Positions 1-64,000 of a stretch of 64,000 nt of DNA are shown here, one piece after another. Numbering within the stretch: the first letter of the stretch is position 1; each line of letters starts with the position of its first letter. Source of the DNA: Hydrogenovibrio kuenenii DSM 12350 (GTDB taxonomy: Bacteria; Pseudomonadota; Gammaproteobacteria; Thiomicrospirales; Thiomicrospiraceae); the NCBI RefSeq assembly GCF_000526715.1, contig NZ_JAGP01000001.1, positions 1,240,001-1,304,000 of the forward strand. The letters run 5' to 3'. The position numbers were made by a program, and so were the translations under genes. The notes beneath the pieces were generated by a model. That model did not search any database, was not told where the DNA came from, and saw only the letters and a program-made list of their open reading frames with translations.

Positions 1-1
1 A

Positions 2-415
2 AACATAAATAACTCTTTGCCTGATAATGATAGGTATTTGTGGTTAACTGTGGCAAGAATGATTCTTAGGTATGAAAAAATTAAAGCCCAAATTACAGAC
101 AAGTACGACAAAATCATCATTCAAGAACATGAAGAATATTGCAGATTTCGGCTATACAATATTTTTAATCAACACCAAAACTTGCCAAGTCATTACTTCG
201 AAAGAGGCAACGAATCAGGTGAAAACTTGGAACCTCACTCTATACTCGTAATTTTTGATTTCATGAAATGGAAAGAAGGCATCGAAGATCCAATTAGCTC
301 TGTCAACGCTTTGGAACTGTTTAATCAACGAGCTATACCTCTAGACCAATTCGATGCTGAACGCTATGTGGAAAAACTAATAAATAAGGCTCAAAATCAA
401 AAAGTTACTGAATAG
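2..415 (+). CDS. Hypothetical protein, 5' end outside the window
   Basis: The reading frame is open to the left edge of the window. A TTG at position 17 would give 132 residues, but there is no ribosome binding site before it and no upstream in-frame stop, so the gene most likely starts outside. The visible part is a charged, soluble-looking, mostly helical protein with no signal peptide or membrane segment and no motif I recognise. It is convergent with the next gene and their 3' ends overlap by 11 bases. Function unknown. Confidence 0.55.
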   Translation, partial: NINNSLPDNDRYLWLTVARMILRYEKIKAQITDKYDKIIIQEHEEYCRFRLYNIFNQHQNLPSHYFERGNESGENLEPHSILVIFDFMKWKEGIEDPISSVNALELFNQRAIPLDQFDAERYVEKLINKAQNQKVTE

Positions 416-893
416 TCATCAAGAAATCTTCTAAAGACAATTTGCTTGGAAAGGTCTTCGTCTCAACAATCTTTAGGTTCTCTAGCTTGTAGACAGAAAC
501 GGTATCTTCTTTTTCCGGCCAGTTTTGAGTATTCACTTCATCGTCAGATAAGGCAATTGGGAAATCATATTTACGCATTTTTGGAAGTGCGAAGATTTTG
601 GTAATCAAGCTTGGCATACCTGAAATATCCGCAACATAAAGCCAATGACGTTCTTCCAGGTTTTTGACACCCAATTCATTTAGTGCATCTCTAACCCACT
701 CATTACCCGCTTTGTGGTGCGAGAAAATCAACCATTTTACTGACGCATCCAAAGGATTAGGCTTGCCCCACTGATCTTTAAAGGCATAAGGCGTGAGTTG
801 CATCTTGTCAGATTGCCCTGCATGAGCCAGATTTAAAAAACCAACACTAAGAACGAGAAAAAGAAAGAATTTGAAAATCGGACGTTGAAACAT
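405..893 (-). CDS. Exported protein of unknown function, possibly thioredoxin-fold
   Basis: The start is the ATG at 893, seven bases after an AGGAG; an upstream in-frame start at 923 has no such site and would bury the signal peptide. Residues 1 to about 25 form a signal peptide with a hydrophobic core and an AHA cleavage site, so the protein is probably periplasmic. The mature part of about 137 residues has a KWLIFSHHKAGNEWV segment and a C-terminal LSLEDFL helix that recall thioredoxin-like folds, but there is no CXXC. It lies just downstream of the peroxiredoxin gene on the same strand (gap 73 bases), so co-transcription is possible. Function is inference only. Confidence 0.6.
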   Translation of the reverse strand: MFQRPIFKFFLFLVLSVGFLNLAHAGQSDKMQLTPYAFKDQWGKPNPLDASVKWLIFSHHKAGNEWVRDALNELGVKNLEERHWLYVADISGMPSLITKIFALPKMRKYDFPIALSDDEVNTQNWPEKEDTVSVYKLENLKIVETKTFPSKLSLEDFLMTIQ

Positions 894-966
894 AATAGAT
901 CTCCTAAAAGAAAAAGCCGCCATGTATTATGCATGACGGCCACGCTTTAAAGCATTGATGAAGTGG

Positions 967-1617
967 TTAGATTGATTTCTTACAGAAGTAGAAATCAACA
1001 CACTCATATTCACCCGATGCCATTCTGGCTTTGGCTTCTTCAGCAGTCGCCGCTGGTGGAACAATGACCTTATCACCTGGCTGCCAACCTTCAGGAGTCG
1101 CCACACCATGCTCATCGGAAGTTTGCATGGCTTTGACAAGACGCACAAACTCATCCATAGAGCGACCATTGCTCATTGGGTAATACATCATTGCGCGCAA
1201 CACACCTTTATCATCAATAATGAATGTTGCACGAACTGCTGAGGTATCGGCTGCACCTGGGTGAATCATGCCGTAAGTTGTCGCAACCTTCATATCTAGG
1301 TCGGCAATGATCGGGAACTCAATTTCCACACCGAATTTTTCTTTGATGTTCAATTCCCATGCGATGTGAGAGTGATGAGAGTCGATCGAAAGACCCAAAA
1401 GTTCACAGTTCAAAGCATCGAACTGAGGCTTGCGTGCTTGGAACGCCATGAATTCAGTTGTACAAACCGGTGTAAAGTCTGCTGGGTGAGAGAAAAGGAT
1501 TAACCACTTGCCTTTGTAGTCTTCAAGAGATTTACGGCCATGAGTGGTCACCGCATCAAATGCAGGTGCTTTTTCATTCAAACGAGGTAGAGCGATAACT
1601 TGAGATTGGTTTTCCAT
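967..1617 (-). CDS. Peroxiredoxin, Prx6 (1-Cys type) family
   Basis: Thiol peroxidase that reduces hydrogen peroxide and organic peroxides in the cytoplasm. The peroxidatic cysteine is Cys52 in DFTPVCTTE, and the family's downstream arginine lies in SAVRATFIIDD. The 216-residue length and long C-terminal arm (GWQPGDKVIVPP) fit the Prx6 subgroup rather than typical AhpC. Two further cysteines at 206 and 212, near the C-terminus, could act as resolving residues, as in several prokaryotic Prx6 enzymes. An AGGAG lies 8 bases before the ATG. A perfect inverted repeat lies upstream at 1674-1698. Sure of the family, less so of the reductant. Confidence 0.93.
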   Translation of the reverse strand: MENQSQVIALPRLNEKAPAFDAVTTHGRKSLEDYKGKWLILFSHPADFTPVCTTEFMAFQARKPQFDALNCELLGLSIDSHHSHIAWELNIKEKFGVEIEFPIIADLDMKVATTYGMIHPGAADTSAVRATFIIDDKGVLRAMMYYPMSNGRSMDEFVRLVKAMQTSDEHGVATPEGWQPGDKVIVPPAATAEEAKARMASGEYECVDFYFCKKSI

Positions 1618-1673
1618 TTTGTAGACTCCTGTTTTTAAGTCGTATTAATCACCACTAATAAAAGTTATTTATC

Positions 1674-1698
1674 CATGCATTCGTTTTGTTAATGCATG
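1674..1698. promoter_or_regulatory. Perfect 8-9-8 inverted repeat upstream of peroxiredoxin
   Basis: CATGCATT, a 9-base spacer, then AATGCATG: both arms match perfectly. It sits 57-81 bases upstream of the peroxiredoxin start, where an operator would be expected. It is not a terminator, because no T-run follows on either strand. The regulator is unknown, and the sequence does not look like a canonical OxyR site. Confidence 0.5.
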
Positions 1699-1812
1699 AA
1701 TGTACTATAGCGACCTAAAAACAAGGAATCCAATTGTATGTTTTTGAGATTTTAATAGTTAAAAACTATCAACAATTCTTTTATATTAAAAAACCAGTAT
1801 TACTTAAGTTCA

Positions 1813-3189
1813 TTAACCCAACTCAATAAAAGAGGTTTCCTGCGGCACAAACTCCCCGATAGGGTTTGCCCATAAATCGTATTCGTCTGCTGCGAACACC
1901 TCTACCTCAACAAACTCGCCAGGGTTTAAGTGATGCCCTTCAGGAATAAAGACCAATCCGTCGATTTCTGGGGCATCGGCTCTTGAGCGAGCAATAGCGC
2001 CCTCTTCATCAACCTCATCCACCAACACTTGAATACGCTTGCCGATTTTGGCCTGCATTTTCTCCGCACTGATTTGCTGTTGTAGCTGCATAAAGCGATC
2101 AAAACGATCTTGTTTGATATCGTCCGGCACTTGTTCGGCAATATCGTTTGCCACAGCACCTTCAACTGGCGAATACTGGAAACAACCAACACGATCCAAC
2201 CTGGCTTCGGCAATGAAATCCAACAGGGTTTGAAACTCTTCTTCTGTTTCCCCCGGGAAACCGACAATAAAGGTTGAGCGAATGGTTAAATCCGGCACTT
2301 GTTCACGCCATTTTTGAATACGCTCCAAAGTCTTTTCAACATTACCCGGGCGTTTCATGGCTTTTAGCACACGAGGATGCGCATGCTGTAACGGCATATC
2401 CAAATACGGCAGAATCTTGCCTTCTGCCATCAATGGAATCACATCATCGACATTCGGGTAAGGATAAACATAATGCAATCTCACCCAGAAATTATCGACA
2501 CCACCCAGTTCGCCTAACGCTTCAGATAAACCGACCATAGAGGTTTTGGTTGGGCGACCATCGGCAAATTCGGTTTTGTATTTAACATCTACACCATAAG
2601 CAGCAGTGTCTTGCGACACAACCAACAACTCTTTTACACCAGCTTCTTTCAAACGCTTAGCTTCGGCAATAACATCAGCTACCGGGCGGCTCACCAAATC
2701 ACCACGCATGGACGGGATAATGCAGAAAGTACAGCGGTGGTTACAGCCTTCGGAGATTTTGAGATAAGCATAATGCTTGGGCGTCAGCTTAATGCCTTGC
2801 GGTGGTACTAAATCAACATAGGGATTATGTTGTGGTGGTGGCACAGCTTTATGCACAGCCATCAATACTTCTTCATAAGCCGCAGGGCCAGATACCGCCA
2901 ACACTTTTGGGTGATTTTTTTTGATTTGGTTGTCGTCTTTTCCGCCCAAACAACCAGTAACGATCACTTTGCCGTTTTCTTCCAGTGCTTCACCAATAGT
3001 ATCCAAAGACTCTTGAACAGCACTATCGATAAAACCACAGGTATTGACGATAACGGTATCCGCTTCTTCATAGCTATTGGTTAGGTGATACCCTTCCGCT
3101 TTCAATTGCGTCAAGATGCGCTCTGAATCAACTGTTGCCTTTGGGCAGCCTAAACTCACGATACCGACTGTAGGTTGTGATTGCGACAT
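1813..3189 (-). CDS. rimO: Ribosomal protein S12 methylthiotransferase RimO
   Basis: Radical-SAM methylthiotransferase that adds a methylthio group to the conserved aspartate of ribosomal protein S12. The order is the UPF0004 domain, with iron-sulfur cysteines in VSLGCPK (Cys15), VNTCGF and VTGCLG; then the radical-SAM core with the CNHRCTFC motif (about residues 147-154) followed by [13 protein letters not shown]; and a C-terminal TRAM-like domain. The [14 protein letters not shown] start and SMRGDLVSR segment separate RimO from the tRNA enzyme MiaB. Length 458 fits the family. An AGAAGAGAG precedes the ATG. It is followed by the convergent or independent peroxiredoxin region. Confidence 0.97.
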
Positions 3190-3421
3190 AAAACTCTCTT
3201 CTAATTCTGCAAAACGCTCCTTTCATAAGAAGCGTATTAAATAAATAACTCCGCATATTTTACTCGATTTGGCACCAGAATATGCTCGATTGATAATAAG
3301 TGATTTCAATTGTTTTTCAATAAAAATACCTTTTGCTCACCAGCAATTAACCCTACAATTTATAATTAATTTTTTTAAACTTAAAAATTGAGCATTGTGA
3401 GATTTCATATACAAACAACTC

Positions 3422-3460
3422 TTGCATGCCATTCATTTTCAAAATACAATGATTCTCATT
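3422..3460 (+). promoter_or_regulatory. Promoter with overlapping Fur box for exbB-exbD-tonB
   Basis: A -35 TTGCAT at 3422-3427 and a -10 TACAAT at 3445-3450 are separated by exactly 17 bases. The palindromic AATGATTCTCATT at 3448-3460 overlaps the -10 and matches the Fur-box core (hexamer-1-hexamer form). Iron-loaded Fur would block this promoter, so the downstream TonB system should be induced when iron is scarce. The match is seen in the sequence; the regulation is inferred from the established Fur model. Confidence 0.8.
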
Positions 3461-3484
3461 TATAAATAAGCGAAACTCTCTTTA

Positions 3485-3943
3485 ATGGACATTTTAAAAA
3501 ATTACCTAGATATTAGCGTCTTCTCGATACTTGGACTGATGCTGTTTATTGCGACTTGGTTCGTTATCGAACGATTACTGTTTTTCAAACAGGTCAAAGT
3601 TACCGATTACTCTCACTTTGATTTACTGACAATCGACCTAACCAAAAACCTAACCTATATCTCCACTGTTGGTGCCAATGCTCCTTATGTTGGACTACTT
3701 GGTACAGTATTGGGTATTTTGATTACTTTCTTTGATTTGGGTACAACAAAAACCATTGATACTGGGCAGATCATGGTCGGCTTAGCACTTGCATTGAAGG
3801 CCACTGCTGGCGGTATTGCATTAGCTATTCCAAGTATTGTCGCCTATAACGCCTTAATGAGAAAGGTTGAAGTGCAACAGGCCAAATTCAGAGCACATCA
3901 AGACTTACATCAAAATTCTATCTCTGGAAAAAACGATCAATGA
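3485..3943 (+). CDS. exbB: ExbB/TolQ-type proton channel subunit
   Basis: Inner-membrane subunit of the TonB energising complex, which uses the proton gradient to drive outer-membrane transport. Three hydrophobic segments are visible at about residues 11-32, 62-84 and 96-120. The last carries ATAGGIALAIPSIVAYN, the family signature of polar threonine and glycine residues that line the channel. At 152 residues it is a short ExbB, much shorter than the E. coli protein. It starts the exbB-exbD-tonB operon directly after a Fur-box promoter and overlaps exbD by 4 bases. Confidence 0.92.
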   Translation: MDILKNYLDISVFSILGLMLFIATWFVIERLLFFKQVKVTDYSHFDLLTIDLTKNLTYISTVGANAPYVGLLGTVLGILITFFDLGTTKTIDTGQIMVGLALALKATAGGIALAIPSIVAYNALMRKVEVQQAKFRAHQDLHQNSISGKNDQ

Positions 3944-4335
3944 AGAAATTTGATTCCATCAATGTCATTCCGCTGATAGATGTCATGTTGGTATTACTGG
4001 CAATCGTACTCACGACCGCCAGTTTTATCGTGCACGATGCATTAAAGCTTGACCTACCCGATACGCAAAGCACATCAAGCTACCAACCAACAAACGACCC
4101 TACAAAGCATTTGGCGATTGATGCTAAAGGCACATTATTCCTTGAAGACAAGCCAATCAGCTATGCAAACTTTAAAGCTCTAGCTGCCAAAATTGACCCT
4201 AAGACAGATATCGTGATCAAAGTGGATCGCCATACCGTTTTTGGAAAAGTCGTCGCCTTAGTGGATATTTTGAAAGCCAACAAGCTAAATAAATTAACAT
4301 TTTTAACTGATAAGGCTACAACGCCTGAATCATGA
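3940..4335 (+). CDS. exbD: ExbD/TolR-type biopolymer transport protein
   Basis: Partner of ExbB in the TonB motor. A short cytoplasmic tail is followed by one membrane helix (about residues 9-29) holding the essential aspartate in NVIPLIDVMLVLL (Asp14), then a periplasmic domain of about 100 residues. Length 131 is normal. The start codon overlaps the exbB stop (ATGA) and the stop overlaps the tonB start in the same way, so the three genes are translationally coupled. Confidence 0.94.
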   Translation: MKKFDSINVIPLIDVMLVLLAIVLTTASFIVHDALKLDLPDTQSTSSYQPTNDPTKHLAIDAKGTLFLEDKPISYANFKALAAKIDPKTDIVIKVDRHTVFGKVVALVDILKANKLNKLTFLTDKATTPES

Positions 4336-5171
4336 CAGCTTACTTCGCGCCAATGAACAGCAGTAATACATCTTTTGTATTCTCTCGCAGCCAAAAAGCT
4401 TTTTTGCTGACATTGGTACTGTACTTGTGCCTTGCTGGCGTTGGCTACCTGTCTCTTAATCATTTTCACAACAACAAACAAACGACAAATAACCTAAAGC
4501 AAGTTGCTATTAGTGCAAGTATGTTTTCAGTACCTACGCCAAAAAAAATAGAACCCAAAGTTAAGCCAAAAGCTGAACCCGTAAAACCACCTGTAAAAAA
4601 ACCTCACCTCAAAAAAGTGGTTAAGCCAATCAAGAAACCGGTCAAAAAACCAATTAAGAAAATCGTTGAAAAACCTAAGCCAATTAAAAAGGTGGTGACG
4701 CCAACGCCGGTTAAACCCGTTAAGCAAGAAAAAGTCGTTAAACCTGAAATACAAAAAACTGAAGTAAAACCCGTAACAGAACCGGTAGCAAAAGCACCAG
4801 TTACTGAACCCAAAACAAAGCCAACCGCCAAGCCACACGTTGCTACCATATCTCAAGCAGCGCAGGCTCGTGCAGAAGCATCCTATACATCAGAGCTACA
4901 AGATGCTTTAACGCAATATGCACAAAACACTTACCCATTTATGGCCAAACGTAGAAACTGGGAAGGAAAAGTGCAAATAAGTTTCACCATACATCGAAAC
5001 GGTGACATAACCAATGTAAGAGTTACCGAACCTGATATGCGTAATATTTTCAATGAAGCTGCTATGAGCATTTTCACAGAAGAGATGCAAATGCATTTCA
5101 AACCCTTTCCTAAAGAAATCACTCGTGACACTTGGGAACTAAGCGTCCCTATCAGCTACTTCCTTCGTTAA
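4332..5171 (+). CDS. tonB: TonB energy-transducing protein
   Basis: Transfers energy from ExbB/ExbD to outer-membrane receptors. It has one N-terminal membrane anchor at about residues 22-43, then a long periplasmic spacer (about residues 68-165) made almost entirely of Pro, Lys and Val repeats such as KPVKKPIKK, and a C-terminal TonB domain (about residues 185-279) ending in ELSVPISYFLR. The Lys-Pro spacer and length of 279 residues fit the family well. Third gene of the Fur-controlled operon. Strong reading frames on the opposite strand here are artefacts of the repetitive spacer. Confidence 0.95.
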   Translation: MTAYFAPMNSSNTSFVFSRSQKAFLLTLVLYLCLAGVGYLSLNHFHNNKQTTNNLKQVAISASMFSVPTPKKIEPKVKPKAEPVKPPVKKPHLKKVVKPIKKPVKKPIKKIVEKPKPIKKVVTPTPVKPVKQEKVVKPEIQKTEVKPVTEPVAKAPVTEPKTKPTAKPHVATISQAAQARAEASYTSELQDALTQYAQNTYPFMAKRRNWEGKVQISFTIHRNGDITNVRVTEPDMRNIFNEAAMSIFTEEMQMHFKPFPKEITRDTWELSVPISYFLR

Positions 5172-5207
5172 AAGTCTTTTTAAAACAACCTATTCAGTAT
5201 TAAAATT

Positions 5208-6395
5208 ATGAAAATGAAAACAACTCAAAAACAATCTTACCCACAAATGAACAAGATTCTCAATTGCACTAAGATTCGTATTAACAACCACATTCATAGC
5301 CTACGCCTGCTCATAGCAGTTATCTTGGTAATGACGAGTCATTCCGCAAATGCGAATATGCATGCCTCCCCTTTTGAGTTTCACTTTAATGCTACTGGGA
5401 TTTATCAAAACCCTTATGAGAAAGGAATTGATGATGACACCAATATTTCTGCAGACCTCTATGGACGCTACTACGGAAGTGGATATACGTTAAACGCGCA
5501 TATTGAGGCCAATTCAACACCAAGAGAAAAAGGCATGGCATCAGCTATCAGTCAAAGTAATGCCGATGCAAGAACAGCTCTATCTAGTAATAACAAAGGG
5601 CGACTACAAATATCTGAGTTTTTCTTAAGTACTGGCTTAACAAATTCCACTGTCTTTCACATTGGTTTACTGGATTCCACTGCTTTTTTTGATTCCAGCA
5701 ATATTTCTAACAATGAAAACACACAATTTATTGCTTCGGATTTTGTAAACAATCCTGTCATAGATTTTCCCGACTATTCATTGGCCGGCATAATTGAACA
5801 CCGATTTTCCAACACGAATATAACCAAGCTGATGATTTCTTCTACCAATGGCTTGGCTGACAATCCTAGCCGAGATTACAGCAGCCTATTTGAAATAAAT
5901 GATGACAAAAAAGGTATCTTTTCAATCCTGGAGTCTAAGTGGCAATCTGGCCGAGAGTTTTTTGAAGTCGGCGTTTGGTCACACAATGGGGCTCACCAAG
6001 CATTGGATAATGCAACTCAAACCAATTTAAAAAACTATGGTGCCTATTTAACAGCCGGAACAGGATTTGGCGCGCAATCTTTTGAGCTACGTTCAGGCTA
6101 TGCAAACGAGAAAGTTTCAACAGCAACTGGCTTCGCTTCTATAGCTTATGAACTAAGTATGAGACGTTGGGTTTTTGGTACAGCTTACGGTTACACTAAA
6201 ATATCGAAATACATTACTGGTCGTAAGCACTCGGTTCAAGAAGTAGAAGTTTACGGACGCAGAATGATTGGCAGAAAATTCTCAATCACCCCTTCTATTC
6301 AATACTTCAAAAACCCTCTTCACGATACAAATATCGTCCCCAATATTTCAGATGAAATCTGGGCTGCTAACGTTAGATTCAATATTGAATTTTAG
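5208..6395 (+). CDS. Outer-membrane beta-barrel protein, porin-like
   Basis: A signal peptide with hydrophobic core LRLLIAVILVM ends at about residue 50 (HSANA). It follows an unusually long, polar n-region, and since no good ribosome site precedes the first ATG the true start may be one of the later methionines. The mature part alternates polar and hydrophobic residues and ends in NVRFNIEF, the terminal aromatic typical of barrels inserted by BAM. There is no TonB box or plug domain, so it is a porin-like protein rather than a TonB-dependent receptor. Weak resemblance to the OprB carbohydrate-porin family is an impression only. It lies 36 bases after tonB and ends at a strong terminator, so it is probably co-transcribed and iron-regulated. 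Confidence 0.7.
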   Translation: MKMKTTQKQSYPQMNKILNCTKIRINNHIHSLRLLIAVILVMTSHSANANMHASPFEFHFNATGIYQNPYEKGIDDDTNISADLYGRYYGSGYTLNAHIEANSTPREKGMASAISQSNADARTALSSNNKGRLQISEFFLSTGLTNSTVFHIGLLDSTAFFDSSNISNNENTQFIASDFVNNPVIDFPDYSLAGIIEHRFSNTNITKLMISSTNGLADNPSRDYSSLFEINDDKKGIFSILESKWQSGREFFEVGVWSHNGAHQALDNATQTNLKNYGAYLTAGTGFGAQSFELRSGYANEKVSTATGFASIAYELSMRRWVFGTAYGYTKISKYITGRKHSVQEVEVYGRRMIGRKFSITPSIQYFKNPLHDTNIVPNISDEIWAANVRFNIEF

Positions 6396-6403
6396 ACACA
6401 AAA

Positions 6404-6430
6404 AAACCTAACATATTTTGTTAGGTTTTT
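6404..6430. terminator. Intrinsic terminator after the exbB-tonB-porin operon
   Basis: AAACCTAACA and TGTTAGGTTT pair across a short loop. A T-run follows on the plus strand and an A-run precedes the hairpin, so it can act in both directions for the convergent hemJ gene. Confidence 0.85.
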
Positions 6431-6459
6431 ATCTTAATTCTTTGTTTTTAATCTATTTA

Positions 6460-6876
6460 TCAGAAAGGTTTTATCACTACTAAAATCAAAATACCAATGG
6501 TTAAAAACAAAGGAATTTCATTCGCCCATCGGTAATAAACACCAGAGTGATCTAGGTGACCTTGTTGCATCTCTTTAACACGACGACCAGCCCAAAAATG
6601 ATAAACGAGCATCAAAACAACCAACGTTACTTTTGCATGAATCCAACCACCTGTATGCAAGAAATAACCGAACCACAACCAAAGCCCTGTTCCTATCGCT
6701 AGCACCATCATTATGTTCATAAAGCGATATAACTTGTGCCCCATAATCGCTAAACGTGTGACTTGCTCACCAGCTGCCTGCCCCTCAACAAAATGCACAA
6801 AAATACGCGGCAAGTAAAAAATACCCGCCATCCAAGACATGACAAACAAAATATGGAAGGTTTTTAGCCACAGCAT
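6460..6876 (-). CDS. hemJ: HemJ protoporphyrinogen IX oxidase
   Basis: Integral inner-membrane enzyme that oxidises protoporphyrinogen IX to protoporphyrin IX in haem synthesis (UPF0093 family). Four hydrophobic segments span 138 residues. Conserved His in LKTFHILFVMSWMAG (residue 8) and Lys in IHAKVTLVVLM (about residue 83) match the haem-binding and catalytic residues described for the family. An AGGAG lies 7 bases before the ATG. It is convergent with the upstream operon and divergent from slyD. Confidence 0.92.
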   Translation of the reverse strand: MLWLKTFHILFVMSWMAGIFYLPRIFVHFVEGQAAGEQVTRLAIMGHKLYRFMNIMMVLAIGTGLWLWFGYFLHTGGWIHAKVTLVVLMLVYHFWAGRRVKEMQQGHLDHSGVYYRWANEIPLFLTIGILILVVIKPF

Positions 6877-6946
6877 CAGTTTTCTCCTAATTCGTTTTTG
6901 AATTTTGTATGATACCTATTTTAAAAAAGCAAAACAGGAATCTGTC

Positions 6947-7429
6947 ATGAAAATTGAAAAAAACAAAGTCGGCCTTTTCAACTACACCCTTACGGATAAA
7001 GATGGAAATGTAATCGACCAATCGAACGGCCAACCTCTTGCATACTTGCACGGCCATTCAAACTTGATTCCTGGTTTAGAAAATGAATTAGAAGGCAAAA
7101 CAGTTGGTGACAAGTTCACTACAACAATCAAAGCGGCTGAAGCCTATGGTGAGATCGAACCACACTTAATTCAGTCAGAAGTACCAAGATCCATGTTTCA
7201 AGGTGTTGAAAACCTAGAAGTAGGCATGCGTTTTGAAGCCCAATCTGAACAAGGTGTACATTCAGTGGTGATTACTGAAGTATCTGACGAGCACGTTACA
7301 GTTGACGGCAACCACCCACTAGCAGGCCAAGACCTTACTTTTGAAGTTGAGATTACTGGCGTTCGCGATGCGACTGATGAAGAAATGGAACATGGTCATG
7401 CACACGGCGATGGCGGTCATCACCACTAA
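6947..7429 (+). CDS. slyD: FKBP-type peptidyl-prolyl isomerase, SlyD family
   Basis: Prolyl isomerase and chaperone with a metal-binding tail. The start chosen is the ATG at 6947, behind AGGAA; an upstream in-frame start at 6905 has no ribosome site and would lie in the promoter. The FKBP core includes YLHGHSNLIPGLENELEG, with an inserted flap domain at about residues 70-125, and the protein ends in a histidine-rich tail (GHAHGDGGHHH) expected to bind nickel or similar metals. In other bacteria SlyD supplies nickel to hydrogenase maturation; no NiFe hydrogenase is present in this window. Confidence 0.93.
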   Translation: MKIEKNKVGLFNYTLTDKDGNVIDQSNGQPLAYLHGHSNLIPGLENELEGKTVGDKFTTTIKAAEAYGEIEPHLIQSEVPRSMFQGVENLEVGMRFEAQSEQGVHSVVITEVSDEHVTVDGNHPLAGQDLTFEVEITGVRDATDEEMEHGHAHGDGGHHH

Positions 7430-7489
7430 TTTCACTTCTTATATTCACACCCTCAGTTCTCGAGGGTGTGGTGACACTTATACTTTTCT

Positions 7490-8170
7490 ATGAAACTTCT
7501 ACTGATTGAAGACGAGCTTTGGCTGTTAAACAACCTGCAATCTCAGCTGGAACAAGCTGGATTCATCGTTGATACTGCGCCTGATGGCGAACAAGCGGCT
7601 TACTTAATCAATGAGTACAAGTATGATCTCATTGTGCTAGATTTAGGACTACCTAAAAAGCCCGGCTTAGTATTACTTGAAGAAATTCGTGAATCAAAAA
7701 ATGCCACGCCCGTTCTCATCTTAACCGCACGAAATTCCTGGCAAGAACGTGTTGAAGGTTTAAAAAAAGGTGCAGATGATTATCTTGGGAAACCCTTTCA
7801 TTTTGAAGAGCTACTCGCTCGCATTGAAGTTTTACTCAAACGCCCTCGCACCCGAGTAGACGATATTCTCCAAGTGGGCTCCTTTACGTTGGATCTCAAT
7901 ACAAGAGAGTTAACAACGGATAATGCGGTTCATAAACTCACTAAAACCGAATTTGGTTTGGCACGACTAATGATGAGCGAACCCAATAAGGTTTTCGCTA
8001 AAGATACCTTGCTACAACAGGTAACAGATCAGAACTATGATCGAGAAAGTAATGTCATTGAGGTTTATATCAGCAAGTTAAGACAATACTTTGGTAAGTC
8101 ATCAATCGAAACACTCAGAGGTCAGGGTTATCGACTTGTGGCACCCAAATCGAAAGGTGACACAGAATGA
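7490..8170 (+). CDS. OmpR-family response regulator
   Basis: Two-domain DNA-binding regulator. The receiver domain (residues 1-120) has the acidic pair in LLIEDE, the phospho-acceptor aspartate in YDLIVLDLGLP and the lysine in DDYLGKPFHFEEL. A winged-helix OmpR-type domain (about residues 128-222) contains NVIEVYISKLRQYFG and the RGQGYRL wing. Sequence style is closest to PmrA/QseB/PhoP regulators. It overlaps the sensor kinase gene by 4 bases. Because the metal efflux operon follows directly, it probably controls that operon in response to metal. Confidence 0.92.
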   Translation: MKLLLIEDELWLLNNLQSQLEQAGFIVDTAPDGEQAAYLINEYKYDLIVLDLGLPKKPGLVLLEEIRESKNATPVLILTARNSWQERVEGLKKGADDYLGKPFHFEELLARIEVLLKRPRTRVDDILQVGSFTLDLNTRELTTDNAVHKLTKTEFGLARLMMSEPNKVFAKDTLLQQVTDQNYDRESNVIEVYISKLRQYFGKSSIETLRGQGYRLVAPKSKGDTE

Positions 8171-9525
8171 GATCCATTGAAAAGAGTCTAAACATTTCCC
8201 TTTTCATCGGCTTGTCAGTGATTTTTATTGTCTTTTGGCTGATCTCTGTTTTTAGTCTGCACCACCTTACTGAAAACTATGTTGTCACGCGCTTACACCA
8301 TGATAACGATTCCATTATTGAGCACCTTAAAATTGAGCCCGATCGCCTAAAAATCAACCTGAATAATATCAACCCGATTTATTCACGCCTTTTTTCCGGT
8401 CACTATTTCGTGGCTAAAGCAGAACAACGGCTATTAAAATCACCGTCTCTAGATGGTTATCCTCTTTATTTAAAACCAATACATCATAACCCTGAAGTTT
8501 ACGAAACCCTAGGTCCTGACAATCAAACCGTGTTGATTAGAGGCTACCGCACACAAATCCAGAATGAAAGTGTCACGCTTTATGTTGCAGAAGACCACAG
8601 CCCTATTCGACATACCATTCACATATTTGATGCTGTTATCGCTGCGCTGACCTTTATCAGCTTAATCGCGCTTTATTTTTTACAGCGCTACCTACTCCAA
8701 AAAGGATTTAACAGATTAACGCCAATTAACTCTGCTTTAGCTGCGCTACACAAAGGTAAGGCTGTTACGCTTAACCCTCAAGACTACCCGACAGAAGTAA
8801 CGGGGTTAATCGAAAGCCTCAACCAAGCGGTAGACAGTGCTTCTACTTTGTTAGAAAAATCACGTCAATCAAATGCAAACTTAGCTCACAGCTTAAAAAC
8901 ACCACTCAATATTATTTTTCAGATTGCCGACAGTCCGACAGTAAAAGATTACCCGGAAATACAACAAACCCTTTCTGAACAATCGCAAAAAATATTGCGA
9001 CTGATTGAACGAGAACTAAAATCTGCCAGGCTGGCCTCAGGCATTGTTTCTATGACGCCTTTTTCTCTACGTGCCAAAGTCAATGGAACAATTAAAAACC
9101 CAAGTGATTTAGAAGATTTGATTTCATCTTTTCAACAACTTTATCCCAATAAAACCATTAACGTTAAAAACACCAGCACACAGCTGCAGTTGCCTATTGA
9201 AAAAGAAGATGGCTTTGAGTTACTTGGCAACCTTATTGACAATGCTTGCAAATACGGTCAGTCACAAATCAATATAGAACTTTCGCAAACAGCGACTCAC
9301 TTTGTTGTTCACATTGAAGACGATGGTAAAGGTGTACCTGATGAAGCACTTGAACAAATTCAACAACGCGGTTTCCGCTTAGACGAAAACATTCCTGGGC
9401 ATGGTATTGGACTGTCTATCGTCAAACAAATCGTATCTGCCTACCACGGAGACATCACCTTTTCACCTTCAGAACTTGGCGGTTTAAGCGTAGAAATACA
9501 ACTACCGCAATCCTCCAATCAATAA
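8167..9525 (+). CDS. Membrane sensor histidine kinase, PhoQ-like H-box
   Basis: Cognate kinase for the regulator just upstream. It has a membrane helix at residues 10-35, a periplasmic sensor of about 120 residues, a second helix at about 153-175, a HAMP-like linker, and a dimerisation domain whose phospho-acceptor histidine (about residue 242) lies in NLAHSLKTPLN. The catalytic domain carries the N-box LIDNACKYG, the G1 box EDDGKGVPDE and the G2 box GHGIGLSIV. HSLKTP resembles the PhoQ type. The sensed signal is unknown; metals are likely from context. Confidence 0.92.
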   Translation: MRSIEKSLNISLFIGLSVIFIVFWLISVFSLHHLTENYVVTRLHHDNDSIIEHLKIEPDRLKINLNNINPIYSRLFSGHYFVAKAEQRLLKSPSLDGYPLYLKPIHHNPEVYETLGPDNQTVLIRGYRTQIQNESVTLYVAEDHSPIRHTIHIFDAVIAALTFISLIALYFLQRYLLQKGFNRLTPINSALAALHKGKAVTLNPQDYPTEVTGLIESLNQAVDSASTLLEKSRQSNANLAHSLKTPLNIIFQIADSPTVKDYPEIQQTLSEQSQKILRLIERELKSARLASGIVSMTPFSLRAKVNGTIKNPSDLEDLISSFQQLYPNKTINVKNTSTQLQLPIEKEDGFELLGNLIDNACKYGQSQINIELSQTATHFVVHIEDDGKGVPDEALEQIQQRGFRLDENIPGHGIGLSIVKQIVSAYHGDITFSPSELGGLSVEIQLPQSSNQ

Positions 9526-9563
9526 AAACCTACTCACTAACTCAGTTTTTTAAGGTTCTATTC

Positions 9564-9581
9564 AGTTTACTTTTGTAAACT
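9564..9581. promoter_or_regulatory. Perfect 7-4-7 dyad in the metal-efflux promoter region
   Basis: AGTTTAC, TTTT, GTAAACT forms a perfect inverted repeat 55-72 bases before the start of the efflux operon. The flanking TTTAAGG and TTCAGTTTA half-sites resemble the direct-repeat sites of PmrA-type regulators. It is a candidate binding site for the adjacent response regulator; this is inference. Confidence 0.45.
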
Positions 9582-9635
9582 TTGCTACAAGTATGAAAAA
9601 AGCCTATGCTTAAAAATAAATCTTGTAGGAAAACT

Positions 9636-10901
9636 ATGAAAAAGCAACTTATTCTGACAAGTGTGTGTGCTACCGCATTAATCAGCTCTCTAGCTCATGC
9701 AGCACCAAATATGCAAAGTTCGACTACTGGAAATTCAGTGGTTAGTTCGAGCATTAACTCAACCTCTTCACCAAATGTTCAGCAACTTGTTGATCATTTG
9801 CTCGCAACCTTACCTGAGCGTGAAAAATCTCAGGCACTCACTGACTTGACACAATCAACCAGTAACGCAGGTCATTCATGGATTGCCGGTGATGTTGATC
9901 TGGTTGTAAAACATGAAAACGACAGTATGACGGGTAACCAAGGGTATCAATCTTGGGAAGTCGGCGCTGCTTTTCCTTTGTGGCTGCCAGGACAAAGTGA
10001 TGCCAAACTCCAACTTTCCTCTAACTACCATAGTTTGCAAAATGCACAAGCGTCTCGCCTAAAGCTAATGGCGTCCAACAAACTACGCAGTTTGATTTGG
10101 CAGCTTAAAAAAGCAGATGCAACACTGACTTATCGCAAGAAAAATCACGATCAAGCCGTTGCTTTAGAACGATTGGTTAAACAACGTGTGGAAGCTGGTG
10201 AGAACCCAAGAATGGACTTATTGATGGCTCAACAGGCATCTCTTAACGCAATGAAGCTACAAACGATTGCACAGCAAAATTATCAAATTGCTTTAAATAG
10301 TTATGCTACTTGGACAGGCAGCAAACAACTTCCTGCACAATTTTCAGAAACCAAGCAGTCATTACCGCTTGAAGAGCATCCAGACATCGCCTTTTTGCAA
10401 AGCCTGCAATCTATTGAGTCTGAAAAACTGAAATTGACTAAATTCAGTCAAAAACAGAACCCTAATTTATACCTTGGTACAAAAACAGACAAGAGTCATC
10501 AAACATCGAATAACACCATGTTGGTGGCACAAATCAGTTTCCCCTTGGGCATAAACAAACAAAGCGCTGTCGCGGTTTCAGAACAAAATCAAAATATGAT
10601 TAATGCTGACATTGCTTTGGCTAAGGCAAAACAACAGATTTCGATTAATCGCCAAAATGCTGAAACGCGTTTAGTGCAAGCACAGCAAACAGAAAAGCTT
10701 GCCAAAACTCAGCTTACCCTTTCAACGGAAAGTGTTGCTCTGGCAAAACAAGCTTACCAACAGGGTGAAACTTCAATCCAGATTCTGTTGCAAGCAACGC
10801 AGCAACTCTATGACAACCAGCTGAATTTTAAAATCAGCCAATTAAACACCCAACAATCGATTTCAGACTATAACCAAACACAGGGAGTCAGCCTAAAATG
10901 A
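9636..10901 (+). CDS. CzcC-like outer-membrane efflux factor
   Basis: TolC-type outer-membrane channel of a heavy-metal RND efflux system. The ATG at 9636 follows GTAGGA and opens a clean signal peptide (KKQLILTSVCATALISSLAHA); an in-frame ATG at 9606 would only lengthen its basic end. The mature protein has long helical stretches with the heptad-rich VALAKQAYQQGETSIQILLQA segment typical of the family near the C-terminus. It is smaller and more divergent than the pump. It overlaps the adaptor gene by 4 bases. Metal specificity cannot be read from this component. Confidence 0.85.
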   Translation: MKKQLILTSVCATALISSLAHAAPNMQSSTTGNSVVSSSINSTSSPNVQQLVDHLLATLPEREKSQALTDLTQSTSNAGHSWIAGDVDLVVKHENDSMTGNQGYQSWEVGAAFPLWLPGQSDAKLQLSSNYHSLQNAQASRLKLMASNKLRSLIWQLKKADATLTYRKKNHDQAVALERLVKQRVEAGENPRMDLLMAQQASLNAMKLQTIAQQNYQIALNSYATWTGSKQLPAQFSETKQSLPLEEHPDIAFLQSLQSIESEKLKLTKFSQKQNPNLYLGTKTDKSHQTSNNTMLVAQISFPLGINKQSAVAVSEQNQNMINADIALAKAKQQISINRQNAETRLVQAQQTEKLAKTQLTLSTESVALAKQAYQQGETSIQILLQATQQLYDNQLNFKISQLNTQQSISDYNQTQGVSLK

Positions 10902-12103
10902 GCGCGCTTCAAACAACACAAGTAAAAACTATACATATGAAAACCACAAATCTACGCAGACATACGCTAGGTGCTGCAATGTTGTTGATGACAGCAAGCA
11001 TGACAACGCTATTCACAAGCACACCTACCCAAGCTAACGAGCCTTTGGTTTTTTCTAGCCAACAGATTACGGCTCTAGGTATTGCCACAACACCAGTGAA
11101 AAAAATCACTCATTACCCAAGTGAAACCTACCCTGCTGAAGCAGTGGTGCCTTTGAGCCAAACACACTTGGTGACAACGCCTATTTCTGGACTGATTACT
11201 AAAATCGATCATGTGCATGGCCCAATCAAAAAAGGCGAAGTCATTGCCGAGATATTGAGCCCGGATTTACTTAATGCGCAGAAAAACTATCTAAATACTT
11301 TGTCAGACCTTTCTACAGCAAAGGCTAGCCTTGCTCGTGCCTTAAAGCTAACTCAGAACGGTGTTGTATCAGTTAAGAACAAACAGAAAGCGCAATCAGA
11401 CGTAAATAAACTGTCGCAAATCAAACGCCAACAAAGACAAGACTTGGTCATGATGGGCATGTCAGAATCTTCTATTCAAAAGTTGGAAAAAACACAAAAA
11501 CAACAGCCTGCTATTATTCATGTGGTGGCGCCGGTAACGGGTGAACTGTTTAACCTGCAAGCTAAAGTTGGGCAGCGTTTAATGGCTAACCAAGCTTTGA
11601 TTTCAATCGGTATTGTTAATCCGATCGTTGTTGATATGAGGCTACCGGTTTCTAAACTACAAAGCGTTGATGAAGGAATGCAAACACTGCTACTCACGCC
11701 TGACAATCAAATTGTTTCTAAAGGTGTGATTGCGCATATCTCAAGCTTTGTTGATCCTATGACACAGGCGGTTGAGATCCATAATAAATTCGATAATTCA
11801 GATAGCAAAATCCACCCTGGACAACTGTTCCAAGTTGAATTCGTTCATCAAGTTGGTGCTGATGAAAACGTTTATCAGGTTCCTGCTTCTGCCATTGGCA
11901 ACTTTGACGAACGTGATGTCGTATTTTTAATGCGCCAACGTCAAATCACGGTTCAGCCAATTAAAATCTTGCTACAGCAAGAAGGCGTCATGGTTTTCAA
12001 AACAACGAATCCTATTGATGAGTCACAGCAAGTCGTTACACAAAGTACCTCTGCTGTTAAAGCGGCTTTACTGGCTTCGTCTGAAGCACCTGCTGGAGAG
12101 TAA
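10898..12103 (+). CDS. CzcB-like periplasmic adaptor (membrane fusion protein)
   Basis: Periplasmic adaptor linking the inner-membrane pump to the outer-membrane channel. A signal sequence ends near residue 46 (TPTQA). The start overlaps the upstream stop (ATGA); an ATG 13 codons later is also possible. The lipoyl-like halves are visible as KIDHVHGPIKKGEVIAEILSP and the later GELFNLQAKVGQRL, with a helical hairpin of about 80 residues between them and beta-barrel segments after. No His-rich metal-binding extension is seen. Co-directional, two bases before the pump gene. Confidence 0.9.
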   Translation: MSALQTTQVKTIHMKTTNLRRHTLGAAMLLMTASMTTLFTSTPTQANEPLVFSSQQITALGIATTPVKKITHYPSETYPAEAVVPLSQTHLVTTPISGLITKIDHVHGPIKKGEVIAEILSPDLLNAQKNYLNTLSDLSTAKASLARALKLTQNGVVSVKNKQKAQSDVNKLSQIKRQQRQDLVMMGMSESSIQKLEKTQKQQPAIIHVVAPVTGELFNLQAKVGQRLMANQALISIGIVNPIVVDMRLPVSKLQSVDEGMQTLLLTPDNQIVSKGVIAHISSFVDPMTQAVEIHNKFDNSDSKIHPGQLFQVEFVHQVGADENVYQVPASAIGNFDERDVVFLMRQRQITVQPIKILLQQEGVMVFKTTNPIDESQQVVTQSTSAVKAALLASSEAPAGE

Positions 12104-12105
12104 TC

Positions 12106-15100
12106 ATGTTATCTAGAATGATTCAATTTTTCTTAACCCAGCGCATGATGGTCGTGTTGATTATCTTCGCTCTCTCGGCTGGTGGCTGGGTTGCATTTAA
12201 AAACACACCTATCGATGCTTTTCCTGACGTGTCCCCTACACAGGTGAAAATGATTTTTAAAGCACCGGGGATGACACCTTCAGAAGTAGAGCAACGCATT
12301 ATTGCGCCGATTGAGATGGAAATGCTCGGCTTGCCAAACCAAAAGCTATTGCGCTCTTTGGCGAAGTATTCGATTGCTGACATTACTATCGACTTTAAAG
12401 AAGGCACCGATATTTATTGGGCGCGCCAACAAGTTGCGGAAAAGCTTAATGGCATAGACCTACCGCAAGGCGTTACTGGTGGCATTTCTCCGCTATCGAC
12501 ACCATTAAGTGACATTTTCATGTTCACCATTGATGGCAATACATTGAACAATCAGCAGAAACGTAGCTTATTGGATTGGGTGATTCGCCCTGCTCTACGC
12601 TCTGTACAAGGCGTTGCCGATGTTAACTCATTAGGTGGTGAGGTTAAGGTTTACAGTGTTGAACCTAACTTTATGAAATTGCAAACTTACCATATTTCGT
12701 TAGAAAAACTGATTCAAGCCGTAAAAGCCAACAACCGTAATGATGGTGCTGGCCGCTTAAATCAAGGAGAAGAAGTCTTGTTGGTAAGAACGCAAGGTAA
12801 TCTAACCTCTGTTAAAGACATCGAAAATACGGTTGTCAGCTATCAAAATGGATATCCAGTGCGCGTCAAAGACGTGGCTAACGTAAAAGTAGATTCGCTT
12901 TACCGCAATGGTGCCGTAACCGATAGTGGTAAACACGAAGCTGTTGAAGGTTTGGTTATTGCCCTACGCGGTGCAAATGCTAAGCAGGTTGTTGAATCTG
13001 TTCAGAAACGTTTAGATGAGCTAAAACCAGCATTGCCAAAAGGCATTTCTCTGAGTGTATTCTATAACCGTAGTGCTTTGGTAGACAAAGCGATTTCTAC
13101 TGTGTCTAGTGCATTAACCGAGGCTGTTGTTCTGGTTGTATTGGTACTAGTAGTCTTCCTTGGTAATTTAAGAGCGGCGATCACCGTCTCCTTAATCTTA
13201 CCGTTGGCCGCATTGATGACCTTTATTCTGATGAACGCTTTTGGTTTATCTGCCAACCTAATGTCATTAGGAGGTTTGGCAATTGCCGTCGGTATGCTGG
13301 TAGATGCTGCCGTGGTGGTGGTTGAAAATATTGTCACCATGCAAGAAAAAGACAAAGCGAACCTACCAAAATTACACTTAATCTACCGTGCCTTGCAGGA
13401 AGTCTCTATTCCTGTGGTATCAGGTATATTGATTATTATGACGGTATTCTTACCTTTGCTAACCTTAACGGGGCTTGAAGGTAAGTTATTTGTACCTGTC
13501 GCACTAACGATTATCTTTGCCCTAGGTAGCTCATTGATTTTGTCTTTGACCGTTATTCCTACTCTGGCGTCCTTTATCTTAGGGAAACCTTCGCATAAAG
13601 AACCTTGGTTGATTCGTAAGCTGTCAAACGTTTACCGCCCTGTTTTAGAGTGGAGTTTGATTCATGATCGTATCATTATCGGTTCTGCTATTGGTGCCTT
13701 GGTTATTGCCGGTATCGTCTATACCCAAGTGGGTAAAACGTTTATGCCAACCATGGATGAAGGTGGCATTATCCTTCAGGTGGAGAAAATCCCATCTATA
13801 GGATTGAAAGAAACCGTCAAACTGGATTTACGTATTCAACAAGAAATCATGAAACAAGTACCGGAAGTAAAACGTATTGTTGGTCGTGTGGGCTCTGATG
13901 AACTCGGTCTTGACCCTATGGGCTTAAACGATACTGATACTTTCTTGGTGCTGAAACCAAAGTCTGAATGGCGAGTGAAGAGTAAAGAAGCTTTGATTGA
14001 AGAAATCCGTCGCGTGATGGAAGAAAACTTCCCAGGCTTTAACTTTGCCTTTACACAACCGATTCAAATGCGTGTTGATGAAATGCTCACGGGGGCACGT
14101 GGTGACCTTGCCATCAAGATATTTGGTGACGACACCCAAGCACTTAACAGTGCAGCTGAACAGTTGGTGGATTTGGTTAAGAAAATACCTGGCGCAACGG
14201 ATGTTTATACACCACAAAACAACGGGTTACGTTATTTAAAACTGACGGTTAACCGCGTTATGGCAGGTCGTCTAGGATTAACGGTGGAACAGGTTCAAGA
14301 TATTCTTCGTGTGCAGGTCAACGGCTTACCGGTTGGCATTATCTACGAAGGTATTAGACAAATTCCATTGCTTATTCGTGGTCCTAATAGCTACAAAGCC
14401 TCTAAACAGGAAATGTTAAAGCAACCTATTGCCTTACCAAATGGTGAAAGTGTGCAATTAGGTCAGTTGGTCAATGCAGAAGAAGTTGAAGGCCCTGTTT
14501 CGATTAAACGTGAGCAAAGCAAACGTTTTTCAACAGTGGTTGCAAACGTGACTGGACGTGACTTGGTCGGTTTTGTAGAAGAAGCCAAACAAGCTGCTAA
14601 ACAAGTTCATATGCCTGCCGGTTATTATTTCGAGTGGGGTGGTCAGTTTGAAAACCAACAACGTGCTGCGGCTAAGTTAGCTGTGGTTGTGCCGATTGCT
14701 TTGGTACTGATCTTTATTATTCTGTTCAGTACCTTCCAATCCATTTCACAAGCAGTCATGGTATTAACCAACGTACCTTTTGCTTTGATTGGTGGTATTT
14801 TGGCACTGTGGATGACTGGACAATATCTATCCGTTCCTGCATCAGTTGGGTTTATCGCCCTACTGGGTATTGCAGTACTTAACGGTGTGGTAATGATTAC
14901 TTATTTCAATCAATTGGCTGCCAAGACGACTGACATCCAAGAAGTGGTTGTACAAGGTGCATTAAGACGTTTACGTCCGGTATTGATGACAGCCTCTATT
15001 GCAGCACTAGGGCTTGTACCTTTGGTATTTGCAACAGGCCCTGGGTCTGAAATCCAAAAACCTTTGGCAATCGTGGTCATTGGTGGGTTGATTTCTTCTA

Positions 15101-15198
15101 CGATGTTGACGCTGTTGATCCTACCGATTATCTACAAACGTTTTGGCTTAAAATCACTTTCAAGCCAACCTGTTTCAACTAAAGCTAACGAGGAATAA
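12106..15198 (+). CDS. Heavy-metal RND efflux pump, CzcA/CusA family
   Basis: Proton-driven inner-membrane exporter of the HME-RND family, 1030 residues with 12 membrane helices in two repeats, each followed by a large periplasmic loop. FKNTPIDAFPDVSP at the N-terminus and the VGRVGSDELGLDPMGLNDTD stretch are family hallmarks. The proton-relay helix 4 motif reads AVGMLVDAAVVVVEN (about residues 394-409). This differs from the DFG-type motif of zinc-cobalt-cadmium pumps and is nearer the monovalent or mixed groups, but I cannot assign the metal. GGAGAG lies 6 bases before the ATG. Sits between the adaptor and DUF3240 genes. Confidence 0.94.
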   Translation: MLSRMIQFFLTQRMMVVLIIFALSAGGWVAFKNTPIDAFPDVSPTQVKMIFKAPGMTPSEVEQRIIAPIEMEMLGLPNQKLLRSLAKYSIADITIDFKEGTDIYWARQQVAEKLNGIDLPQGVTGGISPLSTPLSDIFMFTIDGNTLNNQQKRSLLDWVIRPALRSVQGVADVNSLGGEVKVYSVEPNFMKLQTYHISLEKLIQAVKANNRNDGAGRLNQGEEVLLVRTQGNLTSVKDIENTVVSYQNGYPVRVKDVANVKVDSLYRNGAVTDSGKHEAVEGLVIALRGANAKQVVESVQKRLDELKPALPKGISLSVFYNRSALVDKAISTVSSALTEAVVLVVLVLVVFLGNLRAAITVSLILPLAALMTFILMNAFGLSANLMSLGGLAIAVGMLVDAAVVVVENIVTMQEKDKANLPKLHLIYRALQEVSIPVVSGILIIMTVFLPLLTLTGLEGKLFVPVALTIIFALGSSLILSLTVIPTLASFILGKPSHKEPWLIRKLSNVYRPVLEWSLIHDRIIIGSAIGALVIAGIVYTQVGKTFMPTMDEGGIILQVEKIPSIGLKETVKLDLRIQQEIMKQVPEVKRIVGRVGSDELGLDPMGLNDTDTFLVLKPKSEWRVKSKEALIEEIRRVMEENFPGFNFAFTQPIQMRVDEMLTGARGDLAIKIFGDDTQALNSAAEQLVDLVKKIPGATDVYTPQNNGLRYLKLTVNRVMAGRLGLTVEQVQDILRVQVNGLPVGIIYEGIRQIPLLIRGPNSYKASKQEMLKQPIALPNGESVQLGQLVNAEEVEGPVSIKREQSKRFSTVVANVTGRDLVGFVEEAKQAAKQVHMPAGYYFEWGGQFENQQRAAAKLAVVVPIALVLIFIILFSTFQSISQAVMVLTNVPFALIGGILALWMTGQYLSVPASVGFIALLGIAVLNGVVMITYFNQLAAKTTDIQEVVVQGALRRLRPVLMTASIAALGLVPLVFATGPGSEIQKPLAIVVIGGLISSTMLTLLILPIIYKRFGLKSLSSQPVSTKANEE

Positions 15199-15201
15199 GC
15201 C

Positions 15202-15501
15202 ATGACATCTCATTATCTATTACAGTTAATTGTCGATGAAAAGGTCGTTCATGAAGTGATCGACCAACTCCTCACATACAAAACACCATTGAAATTTAAC
15301 GTTGAAGCAATCAATGCCTATCACTCTTCGCAACGTCTCAGCTCAACTAGCGAACAGGTCTCTGGACATGTGAAGAGAACCAAAATAGAAGTTCAGGTTG
15401 AAGGTGACTATCGTGCAGTAATTGAGCACGCTAAAGCCCCTCTTTCCTTTTCAGAAATGGAATATTTAGCCTTACCTGTAACCGAAGTTGGAATAGCTTA
15501 G
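15202..15501 (+). CDS. DUF3240 family protein, companion of metal efflux
   Basis: A 99-residue soluble protein with a ferredoxin-like, PII-resembling pattern (YLLQLIVDEKVVHEVIDQLL, then a basic central strand). DUF3240 members are regularly found beside CzcA-type pumps, and here the start lies three bases after the pump stop. Its biochemical role is not established; a cytoplasmic regulatory or sensing role is inference. It is the last gene of the efflux operon. Confidence 0.8.
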   Translation: MTSHYLLQLIVDEKVVHEVIDQLLTYKTPLKFNVEAINAYHSSQRLSSTSEQVSGHVKRTKIEVQVEGDYRAVIEHAKAPLSFSEMEYLALPVTEVGIA

Positions 15502-15524
15502 TAAATTAGTAGGACTTTCACTTG

Positions 15525-15561
15525 AGGCTTAGCGACATTTATCTATAATGTCGCTAAGCCT
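15525..15561. repeat. Perfect 15-base-pair hairpin between the efflux operon and DUF302 gene
   Basis: AGGCTTAGCGACATT and AATGTCGCTAAGCCT flank a 7-base loop with no mismatch. No T-run follows on either strand, so it is not a typical intrinsic terminator. It lies 31 bases before the DUF302 start. It could be an attenuator, an mRNA-stabilising stem at the end of the efflux transcript, or an operator. Confidence 0.6.
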
Positions 15562-15591
15562 TAAAGTAAATCCCCCTATTTGGAGAAGAAC

Positions 15592-15975
15592 ATGAAATAT
15601 GTAGTCACATCTGACAAGTCAGTCGATGAAGTGTGTAGTGCAATGGAAAAGGCTGTTCCCGAACATAAATTTGGTATTGTCGGAGAGCATGACTTAAAAG
15701 CGACTATGGCGAAAAAAGGTGTGGAATTCCACAACGAAGTTCGTGTATTTGAAATCTGTAACCCAATGAAAGCCAAGAGCGTTTTGAGTGTAGATATGGA
15801 CTTAGCATCTGCTCTACCTTGTCGTATTTCTGTTTATTCAGACAATGGCGTAACAAAAATTAGCATGATAAAACCAACGGACATGCTAAAGGCATTGAAT
15901 GATGATCCATCTTTGCTTGCTGTCGCAGAAGAAGTGGAAGCGATTTCTATCAGTATTATCAACGCTGTTAAATAA
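15592..15975 (+). CDS. DUF302 family protein
   Basis: A 127-residue cytoplasmic protein of the DUF302 family, shown by FGIVGEHDLKATMAKKGVEF and by the FEICNPMKAKSVLSVDMDLASALPCR... region, which holds the conserved Cys of the family. The ATG at 15592 sits 7 bases after GGAG; a TTG at 15580 would include the ribosome site. DUF302 proteins are often found near metal or sulfur genes, but no activity is established. Placed after the metal efflux operon, possibly part of the same response. Confidence 0.8.
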   Translation: MKYVVTSDKSVDEVCSAMEKAVPEHKFGIVGEHDLKATMAKKGVEFHNEVRVFEICNPMKAKSVLSVDMDLASALPCRISVYSDNGVTKISMIKPTDMLKALNDDPSLLAVAEEVEAISISIINAVK

Positions 15976-15992
15976 TTCATCGCCGAAACCTT

Positions 15993-16047
15993 AAAAATCT
16001 GCTAGGCTGGGTCTAAAGTAAATAACCCCAGCCTGGCAGTTTTTTTA
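15993..16047. repeat. Inverted pair of the CCCCAGNCTGG repeat, likely two-way terminator
   Basis: AAAAATCTGCTAGGCTGGG at 15993-16011 faces CCCCAGCCTGGCAGTTTTTTT at 16026-16046. The two arms can fold into one long hairpin flanked by A and T runs, between the convergent DUF302 and YcgN-family genes, so it can stop transcription in both directions. Each arm is one copy of a repeat found throughout this window. Confidence 0.85.
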
Positions 16048-16058
16048 TCTGAAACCAG

Positions 16059-16499
16059 TTATGGCTTATCAATAACGAAGTCTTCGTAATCTTCAATTTC
16101 ATCTGAATCAACTACCAATAGCGGGATTGCTAATAACCCAACCCCTGCCATCTTCAATGATTCTTTCTTACCTGAATTCAATGGATGCCAATCAGCTAAC
16201 TTATCACCTCGATAAATTACACGATACGCACATGAATCCGGTAACCAATCAAACTCAACAACACGGTCTAAAGTCAAAGGCACACAGGTCGGCACATTGG
16301 TTGAACGATTGACATAATCTCCACACTGCCCTGTTTTCGTATCTGAGTAACGGCAAACAACAGAGGTATAAACGATTTCATCAGTATCTTCGTCCTGTAG
16401 TTTCGTCAGACAACACAAACCGCATCCATCACATAAAGACTCCCACTCTTCCGGTGTCATTTCTTCAAGCGTTTTGGTGTCCCAATAACGTTCTGCCAC
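16059..16499 (-). CDS. YcgN family cysteine-cluster protein (UPF0260)
   Basis: Small cytoplasmic protein of the YcgN/UPF0260 family. The family cysteine cluster is seen as CDGCGLCCLTKLQDED (about residues 23-38), with further cysteines in VVCRY, GQCGDY and PTCVPL, which suggests a metal or iron-sulfur site. Length 146 matches E. coli YcgN. No function is established. It lies downstream of glgP on the same strand but beyond a terminator, so it is separate from the glycogen operon. Confidence 0.9.
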   Translation of the reverse strand: MAERYWDTKTLEEMTPEEWESLCDGCGLCCLTKLQDEDTDEIVYTSVVCRYSDTKTGQCGDYVNRSTNVPTCVPLTLDRVVEFDWLPDSCAYRVIYRGDKLADWHPLNSGKKESLKMAGVGLLAIPLLVVDSDEIEDYEDFVIDKP

Positions 16500-16529
16500 T
16501 TCTATCTTTCCTTTTTTGTCGATAAAAAA

Positions 16530-16552
16530 ACGCCTCTTATTAAGAGGCGTTT
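16530..16552 (-). terminator. Terminator of the glycogen operon
   Basis: ACGCCTCTTA and TAAGAGGCGT form a perfect hairpin. Read on the minus strand it is followed by a run of seven Ts, directly downstream of the glgP stop. Confidence 0.88.
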
Positions 16553-16586
16553 AATGTTTTTTAACTGGTTAAAACCAGCAAAGCTG

Positions 16587-19079
16587 CTAACCTACATCAA
16601 GTGGTGTCAGCTTCCATATATCGTCATTATACTCGGTCATCGTTCTGTCAGTTGAAAAGGAACCACTACGGGCTGAGTTAATGATACTCATGGTATTCCA
16701 GTGTTCATGATCCTGAAAAGCCAACCCTATCTCATGCTGCGCATTAATATAGCTTCTAAAATCTGCCAAGGTCATCCAAGGATCCTGTGGTGATTTCATC
16801 GAGTTGATAATCTCGTTGAAGATATTGGGTTCAAATTGGTTGAAGTGACCCGATTCTAATAACCCCATCACCGCACGCAAGTCTTCATCACTATCAATAA
16901 AGTGTTGCGGATTATAGTGATGTTTCATTTCTTCAACTTCAGGTGTTTTCAATCCGAATAAGTAGAAGTTATCTTCACCAACTGCTTCAAGAATTTCCAC
17001 ATTGGCACCATCAAGTGTTCCGATGGTTACTGCACCGTTCATCATAAACTTCATGTTACCAGTACCTGAAGCTTCCTTACCGGCAGTAGAAATTTGTTCA
17101 GAAACGTCTGTACCAGGACAAATGATTTCCATTGCTGATACACGGTAGTTAGGAATAAATGCTACTTTCAATTTATCGCCAACCTCAGGATCATCATTGA
17201 TAATTTCCGCAACATTGTTGATCAGCTTAATAATGTTCTTCGCCATTGCATAGCCAGGCGCCGCTTTACCACCAATAATCACACAACGATTTGTCCATTT
17301 ATCCGTATCGCCACGTTTGATTTTGGAGTACAGGTGAATGACATGTAATATATTCAATAACTGTCGTTTGTATTCATGGATACGCTTCACCTGTACATCA
17401 AACAAAGAATCAACTTTAAACTCAACACCGGTTGTTTCCTTCACCAACTGAGCTAGACGCGCTTTGTTTTCACGTTTAACCTTCATCCAAGCTTGCCTAA
17501 ATGGCTTATCATGAACAAAGTCTTCAATTTTACTCAGTTGCGTTAAATCGGTAATCCAATCCTCACCTATTTTTTCTTTTAGTAGCGCTCTTAGGCCAGG
17601 ATTACAAGCAGCCATCCAGCGTCGTTGCGTAACACCATTGGTTTTGTTATTGAAACGATTAGGCCAAAGCTGGTAGAAGTCGTTAAACAGTCCGTCTTTT
17701 AACAACTGTGAATGCAGTGCAGCCACACCGTTAATTGAGAAGCTACCTACAATGGCTAAATAAGCCATACAAACATTGTTATGCTCGTCAATAATCGACA
17801 TACGACGGAAACGAGCCGTATCCCCAGGCCACCTCATAGCAACCTGCTTCAGGAAGCGTCTATTGATTTCATAAATAATGTCTAATGGTCGAGGTAAAAG
17901 TCTTTGGAATAAAGGGACTGGCCACCTTTCCAAAGCTTCTGGCAACAAAGTGTGGTTGGTATAAGCCATACAACTGGAAACGATATGCCAAGCCTCATCC
18001 CACTCCATAGCGTAATCATCGAGGAAAATACGCATGAGCTCGGCAACAGCAAGACTAGGATGGGTATCGTTTAATTGGAAGACGTTATTATCTGCAAAAT
18101 CCGTAAAATTGCCGCCATGTTTTTTATCCCACTGGCAAACTACATCTTGCAAAGAAGCTGATACTAGGAAGTATTGCTGTTTTAAACGTAGTTCTTTACC
18201 GTTCTCACTCGAATCATTTGGGTACAACACCATTGTGATGTTTTCAGCTTCCGATTTTTGTGCCACAGCTTCAAAATAAGAGCCTGCGTTAAACTCACTC
18301 AGGTTAAAGTCCTCTTCTGCACAAGCTGACCACAAGCGTAAAGTATTGACCGTGTTATTCTTAAAGCCTGGGATTGGCACATCAAAAGGAACCGCGATCA
18401 CATCATCTGTTTCTTCCCACAAAGTAGTCAATTTTCCAGTATGTGGATCTTTAAACAAATGCGTCATACCACCGAATTTTACTGTTCGAGCATATTCTGT
18501 ACGCTGAAGTTCCCATGGATAGAATCCAAACCCAAGCCAGTGATCCGGGTCTTCTATTTGATAACCATTCTGGATGCGTTGTTTGAACATCCCGTATTCA
18601 TAACGTAGGCCGTACCCCATAACTGGCAGCTGCAGTGTTGCACAAGAATCCATAAAACAGGCAGCTAAACGTCCCAAACCACCATTACCCAAACCGGCAT
18701 CTTTTTCAGCTTCTTCGATTTCTTCCAATGACAAGCCCAGCTCATACATGGCCTTTTCGGTTTCGGTTTCAACCCCAAGGTTTAAAAGGTTGTTGGTTAA
18801 AGAGCGGCCAATCAAAAACTCCATCGAAAGATAATAGGCTTTTTTGTGCTCTGACTTGTTATTGGCATTCCAAGTTTGCTTCCAAAAGCCCATTAAACGG
18901 TCACGAACCGTGTAAGACAAGGCACGAAATTGATATTCCACATCAGCATCAACATTACGCCCAAGCATGTTGTATAGGTAATGCACAAATCCGTTTTCAA
19001 AATCCTGAGTTTTCATCCCGAGGTCTTGTTGAATCTTGGCAAGTTTTTTAGCGGTTTCGGTTTTTTTTGCAGCAGACAT
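16587..19079 (-). CDS. glgP: Glycogen phosphorylase
   Basis: Cytoplasmic PLP enzyme that releases glucose-1-phosphate from the ends of alpha-1,4-glucans. The 830-residue length is typical. N-terminal landmarks include KKAYYLSMEFLIGRSL and DAGLGNGGLGRLAACFMDS. The substrate and PLP region contains EASGTGNMKFMMNGAVTIGT, with the PLP-binding lysine, and VKRIHEYKRQLLN. Last gene of a seven-gene minus-strand glycogen operon; 107 bases separate it from glgA. No glgX debranching gene is seen, so MalQ or the GH57 enzyme may handle limit dextrins. Confidence 0.97.
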   Translation of the reverse strand: MSAAKKTETAKKLAKIQQDLGMKTQDFENGFVHYLYNMLGRNVDADVEYQFRALSYTVRDRLMGFWKQTWNANNKSEHKKAYYLSMEFLIGRSLTNNLLNLGVETETEKAMYELGLSLEEIEEAEKDAGLGNGGLGRLAACFMDSCATLQLPVMGYGLRYEYGMFKQRIQNGYQIEDPDHWLGFGFYPWELQRTEYARTVKFGGMTHLFKDPHTGKLTTLWEETDDVIAVPFDVPIPGFKNNTVNTLRLWSACAEEDFNLSEFNAGSYFEAVAQKSEAENITMVLYPNDSSENGKELRLKQQYFLVSASLQDVVCQWDKKHGGNFTDFADNNVFQLNDTHPSLAVAELMRIFLDDYAMEWDEAWHIVSSCMAYTNHTLLPEALERWPVPLFQRLLPRPLDIIYEINRRFLKQVAMRWPGDTARFRRMSIIDEHNNVCMAYLAIVGSFSINGVAALHSQLLKDGLFNDFYQLWPNRFNNKTNGVTQRRWMAACNPGLRALLKEKIGEDWITDLTQLSKIEDFVHDKPFRQAWMKVKRENKARLAQLVKETTGVEFKVDSLFDVQVKRIHEYKRQLLNILHVIHLYSKIKRGDTDKWTNRCVIIGGKAAPGYAMAKNIIKLINNVAEIINDDPEVGDKLKVAFIPNYRVSAMEIICPGTDVSEQISTAGKEASGTGNMKFMMNGAVTIGTLDGANVEILEAVGEDNFYLFGLKTPEVEEMKHHYNPQHFIDSDEDLRAVMGLLESGHFNQFEPNIFNEIINSMKSPQDPWMTLADFRSYINAQHEIGLAFQDHEHWNTMSIINSARSGSFSTDRTMTEYNDDIWKLTPLDVG

Positions 19080-19186
19080 GTCTAGCTCCTAAAATTCAAT
19101 CACATTGGGAAATCGCTTCTTTGCAACTTCAGCTTAAATACAAAATTGCTATTAGAGACTTTTGCAAGAGTAGGATGCTAAAGTCT

Positions 19187-20674
19187 CTATTCCTTATTTT
19201 TCTTATCCGTTTTCTTAAACAAATCAAGGTATTGCTTGGCACTTTTTTTCCAGCCAAAATCTACTGACATGCCTGTTTTTTGAATTTTTTGCCAAGTACG
19301 TGTTTTGGTATAAAGAAACAGCGCATGCAAAAGCGTTGATTTCAAAGCATGACTACTTGGATCATAAAACATAAACCCTGTAGCAGTACCCTCTTTAATA
19401 TTTTCTTCAGTCGCATTTACGACGGTATCTGCCAAGCCACCGGTATGGTGCACTATCGGCAAAGTGCCATAGGCCAAACTATACATTTGGTTTAAACCAC
19501 AAGGTTCAAAACGAGATGGCATCAAGAACATATCTGCCCCTGCCTCAACCTTATGAGCCAGTGCTTCGGAGTAGCCAATATACACCATGACTCTGTTAGG
19601 GTATTGGTGAGCTAATTCACTTAAAGCATATTCATAATTGGCACTACCGCTGCCCACAAATACAAAGCGTGCATCAGTCTGTTCAAGTACATCATGAATC
19701 ACTTCCAATACCAAATCTATGCCTTTTTGGGGTACTAAACGACCCACAAAACCAACAACAGGAGTGGGTGACTCGATCACTTCTTCCGGTAAATCCCAAA
19801 AACGAAGTAAGTCTTTTTTGTTTTCTTTTTTCGCAGCAACTCGACCTTTTTCAGAATCATAATGACGCCTGATATAGTGATCTTTTTTAGGGTTCCAAAC
19901 ATCTTGATCTATGCCGTTGAGAATACCGACCAAACGCCCTTCATCCTGACGTTGTTGCAAAACACCCTCCATGCCATAAGCATATTCTGGAAAGCAAATT
20001 TCTTTTGCATAGGTTGGACTTACGGTATTTACCCAATCCGACATCAAAATACCGGCTTTAAGCATCGACATATTGCCATAGAACTCTATACCTTCTGGCG
20101 TCCACCAATGCCATGGTAACTGTAGGCTTTCAAATAGCGATTTCGGGAACAGTCCAGCATAAGCCATGTTGTGAATGGTAAACAAGGTTTGTGGGCGCTT
20201 AGGCTCCAATGTTAATAACGCAGGAACCAATCCTGTTTGCCAATCATTGGTATGGACGACATCTGGTTGCCAATCCAAACCAACACGATTCATCGCAATT
20301 TCAACGACTGCTTTAGAAAATACAGCGTAACGTTCACCGTTATCCCACCAATCATCGCCTTCTGGAGACAGATATGGATTGCCGGGACGATTAAACAAAT
20401 CTGGTACATCCACCAACCAAACTGGCGTTTGTAAACCTTCGGCTTTGGCTTTAAACACTCGCACATGCACATCACGGTTACAGCCACCAACCATAAAGTC
20501 GGTTAACTCTCGAACAACCGTCACTTTTTCCCAAATATCACCATAAGCAGGTAAAACCAACTTAACATGGTTTTTTAGCTTAGTGTAAGCGCTCGGCAAG
20601 CTACCGGATACATCCGCCAGCCCACCAGTTTTTATTAATGGATGTGCCTCCGAAGTGGCAAATAAAATCTTCAC
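19187..20674 (-). CDS. glgA: Glycogen synthase (ADP-glucose)
   Basis: GT5 glucosyltransferase that extends alpha-1,4-glucan from ADP-glucose. The ADP-glucose-binding KTGGLADV motif is at about residues 15-22, and the C-terminal domain has RFEPCGLNQMYSLAYGTLPI and HTGGLADTV. The start codon is GTG, preceded by AGAG; no better ATG precedes the conserved KILFATSEAHP. Length 495 is normal. It lies between glgB and glgP in the operon. Confidence 0.97.
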   Translation of the reverse strand: MKILFATSEAHPLIKTGGLADVSGSLPSAYTKLKNHVKLVLPAYGDIWEKVTVVRELTDFMVGGCNRDVHVRVFKAKAEGLQTPVWLVDVPDLFNRPGNPYLSPEGDDWWDNGERYAVFSKAVVEIAMNRVGLDWQPDVVHTNDWQTGLVPALLTLEPKRPQTLFTIHNMAYAGLFPKSLFESLQLPWHWWTPEGIEFYGNMSMLKAGILMSDWVNTVSPTYAKEICFPEYAYGMEGVLQQRQDEGRLVGILNGIDQDVWNPKKDHYIRRHYDSEKGRVAAKKENKKDLLRFWDLPEEVIESPTPVVGFVGRLVPQKGIDLVLEVIHDVLEQTDARFVFVGSGSANYEYALSELAHQYPNRVMVYIGYSEALAHKVEAGADMFLMPSRFEPCGLNQMYSLAYGTLPIVHHTGGLADTVVNATEENIKEGTATGFMFYDPSSHALKSTLLHALFLYTKTRTWQKIQKTGMSVDFGWKKSAKQYLDLFKKTDKKNKE

Positions 20675-20698
20675 TTTTATTTCTCTTTAAAAACTCAA

Positions 20699-22930
20699 TC
20701 AGTTTGTTTTTTTGAACACTACGACAGACAACGCCGGTAATGTCAGTACTGCGGAATAGGGTTGATTCATCCAAGCAAGTTCTTGTGTATCAACGCCACC
20801 ATTATTCCCCATATTTCCGCCACCATAAATTTCAGCGTCGGAGTTTAACAATTCTTGATAATAGCCAGCTTCAGGTAAACCAATACGATAATTTTCTCTT
20901 GGCACTGGCGTAAAGTTGCACACGCAAATCAACTTCTCACTCTCAGAAATACGCATAAAACTAAGTATGGATTGTTCATAATCATGACAATCAATCCATT
21001 CAAACCCGCTAGAGTCAAAGTCACGTTGGTGCAATGCAGTATGCGTTTGGTATAAATGATTCATATCTCGCAAACAAAGCTGAACACCACGGTTCATGGG
21101 TTGATCGCACAAGTACCAGTCCAATGCTCTTTCTTCAGACCATTCACCAAATTGCGCAAACTCACTACCCATAAACAATAATTTCTTACCCGGGTTCATT
21201 AACTGATAACCGAGTAATAAACGCAAGTTCGCCATCTTTTGCCAAAGATCACCCGGCATTTTACTGACCAGTGAATTTTTCATATGAACCACTTCATCAT
21301 GCGACAACGGCAAAATAAAGTTTTCAGAGTAGGCATACATCTGGCTGAATGTCAGATCATTGTGATGATAAGGTCGGAAAACACAATCCTTCTCAAAATA
21401 ACTTAGGGTATCGTTCATCCACCCCATATTCCATTTCATGGAAAAACCTAAACCACCCATCCAAGTTGGGCGAGACACCATCGGCCACGAAGTTGATTCT
21501 TCAGCCATCACGACAGTACCTGGGCATTGTGCGTGCACTTCTGCATTCATCGTTTGTAAAAACTCAATTGCCCCTAGGTTTTCACGCCCACCGTATTTGT
21601 TTGGCACCCACTGCCCTTCTTCACGCGAATAATCCAGATACAACATGGAAGCCACTGCATCCACGCGTAAACCATCAATATGGAATTCTTTTAGCCAATA
21701 AAGCGCGTTGGCAATCAAAAAATTTCGTACTTCATTGCGATCGAAATTGAAAATATATGTGCCCCAGTCCTGATGCTCCCCTTGTCTTGGATCTTCGTGC
21801 TCATAAAGTGCAGAACCATCAAATCTTGCCAAGGCAAATTCATCTTTTGGAAAGTGTGCCGGCACCCAGTCTAAATACACGCCAATGCCGTTCTGGTGGC
21901 AGTGGTCGATAAAGTAACGGAAATCATCTGGCGAGCCAAAGCGTGAGGTTGGTGCAAAATAACCTGTGGTTTGATAACCCCAAGACTGATCCAATGGATG
22001 CTCAGTAATCGGCAATAACTCGATATGTGTAAAGCCCATCCATTTAACGTACTCAACCATACGATGTGCAATTTCTCGATAACTGAGAAAGTTACCATTA
22101 TCATCTCGTTGCCAAGAACCTAAGTGTACTTCATAAATATTAATAGGAGATGACGCCCACTTATCTTCTGCCCTTTGCATCATCCAAGCATCGTCTTGCC
22201 ATTCATATTCTGTGCTGTAAACCACGCTTCCGGTTTTAGGGCGTACTTCCATCCATTTTGCATAAGGATCAGTTTTAGTGAAACATTGACCTGTGCGATT
22301 GTTACGAATTTCAAACTTATAAATATCACTAGGATGCAAACCTGGAATAAAAATTTCCCACACACCACCGCCGATAGTTCTCATTGGGTGACGTAAGCCG
22401 TGCCATCCGTTAAAGTCCCCGACTACCGACACTCGGTTTGCAGCAGGCGCCCAAACAGCAAATTGCACACCCGAAACACCATCGATTGTCTTATAGTGCG
22501 CACCCAGCATATTGTAAATCTGCCAGTGTCTGCCTTGCTGAAACAAGTGCAAATCCAAGTCACCAATAGTCGGTAAGAAGGTATAAGGCGACACAACTTC
22601 ATGCTGTGAACCATCCGCTTCAGTCCACTGCACTTTAAAATGTTGAGGTAATGTTTTTTTGGCTGTTTTGGTGATTTTGGCTACAAATAGATCCGTTCCG
22701 TCAATACGAGTGAGTTCATGCTTATTTTCTACGGTTGCTTTTTCTGCTGTGGGCAACCACACGCGAATCATCCAATGCTTTTCTACTTCATGACAACCCA
22801 ACAGCTGAAAAGGATCATGATGCGTGCCTGAGTGTAATCGAGCAATATCTTGCTCGATTCTTTTCAACTCATCTTCCGCTATCACTGAAACAGGTTTTGA
22901 TGCTTTAGTTGGTTTGGTTACTTTCGTCAT
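20699..22930 (-). CDS. glgB: 1,4-alpha-glucan branching enzyme
   Basis: GH13 branching enzyme that introduces alpha-1,6 links into glycogen. An N1 region plus CBM48-type domain ([26 protein letters not shown]) precede the catalytic barrel. The nucleophile Asp424 lies in [13 protein letters not shown] and the acid/base Glu in [21 protein letters not shown] completes the active site. The ATG at 22930 follows AGAGAG; a GTG six codons upstream lacks a site. 743 residues, slightly longer than the E. coli enzyme because of a Lys/Thr-rich N-terminal tail. Confidence 0.96.
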
Positions 22931-22970
22931 AATCTCTCTTTTTAGCACTCAGGTTTAAATAAACAGCCTA

Positions 22971-24332
22971 TCAAACCATTCGTCCGTATTTTTCGATTAA
23001 CATCTTTATTCTTTCCGACAAATCATCTGGCACATCCTGCCAGTTAAATTGCCAAGCCCAGTTACCATCACAGGTGCCAGGAATATTCATGCGTGCTTCT
23101 GTACCTAAACTAAGGTAATCCTGCAAAGGTGCAATCATTGTTATGGCCGGTGAAGACATAGCTGCAGCAATCATAGGCCAAGGCATTTCCCCTGCAAATT
23201 GATAGTCTGCCAACTGCGAAGTAATCCAATAGCGCGTATTGTCATCCAAGCTATTCCACCAACCTAACGTAGTATCGTTATCGTGAGTACCAGTATAGAC
23301 AATTGAGTTCTCCACTTGTTCATTTAAACAATGCGGATTGTCCGGCAAACCATTAAACCCAAATTGCAACACTGACATACCCGGTAAGTGGAATGCTTCT
23401 TTTAAAGCAACCACTTCCGGCGTAATAACACCTAAATCTTCTGCCACTAAATTCATATCTGGGTAGGATTTATGTAAATCAGCCAAAAGCTTGTCACCCG
23501 GCACCTTACGCCAGGTTCCGTTAATAGCAGTTTCTTCTTTCGCATCAATCTCCCAACTGGCTTCCAAGCCACGGAAGTGATCAATGCGAACCATATCAAA
23601 CTGTGAAATGGCTTGTTCAATTCGTTTATGCCACCAATCAAAACCATCTTCCAACATGACATCCCAATCATAATGAGGGTTTCCCCAATGCTGTCCGTCT
23701 TCCGAAAAGTAATCTGGCGGTACGCCTGCTACCACTTTTGGTTTTAACTGATCATCCAGCTTAAATTGGTCTGGATGAGCCCAAACATCAGCACTGTCAT
23801 AAGCGACAAAAATAGGCATATCGCCAAACAAAAGTATGCCTTTTTGGTTAGCATCATCTTTCAGCTTTTGCCAAATAGTTGCCAGCACAAACTGCTCTTT
23901 CTTTAAGTGAATAATTTGTTCTTGATGCTCGTTAGCAAAGTTGCCCAACGCTAATAAATCTCTCTGTCGATAAGACTCTGGCCAGTTTGTCCAAGGTTGA
24001 AAATCAAATTTCTCTCTCAGCGTAATAAAGAGCGCATAATCATCCAGCCAATGCGGCGGATATAGCAAAAACTCATCAAAAGCTTGAGCATCAAATTGAT
24101 CTTGCCAATCATCAGGTAATAACGCGGGGTTCATCGCAAACGCAGAAACACTTTGATACGGAGATAGCCCCTGAACCGGCTGTGTTAAAGGCAGCATTTG
24201 CCAAACAGCTAAACCCGCTGCTTCCACCCAGTCTAAAAACTGCCAGGCTGCCCTATCCAATTTGCCATGCGAGTGTTCATTAGGTAAAGAAGTTGGATGC
24301 AGTAACACCCCAGCGCGTCTAACTGTCATCAT
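22971..24332 (-). CDS. malQ: 4-alpha-glucanotransferase (amylomaltase)
   Basis: GH77 enzyme that transfers maltosyl and longer units between alpha-1,4-glucans. The N-terminus RRAGVLLHPTSLPNEHSHG, the nucleophile region MVRIDHFRGLEASWEI (Asp), the acid/base Glu in MNLVAEDLGVITPEV and YTGTHDNDTTLGWW all match. At 453 residues it is the short type without an N-terminal extension. Its start overlaps the stop of the upstream GH57 gene (TAATG), implying coupled translation. It probably recycles malto-oligosaccharides left by GlgP. Confidence 0.94.
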   Translation of the reverse strand: MMTVRRAGVLLHPTSLPNEHSHGKLDRAAWQFLDWVEAAGLAVWQMLPLTQPVQGLSPYQSVSAFAMNPALLPDDWQDQFDAQAFDEFLLYPPHWLDDYALFITLREKFDFQPWTNWPESYRQRDLLALGNFANEHQEQIIHLKKEQFVLATIWQKLKDDANQKGILLFGDMPIFVAYDSADVWAHPDQFKLDDQLKPKVVAGVPPDYFSEDGQHWGNPHYDWDVMLEDGFDWWHKRIEQAISQFDMVRIDHFRGLEASWEIDAKEETAINGTWRKVPGDKLLADLHKSYPDMNLVAEDLGVITPEVVALKEAFHLPGMSVLQFGFNGLPDNPHCLNEQVENSIVYTGTHDNDTTLGWWNSLDDNTRYWITSQLADYQFAGEMPWPMIAAAMSSPAITMIAPLQDYLSLGTEARMNIPGTCDGNWAWQFNWQDVPDDLSERIKMLIEKYGRMV

Positions 24333-26065
24333 TAAGTAATCCCTCTTTGCATCACACCACCGTTATCCATATCACCGCCACCTTGCGATAAAGGAATTTG
24401 CAGCTGTTCTGGTGGGCGTTGCCCTAACAATTGATACAGTTTTTCTAAATGACGACGATAGAGTTGGTCAAAATCTTTAACACTTCCAGATGGGTTGTAA
24501 TCTCCAAACCACCAAAACCAATCCGAACCCTCACACACAGCCAATTGTTCCGTTGCGACCACTTTTTGGCTGGTGCTTAAAGAGTCTCCCGCCATCACCC
24601 TGTCGAAAGTTTGTTTCGCTTCTACCAATAAATCCCAACCTGCGTTTTTATCGTGGTCACCAATCCAGGTAGAAAAAGAACCATACACCCAACTACCCGC
24701 TTTTAAGAGCGGTAAATGTCTAATCGGGATATCTTCATCCAAGGCATCCGAAAAGGTGGTCATTTGAATGCGTTTGTCTTTTGCCAACTTGTCATAAAGT
24801 GTTCGTAAAAAGTAATAGGCATTCTCTGGGTAATATTCCCAAGCATTTTCGCCATCTAAAACCACTGAGACAACGTGTTCTTCAACTTTATCGCCTAAGA
24901 AATCCGCAATATTATGCAAGTTATGCACAAAATTGTTGGCAGCATCTTCCGGCTTCCAATCCTTATATTGAAAACCAATTAAATCGGATAATCCATCATC
25001 GCGGAAAAACATCGCGCATTTTTGCGAAGCATGTTGCAAAGGCTGATATAACGCTCGCTTCGAGGCAATATCATGATGGTCGAGGTGTGAAGCTTCGCAA
25101 GAGTGGCGCCAGACCCCTTCACCAGATGCTGTCCACTGAATACCGTAATAATCTAGCAATCCAATAGAAGCACTACTGATAGCGCCTTCTGACAGCCAAA
25201 CCCCATTAGGCTTGCCGCCAAAATAGCGGTCATAAACTTCAAAGCCTTTTTCCATATGCCATTTTGCTCGCTCATAACCATCAGGATAGGCTTCACTTAA
25301 AGGCATTGGAGAATGTGGCTGTGCATCCTTCATTGAGTTGAAATCAATCAATAAGGGGACTATCGGGTGCCCATAAGGTGTCATGGAAATTTCAATGCGT
25401 CCCGCTTCCTTCAATTTACGATAGCGAGGAATAATGCTTTCGATTGCATCCGCCATGATTTCAATCAAAGTTCTTTGATCTTCTACCGAGAAATGCTTAC
25501 CTAAATTTCCCTTCTTGATTAAGTCCTTTACTCGATTGTCTTTTACACGCAAGCTGGTTCCCATCCAAGCCAAGTGATACCACATCAGCAAATCAATAAA
25601 GAATTGGTCATTGAAATAGGAAAGCCCTTTAGATTCTTCAAAAGGCGTATTCTCATCACATTGCGCCATCATAATGAGACTTTTAAACGCCGGGTAAGGA
25701 TCAATCATAGTTGGGGCAAAAGCTTTTTGGCAGTCTTGAACTATTTGATATCTTTGCTCTAAGTCTTTTGAAATGGCAGTATGCCCCGACACCCAATTAA
25801 GCAGAGGATCACACATGACTTCATCCGATGCCATCCAACTGCGCATTTGCTTGGCATAGTCATCCAATTGTTCTAGTAATACCGGCGCAAAGTTGACAAC
25901 TACTCTAGCCTTAGGACAGTCTTCTAAATGCGCAATCATGTCGGTATAGTCTTTAATGCCATGAAGGTAAACCCATGGCAAACGATACAAACCATCCAAA
26001 CCGTCACGATAATGCGGCTGATGCATATGCCAGCAAATTACCAGTTTGAGCTTTTTGTTTTCCAT
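24332..26065 (-). CDS. Glycoside hydrolase family 57 protein
   Basis: Alpha-glucan-acting enzyme with a GH57 barrel. The N-terminal motif LVICWHMHQPHY, the nucleophile motif VWLSEGAISSASIG (Glu293), and the downstream acid motif VVLDGENAWEYY (Asp) are all present. GH57 includes alpha-amylases, 4-alpha-glucanotransferases and branching enzymes; the 577-residue length, without extra domains, fits an amylase-like or glucanotransferase member, and a second branching activity cannot be excluded. No signal peptide, so it acts inside the cell on glycogen. Fused into the operon between glgC and malQ (26-base gap to glgC). Confidence 0.92.
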   Translation of the reverse strand: MENKKLKLVICWHMHQPHYRDGLDGLYRLPWVYLHGIKDYTDMIAHLEDCPKARVVVNFAPVLLEQLDDYAKQMRSWMASDEVMCDPLLNWVSGHTAISKDLEQRYQIVQDCQKAFAPTMIDPYPAFKSLIMMAQCDENTPFEESKGLSYFNDQFFIDLLMWYHLAWMGTSLRVKDNRVKDLIKKGNLGKHFSVEDQRTLIEIMADAIESIIPRYRKLKEAGRIEISMTPYGHPIVPLLIDFNSMKDAQPHSPMPLSEAYPDGYERAKWHMEKGFEVYDRYFGGKPNGVWLSEGAISSASIGLLDYYGIQWTASGEGVWRHSCEASHLDHHDIASKRALYQPLQHASQKCAMFFRDDGLSDLIGFQYKDWKPEDAANNFVHNLHNIADFLGDKVEEHVVSVVLDGENAWEYYPENAYYFLRTLYDKLAKDKRIQMTTFSDALDEDIPIRHLPLLKAGSWVYGSFSTWIGDHDKNAGWDLLVEAKQTFDRVMAGDSLSTSQKVVATEQLAVCEGSDWFWWFGDYNPSGSVKDFDQLYRRHLEKLYQLLGQRPPEQLQIPLSQGGGDMDNGGVMQRGIT

Positions 26066-26091
26066 GTTTGCGCCTTTATTTAATTCAATGT

Positions 26092-27360
26092 CTAACGTGT
26101 TATATGAAGTCTTTGACCCAACATATCCGGTGTTACCAATACAATGCCTGAACTGGGCTCTACATAGAAACGCTCCGCATCGGCAACAGGATCCTCTCCT
26201 ATGATCATGCCATCAGGAATGACGGTTCCCTTATCGATTACTGCATTTTGAATGCGACAATGCCTACCAACCTCTACTCTTGGTAACAAGACAGAATCTT
26301 TAATTAGGCTATAACTATGCACTCGCCCACCACTTGAAATAACAGAGCGCTTGATTCTGGCACCTGAAATAATGCACCCCCCAGCAATCATGGAGTCAAT
26401 GGCCTCGCCTCGGCGACCATCATCATCAAAAGTGAACTTGGCAGGTGGCATTTGGGCTTGATAAGTCCATATCGGCCAGTCTTGATCATACAAATTTAAT
26501 TCCGGCGAGATACTGCAAAAATCTAAATTTGCCTTCCAGAATGACTCTATGGTACCTACATCACGCCAATAAACCGGTTTTTCATCATCATCCACAAATG
26601 GAAAAGCCTTAACTCGCCAATCTTCAATTACTGATGGAATTATGTCTTTTCCAAAGTCATGACTTGAATTAAGGTTGTCATAATCTTCAATCAGCTTTTG
26701 GAATAAAAACTCTCTTGAGAATACATAAATCCCCATAGAAGCAAGCGCAGTATCCGGCTTACCCGGAAGGGTATCTGGTTCAGCTGGTTTTTCGGTAAAT
26801 TTAGTAATGGTTAAATTACGGTCAACCGACATGACCCCGAATCCTTTCGCCTCTTCAACGGGTACCTCAATACAGCCAATGGTCACATCCGCTGCCGAAG
26901 CAACATGTGCCATCAGCATTTTGCTGTAATCCATAGAGTAAATATGATCACCACCAAGTACTAAAACATACTCTGGCGTGTGGCGACGCATGATATCAAG
27001 ATTCTGAAACAAAGCATCTGCCGTACCCTTATACCAGTCTTTATCAACACGTTGTTGTGCGGGTAAAAGTTCAACAAACTCCCCCACTTCATAACGCATA
27101 AAAGACCAAGCACGTTGTACATGGCGTATTAATGAATGTGATTTATATTGGGTCAACACACCAATTTTACGAATCCCTGAGTTCACACAATTAGATAACA
27201 CAAAATCGATAATGCGATATTTTCCTCCAAATGGAACTGCCGGCTTAGCACGCCATTTCGTTAAGTCTTTTAGGCGGCTTCCTTCTCCACCAGCCAAAAC
27301 CAATGCTAAAGTATTTTTCGTTAAATCGGTTTCAGTCTTGGTATCACAATAATACTTCAT
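26092..27360 (-). CDS. glgC: Glucose-1-phosphate adenylyltransferase (ADP-glucose pyrophosphorylase)
   Basis: Makes ADP-glucose from ATP and glucose-1-phosphate, the committed step of glycogen synthesis. The nucleotidyltransferase domain shows ALVLAGGEGSRLKDLT, WRAKPAVPFGGKYRIIDF and WYKGTADALFQN; the C-terminal left-handed helix has SVISSGGRVHSYSLIKDSVLLPRVEVG. Length 422 is typical of allosteric bacterial GlgC. GAGGAA lies 7 bases before the ATG. Second gene of the operon after glk. Confidence 0.97.
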   Translation of the reverse strand: MKYYCDTKTETDLTKNTLALVLAGGEGSRLKDLTKWRAKPAVPFGGKYRIIDFVLSNCVNSGIRKIGVLTQYKSHSLIRHVQRAWSFMRYEVGEFVELLPAQQRVDKDWYKGTADALFQNLDIMRRHTPEYVLVLGGDHIYSMDYSKMLMAHVASAADVTIGCIEVPVEEAKGFGVMSVDRNLTITKFTEKPAEPDTLPGKPDTALASMGIYVFSREFLFQKLIEDYDNLNSSHDFGKDIIPSVIEDWRVKAFPFVDDDEKPVYWRDVGTIESFWKANLDFCSISPELNLYDQDWPIWTYQAQMPPAKFTFDDDGRRGEAIDSMIAGGCIISGARIKRSVISSGGRVHSYSLIKDSVLLPRVEVGRHCRIQNAVIDKGTVIPDGMIIGEDPVADAERFYVEPSSGIVLVTPDMLGQRLHITR

Positions 27361-27394
27361 GGATGTTTCCTCTTCTCTGTCTGTCTTGTTCTAT

Positions 27395-28384
27395 CTATAT
27401 ATTTTTTTGATTAAGCATGGTGTATCTTTTTTTGGCCAAATACTTCATTCCTAAGAGGCCGATTTGATCATTTACTACCAGATAAACGGGGATTTCTCTA
27501 ATCAAATTCGACATACGACCTTTTGCGGCCATGCTTTCTATAAAACGAGATTGCTGCATCCAGTCTCTTATTTTAGGCCCTATGCCGCCGGCAATATAAA
27601 CACCTGCCTTGGCTTGCCACAATAATGAGACATTACCAATATAAGCGCCATAAACTTCGACAAAGGTATTAAGTGTTTTTTGTGCTATAGGCTCTCCATC
27701 CATTGCAAACTGATGTACTTGTTCAGCAGAACAAATGGGGGTGAGATTATGGTGACTATGACCATGGTTTTCAGCGTTGAAAAAGGAATAAAGAATCTCA
27801 ATCCCTTCACCAGATAGAATACGCTCATATGACACATGCGTCCATTTTTTATGCAACCAATTTAATAACTTCAACTGGATGTCATCTGTGGGTGCAAAAT
27901 CCATGTGCCCGCCCTCTGATCCTTGAGGAATAAACTCACCATCACAGTTTTTAATTGGCGCAATACCGAGACCAGTTCCCGCACCAACAATCAAGCGATT
28001 CCCCTCGGCATCATAGTCACCTGTTTGCAAACATAAAATATCTTCTTCAGACAGTTCATTAATGCCCAGTGCCGCTGCCGTAAAGTCATTCATTATTTCA
28101 ACATGATCAATATAACAGTCTTGAGCCAATGCATCGGCATCAACTATCCAAGGTAGGTTCGTCAGGTGTACTTGCCTTGCAGAAACAGGGCCAGCCAAAC
28201 CTAAACAAGCTGCATCAAAATGGGGTAAAGAGAATTCGTCTTGAAACGTTAGAATGAGTTTAGAAAGGGAAATAAAGTCTGAGCTGAGATAACGTTTTTC
28301 CGCGAGCGTATCATCCGTTTCGGCATCAAATGCAGACACTAAAACCTTGGTTGCACCAACATCGACAGCAAGCAACTTGCCCAT
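27395..28384 (-). CDS. glk: Glucokinase
   Basis: ROK-independent Glk-type kinase that phosphorylates glucose to glucose-6-phosphate. The phosphate-binding LLAVDVGATKVLVSAF opens the protein, followed by IMNDFTAAALGI, VGAGTGLGIAPI, PQGSEGGHMDFAP and GVYIAGGIGPK. The ATG at 28384 follows GAGGTAGGA; an open frame continues 45 codons upstream to 28519 but has no site and no conserved sequence. First gene of the glycogen operon; it would feed glucose freed from glycogen back into glycolysis. Confidence 0.93.
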   Translation of the reverse strand: MGKLLAVDVGATKVLVSAFDAETDDTLAEKRYLSSDFISLSKLILTFQDEFSLPHFDAACLGLAGPVSARQVHLTNLPWIVDADALAQDCYIDHVEIMNDFTAAALGINELSEEDILCLQTGDYDAEGNRLIVGAGTGLGIAPIKNCDGEFIPQGSEGGHMDFAPTDDIQLKLLNWLHKKWTHVSYERILSGEGIEILYSFFNAENHGHSHHNLTPICSAEQVHQFAMDGEPIAQKTLNTFVEVYGAYIGNVSLLWQAKAGVYIAGGIGPKIRDWMQQSRFIESMAAKGRMSNLIREIPVYLVVNDQIGLLGMKYLAKKRYTMLNQKNI

Positions 28385-28663
28385 AAGTCCTACCTCAATT
28401 TTTAACACTTTGCAGATATAAAGGAGTGTTTTGTAGAGTGCGCTATACCCAGTAAAAATTCTAGCAAGGCATATGGGGGCAATTATGACGACTGCATGAA
28501 AGTAAAAAGACGACACCATGAAGGTCTGTCGAATTTCTTATACGAGTCATGGTTATTGTTTTATTTGAATAACCCCACTGAAAACAAGAATACTATAATT
28601 TACTTATCTGTCAGAAAACTTTTTTCACTTTTTGCTGTAAATATTACATGTATCACGGCGTAA

Positions 28664-29386
28664 TTAGCTTTTTGATTCTAAAATCATCCAAGGTTCTCGC
28701 CAAAGTTTCATTTGTTCAATGCAAGTGCCTGAAACAAATCGTTCTCCGATAGAAGGTAACAAACTGAAAGCATAGTCTTCACCCAAAAGTGTAAAACGTA
28801 AAGCAAAGGCATGCAAGTACCCCCTATCTTCTAGCTTGGCTTGCTCAAGCTTCTGATAACGTTCATCTCCAGCGATAGGCGCTCCCAAACTCTTTAATGC
28901 TACACGTATCTGATGCGTCTTTCCGGTAAGCGGCTTGACCAAAAACAAACGTTGGTTTGCACCAATGCTTACACTGATGAATCTTGTAACCGCTGGATTC
29001 TCTTGCGTGGTCACCAACTTCCAACTGCCGCGTCTGGCTGGTTGCATATCGCCTTTCACCCACCCTTGTTTCTTTTTTGGTTTTTCGGTTGAGATAGCCA
29101 AATAAAACTTATCCAAACCACGGTTTTCAAACATCTTCTGAAAGGCTTTTGCGGCTTCTTTGGTAAGAGCAAACAGCACTAAACCCGACGTCATCTTATC
29201 CAACCGATGTACAGGGTAAAGCTCTAGATCTTTGTTGTCACCTGCCTGCAATTGTTGTTTGACCACGACTGCCAGCCCCGCTTCATCTTCGCTGTGGAAA
29301 TTCATACCTGCGGGTTTATCTACCAAGACAAAATGTTCGTTTTGATAAATGATTTGCACATAGGGTTCATTCTTCTTATGGGGCAT
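28664..29386 (-). CDS. RluA-family RNA pseudouridine synthase
   Basis: Isomerises uridine to pseudouridine in RNA. The opening ILVDKPAG-like segment reads HFVLVDKPAGMNFHSED; the catalytic Asp is in VHRLDKMTSGLVLFA (about residue 62), followed by KFYLAI and the LTGKTHQIRVAL motif. At 240 residues it lacks an S4 domain, which matches the RluA-related subgroup often listed as TIGR01621. The RNA target is not known. Single gene, no clear operon partner. Confidence 0.9.
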   Translation of the reverse strand: MPHKKNEPYVQIIYQNEHFVLVDKPAGMNFHSEDEAGLAVVVKQQLQAGDNKDLELYPVHRLDKMTSGLVLFALTKEAAKAFQKMFENRGLDKFYLAISTEKPKKKQGWVKGDMQPARRGSWKLVTTQENPAVTRFISVSIGANQRLFLVKPLTGKTHQIRVALKSLGAPIAGDERYQKLEQAKLEDRGYLHAFALRFTLLGEDYAFSLLPSIGERFVSGTCIEQMKLWREPWMILESKS

Positions 29387-29594
29387 GGTTTCACTTCTAA
29401 TCGTTGGGGAGTTCTATTCTATCGAATTCGGCTTTTGCCAAGCGTCAATTTATGGTCATTTTCACTTTGGCACAGTTTTTGGAATACCTAATGCAAAAAG
29501 GGCTTTCAAACCCTAAAACCGTCATTTTTTTGACTATCGCAATGAATAAACCAATAAAGACATGACGTCACACAGGAAATAAGGGGATCAGATA

Positions 29595-30047
29595 ATGAAA
29601 CAAAAGCTTATGACAACCGATGAAAAAGTTCATTCTTGTTTAGAGTACATCGATGGGCGATTGGAAAACACTTCCGAGCAAACACTTCACATTGCCGAAA
29701 CTATTATTGATGACATCAAATCCCTCTCCAGTAGCTATAAAGATGCGATTGCGTCACACCGCCTACGCGAGCACGCAGACAAGGTGCACAACACACAAAT
29801 GAAATGGGTAAATCAGTTGCATGACATTATTTTGGATCAAAGCAATAACGAAATGAACAGCCAAGTCATTCAAGCTTTGCAAAACTTCGTCAATAACCTA
29901 AACAAAAAACAAATGAAGCATTTGGATTTTGATCTGCCAAAGGATGTTGGTTATCAATTCAAGAATGGTAAAACACCTTTGAAGACACCTTCAATACCGT
30001 TTAAAAACTTAATGAATACACCAAATAACAATACAACAAAACATTAA
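29595..30047 (+). CDS. Hypothetical protein, helical
   Basis: A 150-residue soluble protein rich in predicted helix over residues 1-115, with a basic, Pro/Thr/Asn-rich tail (TPLKTPSIPFKNLMN). No cysteine pair, membrane segment or known motif except one Cys at residue 15. AAGGGGATC lies 6 bases before the ATG. The layout, a helical bundle with a flexible C-terminal arm, superficially recalls small chemotaxis proteins such as CheZ, but no catalytic motif supports that. The gene ends next to an inverted pair of the dispersed repeat. Confidence 0.7.
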   Translation: MKQKLMTTDEKVHSCLEYIDGRLENTSEQTLHIAETIIDDIKSLSSSYKDAIASHRLREHADKVHNTQMKWVNQLHDIILDQSNNEMNSQVIQALQNFVNNLNKKQMKHLDFDLPKDVGYQFKNGKTPLKTPSIPFKNLMNTPNNNTTKH

Positions 30048-30052
30048 GCTTA

Positions 30053-30109
30053 CCCCAGCCTGGTAGATTTTTTCTCCCCTGCTTTAAAACGAAAATCTGC
30101 CAGACTGGA
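30053..30109. repeat. Inverted pair of the CCCCAGNCTGG repeat
   Basis: CCCCAGCCTGGTAGATTTTTT at 30053-30073 faces AAAATCTGCCAGACTGG at 30092-30108. The arms can pair with one or two mismatches around an 18-base loop, right after the stop of the hypothetical gene, and probably act as its terminator. Confidence 0.82.
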
Positions 30110-30191
30110 TATTTTTACTTTTCCTCACTTCTCGCGTGACAAGCATACGCCTTACTGCATACAATAGAATTCATTCACAACTGTATGGCCT

Positions 30192-31403
30192 ATGAACGCA
30201 ACCGAATCACTTACTCAACAACTGCTATCGCAGATTGAAATCAAATCCTTTTCGACTATTGATCAAATCCCTGCCGATCAATGGAATGCTCTGGCGCCGA
30301 ATCAATACCCGTTCATTCTCCACGAATACCTTAATGCCCTAGAAACCCATGAGTGTGTCGGTGAAAAATACGGTTGGATTCCTTGTCATATTGGTGTTTT
30401 TCATCAAGACCAACTCATTGCCGCTTTGCCTCTGTACGAAAAGTACAACAACTATGGCGAGTTTGTTTTTGACCAAGCTTGGGAAAGTGCCTGGAAACAA
30501 GTGGGATTGGATTATTACCCAAAACTGGTTAGTGCTATGCCGTACACACCAGCAAGAGGCCCGCGCTTTTTAACCACAGAAAATCACCCACATATTGATA
30601 ACGCACAACAACAAATGCTATTGCTCAATGCCATAAAATCTCTGTGCAATGAATACCAACTGAGCGGCGCACATATTTTGTTTGCCGATGCTAAGCAACA
30701 AAGCTGGCTGGAATCTTTACCAGAAGAAAACAACCTGCTTTTCCGTCACGACACTCAATTTCATTGGTTCAATCAAGACTATGAAACTTTTGATGATTTC
30801 TTAGCAAAACTCACGAGCAAAAAACGAAAAAACATCAAGCAAGAGCGTCGCGCACTAAAAGAGTCAGGCATTACCTTCCGAATATTAGATGGCCACACCG
30901 CAACAAAAACGGACTGGGCAAATTTCAGCTACTTCTACGACAAAACCTTTATCGAGAAATGGAGCACCCCCACGCTCAATAAAGACTTCTTTATCGAAGT
31001 CGCACAAAAGCTACCTGACAGCATCGTACTGGTGTTGGCTGACCTTGACGATCAATGTATTGCAGGCGCACTCATGTTTCGCTCTGAAGACACACTTTAC
31101 GGTCGTCACTGGGGCGCGATTAAAGACGTGAAACACCTACACTTTGAAACCTGTTTTTATCAAGGCATTGAATACGCCATACAACAAGGCATTAAAATCT
31201 TTGAGCCAGGTGCAGGGGGCGAACACAAAATCGCACGCGGGTTTATCCCCGTACCCATACATTCAACACACTGGCTAAGGGTTAATCCGTTTGAAGAAGG
31301 TATCGATCATTTTATCGAACAAGAAAAGGCAGCCGTCAACGGCTATATGGATGAATGTGAAGATATGAGTCCTTATAAAGTCCCTGTAAAGAACCTATCA
31401 TAA
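30192..31403 (+). CDS. GNAT-like acyltransferase (COG3146/DUF482)
   Basis: Member of the COG3146 family of predicted N-acyltransferases, related to FemAB/GNAT folds. Typical landmarks are the basic KLTSKKRKNIKQERRALK segment (about residues 205-222), AGALMFRSEDTLYGRHWGA, FETCFYQGIEYAIQQGI and the FEPGAGGEHKIARGFIPVP motif near the end. Length 403 fits. The substrate is unestablished. There is no signal peptide. It lies 39 bases upstream of the phosphatase gene on the same strand, so the two may be co-transcribed. Confidence 0.85.
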   Translation: MNATESLTQQLLSQIEIKSFSTIDQIPADQWNALAPNQYPFILHEYLNALETHECVGEKYGWIPCHIGVFHQDQLIAALPLYEKYNNYGEFVFDQAWESAWKQVGLDYYPKLVSAMPYTPARGPRFLTTENHPHIDNAQQQMLLLNAIKSLCNEYQLSGAHILFADAKQQSWLESLPEENNLLFRHDTQFHWFNQDYETFDDFLAKLTSKKRKNIKQERRALKESGITFRILDGHTATKTDWANFSYFYDKTFIEKWSTPTLNKDFFIEVAQKLPDSIVLVLADLDDQCIAGALMFRSEDTLYGRHWGAIKDVKHLHFETCFYQGIEYAIQQGIKIFEPGAGGEHKIARGFIPVPIHSTHWLRVNPFEEGIDHFIEQEKAAVNGYMDECEDMSPYKVPVKNLS

Positions 31404-31441
31404 TACCCAAATAATTTATCTGAATTGAGCAGAGGAAAACC

Positions 31442-31942
31442 ATGCAAATCGAACAACCAGAACTCTACCCTATTTGCGAACTAGGCAAAGGCAAGCTGTT
31501 TATGATGCCCAAGCCACGAAATGAAAGCCTTGAAGCCGATATTACCTTCTATAAAGAAAACGGTGTCACCAAGGTCGTTAGCCTGCTTTGTGCGCCAGAA
31601 ATCGAAGTGCTTGAAATGGCTGCCGAACCTGATGTTTGCGACAACTTTGATATAGCCTTTGAAAACTTTCAAATCAAAGACCTCGAAACCCCCAGCCTGG
31701 CAGATTTACAAACCTTAAACCAACGCCTTAAACAAGAGATGGAACAAGGCCATAGCTTGGCGGTACATTGTCATGGTGGTCGTGGGCGTAGCAGTATCGT
31801 TGCAATTACCCTAATGGTAGAGTTTGGATTGGATGTTGAAACCGCCAGAGATATGGCGTCTGAAGCAAGGGGCTGTGCTGTGCCGGTAAATGATTTGCAA
31901 CTCGATTTTGTAAGAGCTTACAAACCGACAACTGAAAATTAA
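31442..31942 (+). CDS. Dual-specificity / tyrosine phosphatase-like protein
   Basis: Small protein phosphatase of the cysteine-dependent family. The P-loop CX5R is seen as VHCHGGRGRSSIVAI (Cys about residue 109, Arg 115). The general-acid region is probably DLETPSLAD. Length 166 is usual for CDKN3-like bacterial members. AGAGGA precedes the ATG. Odd feature: bases 31689-31707, coding for TPSLADL just before the P-loop helix, are an almost exact copy of the dispersed repeat. The frame is intact across it. Targets unknown. Confidence 0.85.
   Translation: MQIEQPELYPICELGKGKLFMMPKPRNESLEADITFYKENGVTKVVSLLCAPEIEVLEMAAEPDVCDNFDIAFENFQIKDLETPSLADLQTLNQRLKQEMEQGHSLAVHCHGGRGRSSIVAITLMVEFGLDVETARDMASEARGCAVPVNDLQLDFVRAYKPTTEN
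31689..31707 (+). repeat. CCCCAGNCTGG repeat copy inside a coding sequence
   Basis: CCCCAGCCTGGCAGATTTA lies within the phosphatase gene and matches the repeat consensus at 18 of 19 positions. It is translated in frame as PSLADL. The nearest intergenic copies are 240 bases downstream. Confidence 0.8.
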
Positions 31943-31946
31943 GATA

Positions 31947-31982
31947 CCCAGCCTGGTAGATTTTAAAATCTGCCAGGCTGGG
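31947..31982. repeat. Inverted pair of the CCCCAGNCTGG repeat forming a terminator
   Basis: CCCAGCCTGGTAGATTTT is immediately followed by AAAATCTGCCAGGCTGGG: two head-to-head copies with one mismatch in 18. It sits four bases after the phosphatase stop and between convergent genes, so it probably ends both transcripts. Confidence 0.87.
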
Positions 31983-32007
31983 CTGCTATCAAAAGCACAA
32001 ACCTAAA

Positions 32008-32331
32008 CTATGGCTTACACTTATAGATTGCGAAAGTCATGGTTCCATCCTGCAATGGGCTAGTCGCCACAATAGAGTCTCCCCCCATTTTCGCAGCAGT
32101 ATTCTTCGCCAACGTCGCTAACTCCTTCTGAATGGTTTCAGGATCACGTTTGATAATACCGATCTTATCAGCCACATTGGTCGTGGTTGAACCAAGCTTT
32201 TTACAATCTTTCACATTGTAGTCCTTGACCAGAACCACATTCTCACCACCTGCTGTCGGCTTTACCCAAGTACACGCAGAAAGCGACATCGCTGTCGCAA
32301 TAGCGACAGAAAACAACAATTTATTCTTCAT
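32008..32331 (-). CDS. DUF4156 lipoprotein
   Basis: Small envelope lipoprotein. The signal peptide (KNKLLFSVAIATAMSLSAC) ends in a lipobox LSAC, so Cys20 of the chosen start would be lipidated. The mature part holds the family's VVLVKDYNVKDCKKLGS, a central LATLAKNTAAKMGGDSIVAT and a C-terminal FAIYKCKP, with two cysteines that could form a disulfide. The second ATG (32331) is chosen because GGAG is 7 bases before it, while the first ATG abuts that site. Function unknown. Confidence 0.87.
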   Translation of the reverse strand: MKNKLLFSVAIATAMSLSACTWVKPTAGGENVVLVKDYNVKDCKKLGSTTTNVADKIGIIKRDPETIQKELATLAKNTAAKMGGDSIVATSPLQDGTMTFAIYKCKP

Positions 32332-32373
32332 ACACATTCTCCAAAATTTATAACTGAGACCTACATTTAAAAT

Positions 32374-32679
32374 CTATTCAGGACGTTTACCATTAGGGTT
32401 TGGCCGCATCGTCAAAAGCTCTTCCACTTCGTGCTGATTATAACCGCGTTCAAAAGCAAACTGCGCTAAGGCACTTGCCCTTTGCTGCAAATCTTCAATC
32501 TCCACACCATTTTCAATCGCCTCTTCCAGCCACTCGGACAATAAATCTATCGTCCCCGCTTCCGACTCATTACCACTCTCATCCACACCCTCTTCTTTCA
32601 GGCGTTTCAAATTCTGGTCAAACGCATCCAACAACTGCTTAGCCTTCAAGCGATATTTGATATTTAACACTTCACTCAT
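32374..32679 (-). CDS. Hypothetical protein
   Basis: An acidic, helical 101-residue protein with an N-terminal basic helix (NIKYRLKAKQLLDAFDQNLKRL), a Glu-rich linker, and a C-terminal helix pair ending in a basic Pro-rich tail. No cysteines, membrane segments or known motif. It is 37 bases upstream of the lipoprotein gene on the same strand. Not recognised. Confidence 0.65.
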   Translation of the reverse strand: MSEVLNIKYRLKAKQLLDAFDQNLKRLKEEGVDESGNESEAGTIDLLSEWLEEAIENGVEIEDLQQRASALAQFAFERGYNQHEVEELLTMRPNPNGKRPE

Positions 32680-32897
32680 GCCGACGCCTCCGTCTTCTAT
32701 CTTTACGAAGCTAAGAACTCGACACCCGAAAGGAAAGTCGAGACGCGTCTTACCTCTATGCCCTGAAAAAGGACATGACCTAAGTTTGTCTCAAAACCGC
32801 TTTCGGTTCAATAGGCATTTTTAATACATCACCCATTGTGCATTGGTTTATGCATAGCCTATCATTAACAGATGACAATTAATTTAAGTTATATGCC

Positions 32898-33671
32898 ATG
32901 TCACACCATCAAGAACACATCAACATTCTAGAAAACGTAAAAGCCATCTTTCTTGACCTAAGTGGCGTGCTTTACGAAGGGCATCGGCTGATAGAAGGTG
33001 CCGTGCAAACCGTACAATGGTTGCGTGGCCAAGGCTATGTACTGCGTTTTGTCACCAATACCGCCACTAAATCGCACCACATGATTCTGCAAGAGCTTTT
33101 AGACATGGGCTTTAGCTTAGAAGAATCCGAGCTGTTTACCGCGCCCCAAGCCGCGAAAAACTATATTGTTTCACACCAGCTCAAACCCTACTGTATTCTG
33201 CACCCTAACCTCATGCCCGAGTTTTCGGAACTGCAATCAGACCAACCCAATTGCGTACTGCTTGGCGATGCGCAAGACGAACTCAACTACAACAACCTCA
33301 ACCAAGCCTTTCGCTTGATAGAAGACGGCTGCCCACTTATCGGCATAGGCAAAAACAAATACTTTATGAGTCACGACGGATTAAAACTCGATGCAGGCGT
33401 GTTTATTCATGCATTGGAATGGGCGAGCGGCACCGAAGCCATTATCATGGGCAAACCTGACCACCACTTTTTTCACGAAGTGGTCGCTTCCACCGGCTTT
33501 CAGCCAGAAGAATGCCTAATGATTGGTGATGATGTGATTGGTGATGTTAAAGGTGCGATTGATGCGGGGTTAAAAGCCTGCTTGGTTAAGACGGGGAAAT
33601 TTAAAGAAGTGGATTTAAACCTATTACCCCAAAAAGCTTACGTTATTTACTCTATTCAAGGTTTAAAGTGA
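32898..33671 (+). CDS. HAD-IIA family hydrolase (LHPP-like)
   Basis: Haloacid-dehalogenase-type phosphatase with a subclass IIA cap. Motif I is FLDLSGVLYEG, in which the second Asp of the usual DXD is replaced by Ser (DLS); motif II lies in FVTNTATKS, the Lys motif in IIMGKPDHHFF, and motif IV in CLMIGDDVIGDVKGA. Length 257 and TNTATKS fit the TIGR01458/LHPP-like subgroup. The replaced acid in motif I may change the chemistry, so the substrate is uncertain. No clear ribosome site precedes the ATG. Confidence 0.88.
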   Translation: MSHHQEHINILENVKAIFLDLSGVLYEGHRLIEGAVQTVQWLRGQGYVLRFVTNTATKSHHMILQELLDMGFSLEESELFTAPQAAKNYIVSHQLKPYCILHPNLMPEFSELQSDQPNCVLLGDAQDELNYNNLNQAFRLIEDGCPLIGIGKNKYFMSHDGLKLDAGVFIHALEWASGTEAIIMGKPDHHFFHEVVASTGFQPEECLMIGDDVIGDVKGAIDAGLKACLVKTGKFKEVDLNLLPQKAYVIYSIQGLK

Positions 33672-33742
33672 TATCGAATCACTTTTACCTTATTTAGTTT
33701 CGTTATAATAAATTTCAAATATCAACTTAGAGTACCTTTTTC

Positions 33743-34024
33743 ATGAAATCCTTTTTTACCAAAATATTCGCCCCACTCCTAAACCTATTTGAAAAAGGAG
33801 AAGAGCCTGAACACTTCCAGCCATCTCATCGAAAAATCCTATTGATTATGGGATTCTTGTTTTTGATTTTGGGGGGCGTGTCTTTGTACTTTGGTATTCG
33901 CGTCGATCAAATGGCGGCACTGTTGCCCACCTTGATTTTTGCCGCTATTGGCTTTGTCTGCATCGTCGTTGGTGCATTGGGTAGCGACAAGGCGGTTTCA
34001 AATATCTGGCGTAGTGCTCGATAA
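33743..34024 (+). CDS. Hypothetical small membrane protein
   Basis: 93 residues with two hydrophobic helices, at about 35-56 (KILLIMGFLFLILGGVSLYFG) and 62-84 (MAALLPTLIFAAIGFVCIVVGAL), joined by a short loop; the N-terminal 30 residues are polar and probably cytoplasmic. No motif recognised. It stands 71 bases after the HAD gene on the same strand and is convergent with the MOSC gene. Confidence 0.65.
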   Translation: MKSFFTKIFAPLLNLFEKGEEPEHFQPSHRKILLIMGFLFLILGGVSLYFGIRVDQMAALLPTLIFAAIGFVCIVVGALGSDKAVSNIWRSAR

Positions 34025-34044
34025 AATTACATTGGCTTAACCGA

Positions 34045-34908
34045 TTAAGCCAAATAGACGTCATCTCCAACCTGTATGTTACCGCCATGGCTGATATCAC
34101 CATAAATACCGAGGTTTTGGTCTGCCTCTTTGATGATGGTACGCAGCATTGATTTGTCGGCATCAAGCCCTTGCTGCTGACGTGTCACAGCACCACAACG
34201 CGGTGCTGGTGACGAGCAATCAATACTGATACCCCCTACCTTCAGTTGTTTGCCAATCCAATCTTGCTCCTGCAAACCAAGTTCACCGTCTACGGGTTCA
34301 ATCACAATATTGGGACGAAAGCGTCTTATATCCCAATCCGCATTAGGCTGAAGATTTTTAAGGTGTGCTATTGATGCGGTTGTAATGATGTGAAAGGGTG
34401 AAACAAGAAAAAAAGTACCCAGTTGCGTGACATAATCTATAAAGTCTTGTGGCAGATCGGTAAAGTCTGGCAAGGGTTCACCCGGCTCTCGCACAAAGGT
34501 AGCTTTCAATTCATCCAACCAAGTATAGTCGTCTTTTTTATATCGCTTGTAGAACTCCGTTTCATTAGCAGGTCTCAGCGACTCTAGTGTGGATGCATGC
34601 CCCAGTAATGCTGAGATTTTATCGTTCATCTCTTCGGAATCTGACGCTAATGCTGTTCCATCTGGAAAGCGGATCGTGAAGCTTTTATCGCTTAATGCGT
34701 CGTTAGCGTTTGTATAGCTGGCTATACATTGAAGTAAGTTCGGCCTGAACTTACAGCTTTGTATTTCTTTTCTGTCGGTATCACGAACCGCAAAAAGATG
34801 GTCACCTCGTAAACCGAAAGCGTCCATAAAACAGCTATTAATCTTTTCGCCCGCCATTCCTTTAACCGGGTAACGCCAAATTTCCTTGATAGTGCCAACC
34901 TTTTTCAT
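34045..34908 (-). CDS. MOSC domain-containing protein
   Basis: Molybdenum-cofactor-sulfurase C-terminal-like protein, normally involved in handling sulfur or the molybdenum cofactor. The MOSC-N beta-barrel opens with IKEIWRYPVKGMAGEKIN. The MOSC domain follows, with FRPNIVIEP, the conserved cysteine in GGISIDCSSPAPRCGAVTRQQ and a C-terminal GGNIQVGDDVYL. The ATG at 34908 follows AGGAAGG; the longer frame to 34944 has no site. About 288 residues, typical. It is 55 bases from the LysR gene on the same strand. Confidence 0.88.
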   Translation of the reverse strand: MKKVGTIKEIWRYPVKGMAGEKINSCFMDAFGLRGDHLFAVRDTDRKEIQSCKFRPNLLQCIASYTNANDALSDKSFTIRFPDGTALASDSEEMNDKISALLGHASTLESLRPANETEFYKRYKKDDYTWLDELKATFVREPGEPLPDFTDLPQDFIDYVTQLGTFFLVSPFHIITTASIAHLKNLQPNADWDIRRFRPNIVIEPVDGELGLQEQDWIGKQLKVGGISIDCSSPAPRCGAVTRQQQGLDADKSMLRTIIKEADQNLGIYGDISHGGNIQVGDDVYLA

Positions 34909-34962
34909 AACCTTCCTTTTGGAACATGAATTGCCTACCTTCAATTGACACGACAGCAGGGA

Positions 34963-35832
34963 TTAGCCAATAAATGCACGAATCCAATGGGTGTTGTGCC
35001 CAAGATCAGGTAATAACATAGATAGGGGGCGGATAATCCGATCATCTTCGGCCAGACTACGCCAACGAATTGTGGGGGGTAAGGTTTCTACCGCGAGCTT
35101 TGAGACCAAGGCAATGCCTAAACCCACCCTAACCGCTTCTTTGATAGACTCGGTACTGTATAGTTCTATCACGGGTTCTATTTCAAGGTCAAGGCGTTGT
35201 TTAAATGCCAGCTCAATCATTTCACGTGTACCGGAGCCTTGCTCGCGCATAATCAATGGATATTCATAAACCGACGCTAAGGTAATTTCTTCAATCTCTG
35301 CCAATGGATGCCTTTCAGGCATAATCAAAATCAGCTCATCCTGCTTCCAGGCCGTTGGAAAGTAGCCGGTGTTTTTGATGCCATGCACACGCCCTTCTAC
35401 AAAAGCTGCATCAAGCGAGGTCAAGTTATTGAGAATCTTTTGTGTGTTACCCACCAATACATCGACTTTAATCATCGGGTAGGCTTTGTGAAACCTCGCG
35501 ATGAGCGTAGGTAAAGCATAGTTAGCAATCGTGGTTGAAGCGCCGACCTTAAGCGTCACCACTTGATCGTATTCCATTTGTAGCCGAAAGGTCTCGGCAT
35601 CAATCAACAATTTGGCTTGCCGTTGTGCATAGGGCAATAGCGATTTCCCCAACTCGGTTAACTCGATGCCCATCCCTTTTCGTTCGTATAAGGGATGAGT
35701 AAATGATTCTTGCAAGGACTTCAGTTGCCCAGAAACCGCAGGTTGGGAGCGGTGTAGCGCTTCTGCTGCCAGTGATATGTTTTTCAACTCGGCAACTTTG
35801 GCAAAGGTAAGTAGATAGCTGGCCTTAATCAT
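34963..35832 (-). CDS. LysR-family transcriptional regulator, YeiE-like
   Basis: DNA-binding regulator with an N-terminal winged helix-turn-helix (FAKVAELKNISLAAEALHRSQPAVSGQLKSL) and a periplasmic-binding-like effector domain. It is divergent from the YeiH-type exporter gene, with 111 bases between the starts. LysR/YeiH pairs are widespread, and the regulator usually controls the neighbouring exporter. The effector is unknown, though sulfite has been proposed for YeiE-type proteins. Length 289 is normal. Confidence 0.9.
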   Translation of the reverse strand: MIKASYLLTFAKVAELKNISLAAEALHRSQPAVSGQLKSLQESFTHPLYERKGMGIELTELGKSLLPYAQRQAKLLIDAETFRLQMEYDQVVTLKVGASTTIANYALPTLIARFHKAYPMIKVDVLVGNTQKILNNLTSLDAAFVEGRVHGIKNTGYFPTAWKQDELILIMPERHPLAEIEEITLASVYEYPLIMREQGSGTREMIELAFKQRLDLEIEPVIELYSTESIKEAVRVGLGIALVSKLAVETLPPTIRWRSLAEDDRIIRPLSMLLPDLGHNTHWIRAFIG

Positions 35833-35943
35833 CAGAATTTCCGATAGTAAATATAAATTAATAAGATTTAATTATATATAGACTTTTCTAAAATGACAGT
35901 TGAAATCAATCCCCCGTCAATCTATCTATCAAGAGAGGTCATT

Positions 35944-36975
35944 ATGTTAGCTATTGCAGCCCAAAGGGGACATGTCTTAAACGGCATTTTACTGGTCGCA
36001 TTGTTTGCGATTGCAGCCCACACCATTGCCCAAACCGGATTCATCACGCATTTGGGCTTAAGTCCGTTGATTGTCGGCATTCTACTCGGTGCCATCTACG
36101 GCAATACGTTACACCAACACATTCCACAGGAGTGGCATGCGGGGATTCATTTCTCGGCACGCAAAATCCTGCGCTTGGCGATTGTACTCTATGGTTTTGC
36201 CATTACCTTGCAAGAAATCGCTTCTATCGGCTGGCAAGGTATTTTATTGGCGACAACAGTGGTGACGACGATTTTGACTGTCGGTTATTTTATCGGGACT
36301 AAAATCCTGAAAATGGAACCTGAAACCGCATTACTGACTTCTGCGGGCAGCGGTATTTGTGGTGCGGCTGCTGTATTGGCGATGGAGCCTGTTACCAAAG
36401 CACAAGGCCATCAAACCGCAGTTGCAGTTGCAACGGTTGTGGTATTTGGAACTCTGTCGATGTTTTTGTATCCAGTATTGGATGGTTTGCACCTATTCCA
36501 ATTGGGCGATGAAGCTAAAGGGTTGTATTTCGGTAGCACGATTCATGAAGTGGCTCAGGTGGTCGGTGCATCCAGCATTTTACCGAGCGATGCGCAAGAC
36601 TATGCCGTTATCGAGAAAATGACACGCGTTTTGATGATCGTGCCAGCCATCTTGGTGGTCGGTTGGTTAATGTCTCGCAAAAAATCAACAAGCCAGACTG
36701 GCGGCTCTTCGTTGGTGTCATCCATTCCTTGGTTTGCCGTCGGATTCTTGGCGGTAGCGGCATTTAACTCGCTAAATCTATTGCCACACGAGATGGTGTC
36801 ATCCATCCATGAATTAGATACCTTTCTGTTAACCATGGCAATGGTGGCACTGGGTATGGAAACGCAAGTAAGTAAAATGAAACAGGTTGGTTCAAGCGCT
36901 TTTATTTTGGCGGGTATCTTGTTTTTCATTCTATTGATTGGTGGTTATTTTCTAGTGAAGGTTTTAGCCATCTAA
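35944..36975 (+). CDS. YeiH family putative exporter (UPF0324)
   Basis: Polytopic inner-membrane protein of the UPF0324/YeiH family, about 10 helices in 343 residues. Landmarks are LSPLIVGILLGAIYGN, FSARKILRLAIVLYGFAITLQEI, TSAGSGICGAAAVLAMEPV and STIHEVAQVVGA. The start at 35944 follows AGAGAGG; an upstream in-frame ATG would place the extra residues in the promoter. Family members are annotated as putative sulfate or sulfite exporters, unproven. Divergent LysR regulator adjacent. Confidence 0.9.
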   Translation: MLAIAAQRGHVLNGILLVALFAIAAHTIAQTGFITHLGLSPLIVGILLGAIYGNTLHQHIPQEWHAGIHFSARKILRLAIVLYGFAITLQEIASIGWQGILLATTVVTTILTVGYFIGTKILKMEPETALLTSAGSGICGAAAVLAMEPVTKAQGHQTAVAVATVVVFGTLSMFLYPVLDGLHLFQLGDEAKGLYFGSTIHEVAQVVGASSILPSDAQDYAVIEKMTRVLMIVPAILVVGWLMSRKKSTSQTGGSSLVSSIPWFAVGFLAVAAFNSLNLLPHEMVSSIHELDTFLLTMAMVALGMETQVSKMKQVGSSAFILAGILFFILLIGGYFLVKVLAI

Positions 36976-37006
36976 GTAACCACGAATACCATGACAAAGC
37001 TAACTG

Positions 37007-37032
37007 AGGTGATAGGTTATCCTCTATCACCT
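37007..37032. terminator. Hairpin between yeiH-like and M23 genes
   Basis: AGGTGATAG and CTATCACCT form a perfect 9-base stem with an 8-base loop between convergent genes. No long T-run follows, so it is a probable rather than a certain terminator. Confidence 0.55.
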
Positions 37033-37055
37033 TATTGATTGATTAACTTAACTAA

Positions 37056-37967
37056 CTACTTATCTGAAACTTTTATAATCGTATTGATGCTTACAGCCTG
37101 AGCATCAAAAACCAATTCAACAGGTTTATTGTCTTGCATTGCGCTTATATGTAAATGTGGTTCAATCGTATTACCGGAATTTCCAACTTCGGCCAAAGCT
37201 TGTCCAGTGTCTACCATTTCTCCAATGTTGACCTTAACACTGTCTTGCTTTAAATGTACCAAAAGCAATTCTGTGTTGTTACATTTCATGAGTACATAAT
37301 TACCTTTTGGCTGTACAGTGTCTGTATCCCCTGGTAAGTTATCAGGCAAGTCATCACGCGTTAACAGAACTTCACCATCACATGGACTGTAAATCACGTC
37401 ACCAAAAATCGCATAAGAGTCTAACTGACTAGGACTGATGCCTAACGCTCTATTACCAAAAGCGTTTAACTTAACAATATCCGTTGCTTGATTGCTATCT
37501 TCCATTGCATGGAAAGGATTGGTCACAAAATTATTTCCGCTTTGAAGCACATAATAACTCCCCGACTTAAATGGAAAAGCCACGTTCACACTGTTATCAG
37601 AAGGATACCGAGACATAATCGCAAAGGTATTCAGCGCAATGAACACCAGAAAAACGACTACGGAAACCACAGAAACTGCCTTAGTCGTTCTGTCATCTTC
37701 TTCAACTTTAGAAATACCAAGTATCATTTTAAAATACGAATAGACAACAACCACTGCAAACGCCACAAGTATCAGGTAACGCAAATAATAGCTAATGAAC
37801 ACCCAAGGACTGGTCAGATAAACAAAGAGAATGACACTACTCGTTGCCAGTAAAAAAGAAATCCAATTTTCCCAATAGTGGCTGTTTGCTTTATACATGC
37901 AAAAAATTGCAGCTGCCGCCAACAGCAAAGGATATAGAGCAAATATATAGGGAACAACAACATCCAT
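37056..37967 (-). CDS. Membrane-anchored M23 (LytM-type) peptidase-domain protein
   Basis: Four N-terminal membrane helices (about residues 5-22, 35-57, 62-85 and 97-117) precede a periplasmic M23/LytM domain. The zinc-site pattern is visible as NPFHAMEDSNQATDIV, GNYVLMKCNNTELLLVHLK and EPHLHIS (the HXH). The domain probably cleaves, or if inactive binds, peptidoglycan peptides or acts as a regulator. AGGGG precedes the ATG. The combination of four helices with M23 is unusual. Target unknown. Confidence 0.8.
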   Translation of the reverse strand: MDVVVPYIFALYPLLLAAAAIFCMYKANSHYWENWISFLLATSSVILFVYLTSPWVFISYYLRYLILVAFAVVVVYSYFKMILGISKVEEDDRTTKAVSVVSVVVFLVFIALNTFAIMSRYPSDNSVNVAFPFKSGSYYVLQSGNNFVTNPFHAMEDSNQATDIVKLNAFGNRALGISPSQLDSYAIFGDVIYSPCDGEVLLTRDDLPDNLPGDTDTVQPKGNYVLMKCNNTELLLVHLKQDSVKVNIGEMVDTGQALAEVGNSGNTIEPHLHISAMQDNKPVELVFDAQAVSINTIIKVSDK

Positions 37968-38063
37968 GATATAACCCCTGCCTGTGCTTTTTTGAGCTGC
38001 ACAGCTTAGAAATGATATTCTTATATATTACAACAATCTTTAGCAGTAATCCTATAGATACTT

Positions 38064-38232
38064 TTAGGTTTTAGAACCAAGTTTTGGTTTTGAAAAGAAC
38101 ACAAAGGGAATTGCCAAAGGCCCGAAAAAAAAGTCCCATAACAACCCAAAACAACGTATCAGCGCCTCTTTTCTCTGCAATAAAATAAAGCAAAATCATG
38201 GACACAATGGTTGCCAAAATTAATAACATCAT
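38064..38232 (-). pseudogene. Small membrane protein gene with a one-base frameshift
   Basis: ATG at 38232 lies 8 bases after AGGGAG. The frame reads MMLLILATIVSMILLYFIAE, then RGADTLFWVVMGLFF, and then meets a run of eight Ts (minus strand; forward As at 38125-38132). Without a shift it ends as RAFGNSLCVLFKTKTWF. Removing one T gives GPLAIPFVFFSKPKLGSKT and a stop at 38064, which restores the common small-membrane-protein ending. Likely a frameshift in a homopolymer: a mutation, a phase-variable tract or a sequencing error. Confidence 0.6.
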
Positions 38233-38257
38233 GAAAGCGCTCCCTATCAATTTCGAG

Positions 38258-38962
38258 TTAAATCAAACCTTGCAGGTAACTTTTTCGCTCGGTTTCCGGA
38301 AATTTTTCAATAGCATAACGCAGCATGGTTCTCGGCATCACCTGATAGTGCTGTTTCAAGAAGGTTTTAAGTGTGGATTCGTCACGTTTCCCCACTTCTC
38401 TGAGCATCCAACCCACCGCTTTATGCATCAGGTCTTCTTTATCTTGCAGAAGCATTTCAGAGAGTTTTAGTGTGTCGTCAAATTGATTATTGCGAATAAA
38501 ATGAAACGTCGCAACGATGGCAATGCGCCTTTCCCATAGGCTTGAAGAGACAACCCACTCATACAATAAACTTTTGTCTTTTTGCTGAAGATAAGCGCCC
38601 ACGATATAAGGTGCAGAACTATCGACCAAATCCCAATTATTCACCCGCAAGGTATGCGCTTTGTAGAGGTTAAAAATAGCTTCTTGTTCCGTTGCACCCG
38701 CTTTTTTATAACGTTCCGCCAACAACAATAACGCAAACAAACGGACTTCATGAATGGGCGACTCTAAAAGCTGTGTGACGTCTTTCAAATCAACAGACAA
38801 GAATTGCTTCACCTGCTTACGCAATACCGGCACACGAATACCGATAAACACATCCCCTTCGCCATACTGCCCTTTTCCCGTTTTGAAAAAGCGCTGCGAA
38901 TGCTCGGCAATGTCAGGATCACCAAGTGCTTCAAGCTGGTTAATAATTTCTTTGGCGCTCAT
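38258..38962 (-). CDS. DNA alkylation repair protein, AlkD-like HEAT repeat
   Basis: Predicted DNA glycosylase of the AlkD/AlkC-related HEAT-repeat family that excises alkylated bases. Typical are GEGDVFIGIRVPVLRKQVKQF, the EVRLFALLLLAERYKKA repeat, NNWDLVDSSAPYIVGAYL (aromatic/Asp pocket), SSLWERRIAIVATFHFI and KAVGWMLREVGKRD, which match family positions. Length 234 from the ATG chosen; an upstream TTG (38986) is possible. It lies downstream of the small frameshifted gene on the same strand. Confidence 0.9.
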   Translation of the reverse strand: MSAKEIINQLEALGDPDIAEHSQRFFKTGKGQYGEGDVFIGIRVPVLRKQVKQFLSVDLKDVTQLLESPIHEVRLFALLLLAERYKKAGATEQEAIFNLYKAHTLRVNNWDLVDSSAPYIVGAYLQQKDKSLLYEWVVSSSLWERRIAIVATFHFIRNNQFDDTLKLSEMLLQDKEDLMHKAVGWMLREVGKRDESTLKTFLKQHYQVMPRTMLRYAIEKFPETERKSYLQGLI

Positions 38963-39053
38963 ATTTTGCAGCTGTATCCTACTCAAAATTCAAACCTTGA
39001 CTTCAAAAGAGGTTTCTTCACAATATTTATCAACTTTGAACAACATAACAAGC

Positions 39054-39386
39054 CTATTTGTTCGCCCTAAGTGCCGCCTCATAACCCAACCCTGCCCAAT
39101 AACACAAGGTGTCGAGGTCATCAATCACTTCTTCGGGAACCGTATAGTAGGATAAGTGGCAGGTCTTACCCTGGCGGAGGTAAGAAAATTTCTCCAATCC
39201 TTTTTCTTCAAATAGCGAACGGGTTTCATCATCGACTTTAACGTACAAGTCGCCTTTGATGATAATTGCAAACATCAAATCGCCGCAATAAATACCGTAG
39301 CCACCAAACATGGGCTTTGCTATTGCAGGGCAAAAGAATTGCAGGCTATCGACGATATGGTCAACAAAGTCATCACGTTTAGCCAT
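39054..39386 (-). CDS. TfoX N-terminal domain protein
   Basis: A 110-residue protein of the TfoX/Sxy N-terminal domain family: DHIVDSLQFF, then the hallmark AKPMFGGYGIYCGDLMFAIIIKGDLYVKVDDETR and a C-terminal SYYTVPEEVIDD helix. Only the N-terminal domain is present, as in many stand-alone members, so a role in competence control is not implied. Function unknown. Confidence 0.88.
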   Translation of the reverse strand: MAKRDDFVDHIVDSLQFFCPAIAKPMFGGYGIYCGDLMFAIIIKGDLYVKVDDETRSLFEEKGLEKFSYLRQGKTCHLSYYTVPEEVIDDLDTLCYWAGLGYEAALRANK

Positions 39387-39429
39387 AACACAACCTCACA
39401 AATACTATCGTAAACAAAATATCACCCGA

Positions 39430-39449
39430 CCCCAGCCTGGTAGATTTTT
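39430..39449 (+). repeat. Single copy of the CCCCAGNCTGG repeat
   Basis: CCCCAGCCTGGTAGATTTTT lies just downstream of the YaiI-family stop and between two minus-strand genes. Single orientation, no partner arm. Confidence 0.8.
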
Positions 39450-39453
39450 GAAA

Positions 39454-39903
39454 CTATTTATTCTTTGCTAGCCATTTATCAAGCTGGTTAGCAAACGCTT
39501 GGCGGTCTTTCTGGTTAAAAGTATCCGGCCCACCGGTTTGAATACCACTTGAACGCAAGGTTTCCATAAAGTCGCGCATATTGAGGCGTGCTTTAATATT
39601 ACTTTCTGTGTAAAGTTGGCCACGCGGATTAAGGGCTAAAGCGCCTTTAGCAATGACTTCCGAAGCAAGCGGAATATCCTGTGTGACAACTAAATCACCT
39701 GGCTGGCACTCTTGCACTATCCAGTTATCCGCGACATCAAACCCTTGAGTGACTTGTCGAAAGTCCACCCACTGTGAAGGCGGAAGACGCATAGCATGAT
39801 TAGCGACCAGCGTTGTTTGTGTTTCTGTGCGTTGTGCTGCCTTAAATAAAATTTCTTTTATCACAACCGGACAAGCGTCGGCATCTACCCAGATTTTTTT
39901 CAT
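39454..39903 (-). CDS. YaiI/YqxD family protein (UPF0178, DUF188)
   Basis: Predicted PIN-like nuclease-fold protein. The N-terminus [18 protein letters not shown] carries the DADACP signature, followed by [26 protein letters not shown] and [11 protein letters not shown], all characteristic. The ATG at 39903 matches where family members begin, although its ribosome site is poor; an upstream ATG at 39936 is also in frame. Length 149. Function not established. Confidence 0.9.
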
Positions 39904-39962
39904 ATCAAATTTTAATATTGAGTTTGTAGTTAACATTTAGGCTCATTGTATGCTCAAAAAAC

Positions 39963-39990
39963 AAAAAAGCCACCGTATAGGTGGCTTTTA
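39963..39990 (-). terminator. Terminator after the parA-partner operon
   Basis: AAAAGCCACC and GGTGGCTTTT pair around a 5-base loop, with a T-run on the minus strand, 23 bases after the small partner gene stop. Confidence 0.85.
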
Positions 39991-40012
39991 TCTCGAAACT
40001 TTTCGATTGCTA

Positions 40013-40291
40013 TTAATCTGGCCAAACACGGCTAGAAGGCATTCTTTTTACTGTTTCTTCTGATTTTTCAACAGCTACTTTAGGGGCAACGGTTTTTTTA
40101 GGTGCCGAACGAGTTGTTGCAGTTTTTCTCGTGGTTGTCTTCGTTCTTGTTGCAGTCGCTTTTGTTGCTTGAGTAGTGCTTGAACCACTTGCTTCATTAG
40201 TTGTTTTTGATTCATCAGTCGCATCACTAGACTGAGCGTTTTTTGCACGACGCAAACTATCCGTCAACTTTGATCCCGTTTGGTTGCTCAT
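40013..40291 (-). CDS. Disordered basic ParA-partner protein (McdB-like ending)
   Basis: A 92-residue protein that is almost all Ser, Thr, Lys, Ala and Arg in the middle (residues 20-70) and should be intrinsically disordered. It has a short helical start (KLTDSLRRAKNAQSS) and a conserved-looking C-terminus, MPSSRVWPD, with Trp at residue 90, third from the end. The ATG overlaps the ParA stop (ATGA) behind GGAGG, so translation is coupled. Such a small disordered basic partner with a C-terminal tryptophan is what is described for McdB proteins that work with McdA ATPases. Assignment is inference. Confidence 0.65.
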   Translation of the reverse strand: MSNQTGSKLTDSLRRAKNAQSSDATDESKTTNEASGSSTTQATKATATRTKTTTRKTATTRSAPKKTVAPKVAVEKSEETVKRMPSSRVWPD

Positions 40292-40920
40292 AGCACCTCC
40301 TCAATTACTTCATCAATTTCTTGCGCTGCGGCTTCGCCACGCTTTCCAACACAATAAACACTTGCTCCATCTACAGCAGCATTACGGTAGATTGCACGAC
40401 GTCGAATCCCTGCCTGCAATGCTGGAATATCAAATTCTGCCAAAGCTTCTTTCATCGCACTCGATAATGCACTTCTAGGTTCGAGTTGATTGACCACAAT
40501 ATAAGGTTTCAACTTTCGGTTTTGCATCTTTGACTGTTCAATTGCTTCAACCAAGCGAATACTGGCCCATAGGTCGACAGGCGATGGTAATACCGGAATC
40601 AAAATGACATCTGACGCTTTCATTGCCAATTGCATCACGCCTGTTTCCAAAGTCGGCGGGCAATCGATCACAATAAAATCGTAATCCAGACTAAAACGTT
40701 TTACTTCCGTTGATAAATTCCCGCCCACTCGAATAACCGATACTGGAAACAATCTGTCTTCTGGTGCCAAACCACACCATTGCCCCGCTGAGCCTTGAGG
40801 ATCGGCATCGATAACCAGTGCTCGCCCTCGTTTGGCTAAGCCTGCGGCAAAATTCATACTTAAGGTGGTTTTGCCAGTTCCGCCCTTCTGGTTGGCGATT
40901 GAAAAAATACGTGCGGGCAT
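40288..40920 (-). CDS. ParA/MinD-family ATPase, McdA-like
   Basis: Cytoplasmic positioning ATPase. The deviant Walker A is seen at FSIANQKGGTGKTTLSMNFA (signature Lys in KGG), Walker A' at ALVIDADPQGSAG and Walker B at FIVIDCPPT. It is 210 residues long, too short for a plasmid ParA with its own DNA-binding N-terminal domain, which matches the MipZ/McdA/ParC-like orphan group. It overlaps the gene for a disordered partner by 4 bases. No plasmid replication or parB/parS neighbour is seen, so cargo other than chromosome is likely; carboxysomes or another assembly are candidates. Confidence 0.88.
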   Translation of the reverse strand: MPARIFSIANQKGGTGKTTLSMNFAAGLAKRGRALVIDADPQGSAGQWCGLAPEDRLFPVSVIRVGGNLSTEVKRFSLDYDFIVIDCPPTLETGVMQLAMKASDVILIPVLPSPVDLWASIRLVEAIEQSKMQNRKLKPYIVVNQLEPRSALSSAMKEALAEFDIPALQAGIRRRAIYRNAAVDGASVYCVGKRGEAAAQEIDEVIEEVL

Positions 40921-41097
40921 TCAGAGCTCTCGGTTTAGGTTGTTATTTAAGATTGCTCTTCGGCACAAGTGCCGAATTCGCAAGGCTAATGATTACAACC
41001 TATTATATTTTTACGAGTGAATGACTATCAGTGTTTTATCCTATAGAGAAGCGTTCTCTCATAGGCTTTGTGAATGGGTTAAACCTTTGACCCAACA

Positions 41098-41126
41098 AAA
41101 AAAAAACCCGCTTGCGCGGGCTTTCA
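41098..41126 (-). terminator. Intrinsic terminator after ybiT
   Basis: AAAGCCCGC and GCGGG-TTT arms pair around a tetraloop, and ten Ts follow on the minus strand. It lies 30 bases past the ybiT stop. Two further short stems (41039-41065 and 41077-41093) lie on its far side toward parA. Confidence 0.88.
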
Positions 41127-41155
41127 TAATAAAGTTTAAAACAGTAGTCTTATTA

Positions 41156-42757
41156 TCAAGAATCAAGCGTTTCAACATAAGACTCATAGTTACCACGGTA
41201 ATCTTGAATGCCGTTTTCAGACATCACCAAAATACGAGTGGCAATAGAAGATACAAACTCACGGTCATGCGAGACAAAGATCACCGTACCTGGATACTCT
41301 TCAAGCGCAATATTCAACGATTCAATGGATTCCATATCCAAGTGATTGGTTGGTTCATCCATAATCAGTACATTAGGTTTTTGCAGCATTAGCTTACCAA
41401 ACAGCATTCTGCCCTGCTCTCCACCAGAAAGCACTTTGACAGACTTATCAATATCTTTTTGTGAGAACAACAAGCGACCTAAAACACCGCGAATGGCTTG
41501 TTCATCATCACCTTCTTGTTTCCATTGACTCATCCAATCAATCAGGCTCATATCTTCTTCAAAGTCTGATGCGTGATCCTGTGCGTAATAACCGATTTTA
41601 ACATTGTCTGACCATTTCACTGTACCTGACGTTAATTCGGTATCGCCAACCAAACATTTAAGGAAAGTGGTTTTCCCTATACCGTTGCCCCCGATAACCG
41701 CAAGGCGCTCTTCAACTTCAAGCATCATGCTGAAGTCTTTAATCACTTCGTTATCACCGTCTTCGTCATGATAGGTCTTGCTGAGTTTTTCAATTTCCAG
41801 CGCTAGGCGGAACAGCTTTTTATCCTGTTCAAAACGAATAAACGGATTCACACGGCTAGAAGGCTTAACGTCTTCCAGTTGGATTTTATCAATCAGCTTA
41901 GCGCGAGAAGTTGCCTGTTTGGCTTTGGAAGCGTTGGCAGAAAAGCGACTAACGAATGTTTTAAGTTCGTTGATTTGAGCTTGTTTTTTAGCATTATCAG
42001 ACAATAAACGATCACGAGCTTGAGTCGCAGCCACCATATACTCATCATAGTTACCTGGGTAAACACGCAGCTCGCCATAATCCAGATCCGCCATGTGTGT
42101 ACAAACACTGTTTAAAAAGTGTCTATCATGAGAAATAATAATCATGGTGCTTTTACGCTCATTCAACACCTTTTCTAGCCAACGAATGGTATCAATATCC
42201 AAGTTGTTCGTTGGCTCGTCTAACAACAAGATATCTGGGTCAGCAAACAATGCCTGTGCTAGCAATACACGTAGCTTCCAACCTGGTGCTACTTCACTCA
42301 TAGGGCCAAAGTGTTGCTCAACAGGAATCCCCACGCCTAGCAATAATTCACCGGCACGAGATTCCGCAGTATAACCATCCATTTCAGCAAATTGAACCTC
42401 AAGGTCAGCGACCTTCATACCATCTTCTTCAGACATTTCTGGCAAGCTGTAAATACGATCACGCTCTCGCTTCACTTCCCACAGTTCAGTTTGTCCCATA
42501 ATCACCGTGTCTACCACGCTGAATGTTTCATAAGCGAACTGATCTTGTTTCAACTTACCTAAACGTTCATTCGGATCAAGGCTTACCGTACCCGCGGTTG
42601 GATCTAAATCGCCACCCAATATTTTCATTAAGGTCGATTTCCCGCAACCATTCGCTCCAATCAAACCATAGCGATTACCATCGCCAAACTTGACTGAAAT
42701 GTCTTCAAAAAGTGGTTTTTCACCAAACTGCATAGTGATGTTTGCGGTCGATAACAA
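41156..42757 (-). CDS. ybiT: ABC-F family ATPase YbiT
   Basis: Cytoplasmic tandem ATPase of the ABC-F group that acts on ribosomes. NBD1 has GANGCGKST, the degenerate signature [19 protein letters not shown] and [15 protein letters not shown]2 has [25 protein letters not shown] and [12 protein letters not shown]. The degenerate first signature and the 533-residue length are specific to YbiT, not EttA or Uup. The start is TTG behind AAGGA, fitting the YbiT N-terminus. No membrane segments. Confidence 0.94.
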
Positions 42758-42880
42758 CTTAAAATCCTTATTTAATTACGTTCAGATAAATACAAAAATG
42801 AAAGGCGATATTCTGACACAAATCAGAATAAATATGGGGAGAATACTAAGCTAGTGACAATAAAGTTAGACTTAATCAAT

Positions 42881-42916
42881 AAAAAACCCACCGGACAAAA
42901 CGCATCGGGTGGGTTC
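42881..42916 (-). terminator. Terminator after the rhodanese gene
   Basis: AACCCACC and GGTGGGTT pair across a 14-base loop; a run of As on the plus strand gives Ts on the minus strand. It follows the rhodanese stop. Confidence 0.8.
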
Positions 42917-42946
42917 AGCTTGAAACAGTCTTATTTCTTTACCGCT

Positions 42947-43375
42947 TTAATCAATGCGACAAGGCTCTTTTAGCACAACAGTCATATTTTCATCCGACGG
43001 AATCGTCATAGGGTAACCAGCTTCTTGCCAACCATCCATACCACCTACCAAATTGGTGACATTAGTAAAGCCCATTTCGTTCATAATCTTAGTTGCAAGT
43101 GCCGCGCGCCCACCAGATTTACAAACGACTAACCAAGCATCATCTCTGTGGTCACGTAATGCAGGGTTAGCACCTGCATAATCCATATCTGCCGCGGGTT
43201 CCAATACACCTCTTGGTACATTGAGAGCGCCTTCTATCGCCCCAGAAAGATATTCTCCCGGCTCACGAACATCAATCACTTTAATGCCATTTTCAACCAA
43301 AGCACGTCCTTCTTCTTGAGACACTTCATTAATCACTTGCTTGGCTTCTTCAATATAGTCCATCAAACCTTTCAA
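42947..43375 (-). CDS. Rhodanese-like sulfurtransferase
   Basis: Single-domain thiosulfate or persulfide sulfurtransferase. The active Cys is in LVVCKSGGRAALATKIM, after GIKVIDVREPGEYLSGAIEGALNVP and before VGGMDGWQEAGYPM, the standard order. It ends in a second cysteine, KEPCRID. The start is TTG at 43375, 7 bases after AGGAG; the ATG four codons later is 19 bases from that site. Single gene with its own terminator. A role in sulfur transfer fits a sulfur oxidiser but is not shown. Confidence 0.9.
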   Translation of the reverse strand: MKGLMDYIEEAKQVINEVSQEEGRALVENGIKVIDVREPGEYLSGAIEGALNVPRGVLEPAADMDYAGANPALRDHRDDAWLVVCKSGGRAALATKIMNEMGFTNVTNLVGGMDGWQEAGYPMTIPSDENMTVVLKEPCRID

Positions 43376-43548
43376 TTGCTTTCTCCTTAATACTTTGGCT
43401 TATGTTTTTTAAATCTTCATCTTTACTATTTTACCTCTTAAACCATCACTGCAACAAAGATTGAATTTCATAACATACTCAAAACCAGCTAAACTAAGTC
43501 ATCGTAAACTTAACTTTCATCAAACCAAAACAAAGACAGTCAAACGCC

Positions 43549-44154
43549 ATGTTAAGACATGAAACAACAAAACCTTTTGCTCAGTCTAGCGAAGAAAATA
43601 AACACGTCATCCTTCAAGCGATTCAAAGCTTTTTAAACGATCGATCATCGGTTTTGGAAATAGGAAGTGGCACAGGACAGCATGCGGTTCACTTTGCCGA
43701 ACAAATGCCGCACCTAAGCTGGCAAACATCAGATTTAATTGAGTCACACAATGGCATCAAACAATGGATTAGCGACGCAAACTTGAACAACGTGCTGCCA
43801 CCTCTGCTCTTGAATGTCTCAGAAAATAACTGGCCAACCACAAGTTATGACGCTATATACAGTGCCAACAGCTTTCACATCATGGCAAAACAAAACGTAC
43901 AAGACTTTTTTAGTAACGTGAATAATGTCCTTAACCAAAACGGCGTTGTGATGATTTACGGGCCATTTAATTACAATGGTCAATATACTAGTGAGAGCAA
44001 TGCTCGATTTGACGGTTGGTTAAAACAACGCAACCCGGCAAGTTGTATTAAAGACTTTGAATGGTGCAACCAACTGGCAGAAATGGCTGGTCTAACCTTG
44101 TTAGAAGATATTGAAATGCCACAAAACAACCGAATTTTAGTTTGGACGAAATAG
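43549..44154 (+). CDS. DUF938 SAM-dependent methyltransferase
   Basis: Class I methyltransferase of the DUF938 family. The SAM-binding motif I is VLEIGSGTGQHAVHFAEQMP, followed by WQTSDL and YDAIYSANSFHIMAKQN; FEWCNQLAEMAGL is typical of the end. Length 201 is usual. No N-terminal signal. The substrate is unknown. The divergent rhodanese gene lies 173 bases away. Confidence 0.9.
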   Translation: MLRHETTKPFAQSSEENKHVILQAIQSFLNDRSSVLEIGSGTGQHAVHFAEQMPHLSWQTSDLIESHNGIKQWISDANLNNVLPPLLLNVSENNWPTTSYDAIYSANSFHIMAKQNVQDFFSNVNNVLNQNGVVMIYGPFNYNGQYTSESNARFDGWLKQRNPASCIKDFEWCNQLAEMAGLTLLEDIEMPQNNRILVWTK

Positions 44155-44176
44155 TTTTAAATTAAATTCAAGACAC

Positions 44177-44203
44177 AAAAAAGCCCGCAAATGCGGGCTT
44201 TTT
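44177..44203. terminator. Bidirectional terminator
   Basis: AAAAGCCCGCA, AA, TGCGGGCTTTT forms an excellent hairpin with A and T runs on both sides, between the convergent methyltransferase and FKBP genes. Confidence 0.9.
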
Positions 44204-44226
44204 ATTAAGCTAAAAAGACTTATCAA

Positions 44227-44841
44227 CTAGCCAACAATGTCTAACAATTCAACATCAAAAACCAAAGCTTGGTAAGGCCCAATCATGCCGCCTGCACCCT
44301 GCTCTCCATAAGCCAAGTGGTAAGGAATATACAAACGCCACTTAGAACCCGTAGGCATCAATTGTAAGGCTTCTGTCCAACCTGCAATCACACGGTTAAC
44401 AGGAAATTCTGCTGGTTGCCCACGTTCTACTGAGCTATCGAAAACTGTTCCATCAATTAACGTACCGTGATAATGCGTTGAAACTACTGATTCCGCAGAT
44501 GGTTTATCACCATTTCCTTCTTCGATAATCTCATATTGCAAACCAGACTCAAGCACCACAACATTGTCTTTCTTTGCATTTTCTGCCAAGAAAGCTTCAC
44601 CTTCCGCCGCAGCTTCTTTCGCTCTTTCAGCTTGCTTAGCTTGCATTTCTTCATTGATTTGTTGGAAAGCTTTAGCAATAGTAACGGGATCAATCGGGCT
44701 TTCTACCCCTTTAAGTGCATCCATTAAGCCTTGCGCCATGGCTTCTGGGTTCAAATCATCAAAAGGGTCGGATGCAATCTGGTCACCAAACTGACGACCC
44801 AAACCATAACTAACAATATCAGGAACAGTAGTATGAGACAT
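44227..44841 (-). CDS. FKBP-type peptidyl-prolyl isomerase, FklB/Mip-like
   Basis: Prolyl isomerase with an N-terminal dimerising helical domain (residues 1-95; SYGLGRQFGDQIASDPFDDLN and a Glu/Lys/Ala-rich helix) and a C-terminal FKBP domain (SVVSTHYHGTLIDGTVFDSS, INRVIAGWTEALQLMP, YIPYHLAYGEQGAGG). There is no signal peptide, so it is cytoplasmic like FklB rather than an exported Mip. Length 204 matches FklB. Confidence 0.93.
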   Translation of the reverse strand: MSHTTVPDIVSYGLGRQFGDQIASDPFDDLNPEAMAQGLMDALKGVESPIDPVTIAKAFQQINEEMQAKQAERAKEAAAEGEAFLAENAKKDNVVVLESGLQYEIIEEGNGDKPSAESVVSTHYHGTLIDGTVFDSSVERGQPAEFPVNRVIAGWTEALQLMPTGSKWRLYIPYHLAYGEQGAGGMIGPYQALVFDVELLDIVG

Positions 44842-44913
44842 AATTTCAAAACTCTAAAAATTTAAAAAAACGTAGCTTAGCATAGTTTCATCTGGATTTT
44901 TATTGGATATAAA

Positions 44914-44937
44914 AAAACCACCAGGCTGGGGTGGTTT
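44914..44937 (-). terminator. Terminator after the dUTPase gene
   Basis: AAACCACC and GGTGGTTT enclose AGGCTGG, which echoes the core of the dispersed repeat. T-run on the minus strand follows. It lies past the stop of the dUTPase gene. Confidence 0.8.
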
Positions 44938-44958
44938 TATATGAACTATAACTTGAGG

Positions 44959-45639
44959 TTATGCGAGTTTGGTGTAGGTTTCTTTTAAGCTAATATAAAG
45001 CTCATCGCCGGAAAAGCTAGACATACGTTCGATGATTTCAAACATCACCACATTATCTTCCTTGCCATTCCACTCTTTAATGTAAGTACCTTCTTTATAA
45101 CCGTGATCTTGACGGAATTTATTCAGTACATTTTTAGCCATATAGATTTGATAAAGCTGTTCAAAACTCAACTCAGCTACTTGGCAGGATTTAAAAAACG
45201 CCGCTGTCAGTGCCAACAAATAACTGTCTGTGACAGACGATTTAATCAACGCTTTTGCCATCATGGCTTCGTGAATTTCCACTTGTACGATTACAGACAA
45301 GTCACTAAGCTCTTGATCCAGACTTGATTCATAAGCCTTGGTCAGTAAATCCGCCGCTTCATTTTCCGAAAAATTTTCCAATGACAAACTCAATAGAAAA
45401 TGCCAAATATCCACCAACTCAACACGCACATTTTCCATATCCGTTTTTGCATCAACACTTTTCCAGTGCTTCCAAGGGTAGCTATCAATCAACTCTGCCG
45501 TTTCCATCACAATACAACGACGCCAATCAATCACTTTTCCCAAAGCGGTTTTACCGCTGCGCCAATCTGCACCGTTGGTCATTTCATTTAACGCCGCTTG
45601 CATGGCAAGCATATCTTGAATTGAACTTTTGTTTTGCAT
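44959..45639 (-). CDS. Dimeric dUTPase-like (MazG-fold) protein
   Basis: All-alpha NTP pyrophosphatase related to dimeric dUTPases of the MazG superfamily. Near the N-terminus RRCIVMETAELIDSYPWKHWKS and NVRVELVDIWHFLLS give the EXXE and EXXD metal ligands. It would hydrolyse dUTP to dUMP and keep uracil out of DNA. The ATG at 45639 follows AAAGAG; two codons upstream is a GTG overlapping that site. Length 226. Confidence 0.85.
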   Translation of the reverse strand: MQNKSSIQDMLAMQAALNEMTNGADWRSGKTALGKVIDWRRCIVMETAELIDSYPWKHWKSVDAKTDMENVRVELVDIWHFLLSLSLENFSENEAADLLTKAYESSLDQELSDLSVIVQVEIHEAMMAKALIKSSVTDSYLLALTAAFFKSCQVAELSFEQLYQIYMAKNVLNKFRQDHGYKEGTYIKEWNGKEDNVVMFEIIERMSSFSGDELYISLKETYTKLA

Positions 45640-45682
45640 ATTCACTCTTTAAAGTTTCTGTTTTAAATTGATACTAATTAAA

Positions 45683-46114
45683 CTAACTTTCTTGGTGCCA
45701 AGTCAACTTTTGATACACACCAAGACCAACTACCACTAAAACACCAGCAATTAATAAGAATGTTGGGTAGACCAAATTAACGATATCTTTTTTCCCAGCG
45801 TCAAAAATAAACACCAGTGCTTCCAAAGTGACCGCGATGGCGATAATGACAAGAAACTTCAATAACGTTTGTCTCTGTTTTGCGGGTGACTTTCCACCAG
45901 TAGAGTTGCGAAAGACTTCTTCCTCAAGTAAAAACCTGGAGACATCAAAAACAGCCATGCCAATGACAATCAAACCGATTGCATCAAGCAGGGCTTTCAC
46001 AAGAAGATCTTTTTCGTGAACAGAAATCCAAATATCCCATAGGGCAACCACCATCATTGTGATGCTGATAACACCTAAACTGAGACTGATTAGACCATAA
46101 ACAATGCGCCCCAC
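45683..46114 (-). CDS. Hypothetical four-helix membrane protein
   Basis: Four hydrophobic helices (about residues 6-27, 40-61, 85-106, 115-136 from the GTG) with a charged loop LLEEEVFRNSTGGKSPAKQRQ between two and three. The GTG at 46114 has only a weak site. The frame stays open upstream as IGKRVSDW, and an ATT at 46138 sits exactly 8 bases after GGAG, so a rare ATT start is possible. Function unknown; sits near other small stress-type membrane proteins on the same strand. Confidence 0.6.
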   Translation of the reverse strand: MGRIVYGLISLSLGVISITMMVVALWDIWISVHEKDLLVKALLDAIGLIVIGMAVFDVSRFLLEEEVFRNSTGGKSPAKQRQTLLKFLVIIAIAVTLEALVFIFDAGKKDIVNLVYPTFLLIAGVLVVVGLGVYQKLTWHQES

Positions 46115-46188
46115 CCAGTCAGAGACTCTTTTTCCAATCGTATTTTCTCCGATGCAAGATTAAGGGGCCAATAGTTATTGATATTGAG

Positions 46189-46440
46189 CTAGGCCTTCTT
46201 AACGATACTGATAAGGTATAACAAAATAATAGCACCAATAACAGCCATCACAATGGAACCTAATAACCCACCTGTTGTAATGCCGAGTAAGCCAAATATA
46301 AAACCACCGAATACTGCGCCAACAACGCCGACGATAATGTTACCTATGATGCCAAATCCACTGCCTTTCATTATATTGCCCGCAAGCCAACCGACCAACG
46401 CACCCACTGCTAAAAAAATTATTAAGTTCATGATATCCAT
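46189..46440 (-). CDS. GlsB/YeaQ/YmgE family stress-response membrane protein
   Basis: An 83-residue, Gly-rich, three-helix inner-membrane protein. MNLIIFLAVGALVGWLAGNIM, GFGIIGNIIVGVVGAVFGGFIFGLL and GSIVMAVIGAIILLYLISIV are the family pattern. The ATG at 46440 follows GGAGG, which discards a longer frame to 46506. Members are induced by general stress in other bacteria, but the molecular role is unknown. It is 13 bases from the DUF3185 gene, forming a pair. Confidence 0.9.
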   Translation of the reverse strand: MDIMNLIIFLAVGALVGWLAGNIMKGSGFGIIGNIIVGVVGAVFGGFIFGLLGITTGGLLGSIVMAVIGAIILLYLISIVKKA

Positions 46441-46453
46441 ATAACCTCCAGTG

Positions 46454-46669
46454 TTATTTTTTGATGTAAAAGTATATGCCAACAACAAAACTGACCGCGC
46501 CAGCAATATATAAAATCATAACTTTATCGGTATCTGATCCCGTAACAGCTTGCGTTATCTGTGAACCGACTGAGTCAGATAATTGATACCCCCATACCGC
46601 AAGTCCAAGCCCTATAATCAAAAGGATAAGACCCATAATCTTTTTTGTATATTCTGAACCCATTACCAT
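46454..46669 (-). CDS. DUF3185 family small membrane protein
   Basis: 71 residues with two helices, KIMGLILLIIGLGLAVWGYQ and MILYIAGAVSFVVGIYFYI, and a polar loop LSDSVGSQITQAVTGSDTDK containing the family's SQ/ITQ region. GGGAG precedes the ATG by 7 bases. It is immediately upstream of the GlsB-type gene on the same strand and probably co-expressed. Function not known. Confidence 0.82.
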   Translation of the reverse strand: MVMGSEYTKKIMGLILLIIGLGLAVWGYQLSDSVGSQITQAVTGSDTDKVMILYIAGAVSFVVGIYFYIKK

Positions 46670-47035
46670 ATTGCGCTCCCAATAATATGAAAGAGATGTA
46701 ATGTTTTAGTATTACAGTTAACGATTAAATAGACACTCAAAATACAAAATCATAATTAGGCCTATAGTGGTTAATACTACTCCTTTTATACAAGATTAAA
46801 CATAAAACCTACCTAAAGAAAATCACCGTGAGGCTAGCTATTTATTTGATAACTTTAAAAAAAATGCATTGCCAGCTTTGCAGTAGAGTCGACGTAACTG
46901 CTCAAAACGCAATTCAACAACCTATAATCAACAGCCCTTTTTTCAATTAATACTTGTTATGTGATACGCAAACCTGTTCAATATCAGGGATAACTATTCA
47001 ATCCAGTCTGATACAACCACTGTTGGGAGGACAAT
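46670..47035. other. 366-base non-coding region before the hydrogenase
   Basis: AT-rich, no open frame of note. A lone TTGAT at 46846-46850 lacks a good ATCAA partner, so no FNR site can be claimed. TTCAAT occurs twice (46979 and 46999 regions), spaced 20 bases, which could be a direct-repeat site. A GGGAGG ribosome site lies 6 bases before the hydrogenase ATG. Confidence 0.5.
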
Positions 47036-49108
47036 ATGATCAAAGTTACCGTTAACGGCAGATCTGTCAACTTGGACGATGGTGCAACTTTGCTTGATGC
47101 AGCCAGAGAAGCTGACGTACATATACCAACACTTTGCTACTACCCTCGTTTGCCATCCCACGCCGTTTGCCGCTTATGCCTAGTAAATGTCAGCAGTGAA
47201 AACAAACCCCAACCAGCTTGTAAAACAAAAGCCAAAAATGGCGATATTGTCGAAACTGACACCAAAGAATTGATTGAATATCGTAAAGCCGATGCACAAT
47301 GGCTCTTAGCTCGTCACCCAAACGACTGCATTCGCTGTGAAGTCAATGGTTCATGCCAATTTCAAAACCTTATAAGCGAATATCAACTTGAAGATCGCTG
47401 GGAAAAACTACCCAGAGGCTCAGAAGAACACCCAGAACACCAACTCACAGACCACACCTCTCCAAGTATCTGGCGCGATATTTCAAAATGTATCGAGTGC
47501 GGATTGTGTGCCGATGCCTGTGGCGAGCCAGGTCAACAACAAAACATTATCGGATTTGCAGAGCATGGTTCAGGACGCATCCCTGTCACCGTTTTTGACC
47601 AACCGCTTTCAGAAACAAAATGTATTTCCTGCGGACAATGTACATTGGTTTGCCCCGTTGGGGCTTTGATTGAAACACCGCACTGGCATGACGTGCTTCA
47701 TACCCTTGATGCGCACAGACGCGTGTCCGCCGTACAGGTTGCTCCGGCAACACGCGTTGCCATCAGTGAAGAGTTCGGCATGAAACCCGGCACTGTCAGT
47801 ACAGGGCGCATGATTAATGCCTTAAGACAAATTGGTTTTGATTATGTATTTGATACCAATTTCGCTGCCGACTTGACCATTATGGAAGAAGGTACCGAGT
47901 TTTTAACGCGTATAAAACACCAAAAGAATTTACCCTTATTTACGTCATGCTGTCCAGGCTGGGTAAACTGGGTTGAACTTAACCGACCAGACTTATTGCC
48001 ACACCTGAGCACCACAAAATCACCGCAACAAATGCATGGTGCATTGACCAAACGCGGTGCCTTTGCTCGATCACTCGGTGCTGAATTTGAGTCGGGCGAA
48101 ACAGAACCTTATGTTGTCAGTATCATGCCCTGCACCGCCAAAAAAGACGAAGCTGCGCGCCCTGGTGTGTCTGACGACGTCGATAGAGTTCTCACTACCC
48201 GAGAGCTTGCAAGAATGATCAAAGCCCGAGGCATTTCATTCAACGCCTTGCCCGATGATGGCGAATTCGACAACCCGCTCGGTGAAAGCACTGGTGCCGC
48301 GCAAATCTTCGGAGCATCTGGCGGGGTTATGGAAGCTGTTGTACGCACTGCAACGCACCTGATTGATAAAGAAAACACTCAGCCACTGGAATGGCAGCAG
48401 CTACGTGGCGTCAATATTGGGGTCAAATGCGCTGAGATTCCCGGCATCGGTAAAATTGCCATTTGCAACGGCATTGCCGCAGCACAACGTATGCTAGAAA
48501 ATGACGACTGGCGAGATGAGTTTGTTGCCATTGAAGTGATGGCATGCGTTGGTGGTTGCTTGGGCGGTGGTGGTGAACCCAAGTCCATGGATCCGCAGAT
48601 ATTAGAAAAACGTATGCACGCCATTTATGAGATCGATAAAAATTCTACACGTCGACGCTCTTATGAAAATCAAGACGTTCAAAAGCTCTATGCAACTGAA
48701 CTAGGCAGCCCAAACTCCGAAAAAGCACATCATTTGCTACACACACATTATGCACCTCGTAACTCTAAACGCCTTCTTCTCATGCAATTCCTAGATTGTG
48801 TGGATAGACGTGATACTGAAACAATCACCAAACTGTTTCACCCGGATGCCACCTGGTCAACAGCCTCGCCATTCGGAGACGTTCAGGGATTATCGAATAT
48901 TCAGATGTTAATTAAAGAAAAACTTCCGCCACGAAAATACGGTCCTCAATACGCTCGTCATCAAATGGCATCCGCCGCAGATATTGAAGATTTAACGGTA
49001 ATTACGCCTACGGGCGAACACTGTCGATTTGATGTAGAAGTAGCGACCTTATCAGCTGGAAATACATCAAAAACGGTCATAAAGAAATTGATTAGAGAAG
49101 TGCTGTAA
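47036..49108 (+). CDS. hydA: [FeFe]-hydrogenase with C-terminal NTF2/SnoaL-like domain
   Basis: Reversible hydrogenase, 690 residues. The N-terminus holds a 2Fe-2S ferredoxin domain (Cys34, 45, 48, 62), the His94/Cys98/Cys101/Cys107 cluster motif, and two 4Fe-4S motifs (Cys152-162 and Cys196-206). The H-cluster domain has all three signatures: TSCCPGW (303-309, catalytic Cys305/306), MPCTAKKDE (364-372) and MACVGGCLGGGGEP (502-515). A small-subunit-like tail follows. Residues about 575-690 form an extra domain with LLLMQFLDCVDRRDTETITKLFHPDATW, a typical NTF2/SnoaL opening. No maturation genes hydE, hydF or hydG are in this window. Cytoplasmic; no signal peptide. Confidence 0.9.
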   Translation: MIKVTVNGRSVNLDDGATLLDAAREADVHIPTLCYYPRLPSHAVCRLCLVNVSSENKPQPACKTKAKNGDIVETDTKELIEYRKADAQWLLARHPNDCIRCEVNGSCQFQNLISEYQLEDRWEKLPRGSEEHPEHQLTDHTSPSIWRDISKCIECGLCADACGEPGQQQNIIGFAEHGSGRIPVTVFDQPLSETKCISCGQCTLVCPVGALIETPHWHDVLHTLDAHRRVSAVQVAPATRVAISEEFGMKPGTVSTGRMINALRQIGFDYVFDTNFAADLTIMEEGTEFLTRIKHQKNLPLFTSCCPGWVNWVELNRPDLLPHLSTTKSPQQMHGALTKRGAFARSLGAEFESGETEPYVVSIMPCTAKKDEAARPGVSDDVDRVLTTRELARMIKARGISFNALPDDGEFDNPLGESTGAAQIFGASGGVMEAVVRTATHLIDKENTQPLEWQQLRGVNIGVKCAEIPGIGKIAICNGIAAAQRMLENDDWRDEFVAIEVMACVGGCLGGGGEPKSMDPQILEKRMHAIYEIDKNSTRRRSYENQDVQKLYATELGSPNSEKAHHLLHTHYAPRNSKRLLLMQFLDCVDRRDTETITKLFHPDATWSTASPFGDVQGLSNIQMLIKEKLPPRKYGPQYARHQMASAADIEDLTVITPTGEHCRFDVEVATLSAGNTSKTVIKKLIREVL

Positions 49109-49135
49109 CGAACCTACAGCACTCAATGAAAATAT

Positions 49136-49450
49136 TTAGTTGGCTAGATGCTCAGAAATCAGCGTGATGACAAACTTCTGGTTAAATTCATCATGACTGA
49201 TGTCCTCAATCCAATCTGGATTGGAAAAGCCACCATAAGGATCTGGCTCATAAAAAGCGAAGCCCACTTTGTACTCTTCACTCATGCGAGCAAACATGAA
49301 TACAAACTTTTTGTTGTTTTGCTTGCTCTTAATTTCGCATGTGCTATTTTCATTTTTCTGGAAAACAACTTCCACCGCACCATCTTGTTTTGAGTATTCA
49401 TCCAGTGCCGATAACACTGTGTCATACAAATCTTCGTAACTTTGAATCAC
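49136..49450 (-). CDS. Hypothetical protein
   Basis: A 104-residue acidic soluble protein. A helix SYEDLYDTVLSALDEYSK is followed by beta-like VEVVFQKNENSTCEIKSKQ, KKFVFMFARMSEEYKVGFAFYEPD and a C-terminal helix ending in LISEHLAN. No known motif. It is convergent with the hydrogenase gene, 27 bases past its stop, with no relation evident. Not recognised. Confidence 0.65.
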   Translation of the reverse strand: MIQSYEDLYDTVLSALDEYSKQDGAVEVVFQKNENSTCEIKSKQNNKKFVFMFARMSEEYKVGFAFYEPDPYGGFSNPDWIEDISHDEFNQKFVITLISEHLAN

Positions 49451-49779
49451 GCTCTATCTCCTAAATTTTCACGAGATTCTACCTTAGATGTCTTTTTCAA
49501 ACGAATTGATAATTTCACTGGTTTTACTTGAATTTAATCAATAGGTGACGTCAAAAGGCACTGTTAGAACCAATCATTAAGCTGCTAGCTTACCGTTCAT
49601 AAACGAGTTCGCCCTCAGCCTGGCAGATTTTTCATGTCATTTTCATTTTATGTTACTTATTAAAATTGAGCTTTCTGACATTTGTATACGCGATGCTTTA
49701 TAATTGCACAGCATCTCTCCTAATTTATCATTCCAATTTCAAGCTTACCCCCTGAATTATTCTTCCCTATGAGGTTCTT
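49451..49779. other. Intergenic region with one repeat copy
   Basis: 329 bases between divergent genes. It holds a single repeat copy at 49613-49632 and an AT-rich stretch before the helicase gene; otherwise nothing recognised. Confidence 0.5.
49613..49632 (+). repeat. Single copy of the CCCCAGNCTGG repeat
   Basis: CCTCAGCCTGGCAGATTTTT matches the consensus with one change. It lies between the starts of divergent genes. Confidence 0.78.
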
Positions 49780-50961
49780 ATGTCATTTTCAAAACTTGGA
49801 TTAGCAGACCCTATCGTCAAAGCGGTTGCCGAGCTAGGATATGACACGCCTACTGAAATCCAGCAACAGGCGATTCCGATTATTTTATCGGGCAAAGACC
49901 TTATGGCTGCGGCACAGACGGGAACAGGTAAAACCGCTAGTTTTGTTTTGCCGCTGTTGGAAAAACTGAATACAGATGGTGAGTTACGTGGTCGTTCTAT
50001 CCGTGCCCTCATCCTTGCGCCCACGCGTGAACTGGCGGTGCAGGTTGAGAACAATATTGTGGATTATGCCAAACATTTAAACCTGAGTTCATTGGTAGTT
50101 TATGGCGGTACAGATTTAGAACCGCAAAAGCAACGACTGTTGCAAGGCGTTGATCTTCTTGTGGCGACACCGGGAAGACTGTTAGACTTGGCCTATCAAC
50201 GTGCCCTGTTCTTTGAGGATTTAGAGTTTCTGGTTTTAGATGAAGCCGATAGAATGCTCGATATGGGCTTTGTTGATGAAATCAATAAGATTATCGACCG
50301 TCTGCCCGTTAAGCGCCAAAGCCTGTTGTTTTCCGCCACACTGACAGATGATGTGCGTTACTTGGCTGACACGGTTTCCCATAATGCGGTTGAAATATCG
50401 GTTTCACCTCAAAACAAGGCAGCCCCGAAAATACACCAATGGTTGGTTACGGTAGACAAAGATACCAAGTCCGCACTTTTGAGTCATTTGATTAACGAAC
50501 AACACTGGGATCAGGCGCTGATTTTTGTTGAGAAAAAACACTCCGCTGCCAAACTGGTCGAACAGCTTGGCAAGCGCGATATCCTTGCCGATTCCATCCA
50601 CAGTGGCAGAAGCCAAGCGATGCGAGAACAGGTTTTATCTGATTTCAAATCAGGAAAATTGAAATACTTGATCGCCACAGGCATTGCTGCCCGTGGAATC
50701 GACATAGACAATCTTAGCCGAGTGGTGAACTACGACCTACCTTATCCGGCTGAAGAATACATTCACCGCATCGGCCGCACAGGTAGAGCCGGTGCCTCTG
50801 GCGAAGCCATCTCTCTAGTATCGAAAGATGACTTCAAAAACCTTTGCGCCATTGAAAGCTTATTGGGGCATATCATCCAACGTATAGAAATCGAGGGCTT
50901 TCCGGTCAAAAAGACCGTACCCATCTCGATTCTGAATTACCAACCGAAAAATAAAAGATAG
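49780..50961 (+). CDS. DEAD-box RNA helicase, RhlE-like
   Basis: ATP-dependent RNA helicase. The Q motif is GYDTPTEIQQQAIP, motif [10 protein letters not shown], motif Ia PTRELAVQV, motif [15 protein letters not shown], motif III SAT, and domain 2 has [20 protein letters not shown] and [10 protein letters not shown]. At 393 residues it ends about 40 residues after the last motif and lacks a basic C-terminal tail. Probably remodels rRNA or mRNA. A paralogous gene follows 69 bases later on the same strand. Confidence 0.93.
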   Translation: MSFSKLGLADPIVKAVAELGYDTPTEIQQQAIPIILSGKDLMAAAQTGTGKTASFVLPLLEKLNTDGELRGRSIRALILAPTRELAVQVENNIVDYAKHLNLSSLVVYGGTDLEPQKQRLLQGVDLLVATPGRLLDLAYQRALFFEDLEFLVLDEADRMLDMGFVDEINKIIDRLPVKRQSLLFSATLTDDVRYLADTVSHNAVEISVSPQNKAAPKIHQWLVTVDKDTKSALLSHLINEQHWDQALIFVEKKHSAAKLVEQLGKRDILADSIHSGRSQAMREQVLSDFKSGKLKYLIATGIAARGIDIDNLSRVVNYDLPYPAEEYIHRIGRTGRAGASGEAISLVSKDDFKNLCAIESLLGHIIQRIEIEGFPVKKTVPISILNYQPKNKR

Positions 50962-51030
50962 GTTGCATACAAATAAACAAAAGCGGCTGCATATAGCCTC
51001 CGCTGACTTTTAATTTAATATAGAGACACA

Positions 51031-52383
51031 ATGAAATTTACTGAACTTGGCTTAAACGCCCAAATCACTCAAGCCGTTAGCAATACCGGCTATACAACAC
51101 CAACTCCTATTCAGGCACAGGCGATTCCTGCGATTTTGGAAGGTCATGACCTCATGGCGGCCGCCCAAACGGGCACAGGAAAAACCGCTGCCTTCACACT
51201 ACCTTTGCTAGAAAAACTTTCGCAAGGTCGTAAAGCGCAATCCAATCAAGCGCGCGCATTGATATTAACGCCAACACGAGAACTCGCACTGCAAGTCAGT
51301 GAGAGCGTTGAAACCTATGGTAAAGAACTAGCTTTAACGTCTACCGTGGTTTATGGGGGCGTCAAAATTAACCCACAAATGCAAAAGCTTCGCAAAGGTG
51401 TAGACATATTGGTTGCCACACCTGGTCGATTGCTAGACCTGTATCAACAAAATGCTGTTCGTTTCGATCACTTGGAAATCCTCGTGCTGGATGAAGCCGA
51501 TCGCATGTTGGATATGGGCTTTATTCGTGACATCAAAAAAATTCTGACATTACTGCCTAAGAAACGCCAAAACCTACTATTTTCAGCCACCTTTTCTAAT
51601 GACATTCGTGCCTTGGCAAAAGGCTTGGTTCATAATCCAGTAGAAATTTCAGTCACCCCAAAGAACTCAACCGCAGAAACTGTTAAACAGAAAATTTATC
51701 CTGTCGATAAATCGCAAAAAACTAATTTGCTGATTCAACTGATTAAAGATCATGCTTGGTATCAAGTGCTTGTCTTTACCCGAACCAAGCATGGTGCTAA
51801 CCGGCTTGCCACGCAATTAGAAAAAAACGGCATTAAAGCCGCCGCCATTCATGGAAATAAAACTCAAAGCGCGCGCGTTAGAGCACTTAATGCCTTTAAA
51901 GAAAACAGCATACAAGTACTGGTTGCCACTGATATTGCTGCACGAGGGATTGACATCGATTTGCTGCCACATGTGGTGAATTTTGATTTACCGAATGTAT
52001 CAGAAGATTATGTTCACCGAATCGGGCGAACAGGTCGTGCTGGAGAAAGTGGTGAAGCCATTTCACTGGTTTGTGCTGAAGAATTCAGTGAATTAGTCGG
52101 TATTGAAAACCTGATTAATCAAATTCTACCAAGGGAAATCGTGAAAGGTTTTGAACCAAAAAATGCATTAGGAGAGTCTAAGCTTGGTCTAAAACCAAAG
52201 AAACCTAAAAAGCCTAAGAAACCAAAAGTTTGGCAAGAAAAGTCAGAGGGAAAAGTTAGTCATACTGCTGATAACAGAAATGCCAACAAAGGGTCTCAAC
52301 GCCCTAACCCTAAAAACAACAATCAAAGACGAAACCGCAAACCTAAACCAGCAGCTAGTCATAACACCAACAAACAGACCTAG
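51031..52383 (+). CDS. DEAD-box RNA helicase, RhlE-like, with basic tail
   Basis: Second DEAD-box helicase, with all motifs ([65 protein letters not shown]). It differs from its neighbour by a basic, disordered tail of about 75 residues ([14 protein letters not shown], then Asn/Arg-rich), which should bind RNA. The pair arose by an old duplication, since the two differ at many positions. No clear RNA target from sequence. Confidence 0.93.
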
Positions 52384-52396
52384 TTTTAATCTTTCT

Positions 52397-52421
52397 CGTT
52401 CCTGCGCCATGCGTAGGAACG
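52397..52421. terminator. Hairpin after the helicase pair
   Basis: CGTTCCTGCGC and GCGTAGGAACG pair with one mismatch around CAT, 14 bases after the helicase stop. No T-run follows, so it may terminate weakly. Confidence 0.5.
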
Positions 52422-52560
52422 TACTCTATTCAAAATACCTTTCCAAGCAAGTAGCTCTAAATCTCGCTACCTATACCTAAGAAACGTGTAGGATTGAATC
52501 TATATTCGTCTCTTGGCTGGCGATAAGTTATCTGCCACCACTACTTAAGCTCACTTGATG

Positions 52561-52713
52561 CTAGAAGCCTTTAGCGTCGCAGGCAAGCCACAATCCAAAA
52601 TAGCGGGATAATTCAAGCTCTTTAACCGGCTCAACCTTATCCGGCACATTAGCACAGCCTACCTGCATCACCAGAAAACTGAACAGACCTGCCCACTTAA
52701 AAAGTCGAATCAT
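52561..52713 (-). pseudogene. Truncated lipocalin (Blc-type) lipoprotein gene
   Basis: Fifty residues remain. A signal peptide with lipobox (FSFLVMQVGCANVP; Cys20 would be lipidated) is followed by VEPVKELELSRYFGLW, matching the start of bacterial lipocalins, where this region normally continues GTWYEIARLDHRFE. Here the frame changes to LACDAKGF and stops. No further lipocalin sequence is evident in the following 170 bases on this strand in any frame, so the rest was probably deleted. A short peptide may still be made. Confidence 0.6.
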
Positions 52714-52803
52714 TTTCCACTTTGAAAACCAATCAAGTCTAAATCCATTGATTCGGTTTTTCTCAAAGACTTTATCTAATGCTATCTATTGCTTCTACAA
52801 AGT

Positions 52804-53925
52804 CTATTGGTTCAAAAAATCCTGTACTGCGTTAAAATCACCGCTAAAGTCGATTTTGCATTGTTGCTTCTGCATCTGATAGTCATACATCGGGTCGTAG
52901 TATTCGGTCAGCAAGATATGTATCCAACCGTCATGCCCACCTAACGAGCCTTTGTTAAGCTGGGTTGTGCAAGCCTGCTCGAATTGCGACAAAACTCTTT
53001 GGTAACGTTCACCGCCCAAACGCTTACGGATGCGTTCAAAAGCCGCACGCATAAATTCAACCCAAGCTTCAAAAGATGGATATTCTGATTGAGCCTGCTC
53101 GACATATTCTTCACGGGTAATCGCAATGCGTTCTGTCAAAGGCGTTTCCAAAACAACATAACGCCCTCCTTTGAAAAAATCGAATAACGGTTTAGACAAG
53201 GACACCGAACCAATATTACGCGCCTCATCTTCCACTATCAAAGACGAATGACCTTGTGCACGAAAACGAATCATCGCCATTGATAAGGCATTTTCAAAAT
53301 TAATTTGGGTAGGTTGAGGGGTAACATGGCGCCCAAAAGTCGAACCACGATGGTTTGCTAAGCCTTCTAGATCAATGGCGTTGTCCAGTGTGTAAAGCAA
53401 CCGCGTTTTTCCACAACCAGTACGCCCGCCCAACGCACAAGGTTGAATCCCTTCTTGTAAAAAACGTTCCGGCATTTGTTCCATGCTATCAATCAAATAG
53501 CGACGAAACGCCTTATAACCGCCTTTTAGTCGAACAATATCAAAACCACTATCTGCCAGCCATTGTTGAGCGATTTTCGAACGCATCCCTCCGCGAAAAC
53601 AGTAAAGCATCGCATCTGCATGCTCGTTCATAAAAGCTTGCCAAGCCGCAAGCCGAGGTTCGCGAACATCACCATTGACCAGTTTATGCCCCAACATTAC
53701 GGCTTCATCATGCCCTTTTTGTTTATAACAAAGACCAACTTCCTGACGCTCCTCGTCATTCATCAACGGTAAATTATGGGCCATTTCAAACGCCCCTTGC
53801 GCAAACTCTACTGGCGCGCGAACATCTATCAAAGGAATATTTTCAAGTACGATACGCTCAAAATCATCACTCAGTGGTAAATTATCTTGAAAACGGGTAA
53901 GTGATTCGTTTGCCTGCATCATCAA
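52804..53925 (-). CDS. mnmH: tRNA 2-selenouridine synthase
   Basis: Also called selU or ybbB. Replaces sulfur by selenium in 2-thiouridine at the tRNA wobble position, using selenophosphate. The N-terminal rhodanese domain has [17 protein letters not shown] and the active cysteine in [14 protein letters not shown]; the C-terminal half has a P-loop [17 protein letters not shown]. Length 373 is typical. Start overlaps the selD stop by 4 bases, so the selenium donor and user are coupled. Confidence 0.95.
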
Positions 53926-55001
53926 GCAATCACCTCAACTACATGGCTCTGGCTTGAAGCTTCGACCGTTCTACCAATAGAATGCAACGCCAACCCTTCT
54001 TGCTTGGCAATGGCTTGAAATGCATCCAGTGCTTCCGGCTTGACGGCTACCAGCAGACCACCTGAAGTTTGCGGGTCACAAAGAATAGCTTGCTGATCCG
54101 GCGTTAAGGCAGAGCCAAACAGCCCAGTTGCCTTATCACCATAACTGTCGAAGTTACGTTGTGTACCGCCCGGCGTACACCCCTGCGCTAAATAATCAAG
54201 CGCATGAGGTAATAGCGGCACTTTAGATAATTCCAACTGTGCGGCAATACCACTGCCTCCGCACATTTCAATCAAATGTCCTAACAGACCAAACCCTGTG
54301 ACATCGGTTAATGCGGTTACACCTTCCAGTTTTGCCAACTCGGTACCAATACTATTAAGAGTGGTCATGGCATCTATCGCCACCTGCAAATGCCCCGGCA
54401 AAATCTTCTGTTGCTTCTGTGCCGTCGTCAAAATACCAATGCCAATTGGTTTGGTCAAAAACAACTCACAACCCGCCTCTGCTGACGCATTACGCTTGAG
54501 ATTTTTGTTATCTACCAATCCAGTCACAGCAAGACCAAAAATCGGCTCAGGCGCATCAATGGAGTGACCACCCGCCAAAGGAATACCCGCCGCTTCACAA
54601 GTAGCACGCCCCCCCTCAATCACCTCTCGACCCACTTCCGGTGGAAGTTTGTCTATCGGCCAGCCGAAAATCGCAATCGCCATCAACGGCTGCCCGCCCA
54701 TCGCGTAAATATCACTAATGGCATTGGTTGCCGCAATCTGCCCAAATGTAAAAGGATCATCAACTATCGGCATGAAAAAATCAGTGGTACTCAACACCGA
54801 TGTACCATTGCCAAGATCATAAGCTGCGGCATCATCATTAGTCGAGTTGCCCACTAGCAAATTCGGGTGCAAGGTGATGGGCGATTGCGTCGCCAATAAA
54901 CTTTCTAAAATCTTTGGCGAAATCTTGCAGCCGCAACCCGCGCCATGGCTGTATTGAGTGAGTAGAATATCTTTTGCAGACGAATTTTGAACTGATTTCA
55001 T
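53922..55001 (-). CDS. selD: Selenide, water dikinase
   Basis: Makes selenophosphate from selenide and ATP. The Gly-rich active region is [19 protein letters not shown], where the catalytic position (Cys in GCGC; Sec in some species) is encoded as Cys here, with no in-frame [35 protein letters not shown] and [15 protein letters not shown] follow in the usual order. Length 359. It is first of a two-gene operon with mnmH, so selenium here serves at least tRNA modification; no selA or selB is visible in the window. Confidence 0.96.
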
Positions 55002-55321
55002 GAACTGGTCTTTTGTGATGCTGTTTGATGACTGACATCAAACATCGGTTAGAAGAGCCCCCTATTCTAACGGCTGTAACCAACGACTTCCAGTAATAAG
55101 GTTTATTCCCCAGCCTGGTAGATTTTGTTTGTTTTTTTCCAAACATGAACCGGAGCCCATTTAAGTTTTAGTCTGGGCTTAAGTGTTTACGACTTATTAA
55201 TTGTCGTTTTATAATTAACAATCCTGAAAATAGTCATGCTTTTTCAAGTAAAAGCATTTGTTCTTGTCTTAGGATAGGGAGATACAAATTTTTTACTGAA
55301 GCATCACATGAGGACTTATAC
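55002..55321. other. 320-base non-coding region upstream of selD
   Basis: Between divergent genes. It contains one repeat copy at 55108-55126 and two AT-rich stretches; no other element recognised. Confidence 0.5.
55108..55126 (+). repeat. Single copy of the CCCCAGNCTGG repeat
   Basis: CCCCAGCCTGGTAGATTTT, an exact consensus match, 107 bases upstream of the selD start and outside any gene. Confidence 0.82.
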
Positions 55322-55576
55322 ATGCAATACCAGGCTCAAGCAGCGCGTTCAGGTGTCAAAGAAGCATTTAAAAAAGCTATTCTTTTTAGCATCCCTTTAT
55401 TTATTCTCAATTTCATAATCGTTTCTCATGCTATTCAAGATATCGGTTTACCTTACTTTTTATCTCATTACAGACCTGCTTTCTATCTGCTTTTCAATAT
55501 TGTCTTAGATGTTCTTATGTTCTACATTGTTTTGATGCAGTTTCATAGAATTGTGCACTACCGCACAAAGTATTAG
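55322..55576 (+). CDS. Hypothetical small membrane protein
   Basis: 84 residues with two helices, at about 20-36 (AILFSIPLFILNFIIVS) and 52-74 (AFYLLFNIVLDVLMFYIVLMQ), and polar ends. The N-terminal AARSGVKEAFKKA is amphipathic and basic. It has no close motif. It stands alone in front of the oxidoreductase gene. Not recognised. Confidence 0.6.
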   Translation: MQYQAQAARSGVKEAFKKAILFSIPLFILNFIIVSHAIQDIGLPYFLSHYRPAFYLLFNIVLDVLMFYIVLMQFHRIVHYRTKY

Positions 55577-55657
55577 TGTTAACCTGCTGCTACATTTATT
55601 TAATGTTTATTTAGCATAAACTCACAAAATCATACTCACCGATTTCACAAACAGGCA

Positions 55658-55694
55658 TTCCGCAGAAAGCGGAAAAATTGCTGTTTTGTGCAAT
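55658..55694. promoter_or_regulatory. Two adjacent dyads upstream of the flavin oxidoreductase
   Basis: ATTCCGC-AGAAA-GCGGAA at 55658-55674 is followed by ATTGC-N8-GCAAT at 55677-55694. Both lie 32-68 bases before the start, a usual operator position. The regulator is unknown. Confidence 0.4.
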
Positions 55695-55725
55695 ACGGCT
55701 TTCACAATCAATAAGGAGAAATGCA

Positions 55726-56802
55726 ATGCAAACAGATACTAGTTCCCTGTTTCAGTCAGTAGAACTTGGAGACTTATCCATCCCAAACCGTTTTGTCATG
55801 GCACCTCTCACCCGTTGCCGTGCCATCAATCATCTACCCAATGACCTAATGGCAGAATACTACTCACAACGAGCCAGCGCGGGATTGATTATCACCGAGT
55901 GCACCATGGTCACCCCACAAACCTCTGCCTTTGGCAACGATCCCGGCATTTATTCACAAGAACAGATTGAAGGTTGGAAAAAAACAACCGAAGCCGTACA
56001 CAAAGCAGGCGGTAAGATTTTTATGCAAATCTGGCATGCAGGGCGTGCTGCGCACCCATTACTCAATAATGGCAAAGAAGCGGTTAGCGCAAGTGCCATT
56101 GCGATTGACGACGAAACCCAAACACCAGAAGGCAAAAAACCTTATACCGTTCCTCATGAACTGACCAAAGCTGAGATTGCCAATATTGTGCAAGATTTCC
56201 GACAAGCTGCTGCAAATGCTATTGCTGCCGGCTTTGATGGCGTGGAAGTTCATGGTGCTAACGGTTACCTCATCGACCAATTTTTACGTAACAGTGCCAA
56301 TCAACGTAGCGACGAATACGGTGGTTCACTGGAAAACCGTGCTCGCTTCTTAAATGAAGTTCTTGAAGCTGTGACTAATGAAATTGGTAGCGGTCGTGTT
56401 GGCTTACGCCTTTCACCACTTAACAGCTTCAACAGCATGAAAGATAGCGACCCAGTTGCTTGGATTCATTATCTATCAGAGCACCTGAACCAATTCAATT
56501 TAGCCTACTTGCATGTGATGCGAGCGGACTTCTTCGGTGTGCAACAGGCAGATGTCATTCCTATCGCTCGTGAGCACTATAAAGGGCATTTGATGGTGAA
56601 CATGGGTTATACAGCTGATGAAGCCGCTGAAGTTATTAATAACAACTTGGCTGACTCAGTAGCATTCGGAACTGGTTTTCTTGCTAATCCAGACTTACCA
56701 GCACGTGTCAAAGCGGGTGCTGAGCTTAATACACCTGACCAAGACACCTTCTACACCTCTGATTCAAAAGGCTATACCGACTATCCATTTATGAAGTCTT
56801 AA
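55726..56802 (+). CDS. Old yellow enzyme family NADH:flavin oxidoreductase
   Basis: FMN-dependent ene-reductase of the NemA/OYE family, reducing activated C=C bonds of enones and related electrophiles. IPNRFVMAPLTRCRA binds FMN; the substrate pair is in VEVHGANGYLIDQFLRNSAN (His and Asn of the HxxN motif); GYTADEAAEVI and VAFGTGFLANPDLPARV finish the barrel. The ATG at 55726 lies 8 bases after AAGGAG; the ATG/TTG upstream would overlap that site. Length 358. Single gene. Confidence 0.93.
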   Translation: MQTDTSSLFQSVELGDLSIPNRFVMAPLTRCRAINHLPNDLMAEYYSQRASAGLIITECTMVTPQTSAFGNDPGIYSQEQIEGWKKTTEAVHKAGGKIFMQIWHAGRAAHPLLNNGKEAVSASAIAIDDETQTPEGKKPYTVPHELTKAEIANIVQDFRQAAANAIAAGFDGVEVHGANGYLIDQFLRNSANQRSDEYGGSLENRARFLNEVLEAVTNEIGSGRVGLRLSPLNSFNSMKDSDPVAWIHYLSEHLNQFNLAYLHVMRADFFGVQQADVIPIAREHYKGHLMVNMGYTADEAAEVINNNLADSVAFGTGFLANPDLPARVKAGAELNTPDQDTFYTSDSKGYTDYPFMKS

Positions 56803-56848
56803 AGCACAACAGCAGGCCACAACACTATTGGTGTCCTGCTTTTTCTAT

Positions 56849-57133
56849 TCACCCTTGTTCTTCACTCCCCTCGGTCATTCTGCGGTGTATTCTGCCCAAA
56901 TGAATCAAACTGACCAACTTCACCAGTGGCTTTATCAAAAACTGCGTACTCCCGACAATAAACAACCAAGTACCACTTTCCATCAAAGAGTTGTTCAAAA
57001 AGAAAAAACTGCCTATCAAGAACCAAGTTGCTATCAATAAATCATTTAATGCTCCAATCGCTTCGTAGCGTTGTTGAATAATGACATGATGATTCCATAT
57101 ATTGATATCAAGTTCCTGAACAGTCTGCTTCAT
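56849..57133 (-). CDS. YrhK-like domain protein
   Basis: 94-residue membrane protein of the YrhK domain type: a polar opening DINIWNHHVIIQQRYEAIGALNDLLIATWFLIGSFFFL, and a second helix GTWLFIVGSTQFLIKPLVKL. AGAGAG precedes the ATG. Function is not known. It is convergent with the oxidoreductase gene. Confidence 0.82.
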   Translation of the reverse strand: MKQTVQELDINIWNHHVIIQQRYEAIGALNDLLIATWFLIGSFFFLNNSLMESGTWLFIVGSTQFLIKPLVKLVSLIHLGRIHRRMTEGSEEQG

Positions 57134-57245
57134 TTATTTCTCTCTGTGCTTTATTTACAATTGCCATTACAACAAGAAGTCAGATGAGATTAAAGGATAG
57201 GACAAAAAACGTAAGAGTGAATCAATAGTAATAAGCATTTAATAA

Positions 57246-57270
57246 AAAAGCCGCAATCCGTGCGGCTTTT
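57246..57270 (-). terminator. Terminator after the membrane-protein/GGDEF operon
   Basis: AAAAGCCGCA and TGCGGCTTTT pair around ATCCG, with a T-run on both sides. On the minus strand it follows the stop at 57311. Confidence 0.88.
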
Positions 57271-57310
57271 ATTTTGTATATGGTTACTCGTGACTTTGGT
57301 ATTTTAAGGT

Positions 57311-58486
57311 TTAAACCTCACTATTGTATTTGCGAACATCATCTCTTAACAAATAAGAATCAAATCCAAATACCTTTCCAGCCCAAATATACATTAGCCA
57401 CACCATCAAACCGAATGGCAAGTAGCCAAAATACCCTTCCAATGGCATTTCTGAGAAGATATGAATGACGTTTACATAGGGTACGTCGTACACCCAGTAG
57501 TTAGGATTAGCAATTGGATTGGTAGGATGCGCACTGCCGTAGTTCCACATTTCCCAGAAAAAGCCATTGAACATAGCTGATAGAGCAATCAGAATCATTG
57601 GGCTCCAGTTACCTTTTGCCAGCTCACTAAGCGGTGAGGGAATATTCATCTTCACCAACACACCAGCAAAAACTAACATGGTGCCAAGCCAAATTGCCCA
57701 AAACAATGGATAAGGATAAAACACCATCACCGTCATCAAAACCAGACCGATGATTAACATCAGGTACCCGGGAAGTTTCACTTTAGGGCCATCGGAATAC
57801 TTCACCGCCAGTTTCGGAAAGGTATGCAATAGGCTATACCATTCGAACACAGCCGGCCAAACGGTGGTATAAGCCACCAGATAGATGATGACAATCTCCG
57901 TATGCGATAAAGACGGAATCAACACCGTATTTGGGTAAAACCAGTTGCCCAATGCAAAGTAATCAAAATATTCGAAATAGAACCAGGCAAAGACCGACAG
58001 CACAATCGTGATAACAAAAAGCTTTGGCTTCTTACTCATGAGGGAGTAGCCACCACTTCTGGCATAGACCAAGCCGTCGATCAAAGTAATAAATCCCCAC
58101 CACAACGGTGTAAACGACAAATAAACCAGCTGCATCATTCCTTCTGGCCTAGCCCACATCAAATACCAGAAAAACATCATCACGGCTAAACCTGCCCAAA
58201 ACCACCAAGGTAAAGGTTTACGGTCATAGGGTGATGGTGGTTCAACGGGTTTAAAACCGAATTTTTGCGGAAAGACCAAAAAAAAGATGAGAAATAATTC
58301 TACCGCCAACAACAGCAAAAATACCGTCAGATTAAAGCCCGGAGTGGGAGGCTCAGTCACTTGCAAAGGAGGAAAAACACCAAACCCCGGTGGCAAATGA
58401 TCCGCATAGGCAAACCATGAGGCGATCAGGGGAGCGATCGTTAAGATGACTATCGGAAAGATCAAGCGTCTTTTAGATAAGAACAT
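57311..58486 (-). CDS. Hypothetical polytopic membrane protein
   Basis: A 391-residue protein with about ten hydrophobic helices, very rich in aromatic residues (for example WWFWAGLAVMMFFWYLMW). The N-terminus is a likely signal anchor. No enzyme motif or known family is recognised. It is 15 bases downstream of the 7TMR-GGDEF gene and shares its operon, so it may be part of the same sensing or output system. AAGGAG precedes the ATG. Confidence 0.7.
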   Translation of the reverse strand: MFLSKRRLIFPIVILTIAPLIASWFAYADHLPPGFGVFPPLQVTEPPTPGFNLTVFLLLLAVELFLIFFLVFPQKFGFKPVEPPSPYDRKPLPWWFWAGLAVMMFFWYLMWARPEGMMQLVYLSFTPLWWGFITLIDGLVYARSGGYSLMSKKPKLFVITIVLSVFAWFYFEYFDYFALGNWFYPNTVLIPSLSHTEIVIIYLVAYTTVWPAVFEWYSLLHTFPKLAVKYSDGPKVKLPGYLMLIIGLVLMTVMVFYPYPLFWAIWLGTMLVFAGVLVKMNIPSPLSELAKGNWSPMILIALSAMFNGFFWEMWNYGSAHPTNPIANPNYWVYDVPYVNVIHIFSEMPLEGYFGYLPFGLMVWLMYIWAGKVFGFDSYLLRDDVRKYNSEV

Positions 58487-58501
58487 CGCAGTTCTCCTTG
58501 T

Positions 58502-60127
58502 TTATGAATTTTGCTTCTTGCGTCGGAATTTATTTTCGTACATACGAATATCAGCCAGGTGTTTCAGCTCTGAAGTATTCGTTACTTCATGCATGTAGGC
58601 CGTACCGAAACTCACTCCTACATTTTCAAAACCATCTTGCTGCATTTCCCTGACTACCTTGTCTACAAGTGCCTGCACTCTCATCTCATCACCATCCCCG
58701 CAGACTGCCGCAAACTCGTCACCACCTACCCTGTAAATACAGCCTTTACCGTCCATGCCCCTTTGCATTAACGTAGCAAATTTGGTCAATAACTCATCCC
58801 CTTTTTCATGACCAAAAGTGTCGTTATAAAACTTCAGGTTGTCCATATCAATATAGGTCAATGAGGAATGATGTCCGATTGAAGTCAATCCGACTTCCAA
58901 CGCATAACGGTTCGGGATTTGAGTTAGCGAATCGGTATGCGCCAGTTTCTTGTTGTGTTTGAGATGACGCAAGATATTCAGACGCTCGCGATAAAGCTCC
59001 CCTACCCGATACGTCAGCACCAGCGCAAGCAGCATAGACTCTACGACGATAGCGGACATGCCATAATGCTCGACATCAATGGTGTTCGAGCTTAACGTTG
59101 TTGGTAAGGTTGCCATACTGGCAAGCGCAACGAAAGCCGTCAACGCAACCAAGTACAACCGCGCTACCACACTGCCCTGTATGGTTCGGGTAATCCCAGC
59201 AACCATGCCATACAGCAAGAACACCCATACGCCATAACGCGCCATCTCGTTTATCCAGTGAGGTGCCATCATCCCGAATAGTGCAAATATCGCTAATAGC
59301 ACCAATGCTACGCTTCCCAGCAGGAATAGTTTTTTGTTCTTTGCCGGGTGTACTTCCAGAAGCCTCATCACAAAGAGGACATAAATGAAGTTGGAAAAGA
59401 GTATCGGAAAAGAAACCAAATAAAAATTATGTAGACCCAGCAATTGCGACACAACCAAGTGCGCACTCGCGTTGAATATTAAATTGGAAAAGATAAAAAG
59501 TGCATACAGCAGCTCTGTATTACGTGAGCTCGCGAAAGACAGCGCGCCATAATAAATGCCCAAGGCAAGGAAAATACCAATACCGATCAACACAATGGCA
59601 TTGCCGAGCTTAATCGCCTGCTGGTAATGGGCAAGCGTGTCAACATAAGGTACCGGCTGAGCAATAAAGTAAGGCGAAGATACTTCTGCAAGCAGCTTAT
59701 ACTGCCCCGTTTTCAAATCAAAGGTACGTCCATGCCTAAGGAAAAACGGGTTGAGCGCTTTGCTGCCAATACCACCACTAGCAGTGGCAATCAGCTTGTT
59801 TTGTTGATCGTAAATGTAAAAAGAAAAATGGTCTATCGTCGTTGTGTTTTTAAAATCCAACACATAATCGCCATCTTCGCCAATGTTCAGTTTGCCCGTA
59901 TAAAGATAATGCCCGCCAACTAGAGATATACCATCCACTTTTTGTAGATTTTTTATCGTTTCTGGATGGTTAGGGTCAAATGGCAGGCTTCCCTCAATAC
60001 TATAAAGCTGCCAAGCAATATTTTGAGTTTCGGCTTGAGCATAAGCACGGCTAGAAAAAACAAGAGAGATCAACAAGCTTGTAAATAGCAATACTTTGTA
60101 TATTCGAAAATAATTAGGGGGATACAT
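58502..60127 (-). CDS. 7TMR-DISM diguanylate cyclase
   Basis: Membrane sensor that makes c-di-GMP. A signal peptide leads to a periplasmic jelly-roll sensor (about residues 30-170; DISMED2 type), then seven membrane helices (about 180-370), a linker and a GGDEF domain with intact RVGGDEFAAVCGDG. The usual inhibitory RXXD five residues upstream is not seen in its normal spacing. Length 541 is typical of 7TMR-DISM-GGDEF. First gene of an operon with the polytopic membrane protein. A promoter-bearing repeated block lies upstream. Confidence 0.9.
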   Translation of the reverse strand: MYPPNYFRIYKVLLFTSLLISLVFSSRAYAQAETQNIAWQLYSIEGSLPFDPNHPETIKNLQKVDGISLVGGHYLYTGKLNIGEDGDYVLDFKNTTTIDHFSFYIYDQQNKLIATASGGIGSKALNPFFLRHGRTFDLKTGQYKLLAEVSSPYFIAQPVPYVDTLAHYQQAIKLGNAIVLIGIGIFLALGIYYGALSFASSRNTELLYALFIFSNLIFNASAHLVVSQLLGLHNFYLVSFPILFSNFIYVLFVMRLLEVHPAKNKKLFLLGSVALVLLAIFALFGMMAPHWINEMARYGVWVFLLYGMVAGITRTIQGSVVARLYLVALTAFVALASMATLPTTLSSNTIDVEHYGMSAIVVESMLLALVLTYRVGELYRERLNILRHLKHNKKLAHTDSLTQIPNRYALEVGLTSIGHHSSLTYIDMDNLKFYNDTFGHEKGDELLTKFATLMQRGMDGKGCIYRVGGDEFAAVCGDGDEMRVQALVDKVVREMQQDGFENVGVSFGTAYMHEVTNTSELKHLADIRMYENKFRRKKQNS

Positions 60128-60236
60128 TCTTATCTCTTAAATATTGGGGAAAAGTGTTCAATTCCCACACATACCTCAGTAGAACAGTCAGCTTCAACTA
60201 ACATAGTTGTCTATTTGCCCTTTTAACTAAAAAATC

Positions 60237-60403
60237 ATGTTTTTAGGTACGGGTTTCAATATAAAGACAATTCGTAATTTTTACAATTAGTTTTTTTCTT
60301 TTCGGGACACAAGTTAACCATTAATCAAATTTTATGCATTGATTATTAAAGATAAATAGCCTCGGATATTTAAAAACAAAGCAACCCCACCCGGCAGATT
60401 TTT
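60237..60403. repeat. Duplicated promoter block, copy A
   Basis: The first 70 bases are nearly identical to 62288-62356. Minus-strand -35 TTGTAA (60281-60286) and -10 TATATT (60258-60263) are 17 bases apart and point toward the 7TMR-GGDEF gene, whose leader would be about 120 bases. A less conserved 78-base spacer ends in a degenerate repeat copy (CCCCACCCGGCAGATTTTT). Confidence 0.75.
60385..60403 (+). repeat. Degenerate copy of the CCCCAGNCTGG repeat
   Basis: CCCCACCCGGCAGATTTTT keeps the ends of the consensus but has two changes in the palindromic core. Confidence 0.6.
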
Positions 60404-60644
60404 ACGTCCATTAAGTCAAATAGATATATTGTTATACAGCTTCGGAGATTGCCACAAACCAATGGTTTACCAGGTTTCTTTTTAAACAGTCTTCTACCGA
60501 TAAGAAGCTCAACCTATACTTAAAACCCTGCATTTCCCAAAATAATTCCTCTGCAAAAAGTACAAAACCTAGTTAGCGTAAATATATGTTTATAAAAAAC
60601 TTTTTGTTGTATGATTGAAGTTCACTTTAAAGGAGGGATCATTT

Positions 60645-61082
60645 ATGAGCACCACTATCGGCTATGCAATACTTGCGGATCTTGGAAACATTAAAGTCTT
60701 TTCCATCGACAAAACAGAACAAAAAACGGTTTCGCTACACACCTATCAATCTATTGAAAGCGTTGAAGGTCACGCCAAACTTGCTGAACTTTATAGCGAC
60801 AAAGCAGGTGATTTCGCCAACGCTAACGCAGGAGGTAACAGTTCTTTTGAAACCAAAAGCGATATTGAAAGAACGAATCGTTTAATCGATAGCCTAAGCG
60901 AGTTTATCAATACCTTTGGTAAGCAACATGACGGCAAACTCTACTTATCCATTTCCAAAGCGATTCACGCCCAGGTCAAAGACAACTTGATGGATTCAAC
61001 CCTAGCCAAAACCAAACTATTTTTGGCTAAAGACCTCACCCAACAAAACATAGAAAGCGTACTAAAAGCATTCGAGCTCTAA
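60645..61082 (+). CDS. Hypothetical protein, possible host-attachment-family fold
   Basis: 145 residues from the ATG at 60645, which lies 8 bases after AGGAGG; an earlier frame start lacks a site. The pattern TIGYAILADLGNIKVFSID, then a long helix FINTFGKQHDGKLYLSISKAIHAQVK and FLAKDLTQQN, resembles the small host-attachment (baeRF-like) proteins, but this is an impression only. It stands between the two GGDEF genes. No membrane segment or signal. Confidence 0.65.
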   Translation: MSTTIGYAILADLGNIKVFSIDKTEQKTVSLHTYQSIESVEGHAKLAELYSDKAGDFANANAGGNSSFETKSDIERTNRLIDSLSEFINTFGKQHDGKLYLSISKAIHAQVKDNLMDSTLAKTKLFLAKDLTQQNIESVLKAFEL

Positions 61083-61156
61083 GTAGAAAATACAGGCTAA
61101 AGTTAATCGGGGTTCTGCTCTATCAGGCACTACCCCACTCATTGATGATTACATCA

Positions 61157-61175
61157 CCCCAGCCTGGTAGATTTT
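61157..61175 (+). repeat. Single copy of the CCCCAGNCTGG repeat
   Basis: CCCCAGCCTGGTAGATTTT, exact consensus, between two convergent genes. Confidence 0.82.
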
Positions 61176-61231
61176 GATTAGATTTTTGACAGTCATTTAA
61201 GCCTGACTTAAGTGATGATATCTTGCAATTT

Positions 61232-62182
61232 TTACAGCTTATTGATGGATACAACCTGATTACGACCATTTGCCTTGGCCTGATACAAACACGTATCCGC
61301 TGCCTCTATAAACGTTCGTATGTCAAAGTCAGAATCAGGAAGAATGGTACTAACGCCCAAACTGATCGTCAGCATCGAGTGCACTTCTGAATGTTCATGT
61401 GGCATATTTAAATTGAGGATACTTTCTCGACACTTTTCAGCCAGCTTGATTGCATCGACTAAACTTGTATTTGGTAGAAGAATCACAAACTCCTCTCCGC
61501 CATAACGCGCAAAAGTATCAGCTGCTCTCTTAACAGTTTTGGATAGCGTATTTGCGACCAATTTCAGACAATCATCTCCAGCTAAGTGCCCGTAGTTATC
61601 GTTATAAGCTTTGAAATAGTCAATATCGACAATGATTAATGACAGCTCAGACCCATCCCTCAATGCGCGTTTCCACTCTTTCTTCACTACATCATCAAAA
61701 GTACGTCTGTTAAGCGACCCCGTCAAGCCATCAACATTCGACAACACTGCCAACTTTTTATTGAGACGTTCCAGATCAGCTTCCTGCTTTTTCCTGTCGG
61801 TTATATCAATCATGTAACCACACCAGATAAAAGCGCTATTCTTCTGCCTATCTGTTGATTTGGAAGAAATACGAATCCACACCTCTCCTTTTAGTGGATG
61901 ATCTATTCTGACATCTGCAATAAAAAAATTGTCATTCCGTTCATGGGTAGAAACATCTTCATCTTTTAATCGTTGTAAATCACCAGGATGAACCAAATTC
62001 CAGAAGTTATTCATATCCAACAGAAAATGTTCTTGTGGATAGCCTAAGATATCGTGGGATTGGGGACTGACATATAGAAATTCGCTAGAACCGTCATCAT
62101 AAAGGACATATTCATACAAAACAGCAGGTAAAGACTCTAAAAACCCCATCATAGTGTCTGTTTCGGGAACTTTTGTTACCAT
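61232..62182 (-). CDS. PAS-GGDEF diguanylate cyclase
   Basis: Soluble c-di-GMP synthase. A PAS domain (about residues 10-125; YVSPQSHDILGYPQEHFL and GYMIDITDRKKQE) is followed by a GGDEF domain with the GGEEF variant (ARYGGEEFVILLP) and an inhibitory RXXD site in KRAADTFARYGGEEF. The second ATG (62182) has AAGGAT at the best spacing. Length 316. It lies between the repeated block and the host-attachment-like gene, facing away from the latter. Probably active and feedback-inhibited. Confidence 0.92.
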   Translation of the reverse strand: MVTKVPETDTMMGFLESLPAVLYEYVLYDDGSSEFLYVSPQSHDILGYPQEHFLLDMNNFWNLVHPGDLQRLKDEDVSTHERNDNFFIADVRIDHPLKGEVWIRISSKSTDRQKNSAFIWCGYMIDITDRKKQEADLERLNKKLAVLSNVDGLTGSLNRRTFDDVVKKEWKRALRDGSELSLIIVDIDYFKAYNDNYGHLAGDDCLKLVANTLSKTVKRAADTFARYGGEEFVILLPNTSLVDAIKLAEKCRESILNLNMPHEHSEVHSMLTISLGVSTILPDSDFDIRTFIEAADTCLYQAKANGRNQVVSINKL

Positions 62183-62287
62183 TTTCATCCTTTACCATTC
62201 ATTGAATGGATACAAAGTCTCACATTAGAATAATCATGATGAACTTTTATTTCACGACTTCTGTAAGACGGTAAAAATAGAAACCAA

Positions 62288-62453
62288 TGTTTTTAGGTGT
62301 GAGTTTCAATATAAAGAGAATTCGTAATTTTTACAATTAAATATTTCTTTTCGGGGTATTAGGTGATAATCAATCTACCCTCAAACCAATAGATTATTAC
62401 AGGTTAAAGCTCATCCCCCCCGAAATAAGGTTTACCCCAGACTGGCAGATTTT
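62288..62453. repeat. Duplicated promoter block, copy B
   Basis: Counterpart of copy A at 60237. Minus-strand -35 TTGTAA (62332-62337) and -10 TATATT (62309-62314) are again 17 bases apart, facing the PAS-GGDEF gene. It ends in the repeat copy at 62435-62453. Confidence 0.75.
62435..62453 (+). repeat. Single copy of the CCCCAGNCTGG repeat
   Basis: CCCCAGACTGGCAGATTTT, matching the consensus exactly with A at the variable centre. Confidence 0.8.
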
Positions 62454-62496
62454 GATTACTTTTTGAGTCAATCAAACGAACCCAGTTTCATTGAAC

Positions 62497-63315
62497 TTAG
62501 CGTGACCAAGCCTGTTTAAAGCTTTTACCTTTATAAATTTCTTGGGTTAACGCACACAATCCAGCGTTGTCCATGACCTTATACACATGTTTGATCCATG
62601 CGGGACGTATGTTAAAACTTCTCGGTTTTCCGCCAATGCTTTTTACAAATTTTTTCGAGACATTACAATCCAGTAAAACGCTCTTACCTTTGGTTTTAAC
62701 CAATTTATCCATATCTTTTGAGGCTTTAAAAAATACCGGAACTTTTGATTTTTCGCTCACCCAGCTACTTGAAAAATCCCACATGACATGGGCATAGGCT
62801 AGCTTTAACGCTTTAGGATTTTTTTTGAAATAAAGCAGATTGTTCTTCGTCCCTGCGTAAGGCTCAGGGCGATAATCTTTCTTTAGACTAGGTGGCCTTT
62901 TTTGCCAAACCACCTGACCTTTCGGTAACTGTTTAGCCTTATTGATATCAATCATAATCTTATTTTTAACGACATTTTTCGGCAAGGTTAACGGCGGTAA
63001 TTCAGGCTCTCCTTTACGTGCCCCCAAACTCATAATGTTACCGGTTATTTGCGCAACATACCCTTGCCCATAACCCGACTCCCATCCCGCTATGGCTAAT
63101 ATTGCTGCGGGTGGTATATTTTCTTTCAGACCAATTTTTACCGCTTCTTTAGCCGTTAAACCGTAAAACTGTTTAACATGTGGGTATTTACGTAATGAGT
63201 AAGATGAGCTGTCGGACTTTTTGGTGAGCACAGCGCTGTTAGCTTGTACATCAATAGAGATTCTTGCGATTAAAAAAACGCTAATAGCTGATAAGATTAA
63301 AATAAAGATTTTCAT
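62497..63315 (-). CDS. Glucosaminidase-domain exported protein
   Basis: A signal peptide or anchor (FILILSAISVFLIARISIDVQA) precedes a glucosaminidase fold of the FlgJ/Bax type. The catalytic Glu is probably in AAILAIAGWESGYGQGYVAQITGN, and LAYAHVMWDFSSSW continues the lysozyme-like domain. It probably cuts peptidoglycan in the periplasm. Length 272. Weak ribosome site. The gene follows the second promoter block and is on the minus strand. Confidence 0.82.
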   Translation of the reverse strand: MKIFILILSAISVFLIARISIDVQANSAVLTKKSDSSSYSLRKYPHVKQFYGLTAKEAVKIGLKENIPPAAILAIAGWESGYGQGYVAQITGNIMSLGARKGEPELPPLTLPKNVVKNKIMIDINKAKQLPKGQVVWQKRPPSLKKDYRPEPYAGTKNNLLYFKKNPKALKLAYAHVMWDFSSSWVSEKSKVPVFFKASKDMDKLVKTKGKSVLLDCNVSKKFVKSIGGKPRSFNIRPAWIKHVYKVMDNAGLCALTQEIYKGKSFKQAWSR

Positions 63316-63396
63316 AGAGTCATTTCAATTAAGGATGGCGTATTTTACATTTAACTTCAATAACTTAAAATTTAATTTCACTCTAGAACCGATTAT

Positions 63397-63747
63397 TTAT
63401 TCATCTTCGGCAAGCAAAGTAACTTCGACTTCTCCATTAGGTTTATAGATAGTCAGTCTAAGAGTACATTGCTCGGGTTGTTCGCAAACAGGTGTCGGGT
63501 CGTCCGCGCAACAATCACCAGCTACAATGCCATTGTAAAACACCAAAACGGTCAACAACAAAGCCTGCTCGGTTTCTTCAGCGTTGAGCAACATAAAACT
63601 GATGTCGCTATCCGCCACACGATTACTCACCGCCAAACCTTGCTGCAAAGGGAGTTGTGATTTCTCCAACTGCTGCAATTCCGTATTCAACACATTCTTA
63701 AAATCAGGTGTGTTCCAAGCGGTGAGCACGTGCAAAAGCTTCATCAT
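63397..63747 (-). CDS. Hypothetical protein
   Basis: 116 residues, with a helical N-terminal part LLHVLTAWNTPDFKNVLNTELQQLE, a middle strand region and a Cys-rich loop GDCCADDPTPVCEQPEQCTL (four Cys) that may bind metal or form disulfides. No known family. GGAG precedes the first ATG at 5 bases and the second at 8. It is 81 bases after the partial gene at the right edge on the same strand, probably one operon. Confidence 0.6.
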   Translation of the reverse strand: MMKLLHVLTAWNTPDFKNVLNTELQQLEKSQLPLQQGLAVSNRVADSDISFMLLNAEETEQALLLTVLVFYNGIVAGDCCADDPTPVCEQPEQCTLRLTIYKPNGEVEVTLLAEDE

Positions 63748-63828
63748 GACTTCTCCATTCTATCAGGGTGTAGCATAACATTCGAAAACGACACCCCTGC
63801 CTGACTGGTTTTGATGGTTTCTAGCGCA

Positions 63829-63999
63829 TTATTTTTTAAAGTAGCTGGGGCCGAAATAAATCTGATAGCGGACACCATGATTATCGCTCCCTGTTCCTTG
63901 ACCGGAGAAGAACACGGCATAATCATTATTGGAATTTTTTGTAGGCGAAAGGTTTAGAGAAAAATCAACCACTGTCCCCTTAGTTCCCGTCATGAATCC
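63829..63999 (-). CDS. Partial C-terminal end of a gene cut by the right edge
   Basis: The frame GFMTGTKGTVVDFSLNLSPT, continuing NDYAVFFSGQGTGSDNHGVR and YQIYFGPSYFKK, is open to the window edge, ends in TAA, and has coding character (no rare stretch, good amino acid mix). A competing frame over 63744-63926 on the same strand is its shadow. Alternating beta-like composition suggests the end of a secreted or surface protein. The rest lies outside; no family assigned. Confidence 0.55.
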   Translation of the reverse strand, partial: GFMTGTKGTVVDFSLNLSPTKNSNNDYAVFFSGQGTGSDNHGVRYQIYFGPSYFKK

Positions 64000-64000
64000 T

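Follow-up and report, generated by a model that had tools for sequence, protein, structure and literature searches.

We conclude with high confidence that two small, overlapping genes in the 64,000-nucleotide stretch of Hydrogenovibrio kuenenii DSM 12350 analysed here (the window) form an alpha-type McdAB (Maintenance of carboxysome distribution) pair, and that they serve the alpha-carboxysome whose genes lie 1.12 Mb away. A ParA pair that appears orphaned within 64 kb is thus very likely part of its own genome's carboxysome system. The pair and its flanking elements, in window coordinates, are:

40288..40920, minus strand: alpha-McdA, a 210-residue ParA/MinD ATPase with the deviant Walker A motif KGGTGKT and signature Lys12
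40013..40291, minus strand: alpha-McdB (type 1, McdA-linked), a 92-residue disordered adaptor with the putative docking motif K8-L9-x3-L13 and the C-terminus R88-V-W90-P-D92
40288..40291, minus strand: ATGA stop/start overlap (translational coupling), read from the sequence, with ribosome-binding-like GAGGAGGT upstream
41002..41031, minus strand: possible sigma-70-like promoter of the pair, CTGATA-18-TATAAT, 10/12, by consensus scan only
39965..39989, minus strand: terminator-like hairpin 3' of the pair, 10-pair stem and T tail
41102..41125, minus strand: terminator-like hairpin 3' of the upstream ABC ATPase gene, 10-pair stem and T tail

The gene pair and the two ends of the adaptor

In the H. 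kuenenii genome, mcdAB is located at C1:1280013-1280920. The preliminary description of this DNA had reported two overlapping open reading frames here, and both were found where it placed them: the ATPase stop codon TGA (40290-40288) and the partner's ATG (40291-40289) share four bases, with GAGGAGGT just 5'. This ATGA overlap is kept in 28/28 pairs with a readable partner N-terminus, the window pair included. Because terminator-like hairpins stand on both sides of mcdAB, it looks like its own two-gene unit; a scan of the region returned 4 such hairpins, compared to 2.5 expected from shuffles. The sigma-70-like site is a weak candidate for the promoter of mcdAB, as 3 promoter-like sites were observed in the region and 3.5 were expected from shuffles. 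Seven neighbours were scanned with profiles (M23 peptidase, DNA-alkylation-repair, TfoX_N, YaiI/DUF188, a double ABC ATPase that we read as ABC-F type, rhodanese, and DUF938), and no parB or replication gene is among them, which agrees with what had been claimed from the sequence. Within 1.5-kb flanks, the ABC ATPase gene recurs at 3/30 loci and YaiI at 1/30 (own locus included), and the mcdAB pair is conserved independently of these neighbours.

The ATPase scores 202.9 bits against NCBIfam NF041546 ParA_partition (cut-off 180), and Lys12 of its P-loop (KGGTGKT) is invariant in 11/11 aligned homologues. Window-type McdA is present in 30 family genomes including its own, and the other copies are 70–91% identical to the window ATPase. 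A search by ATPase only, and thus independent of the partner's motif, identified an ORF ending R-x-WPD directly 3' in 29/30 loci; at the 30th (G070), which is left out of type 1 counts, the contig ends 172 bases 3' of the ATPase. It could be argued that the pair is a chromosomal remnant of a ParF/ParG-like partition system from a plasmid or other element, given that a sequence comparison with solved structures places plasmid ParF (4dzz, E 2e-22) and ParA (5u1g, E 2.3e-22) nearest, and that NF041546 is named 'ParA family partition ATPase'. However, the seven scanned neighbours are housekeeping genes with no plasmid or element context, the 30 family genomes with the window-type ATPase are all shell-positive, and the partner has no Pfam domain and is predicted to be unstructured save for one helix, so we consider such an origin extremely improbable. 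A DNA-binding partner had been named beforehand as an outcome that would speak against the McdAB reading; the Pfam/NCBIfam scan of the partner found no DNA-binding domain, its best Pfam match being Glypican (E 0.17), far below cut-off.

The partner of the McdA ends SSRVWPD, with Trp as residue 90 of 92, which confirms from the sequence the RVWPD end and Trp90 reported earlier. It had also been called nearly all Ser/Thr/Lys/Ala/Arg: the bias is real, and 'nearly all' is a little strong for 61/92 residues (66%). Its last residues agree exactly with the published alpha-McdB C-terminus, RVWPD being one form of the alpha-McdB consensus R(V/I)WPD with invariant WPD, as given in the available text of PMC11321042 (Basalla et al.). 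Conservation of the C-terminal Trp motif in relatives, on which the preliminary description had staked its reading, was found in 29/29 orthologous partners: R and WPD are kept in all, and the Trp is preceded by V in 24, by R in 3, and by T in 2. With respect to the alpha-McdB criteria (51–169 residues, disordered, low-complexity, no coiled coil), the partner has 92 residues, the 66% bias and one predicted helix; disorder was judged from composition and from an AlphaFold2 model with one helix at residues 5–22 and no other element (mean pLDDT 63.5, low confidence overall).

At the other end of the protein, KLxx[SG][LIV] is found near the N-terminus in 28/29 pair-linked partners, and the 29th (G064) has masked bases there. 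The invariant columns among 28 aligned partners, whose rows were chosen for the presence of this N-terminal motif (28 of 29 available), are M1, K8, L9, S12, R14, A16, and K17, together with R88, W90, P91, and D92. In H. neapolitanus McdB, a helix is predicted over the first 17 residues, and K7, L8, and I12 have been implicated in McdA binding, according to the available text of a 2025 preprint (PMC12204374). K8, L9, and L13 of the window partner have the same spacing, in a comparison made by published residue positions only, and this likeness suggests that the K8-L9-x3-L13 helix is a putative McdA-docking end.

By analogy with the published H. neapolitanus work, McdA would form ATP-bound dimers that cover the nucleoid, and the C-terminal RVWPD of McdB would bind carboxysomes. 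The N-terminal helix of McdB (K8, L9, L13) would dock on McdA and trigger its release from DNA, and carboxysomes would follow the moving McdA gradient as in a Brownian ratchet, becoming spread through the cell and shared between daughter cells.

The motif was also searched as a DNA pattern. R(V/I)WPD followed by a stop matched in 50/62 family genomes and in 0/62 with the reversed control; the pattern admits TGG and Ser codons and part of the 50 matches are not real, while a match in only a five-codon frame (G067) and a further match in only a seven-codon frame (G071) are uncounted. R and WPD are likewise present at the end of 35 cso-linked copies and 10 partners of divergent McdA, which were found via the motif and hence are no independent test. 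For alpha-mcdB genes away from cso, these results provide a simple rule: an N-terminal K-L-x-x-[ST]-[LIVM] and a terminal R-x-WPD.

The probable distant cargo and the co-occurrence of McdA with shell genes

No shell gene is found in the window, as the preliminary description had stated, and shell genes are present elsewhere in the genome. The genome search that it had proposed, for shell genes and parA, identified a full alpha-carboxysome operon on the same contig at about 148–158 kb, and the window ATPase as the sole NF041546 match above cut-off. The operon contains cbbL, cbbS, csoS2 (NF050161, 1050 bits, cut-off 850), csoSCA (725 bits, cut-off 241), csoS4A, csoS4B, three csoS1, a ferritin-like gene, and a pterin-dehydratase-like gene that by likeness belongs to the acRAF class (see the available text of PMC12918739); a BMC gene in it we read as csoS1D. 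The distance to mcdAB is about 1.12 Mb. Since mcdAB is not adjacent to cso, linkage offers no support in this genome; since a full cso operon is present in the same genome, the cargo is distant and not new. Of the earlier suggestion of a distant or new cargo, the first half therefore fits and the second is unsupported.

On one hand, this distance, and the presence of another RVWPD protein within cso itself, could mean that the pair positions some other cargo and that the carboxysome has only the cso-linked orphan McdB as its adaptor. On the other hand, the window partner itself carries the C-terminal RVWPD, the pair is found in 0/14 genomes without shell genes, and in two family genomes (G011 and G055) a divergent ParA/McdB pair is located inside the cso region, within about 1.3 kb of csoS1. 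We therefore regard another cargo as very unlikely, and the alpha-carboxysome as the cargo of the window pair.

The McdBs of G011 and G055 start MSTLEDKL and MSTLENKL, with L4, K7, L8, and I12 exactly placed. In G055 (L102, G055:C1 2243000-2256000), mcdAB lies between two pairs of csoS1 genes separated by about 7.7 kb, and this is a duplicated or rearranged cso region. Divergent systems are also found in genus g6, where an McdA of 130–141 bits adjoins McdB and, at several of the loci, a csoS1D-like gene lies alongside; three of these loci were read (L155, L157, and L160, all with the P-loop KGGCGKS) and five more were placed by coordinates. The genus g6 McdBs start MVTRRKP or MVTKRTP in place of the K-L motif, and their docking end is thus a different one. 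A reading of genus g6 as McdA-less orphan McdBs was rejected, as the family model found a divergent McdA within about 250 bases of the motif site in 8/9 genomes; the ninth (G081) is 83% complete.

A scan aimed at named relatives, with Walker A and DADPQ patterns, kept 80 loci of distant ParAs (26–46% identity), and an R-x-WPD-ending ORF of at least 40 residues was found in 0/80. Across 369 class genomes, the R(V/I)WPD pattern matched in 128 and the reversed control in about 40, so this tally says little. Thirty of the matched class loci were examined, and ten have an RVWPD or RIWPD protein that begins with a K-L motif; a ParA frame precedes it at nine of these. L343, one of the ten, has Thr at i+5 where a hydrophobic residue is usual. 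Judged by their sequences, these ten loci support the RVWPD/K-L motif beyond the family.

The family comparison comprised 62 genomes, 48 shell-positive and 14 shell-negative, and an McdA was counted if it was of the window type or a ParA adjoining a WPD protein. The sensitive NF041546 search covered the H. kuenenii genome itself, the 16 shell-positive genomes without an ATPase match beside a WPD protein, and all 14 shell-negative genomes. McdA of either kind is present in 40/48 shell-positive and 0/14 shell-negative genomes (Fisher p 1.1e-8), and window-type McdA alone in 30/48 and 0/14 (Fisher p 2.1e-5), with p-values that ignore kinship. The pattern is the same in genomes at least 90% complete (35/42 shell-positive vs. 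0/9 shell-negative). This occurrence only in shell-positive family genomes, together with the C-terminus, the docking spacing, and the gene order and coupling, supports the McdAB-like reading with which the preliminary description began. On a recA tree of 60/62 genomes (without G028 and G068, whose genes are partial), there are at least 8 changes of shell-gene state and at least 11 of McdA; supported branches give 6 independent pairs, of which 1–4 have McdA following the shell genes, and the opposite is never seen. The direction of co-loss is consistent and the test weak, as a sign test on these 6 pairs was not significant (median p 0.25).

McdA was not found in eight of the 48 shell-positive genomes, and four of these (G013, G016, G033, and G058) are in 1–7 contigs and 99–100% complete, so carboxysomes seem able to manage without McdA. 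At least one WPD adaptor ORF is present in 47/48 shell-positive genomes, a count in which the motif itself was the reason for retrieving most loci; the one genome without such an ORF (G020) is split into 160 contigs. Half of the shell-negative genomes (7/14) carry another ParA of about 205–218 residues, with scores of 124–140 bits (divergent McdAs: 130–141). It was not counted as McdA: identity to the window McdA is 25–28% (3/7 compared), and the WPD pattern is unmatched there, with one exception in which TGG replaces the stop.

This different ParA (about 205–218 residues, 122–142 bits to NF041546, below cut-off) was seen in 10/30 genomes searched: L154 (G013), L156 (G063), L161 (G007), L162 (G024), L165 (G023), L166 (G016), L167 (G020; 240 residues from the first start), L353 (G014), L354 (G028), and L355 (G027). 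Seven of these ten genomes are without shell genes, and the NF041546 search did not find this type in H. kuenenii. Three copies that were checked are 53–99% identical to members of the set and 25–28% to the window McdA. In 9/10 loci the gene adjoins one for a secreted-looking Gly/Asn/Tyr-rich protein, which at L156 has a weak, below-cut-off match to the Pfam sulfur-globule family SGP, and a protein with an N-terminal membrane-like segment is nearby in at least six of the ten. It is possibly another positioning system, with sulfur globules as one conceivable cargo; within the collection searched, no paper joined sulfur globule, ParA, and positioning.

The second, cso-linked McdB

A second adaptor is encoded in the cso operon of H. 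kuenenii, as an ORF of 83–85 residues ending FSRRRVWPD, directly 3' of the pterin-dehydratase-like gene:

L022 13204-13461, or 13210-13461 from ATG; ends at C1:156460: cso-linked orphan McdB with RVWPD C-terminus

No parA was found in the 19-kb cso stretch (L022) around it. Between this gene and an RdgB-like gene there is a 137-residue ORF (L022:13670-14083) with no Pfam match at E 1e-5. A cso-linked McdB accompanies window-type McdA in 28 of 30 genomes (no such copy was found in G073 and G075) and occurs in 7 genomes without detected McdA, 35 in total. In 32/35, csoS1 is 1.0–2.1 kb distant in the fetched stretches; in the remaining three the contig ends, and a separate search placed a shell gene no more than about 3 kb off. 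The combination of alpha-mcdAB away from cso and an orphan alpha-mcdB in cso has already been described, with the need for two McdBs left 'to be determined' (2021 review PMC8262871, available text), so the layout is known and not new. One family genome, G062, has two cso loci (L111 and L123) with identical cso-linked McdBs and a single window-type McdA, and one McdA may serve two carboxysome loci there.

The two McdB classes differ at both ends. KLxx[SG][LIV] is found in 0/35 cso-linked copies, and 31/35 have HI[AV][DE] shortly before RVWPD, a block found in 0/29 of the pair-linked class. The published hallmark of the second alpha-McdB, again according to the available text of PMC8262871, is the lack of a charged N-terminus. 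On class average this is true (mean net charge of the first 20 residues +0.7 for cso-linked vs. +3.5 for pair-linked, start codons assumed), but it fails for the H. kuenenii orphan, which has a net +4 (ATG start assumed) where the pair McdB has +3. For this reason, 'type 2' is used here for gene layout only, and the clean class separators are the docking motif and, in 31/35, the HIAD-like block.

We give even credence to a division of work between the two McdBs, in which the window McdB moves carboxysomes with McdA and the cso-linked McdB acts without McdA. An McdA-independent role, for example in condensation, assembly, or shell tuning, is possible and would refine our best explanation; such a role of McdB has been raised before (PMC8406218 and PMC8262871, in the parts available). 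Such a division is consistent with the docking motif being absent from all cso-linked copies, and with five genomes (G013, G029, G033, G058, and G074) that keep the HIAD form of the cso-linked McdB with McdA undetected. However, 28/30 genomes with window-type McdA also carry the cso-linked copy, so a shared function is equally possible.

The HIAD block itself resembles KLADSLR in register, with H at the critical K. The best ungapped mean score (9.4) was reached by 13/2000 column shuffles and by 31/2000 motif-column shuffles, in a test whose rows were aligned on the block and whose comparison was picked after the likeness had been seen. An alignment of the cso-linked class holds 29 HIAD-bearing rows of 31 (of 35 copies), and its invariant H-I-A comes partly from this selection. 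AlphaFold2 predicts only a four-residue helix at the block in the cso-linked McdB, with low confidence. The string HIAD has 0 occurrences in the available text of PMC8262871, PMC11321042, and PMC12204374. The block was also considered as an McdA-dependent trait, and this was not supported, as it is kept in 26/28 copies with window-type McdA and 5/7 without (Fisher p 0.17). Its weak likeness to the McdA-docking motif is a lead and not a result, and the block could equally belong to an enlarged carboxysome-binding end.

A more specific proposal, that HIAD-x-[IV]-K is a relocated, weakened McdA-docking helix and that one McdA serves two adaptors of different strength, seems unlikely to us. Under this proposal, H would replace the critical K7 while both hydrophobic positions are kept, and a weak adaptor site would lie beside the cargo-binding end. 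In H. neapolitanus, the K7A change weakens the coupling of McdB to McdA, and carboxysomes are then positioned but not partitioned, so a balance could be set by having two adaptors. Some genomes of the family have two McdBs, some a single McdB together with McdA, and others an McdB and no detected McdA, a natural variety which makes the published question of why there are two alpha-McdBs testable by comparing deletions.

Comparison with known systems

The window pair is like the TP228-type ParF/ParG system in that, among solved structures, ParF comes nearest to the ATPase in sequence. ParG is the DNA-binding partner of ParF, whereas the window partner has no DNA-binding domain by Pfam/NCBIfam. 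The likeness to H. neapolitanus alpha-McdAB extends over both proteins: a ParA-type ATPase with a small disordered adaptor, an R(V/I)WPD tail whose Trp is the third-last residue, and a predicted N-terminal helix that bears the docking residues K-L-x3-[IL]. The two differ in that a distance of 1.12 Mb separates the window pair from cso, where a second RVWPD protein is encoded, while the H. neapolitanus McdAB genes are near cso. Compared to the alpha-McdAB 'type 2' described in the available text of PMC8262871, the H. kuenenii second copy departs from the hallmark with its net +4 in the first 20 residues, but the arrangement is alike, with mcdAB distant and a second mcdB in cso without mcdA.
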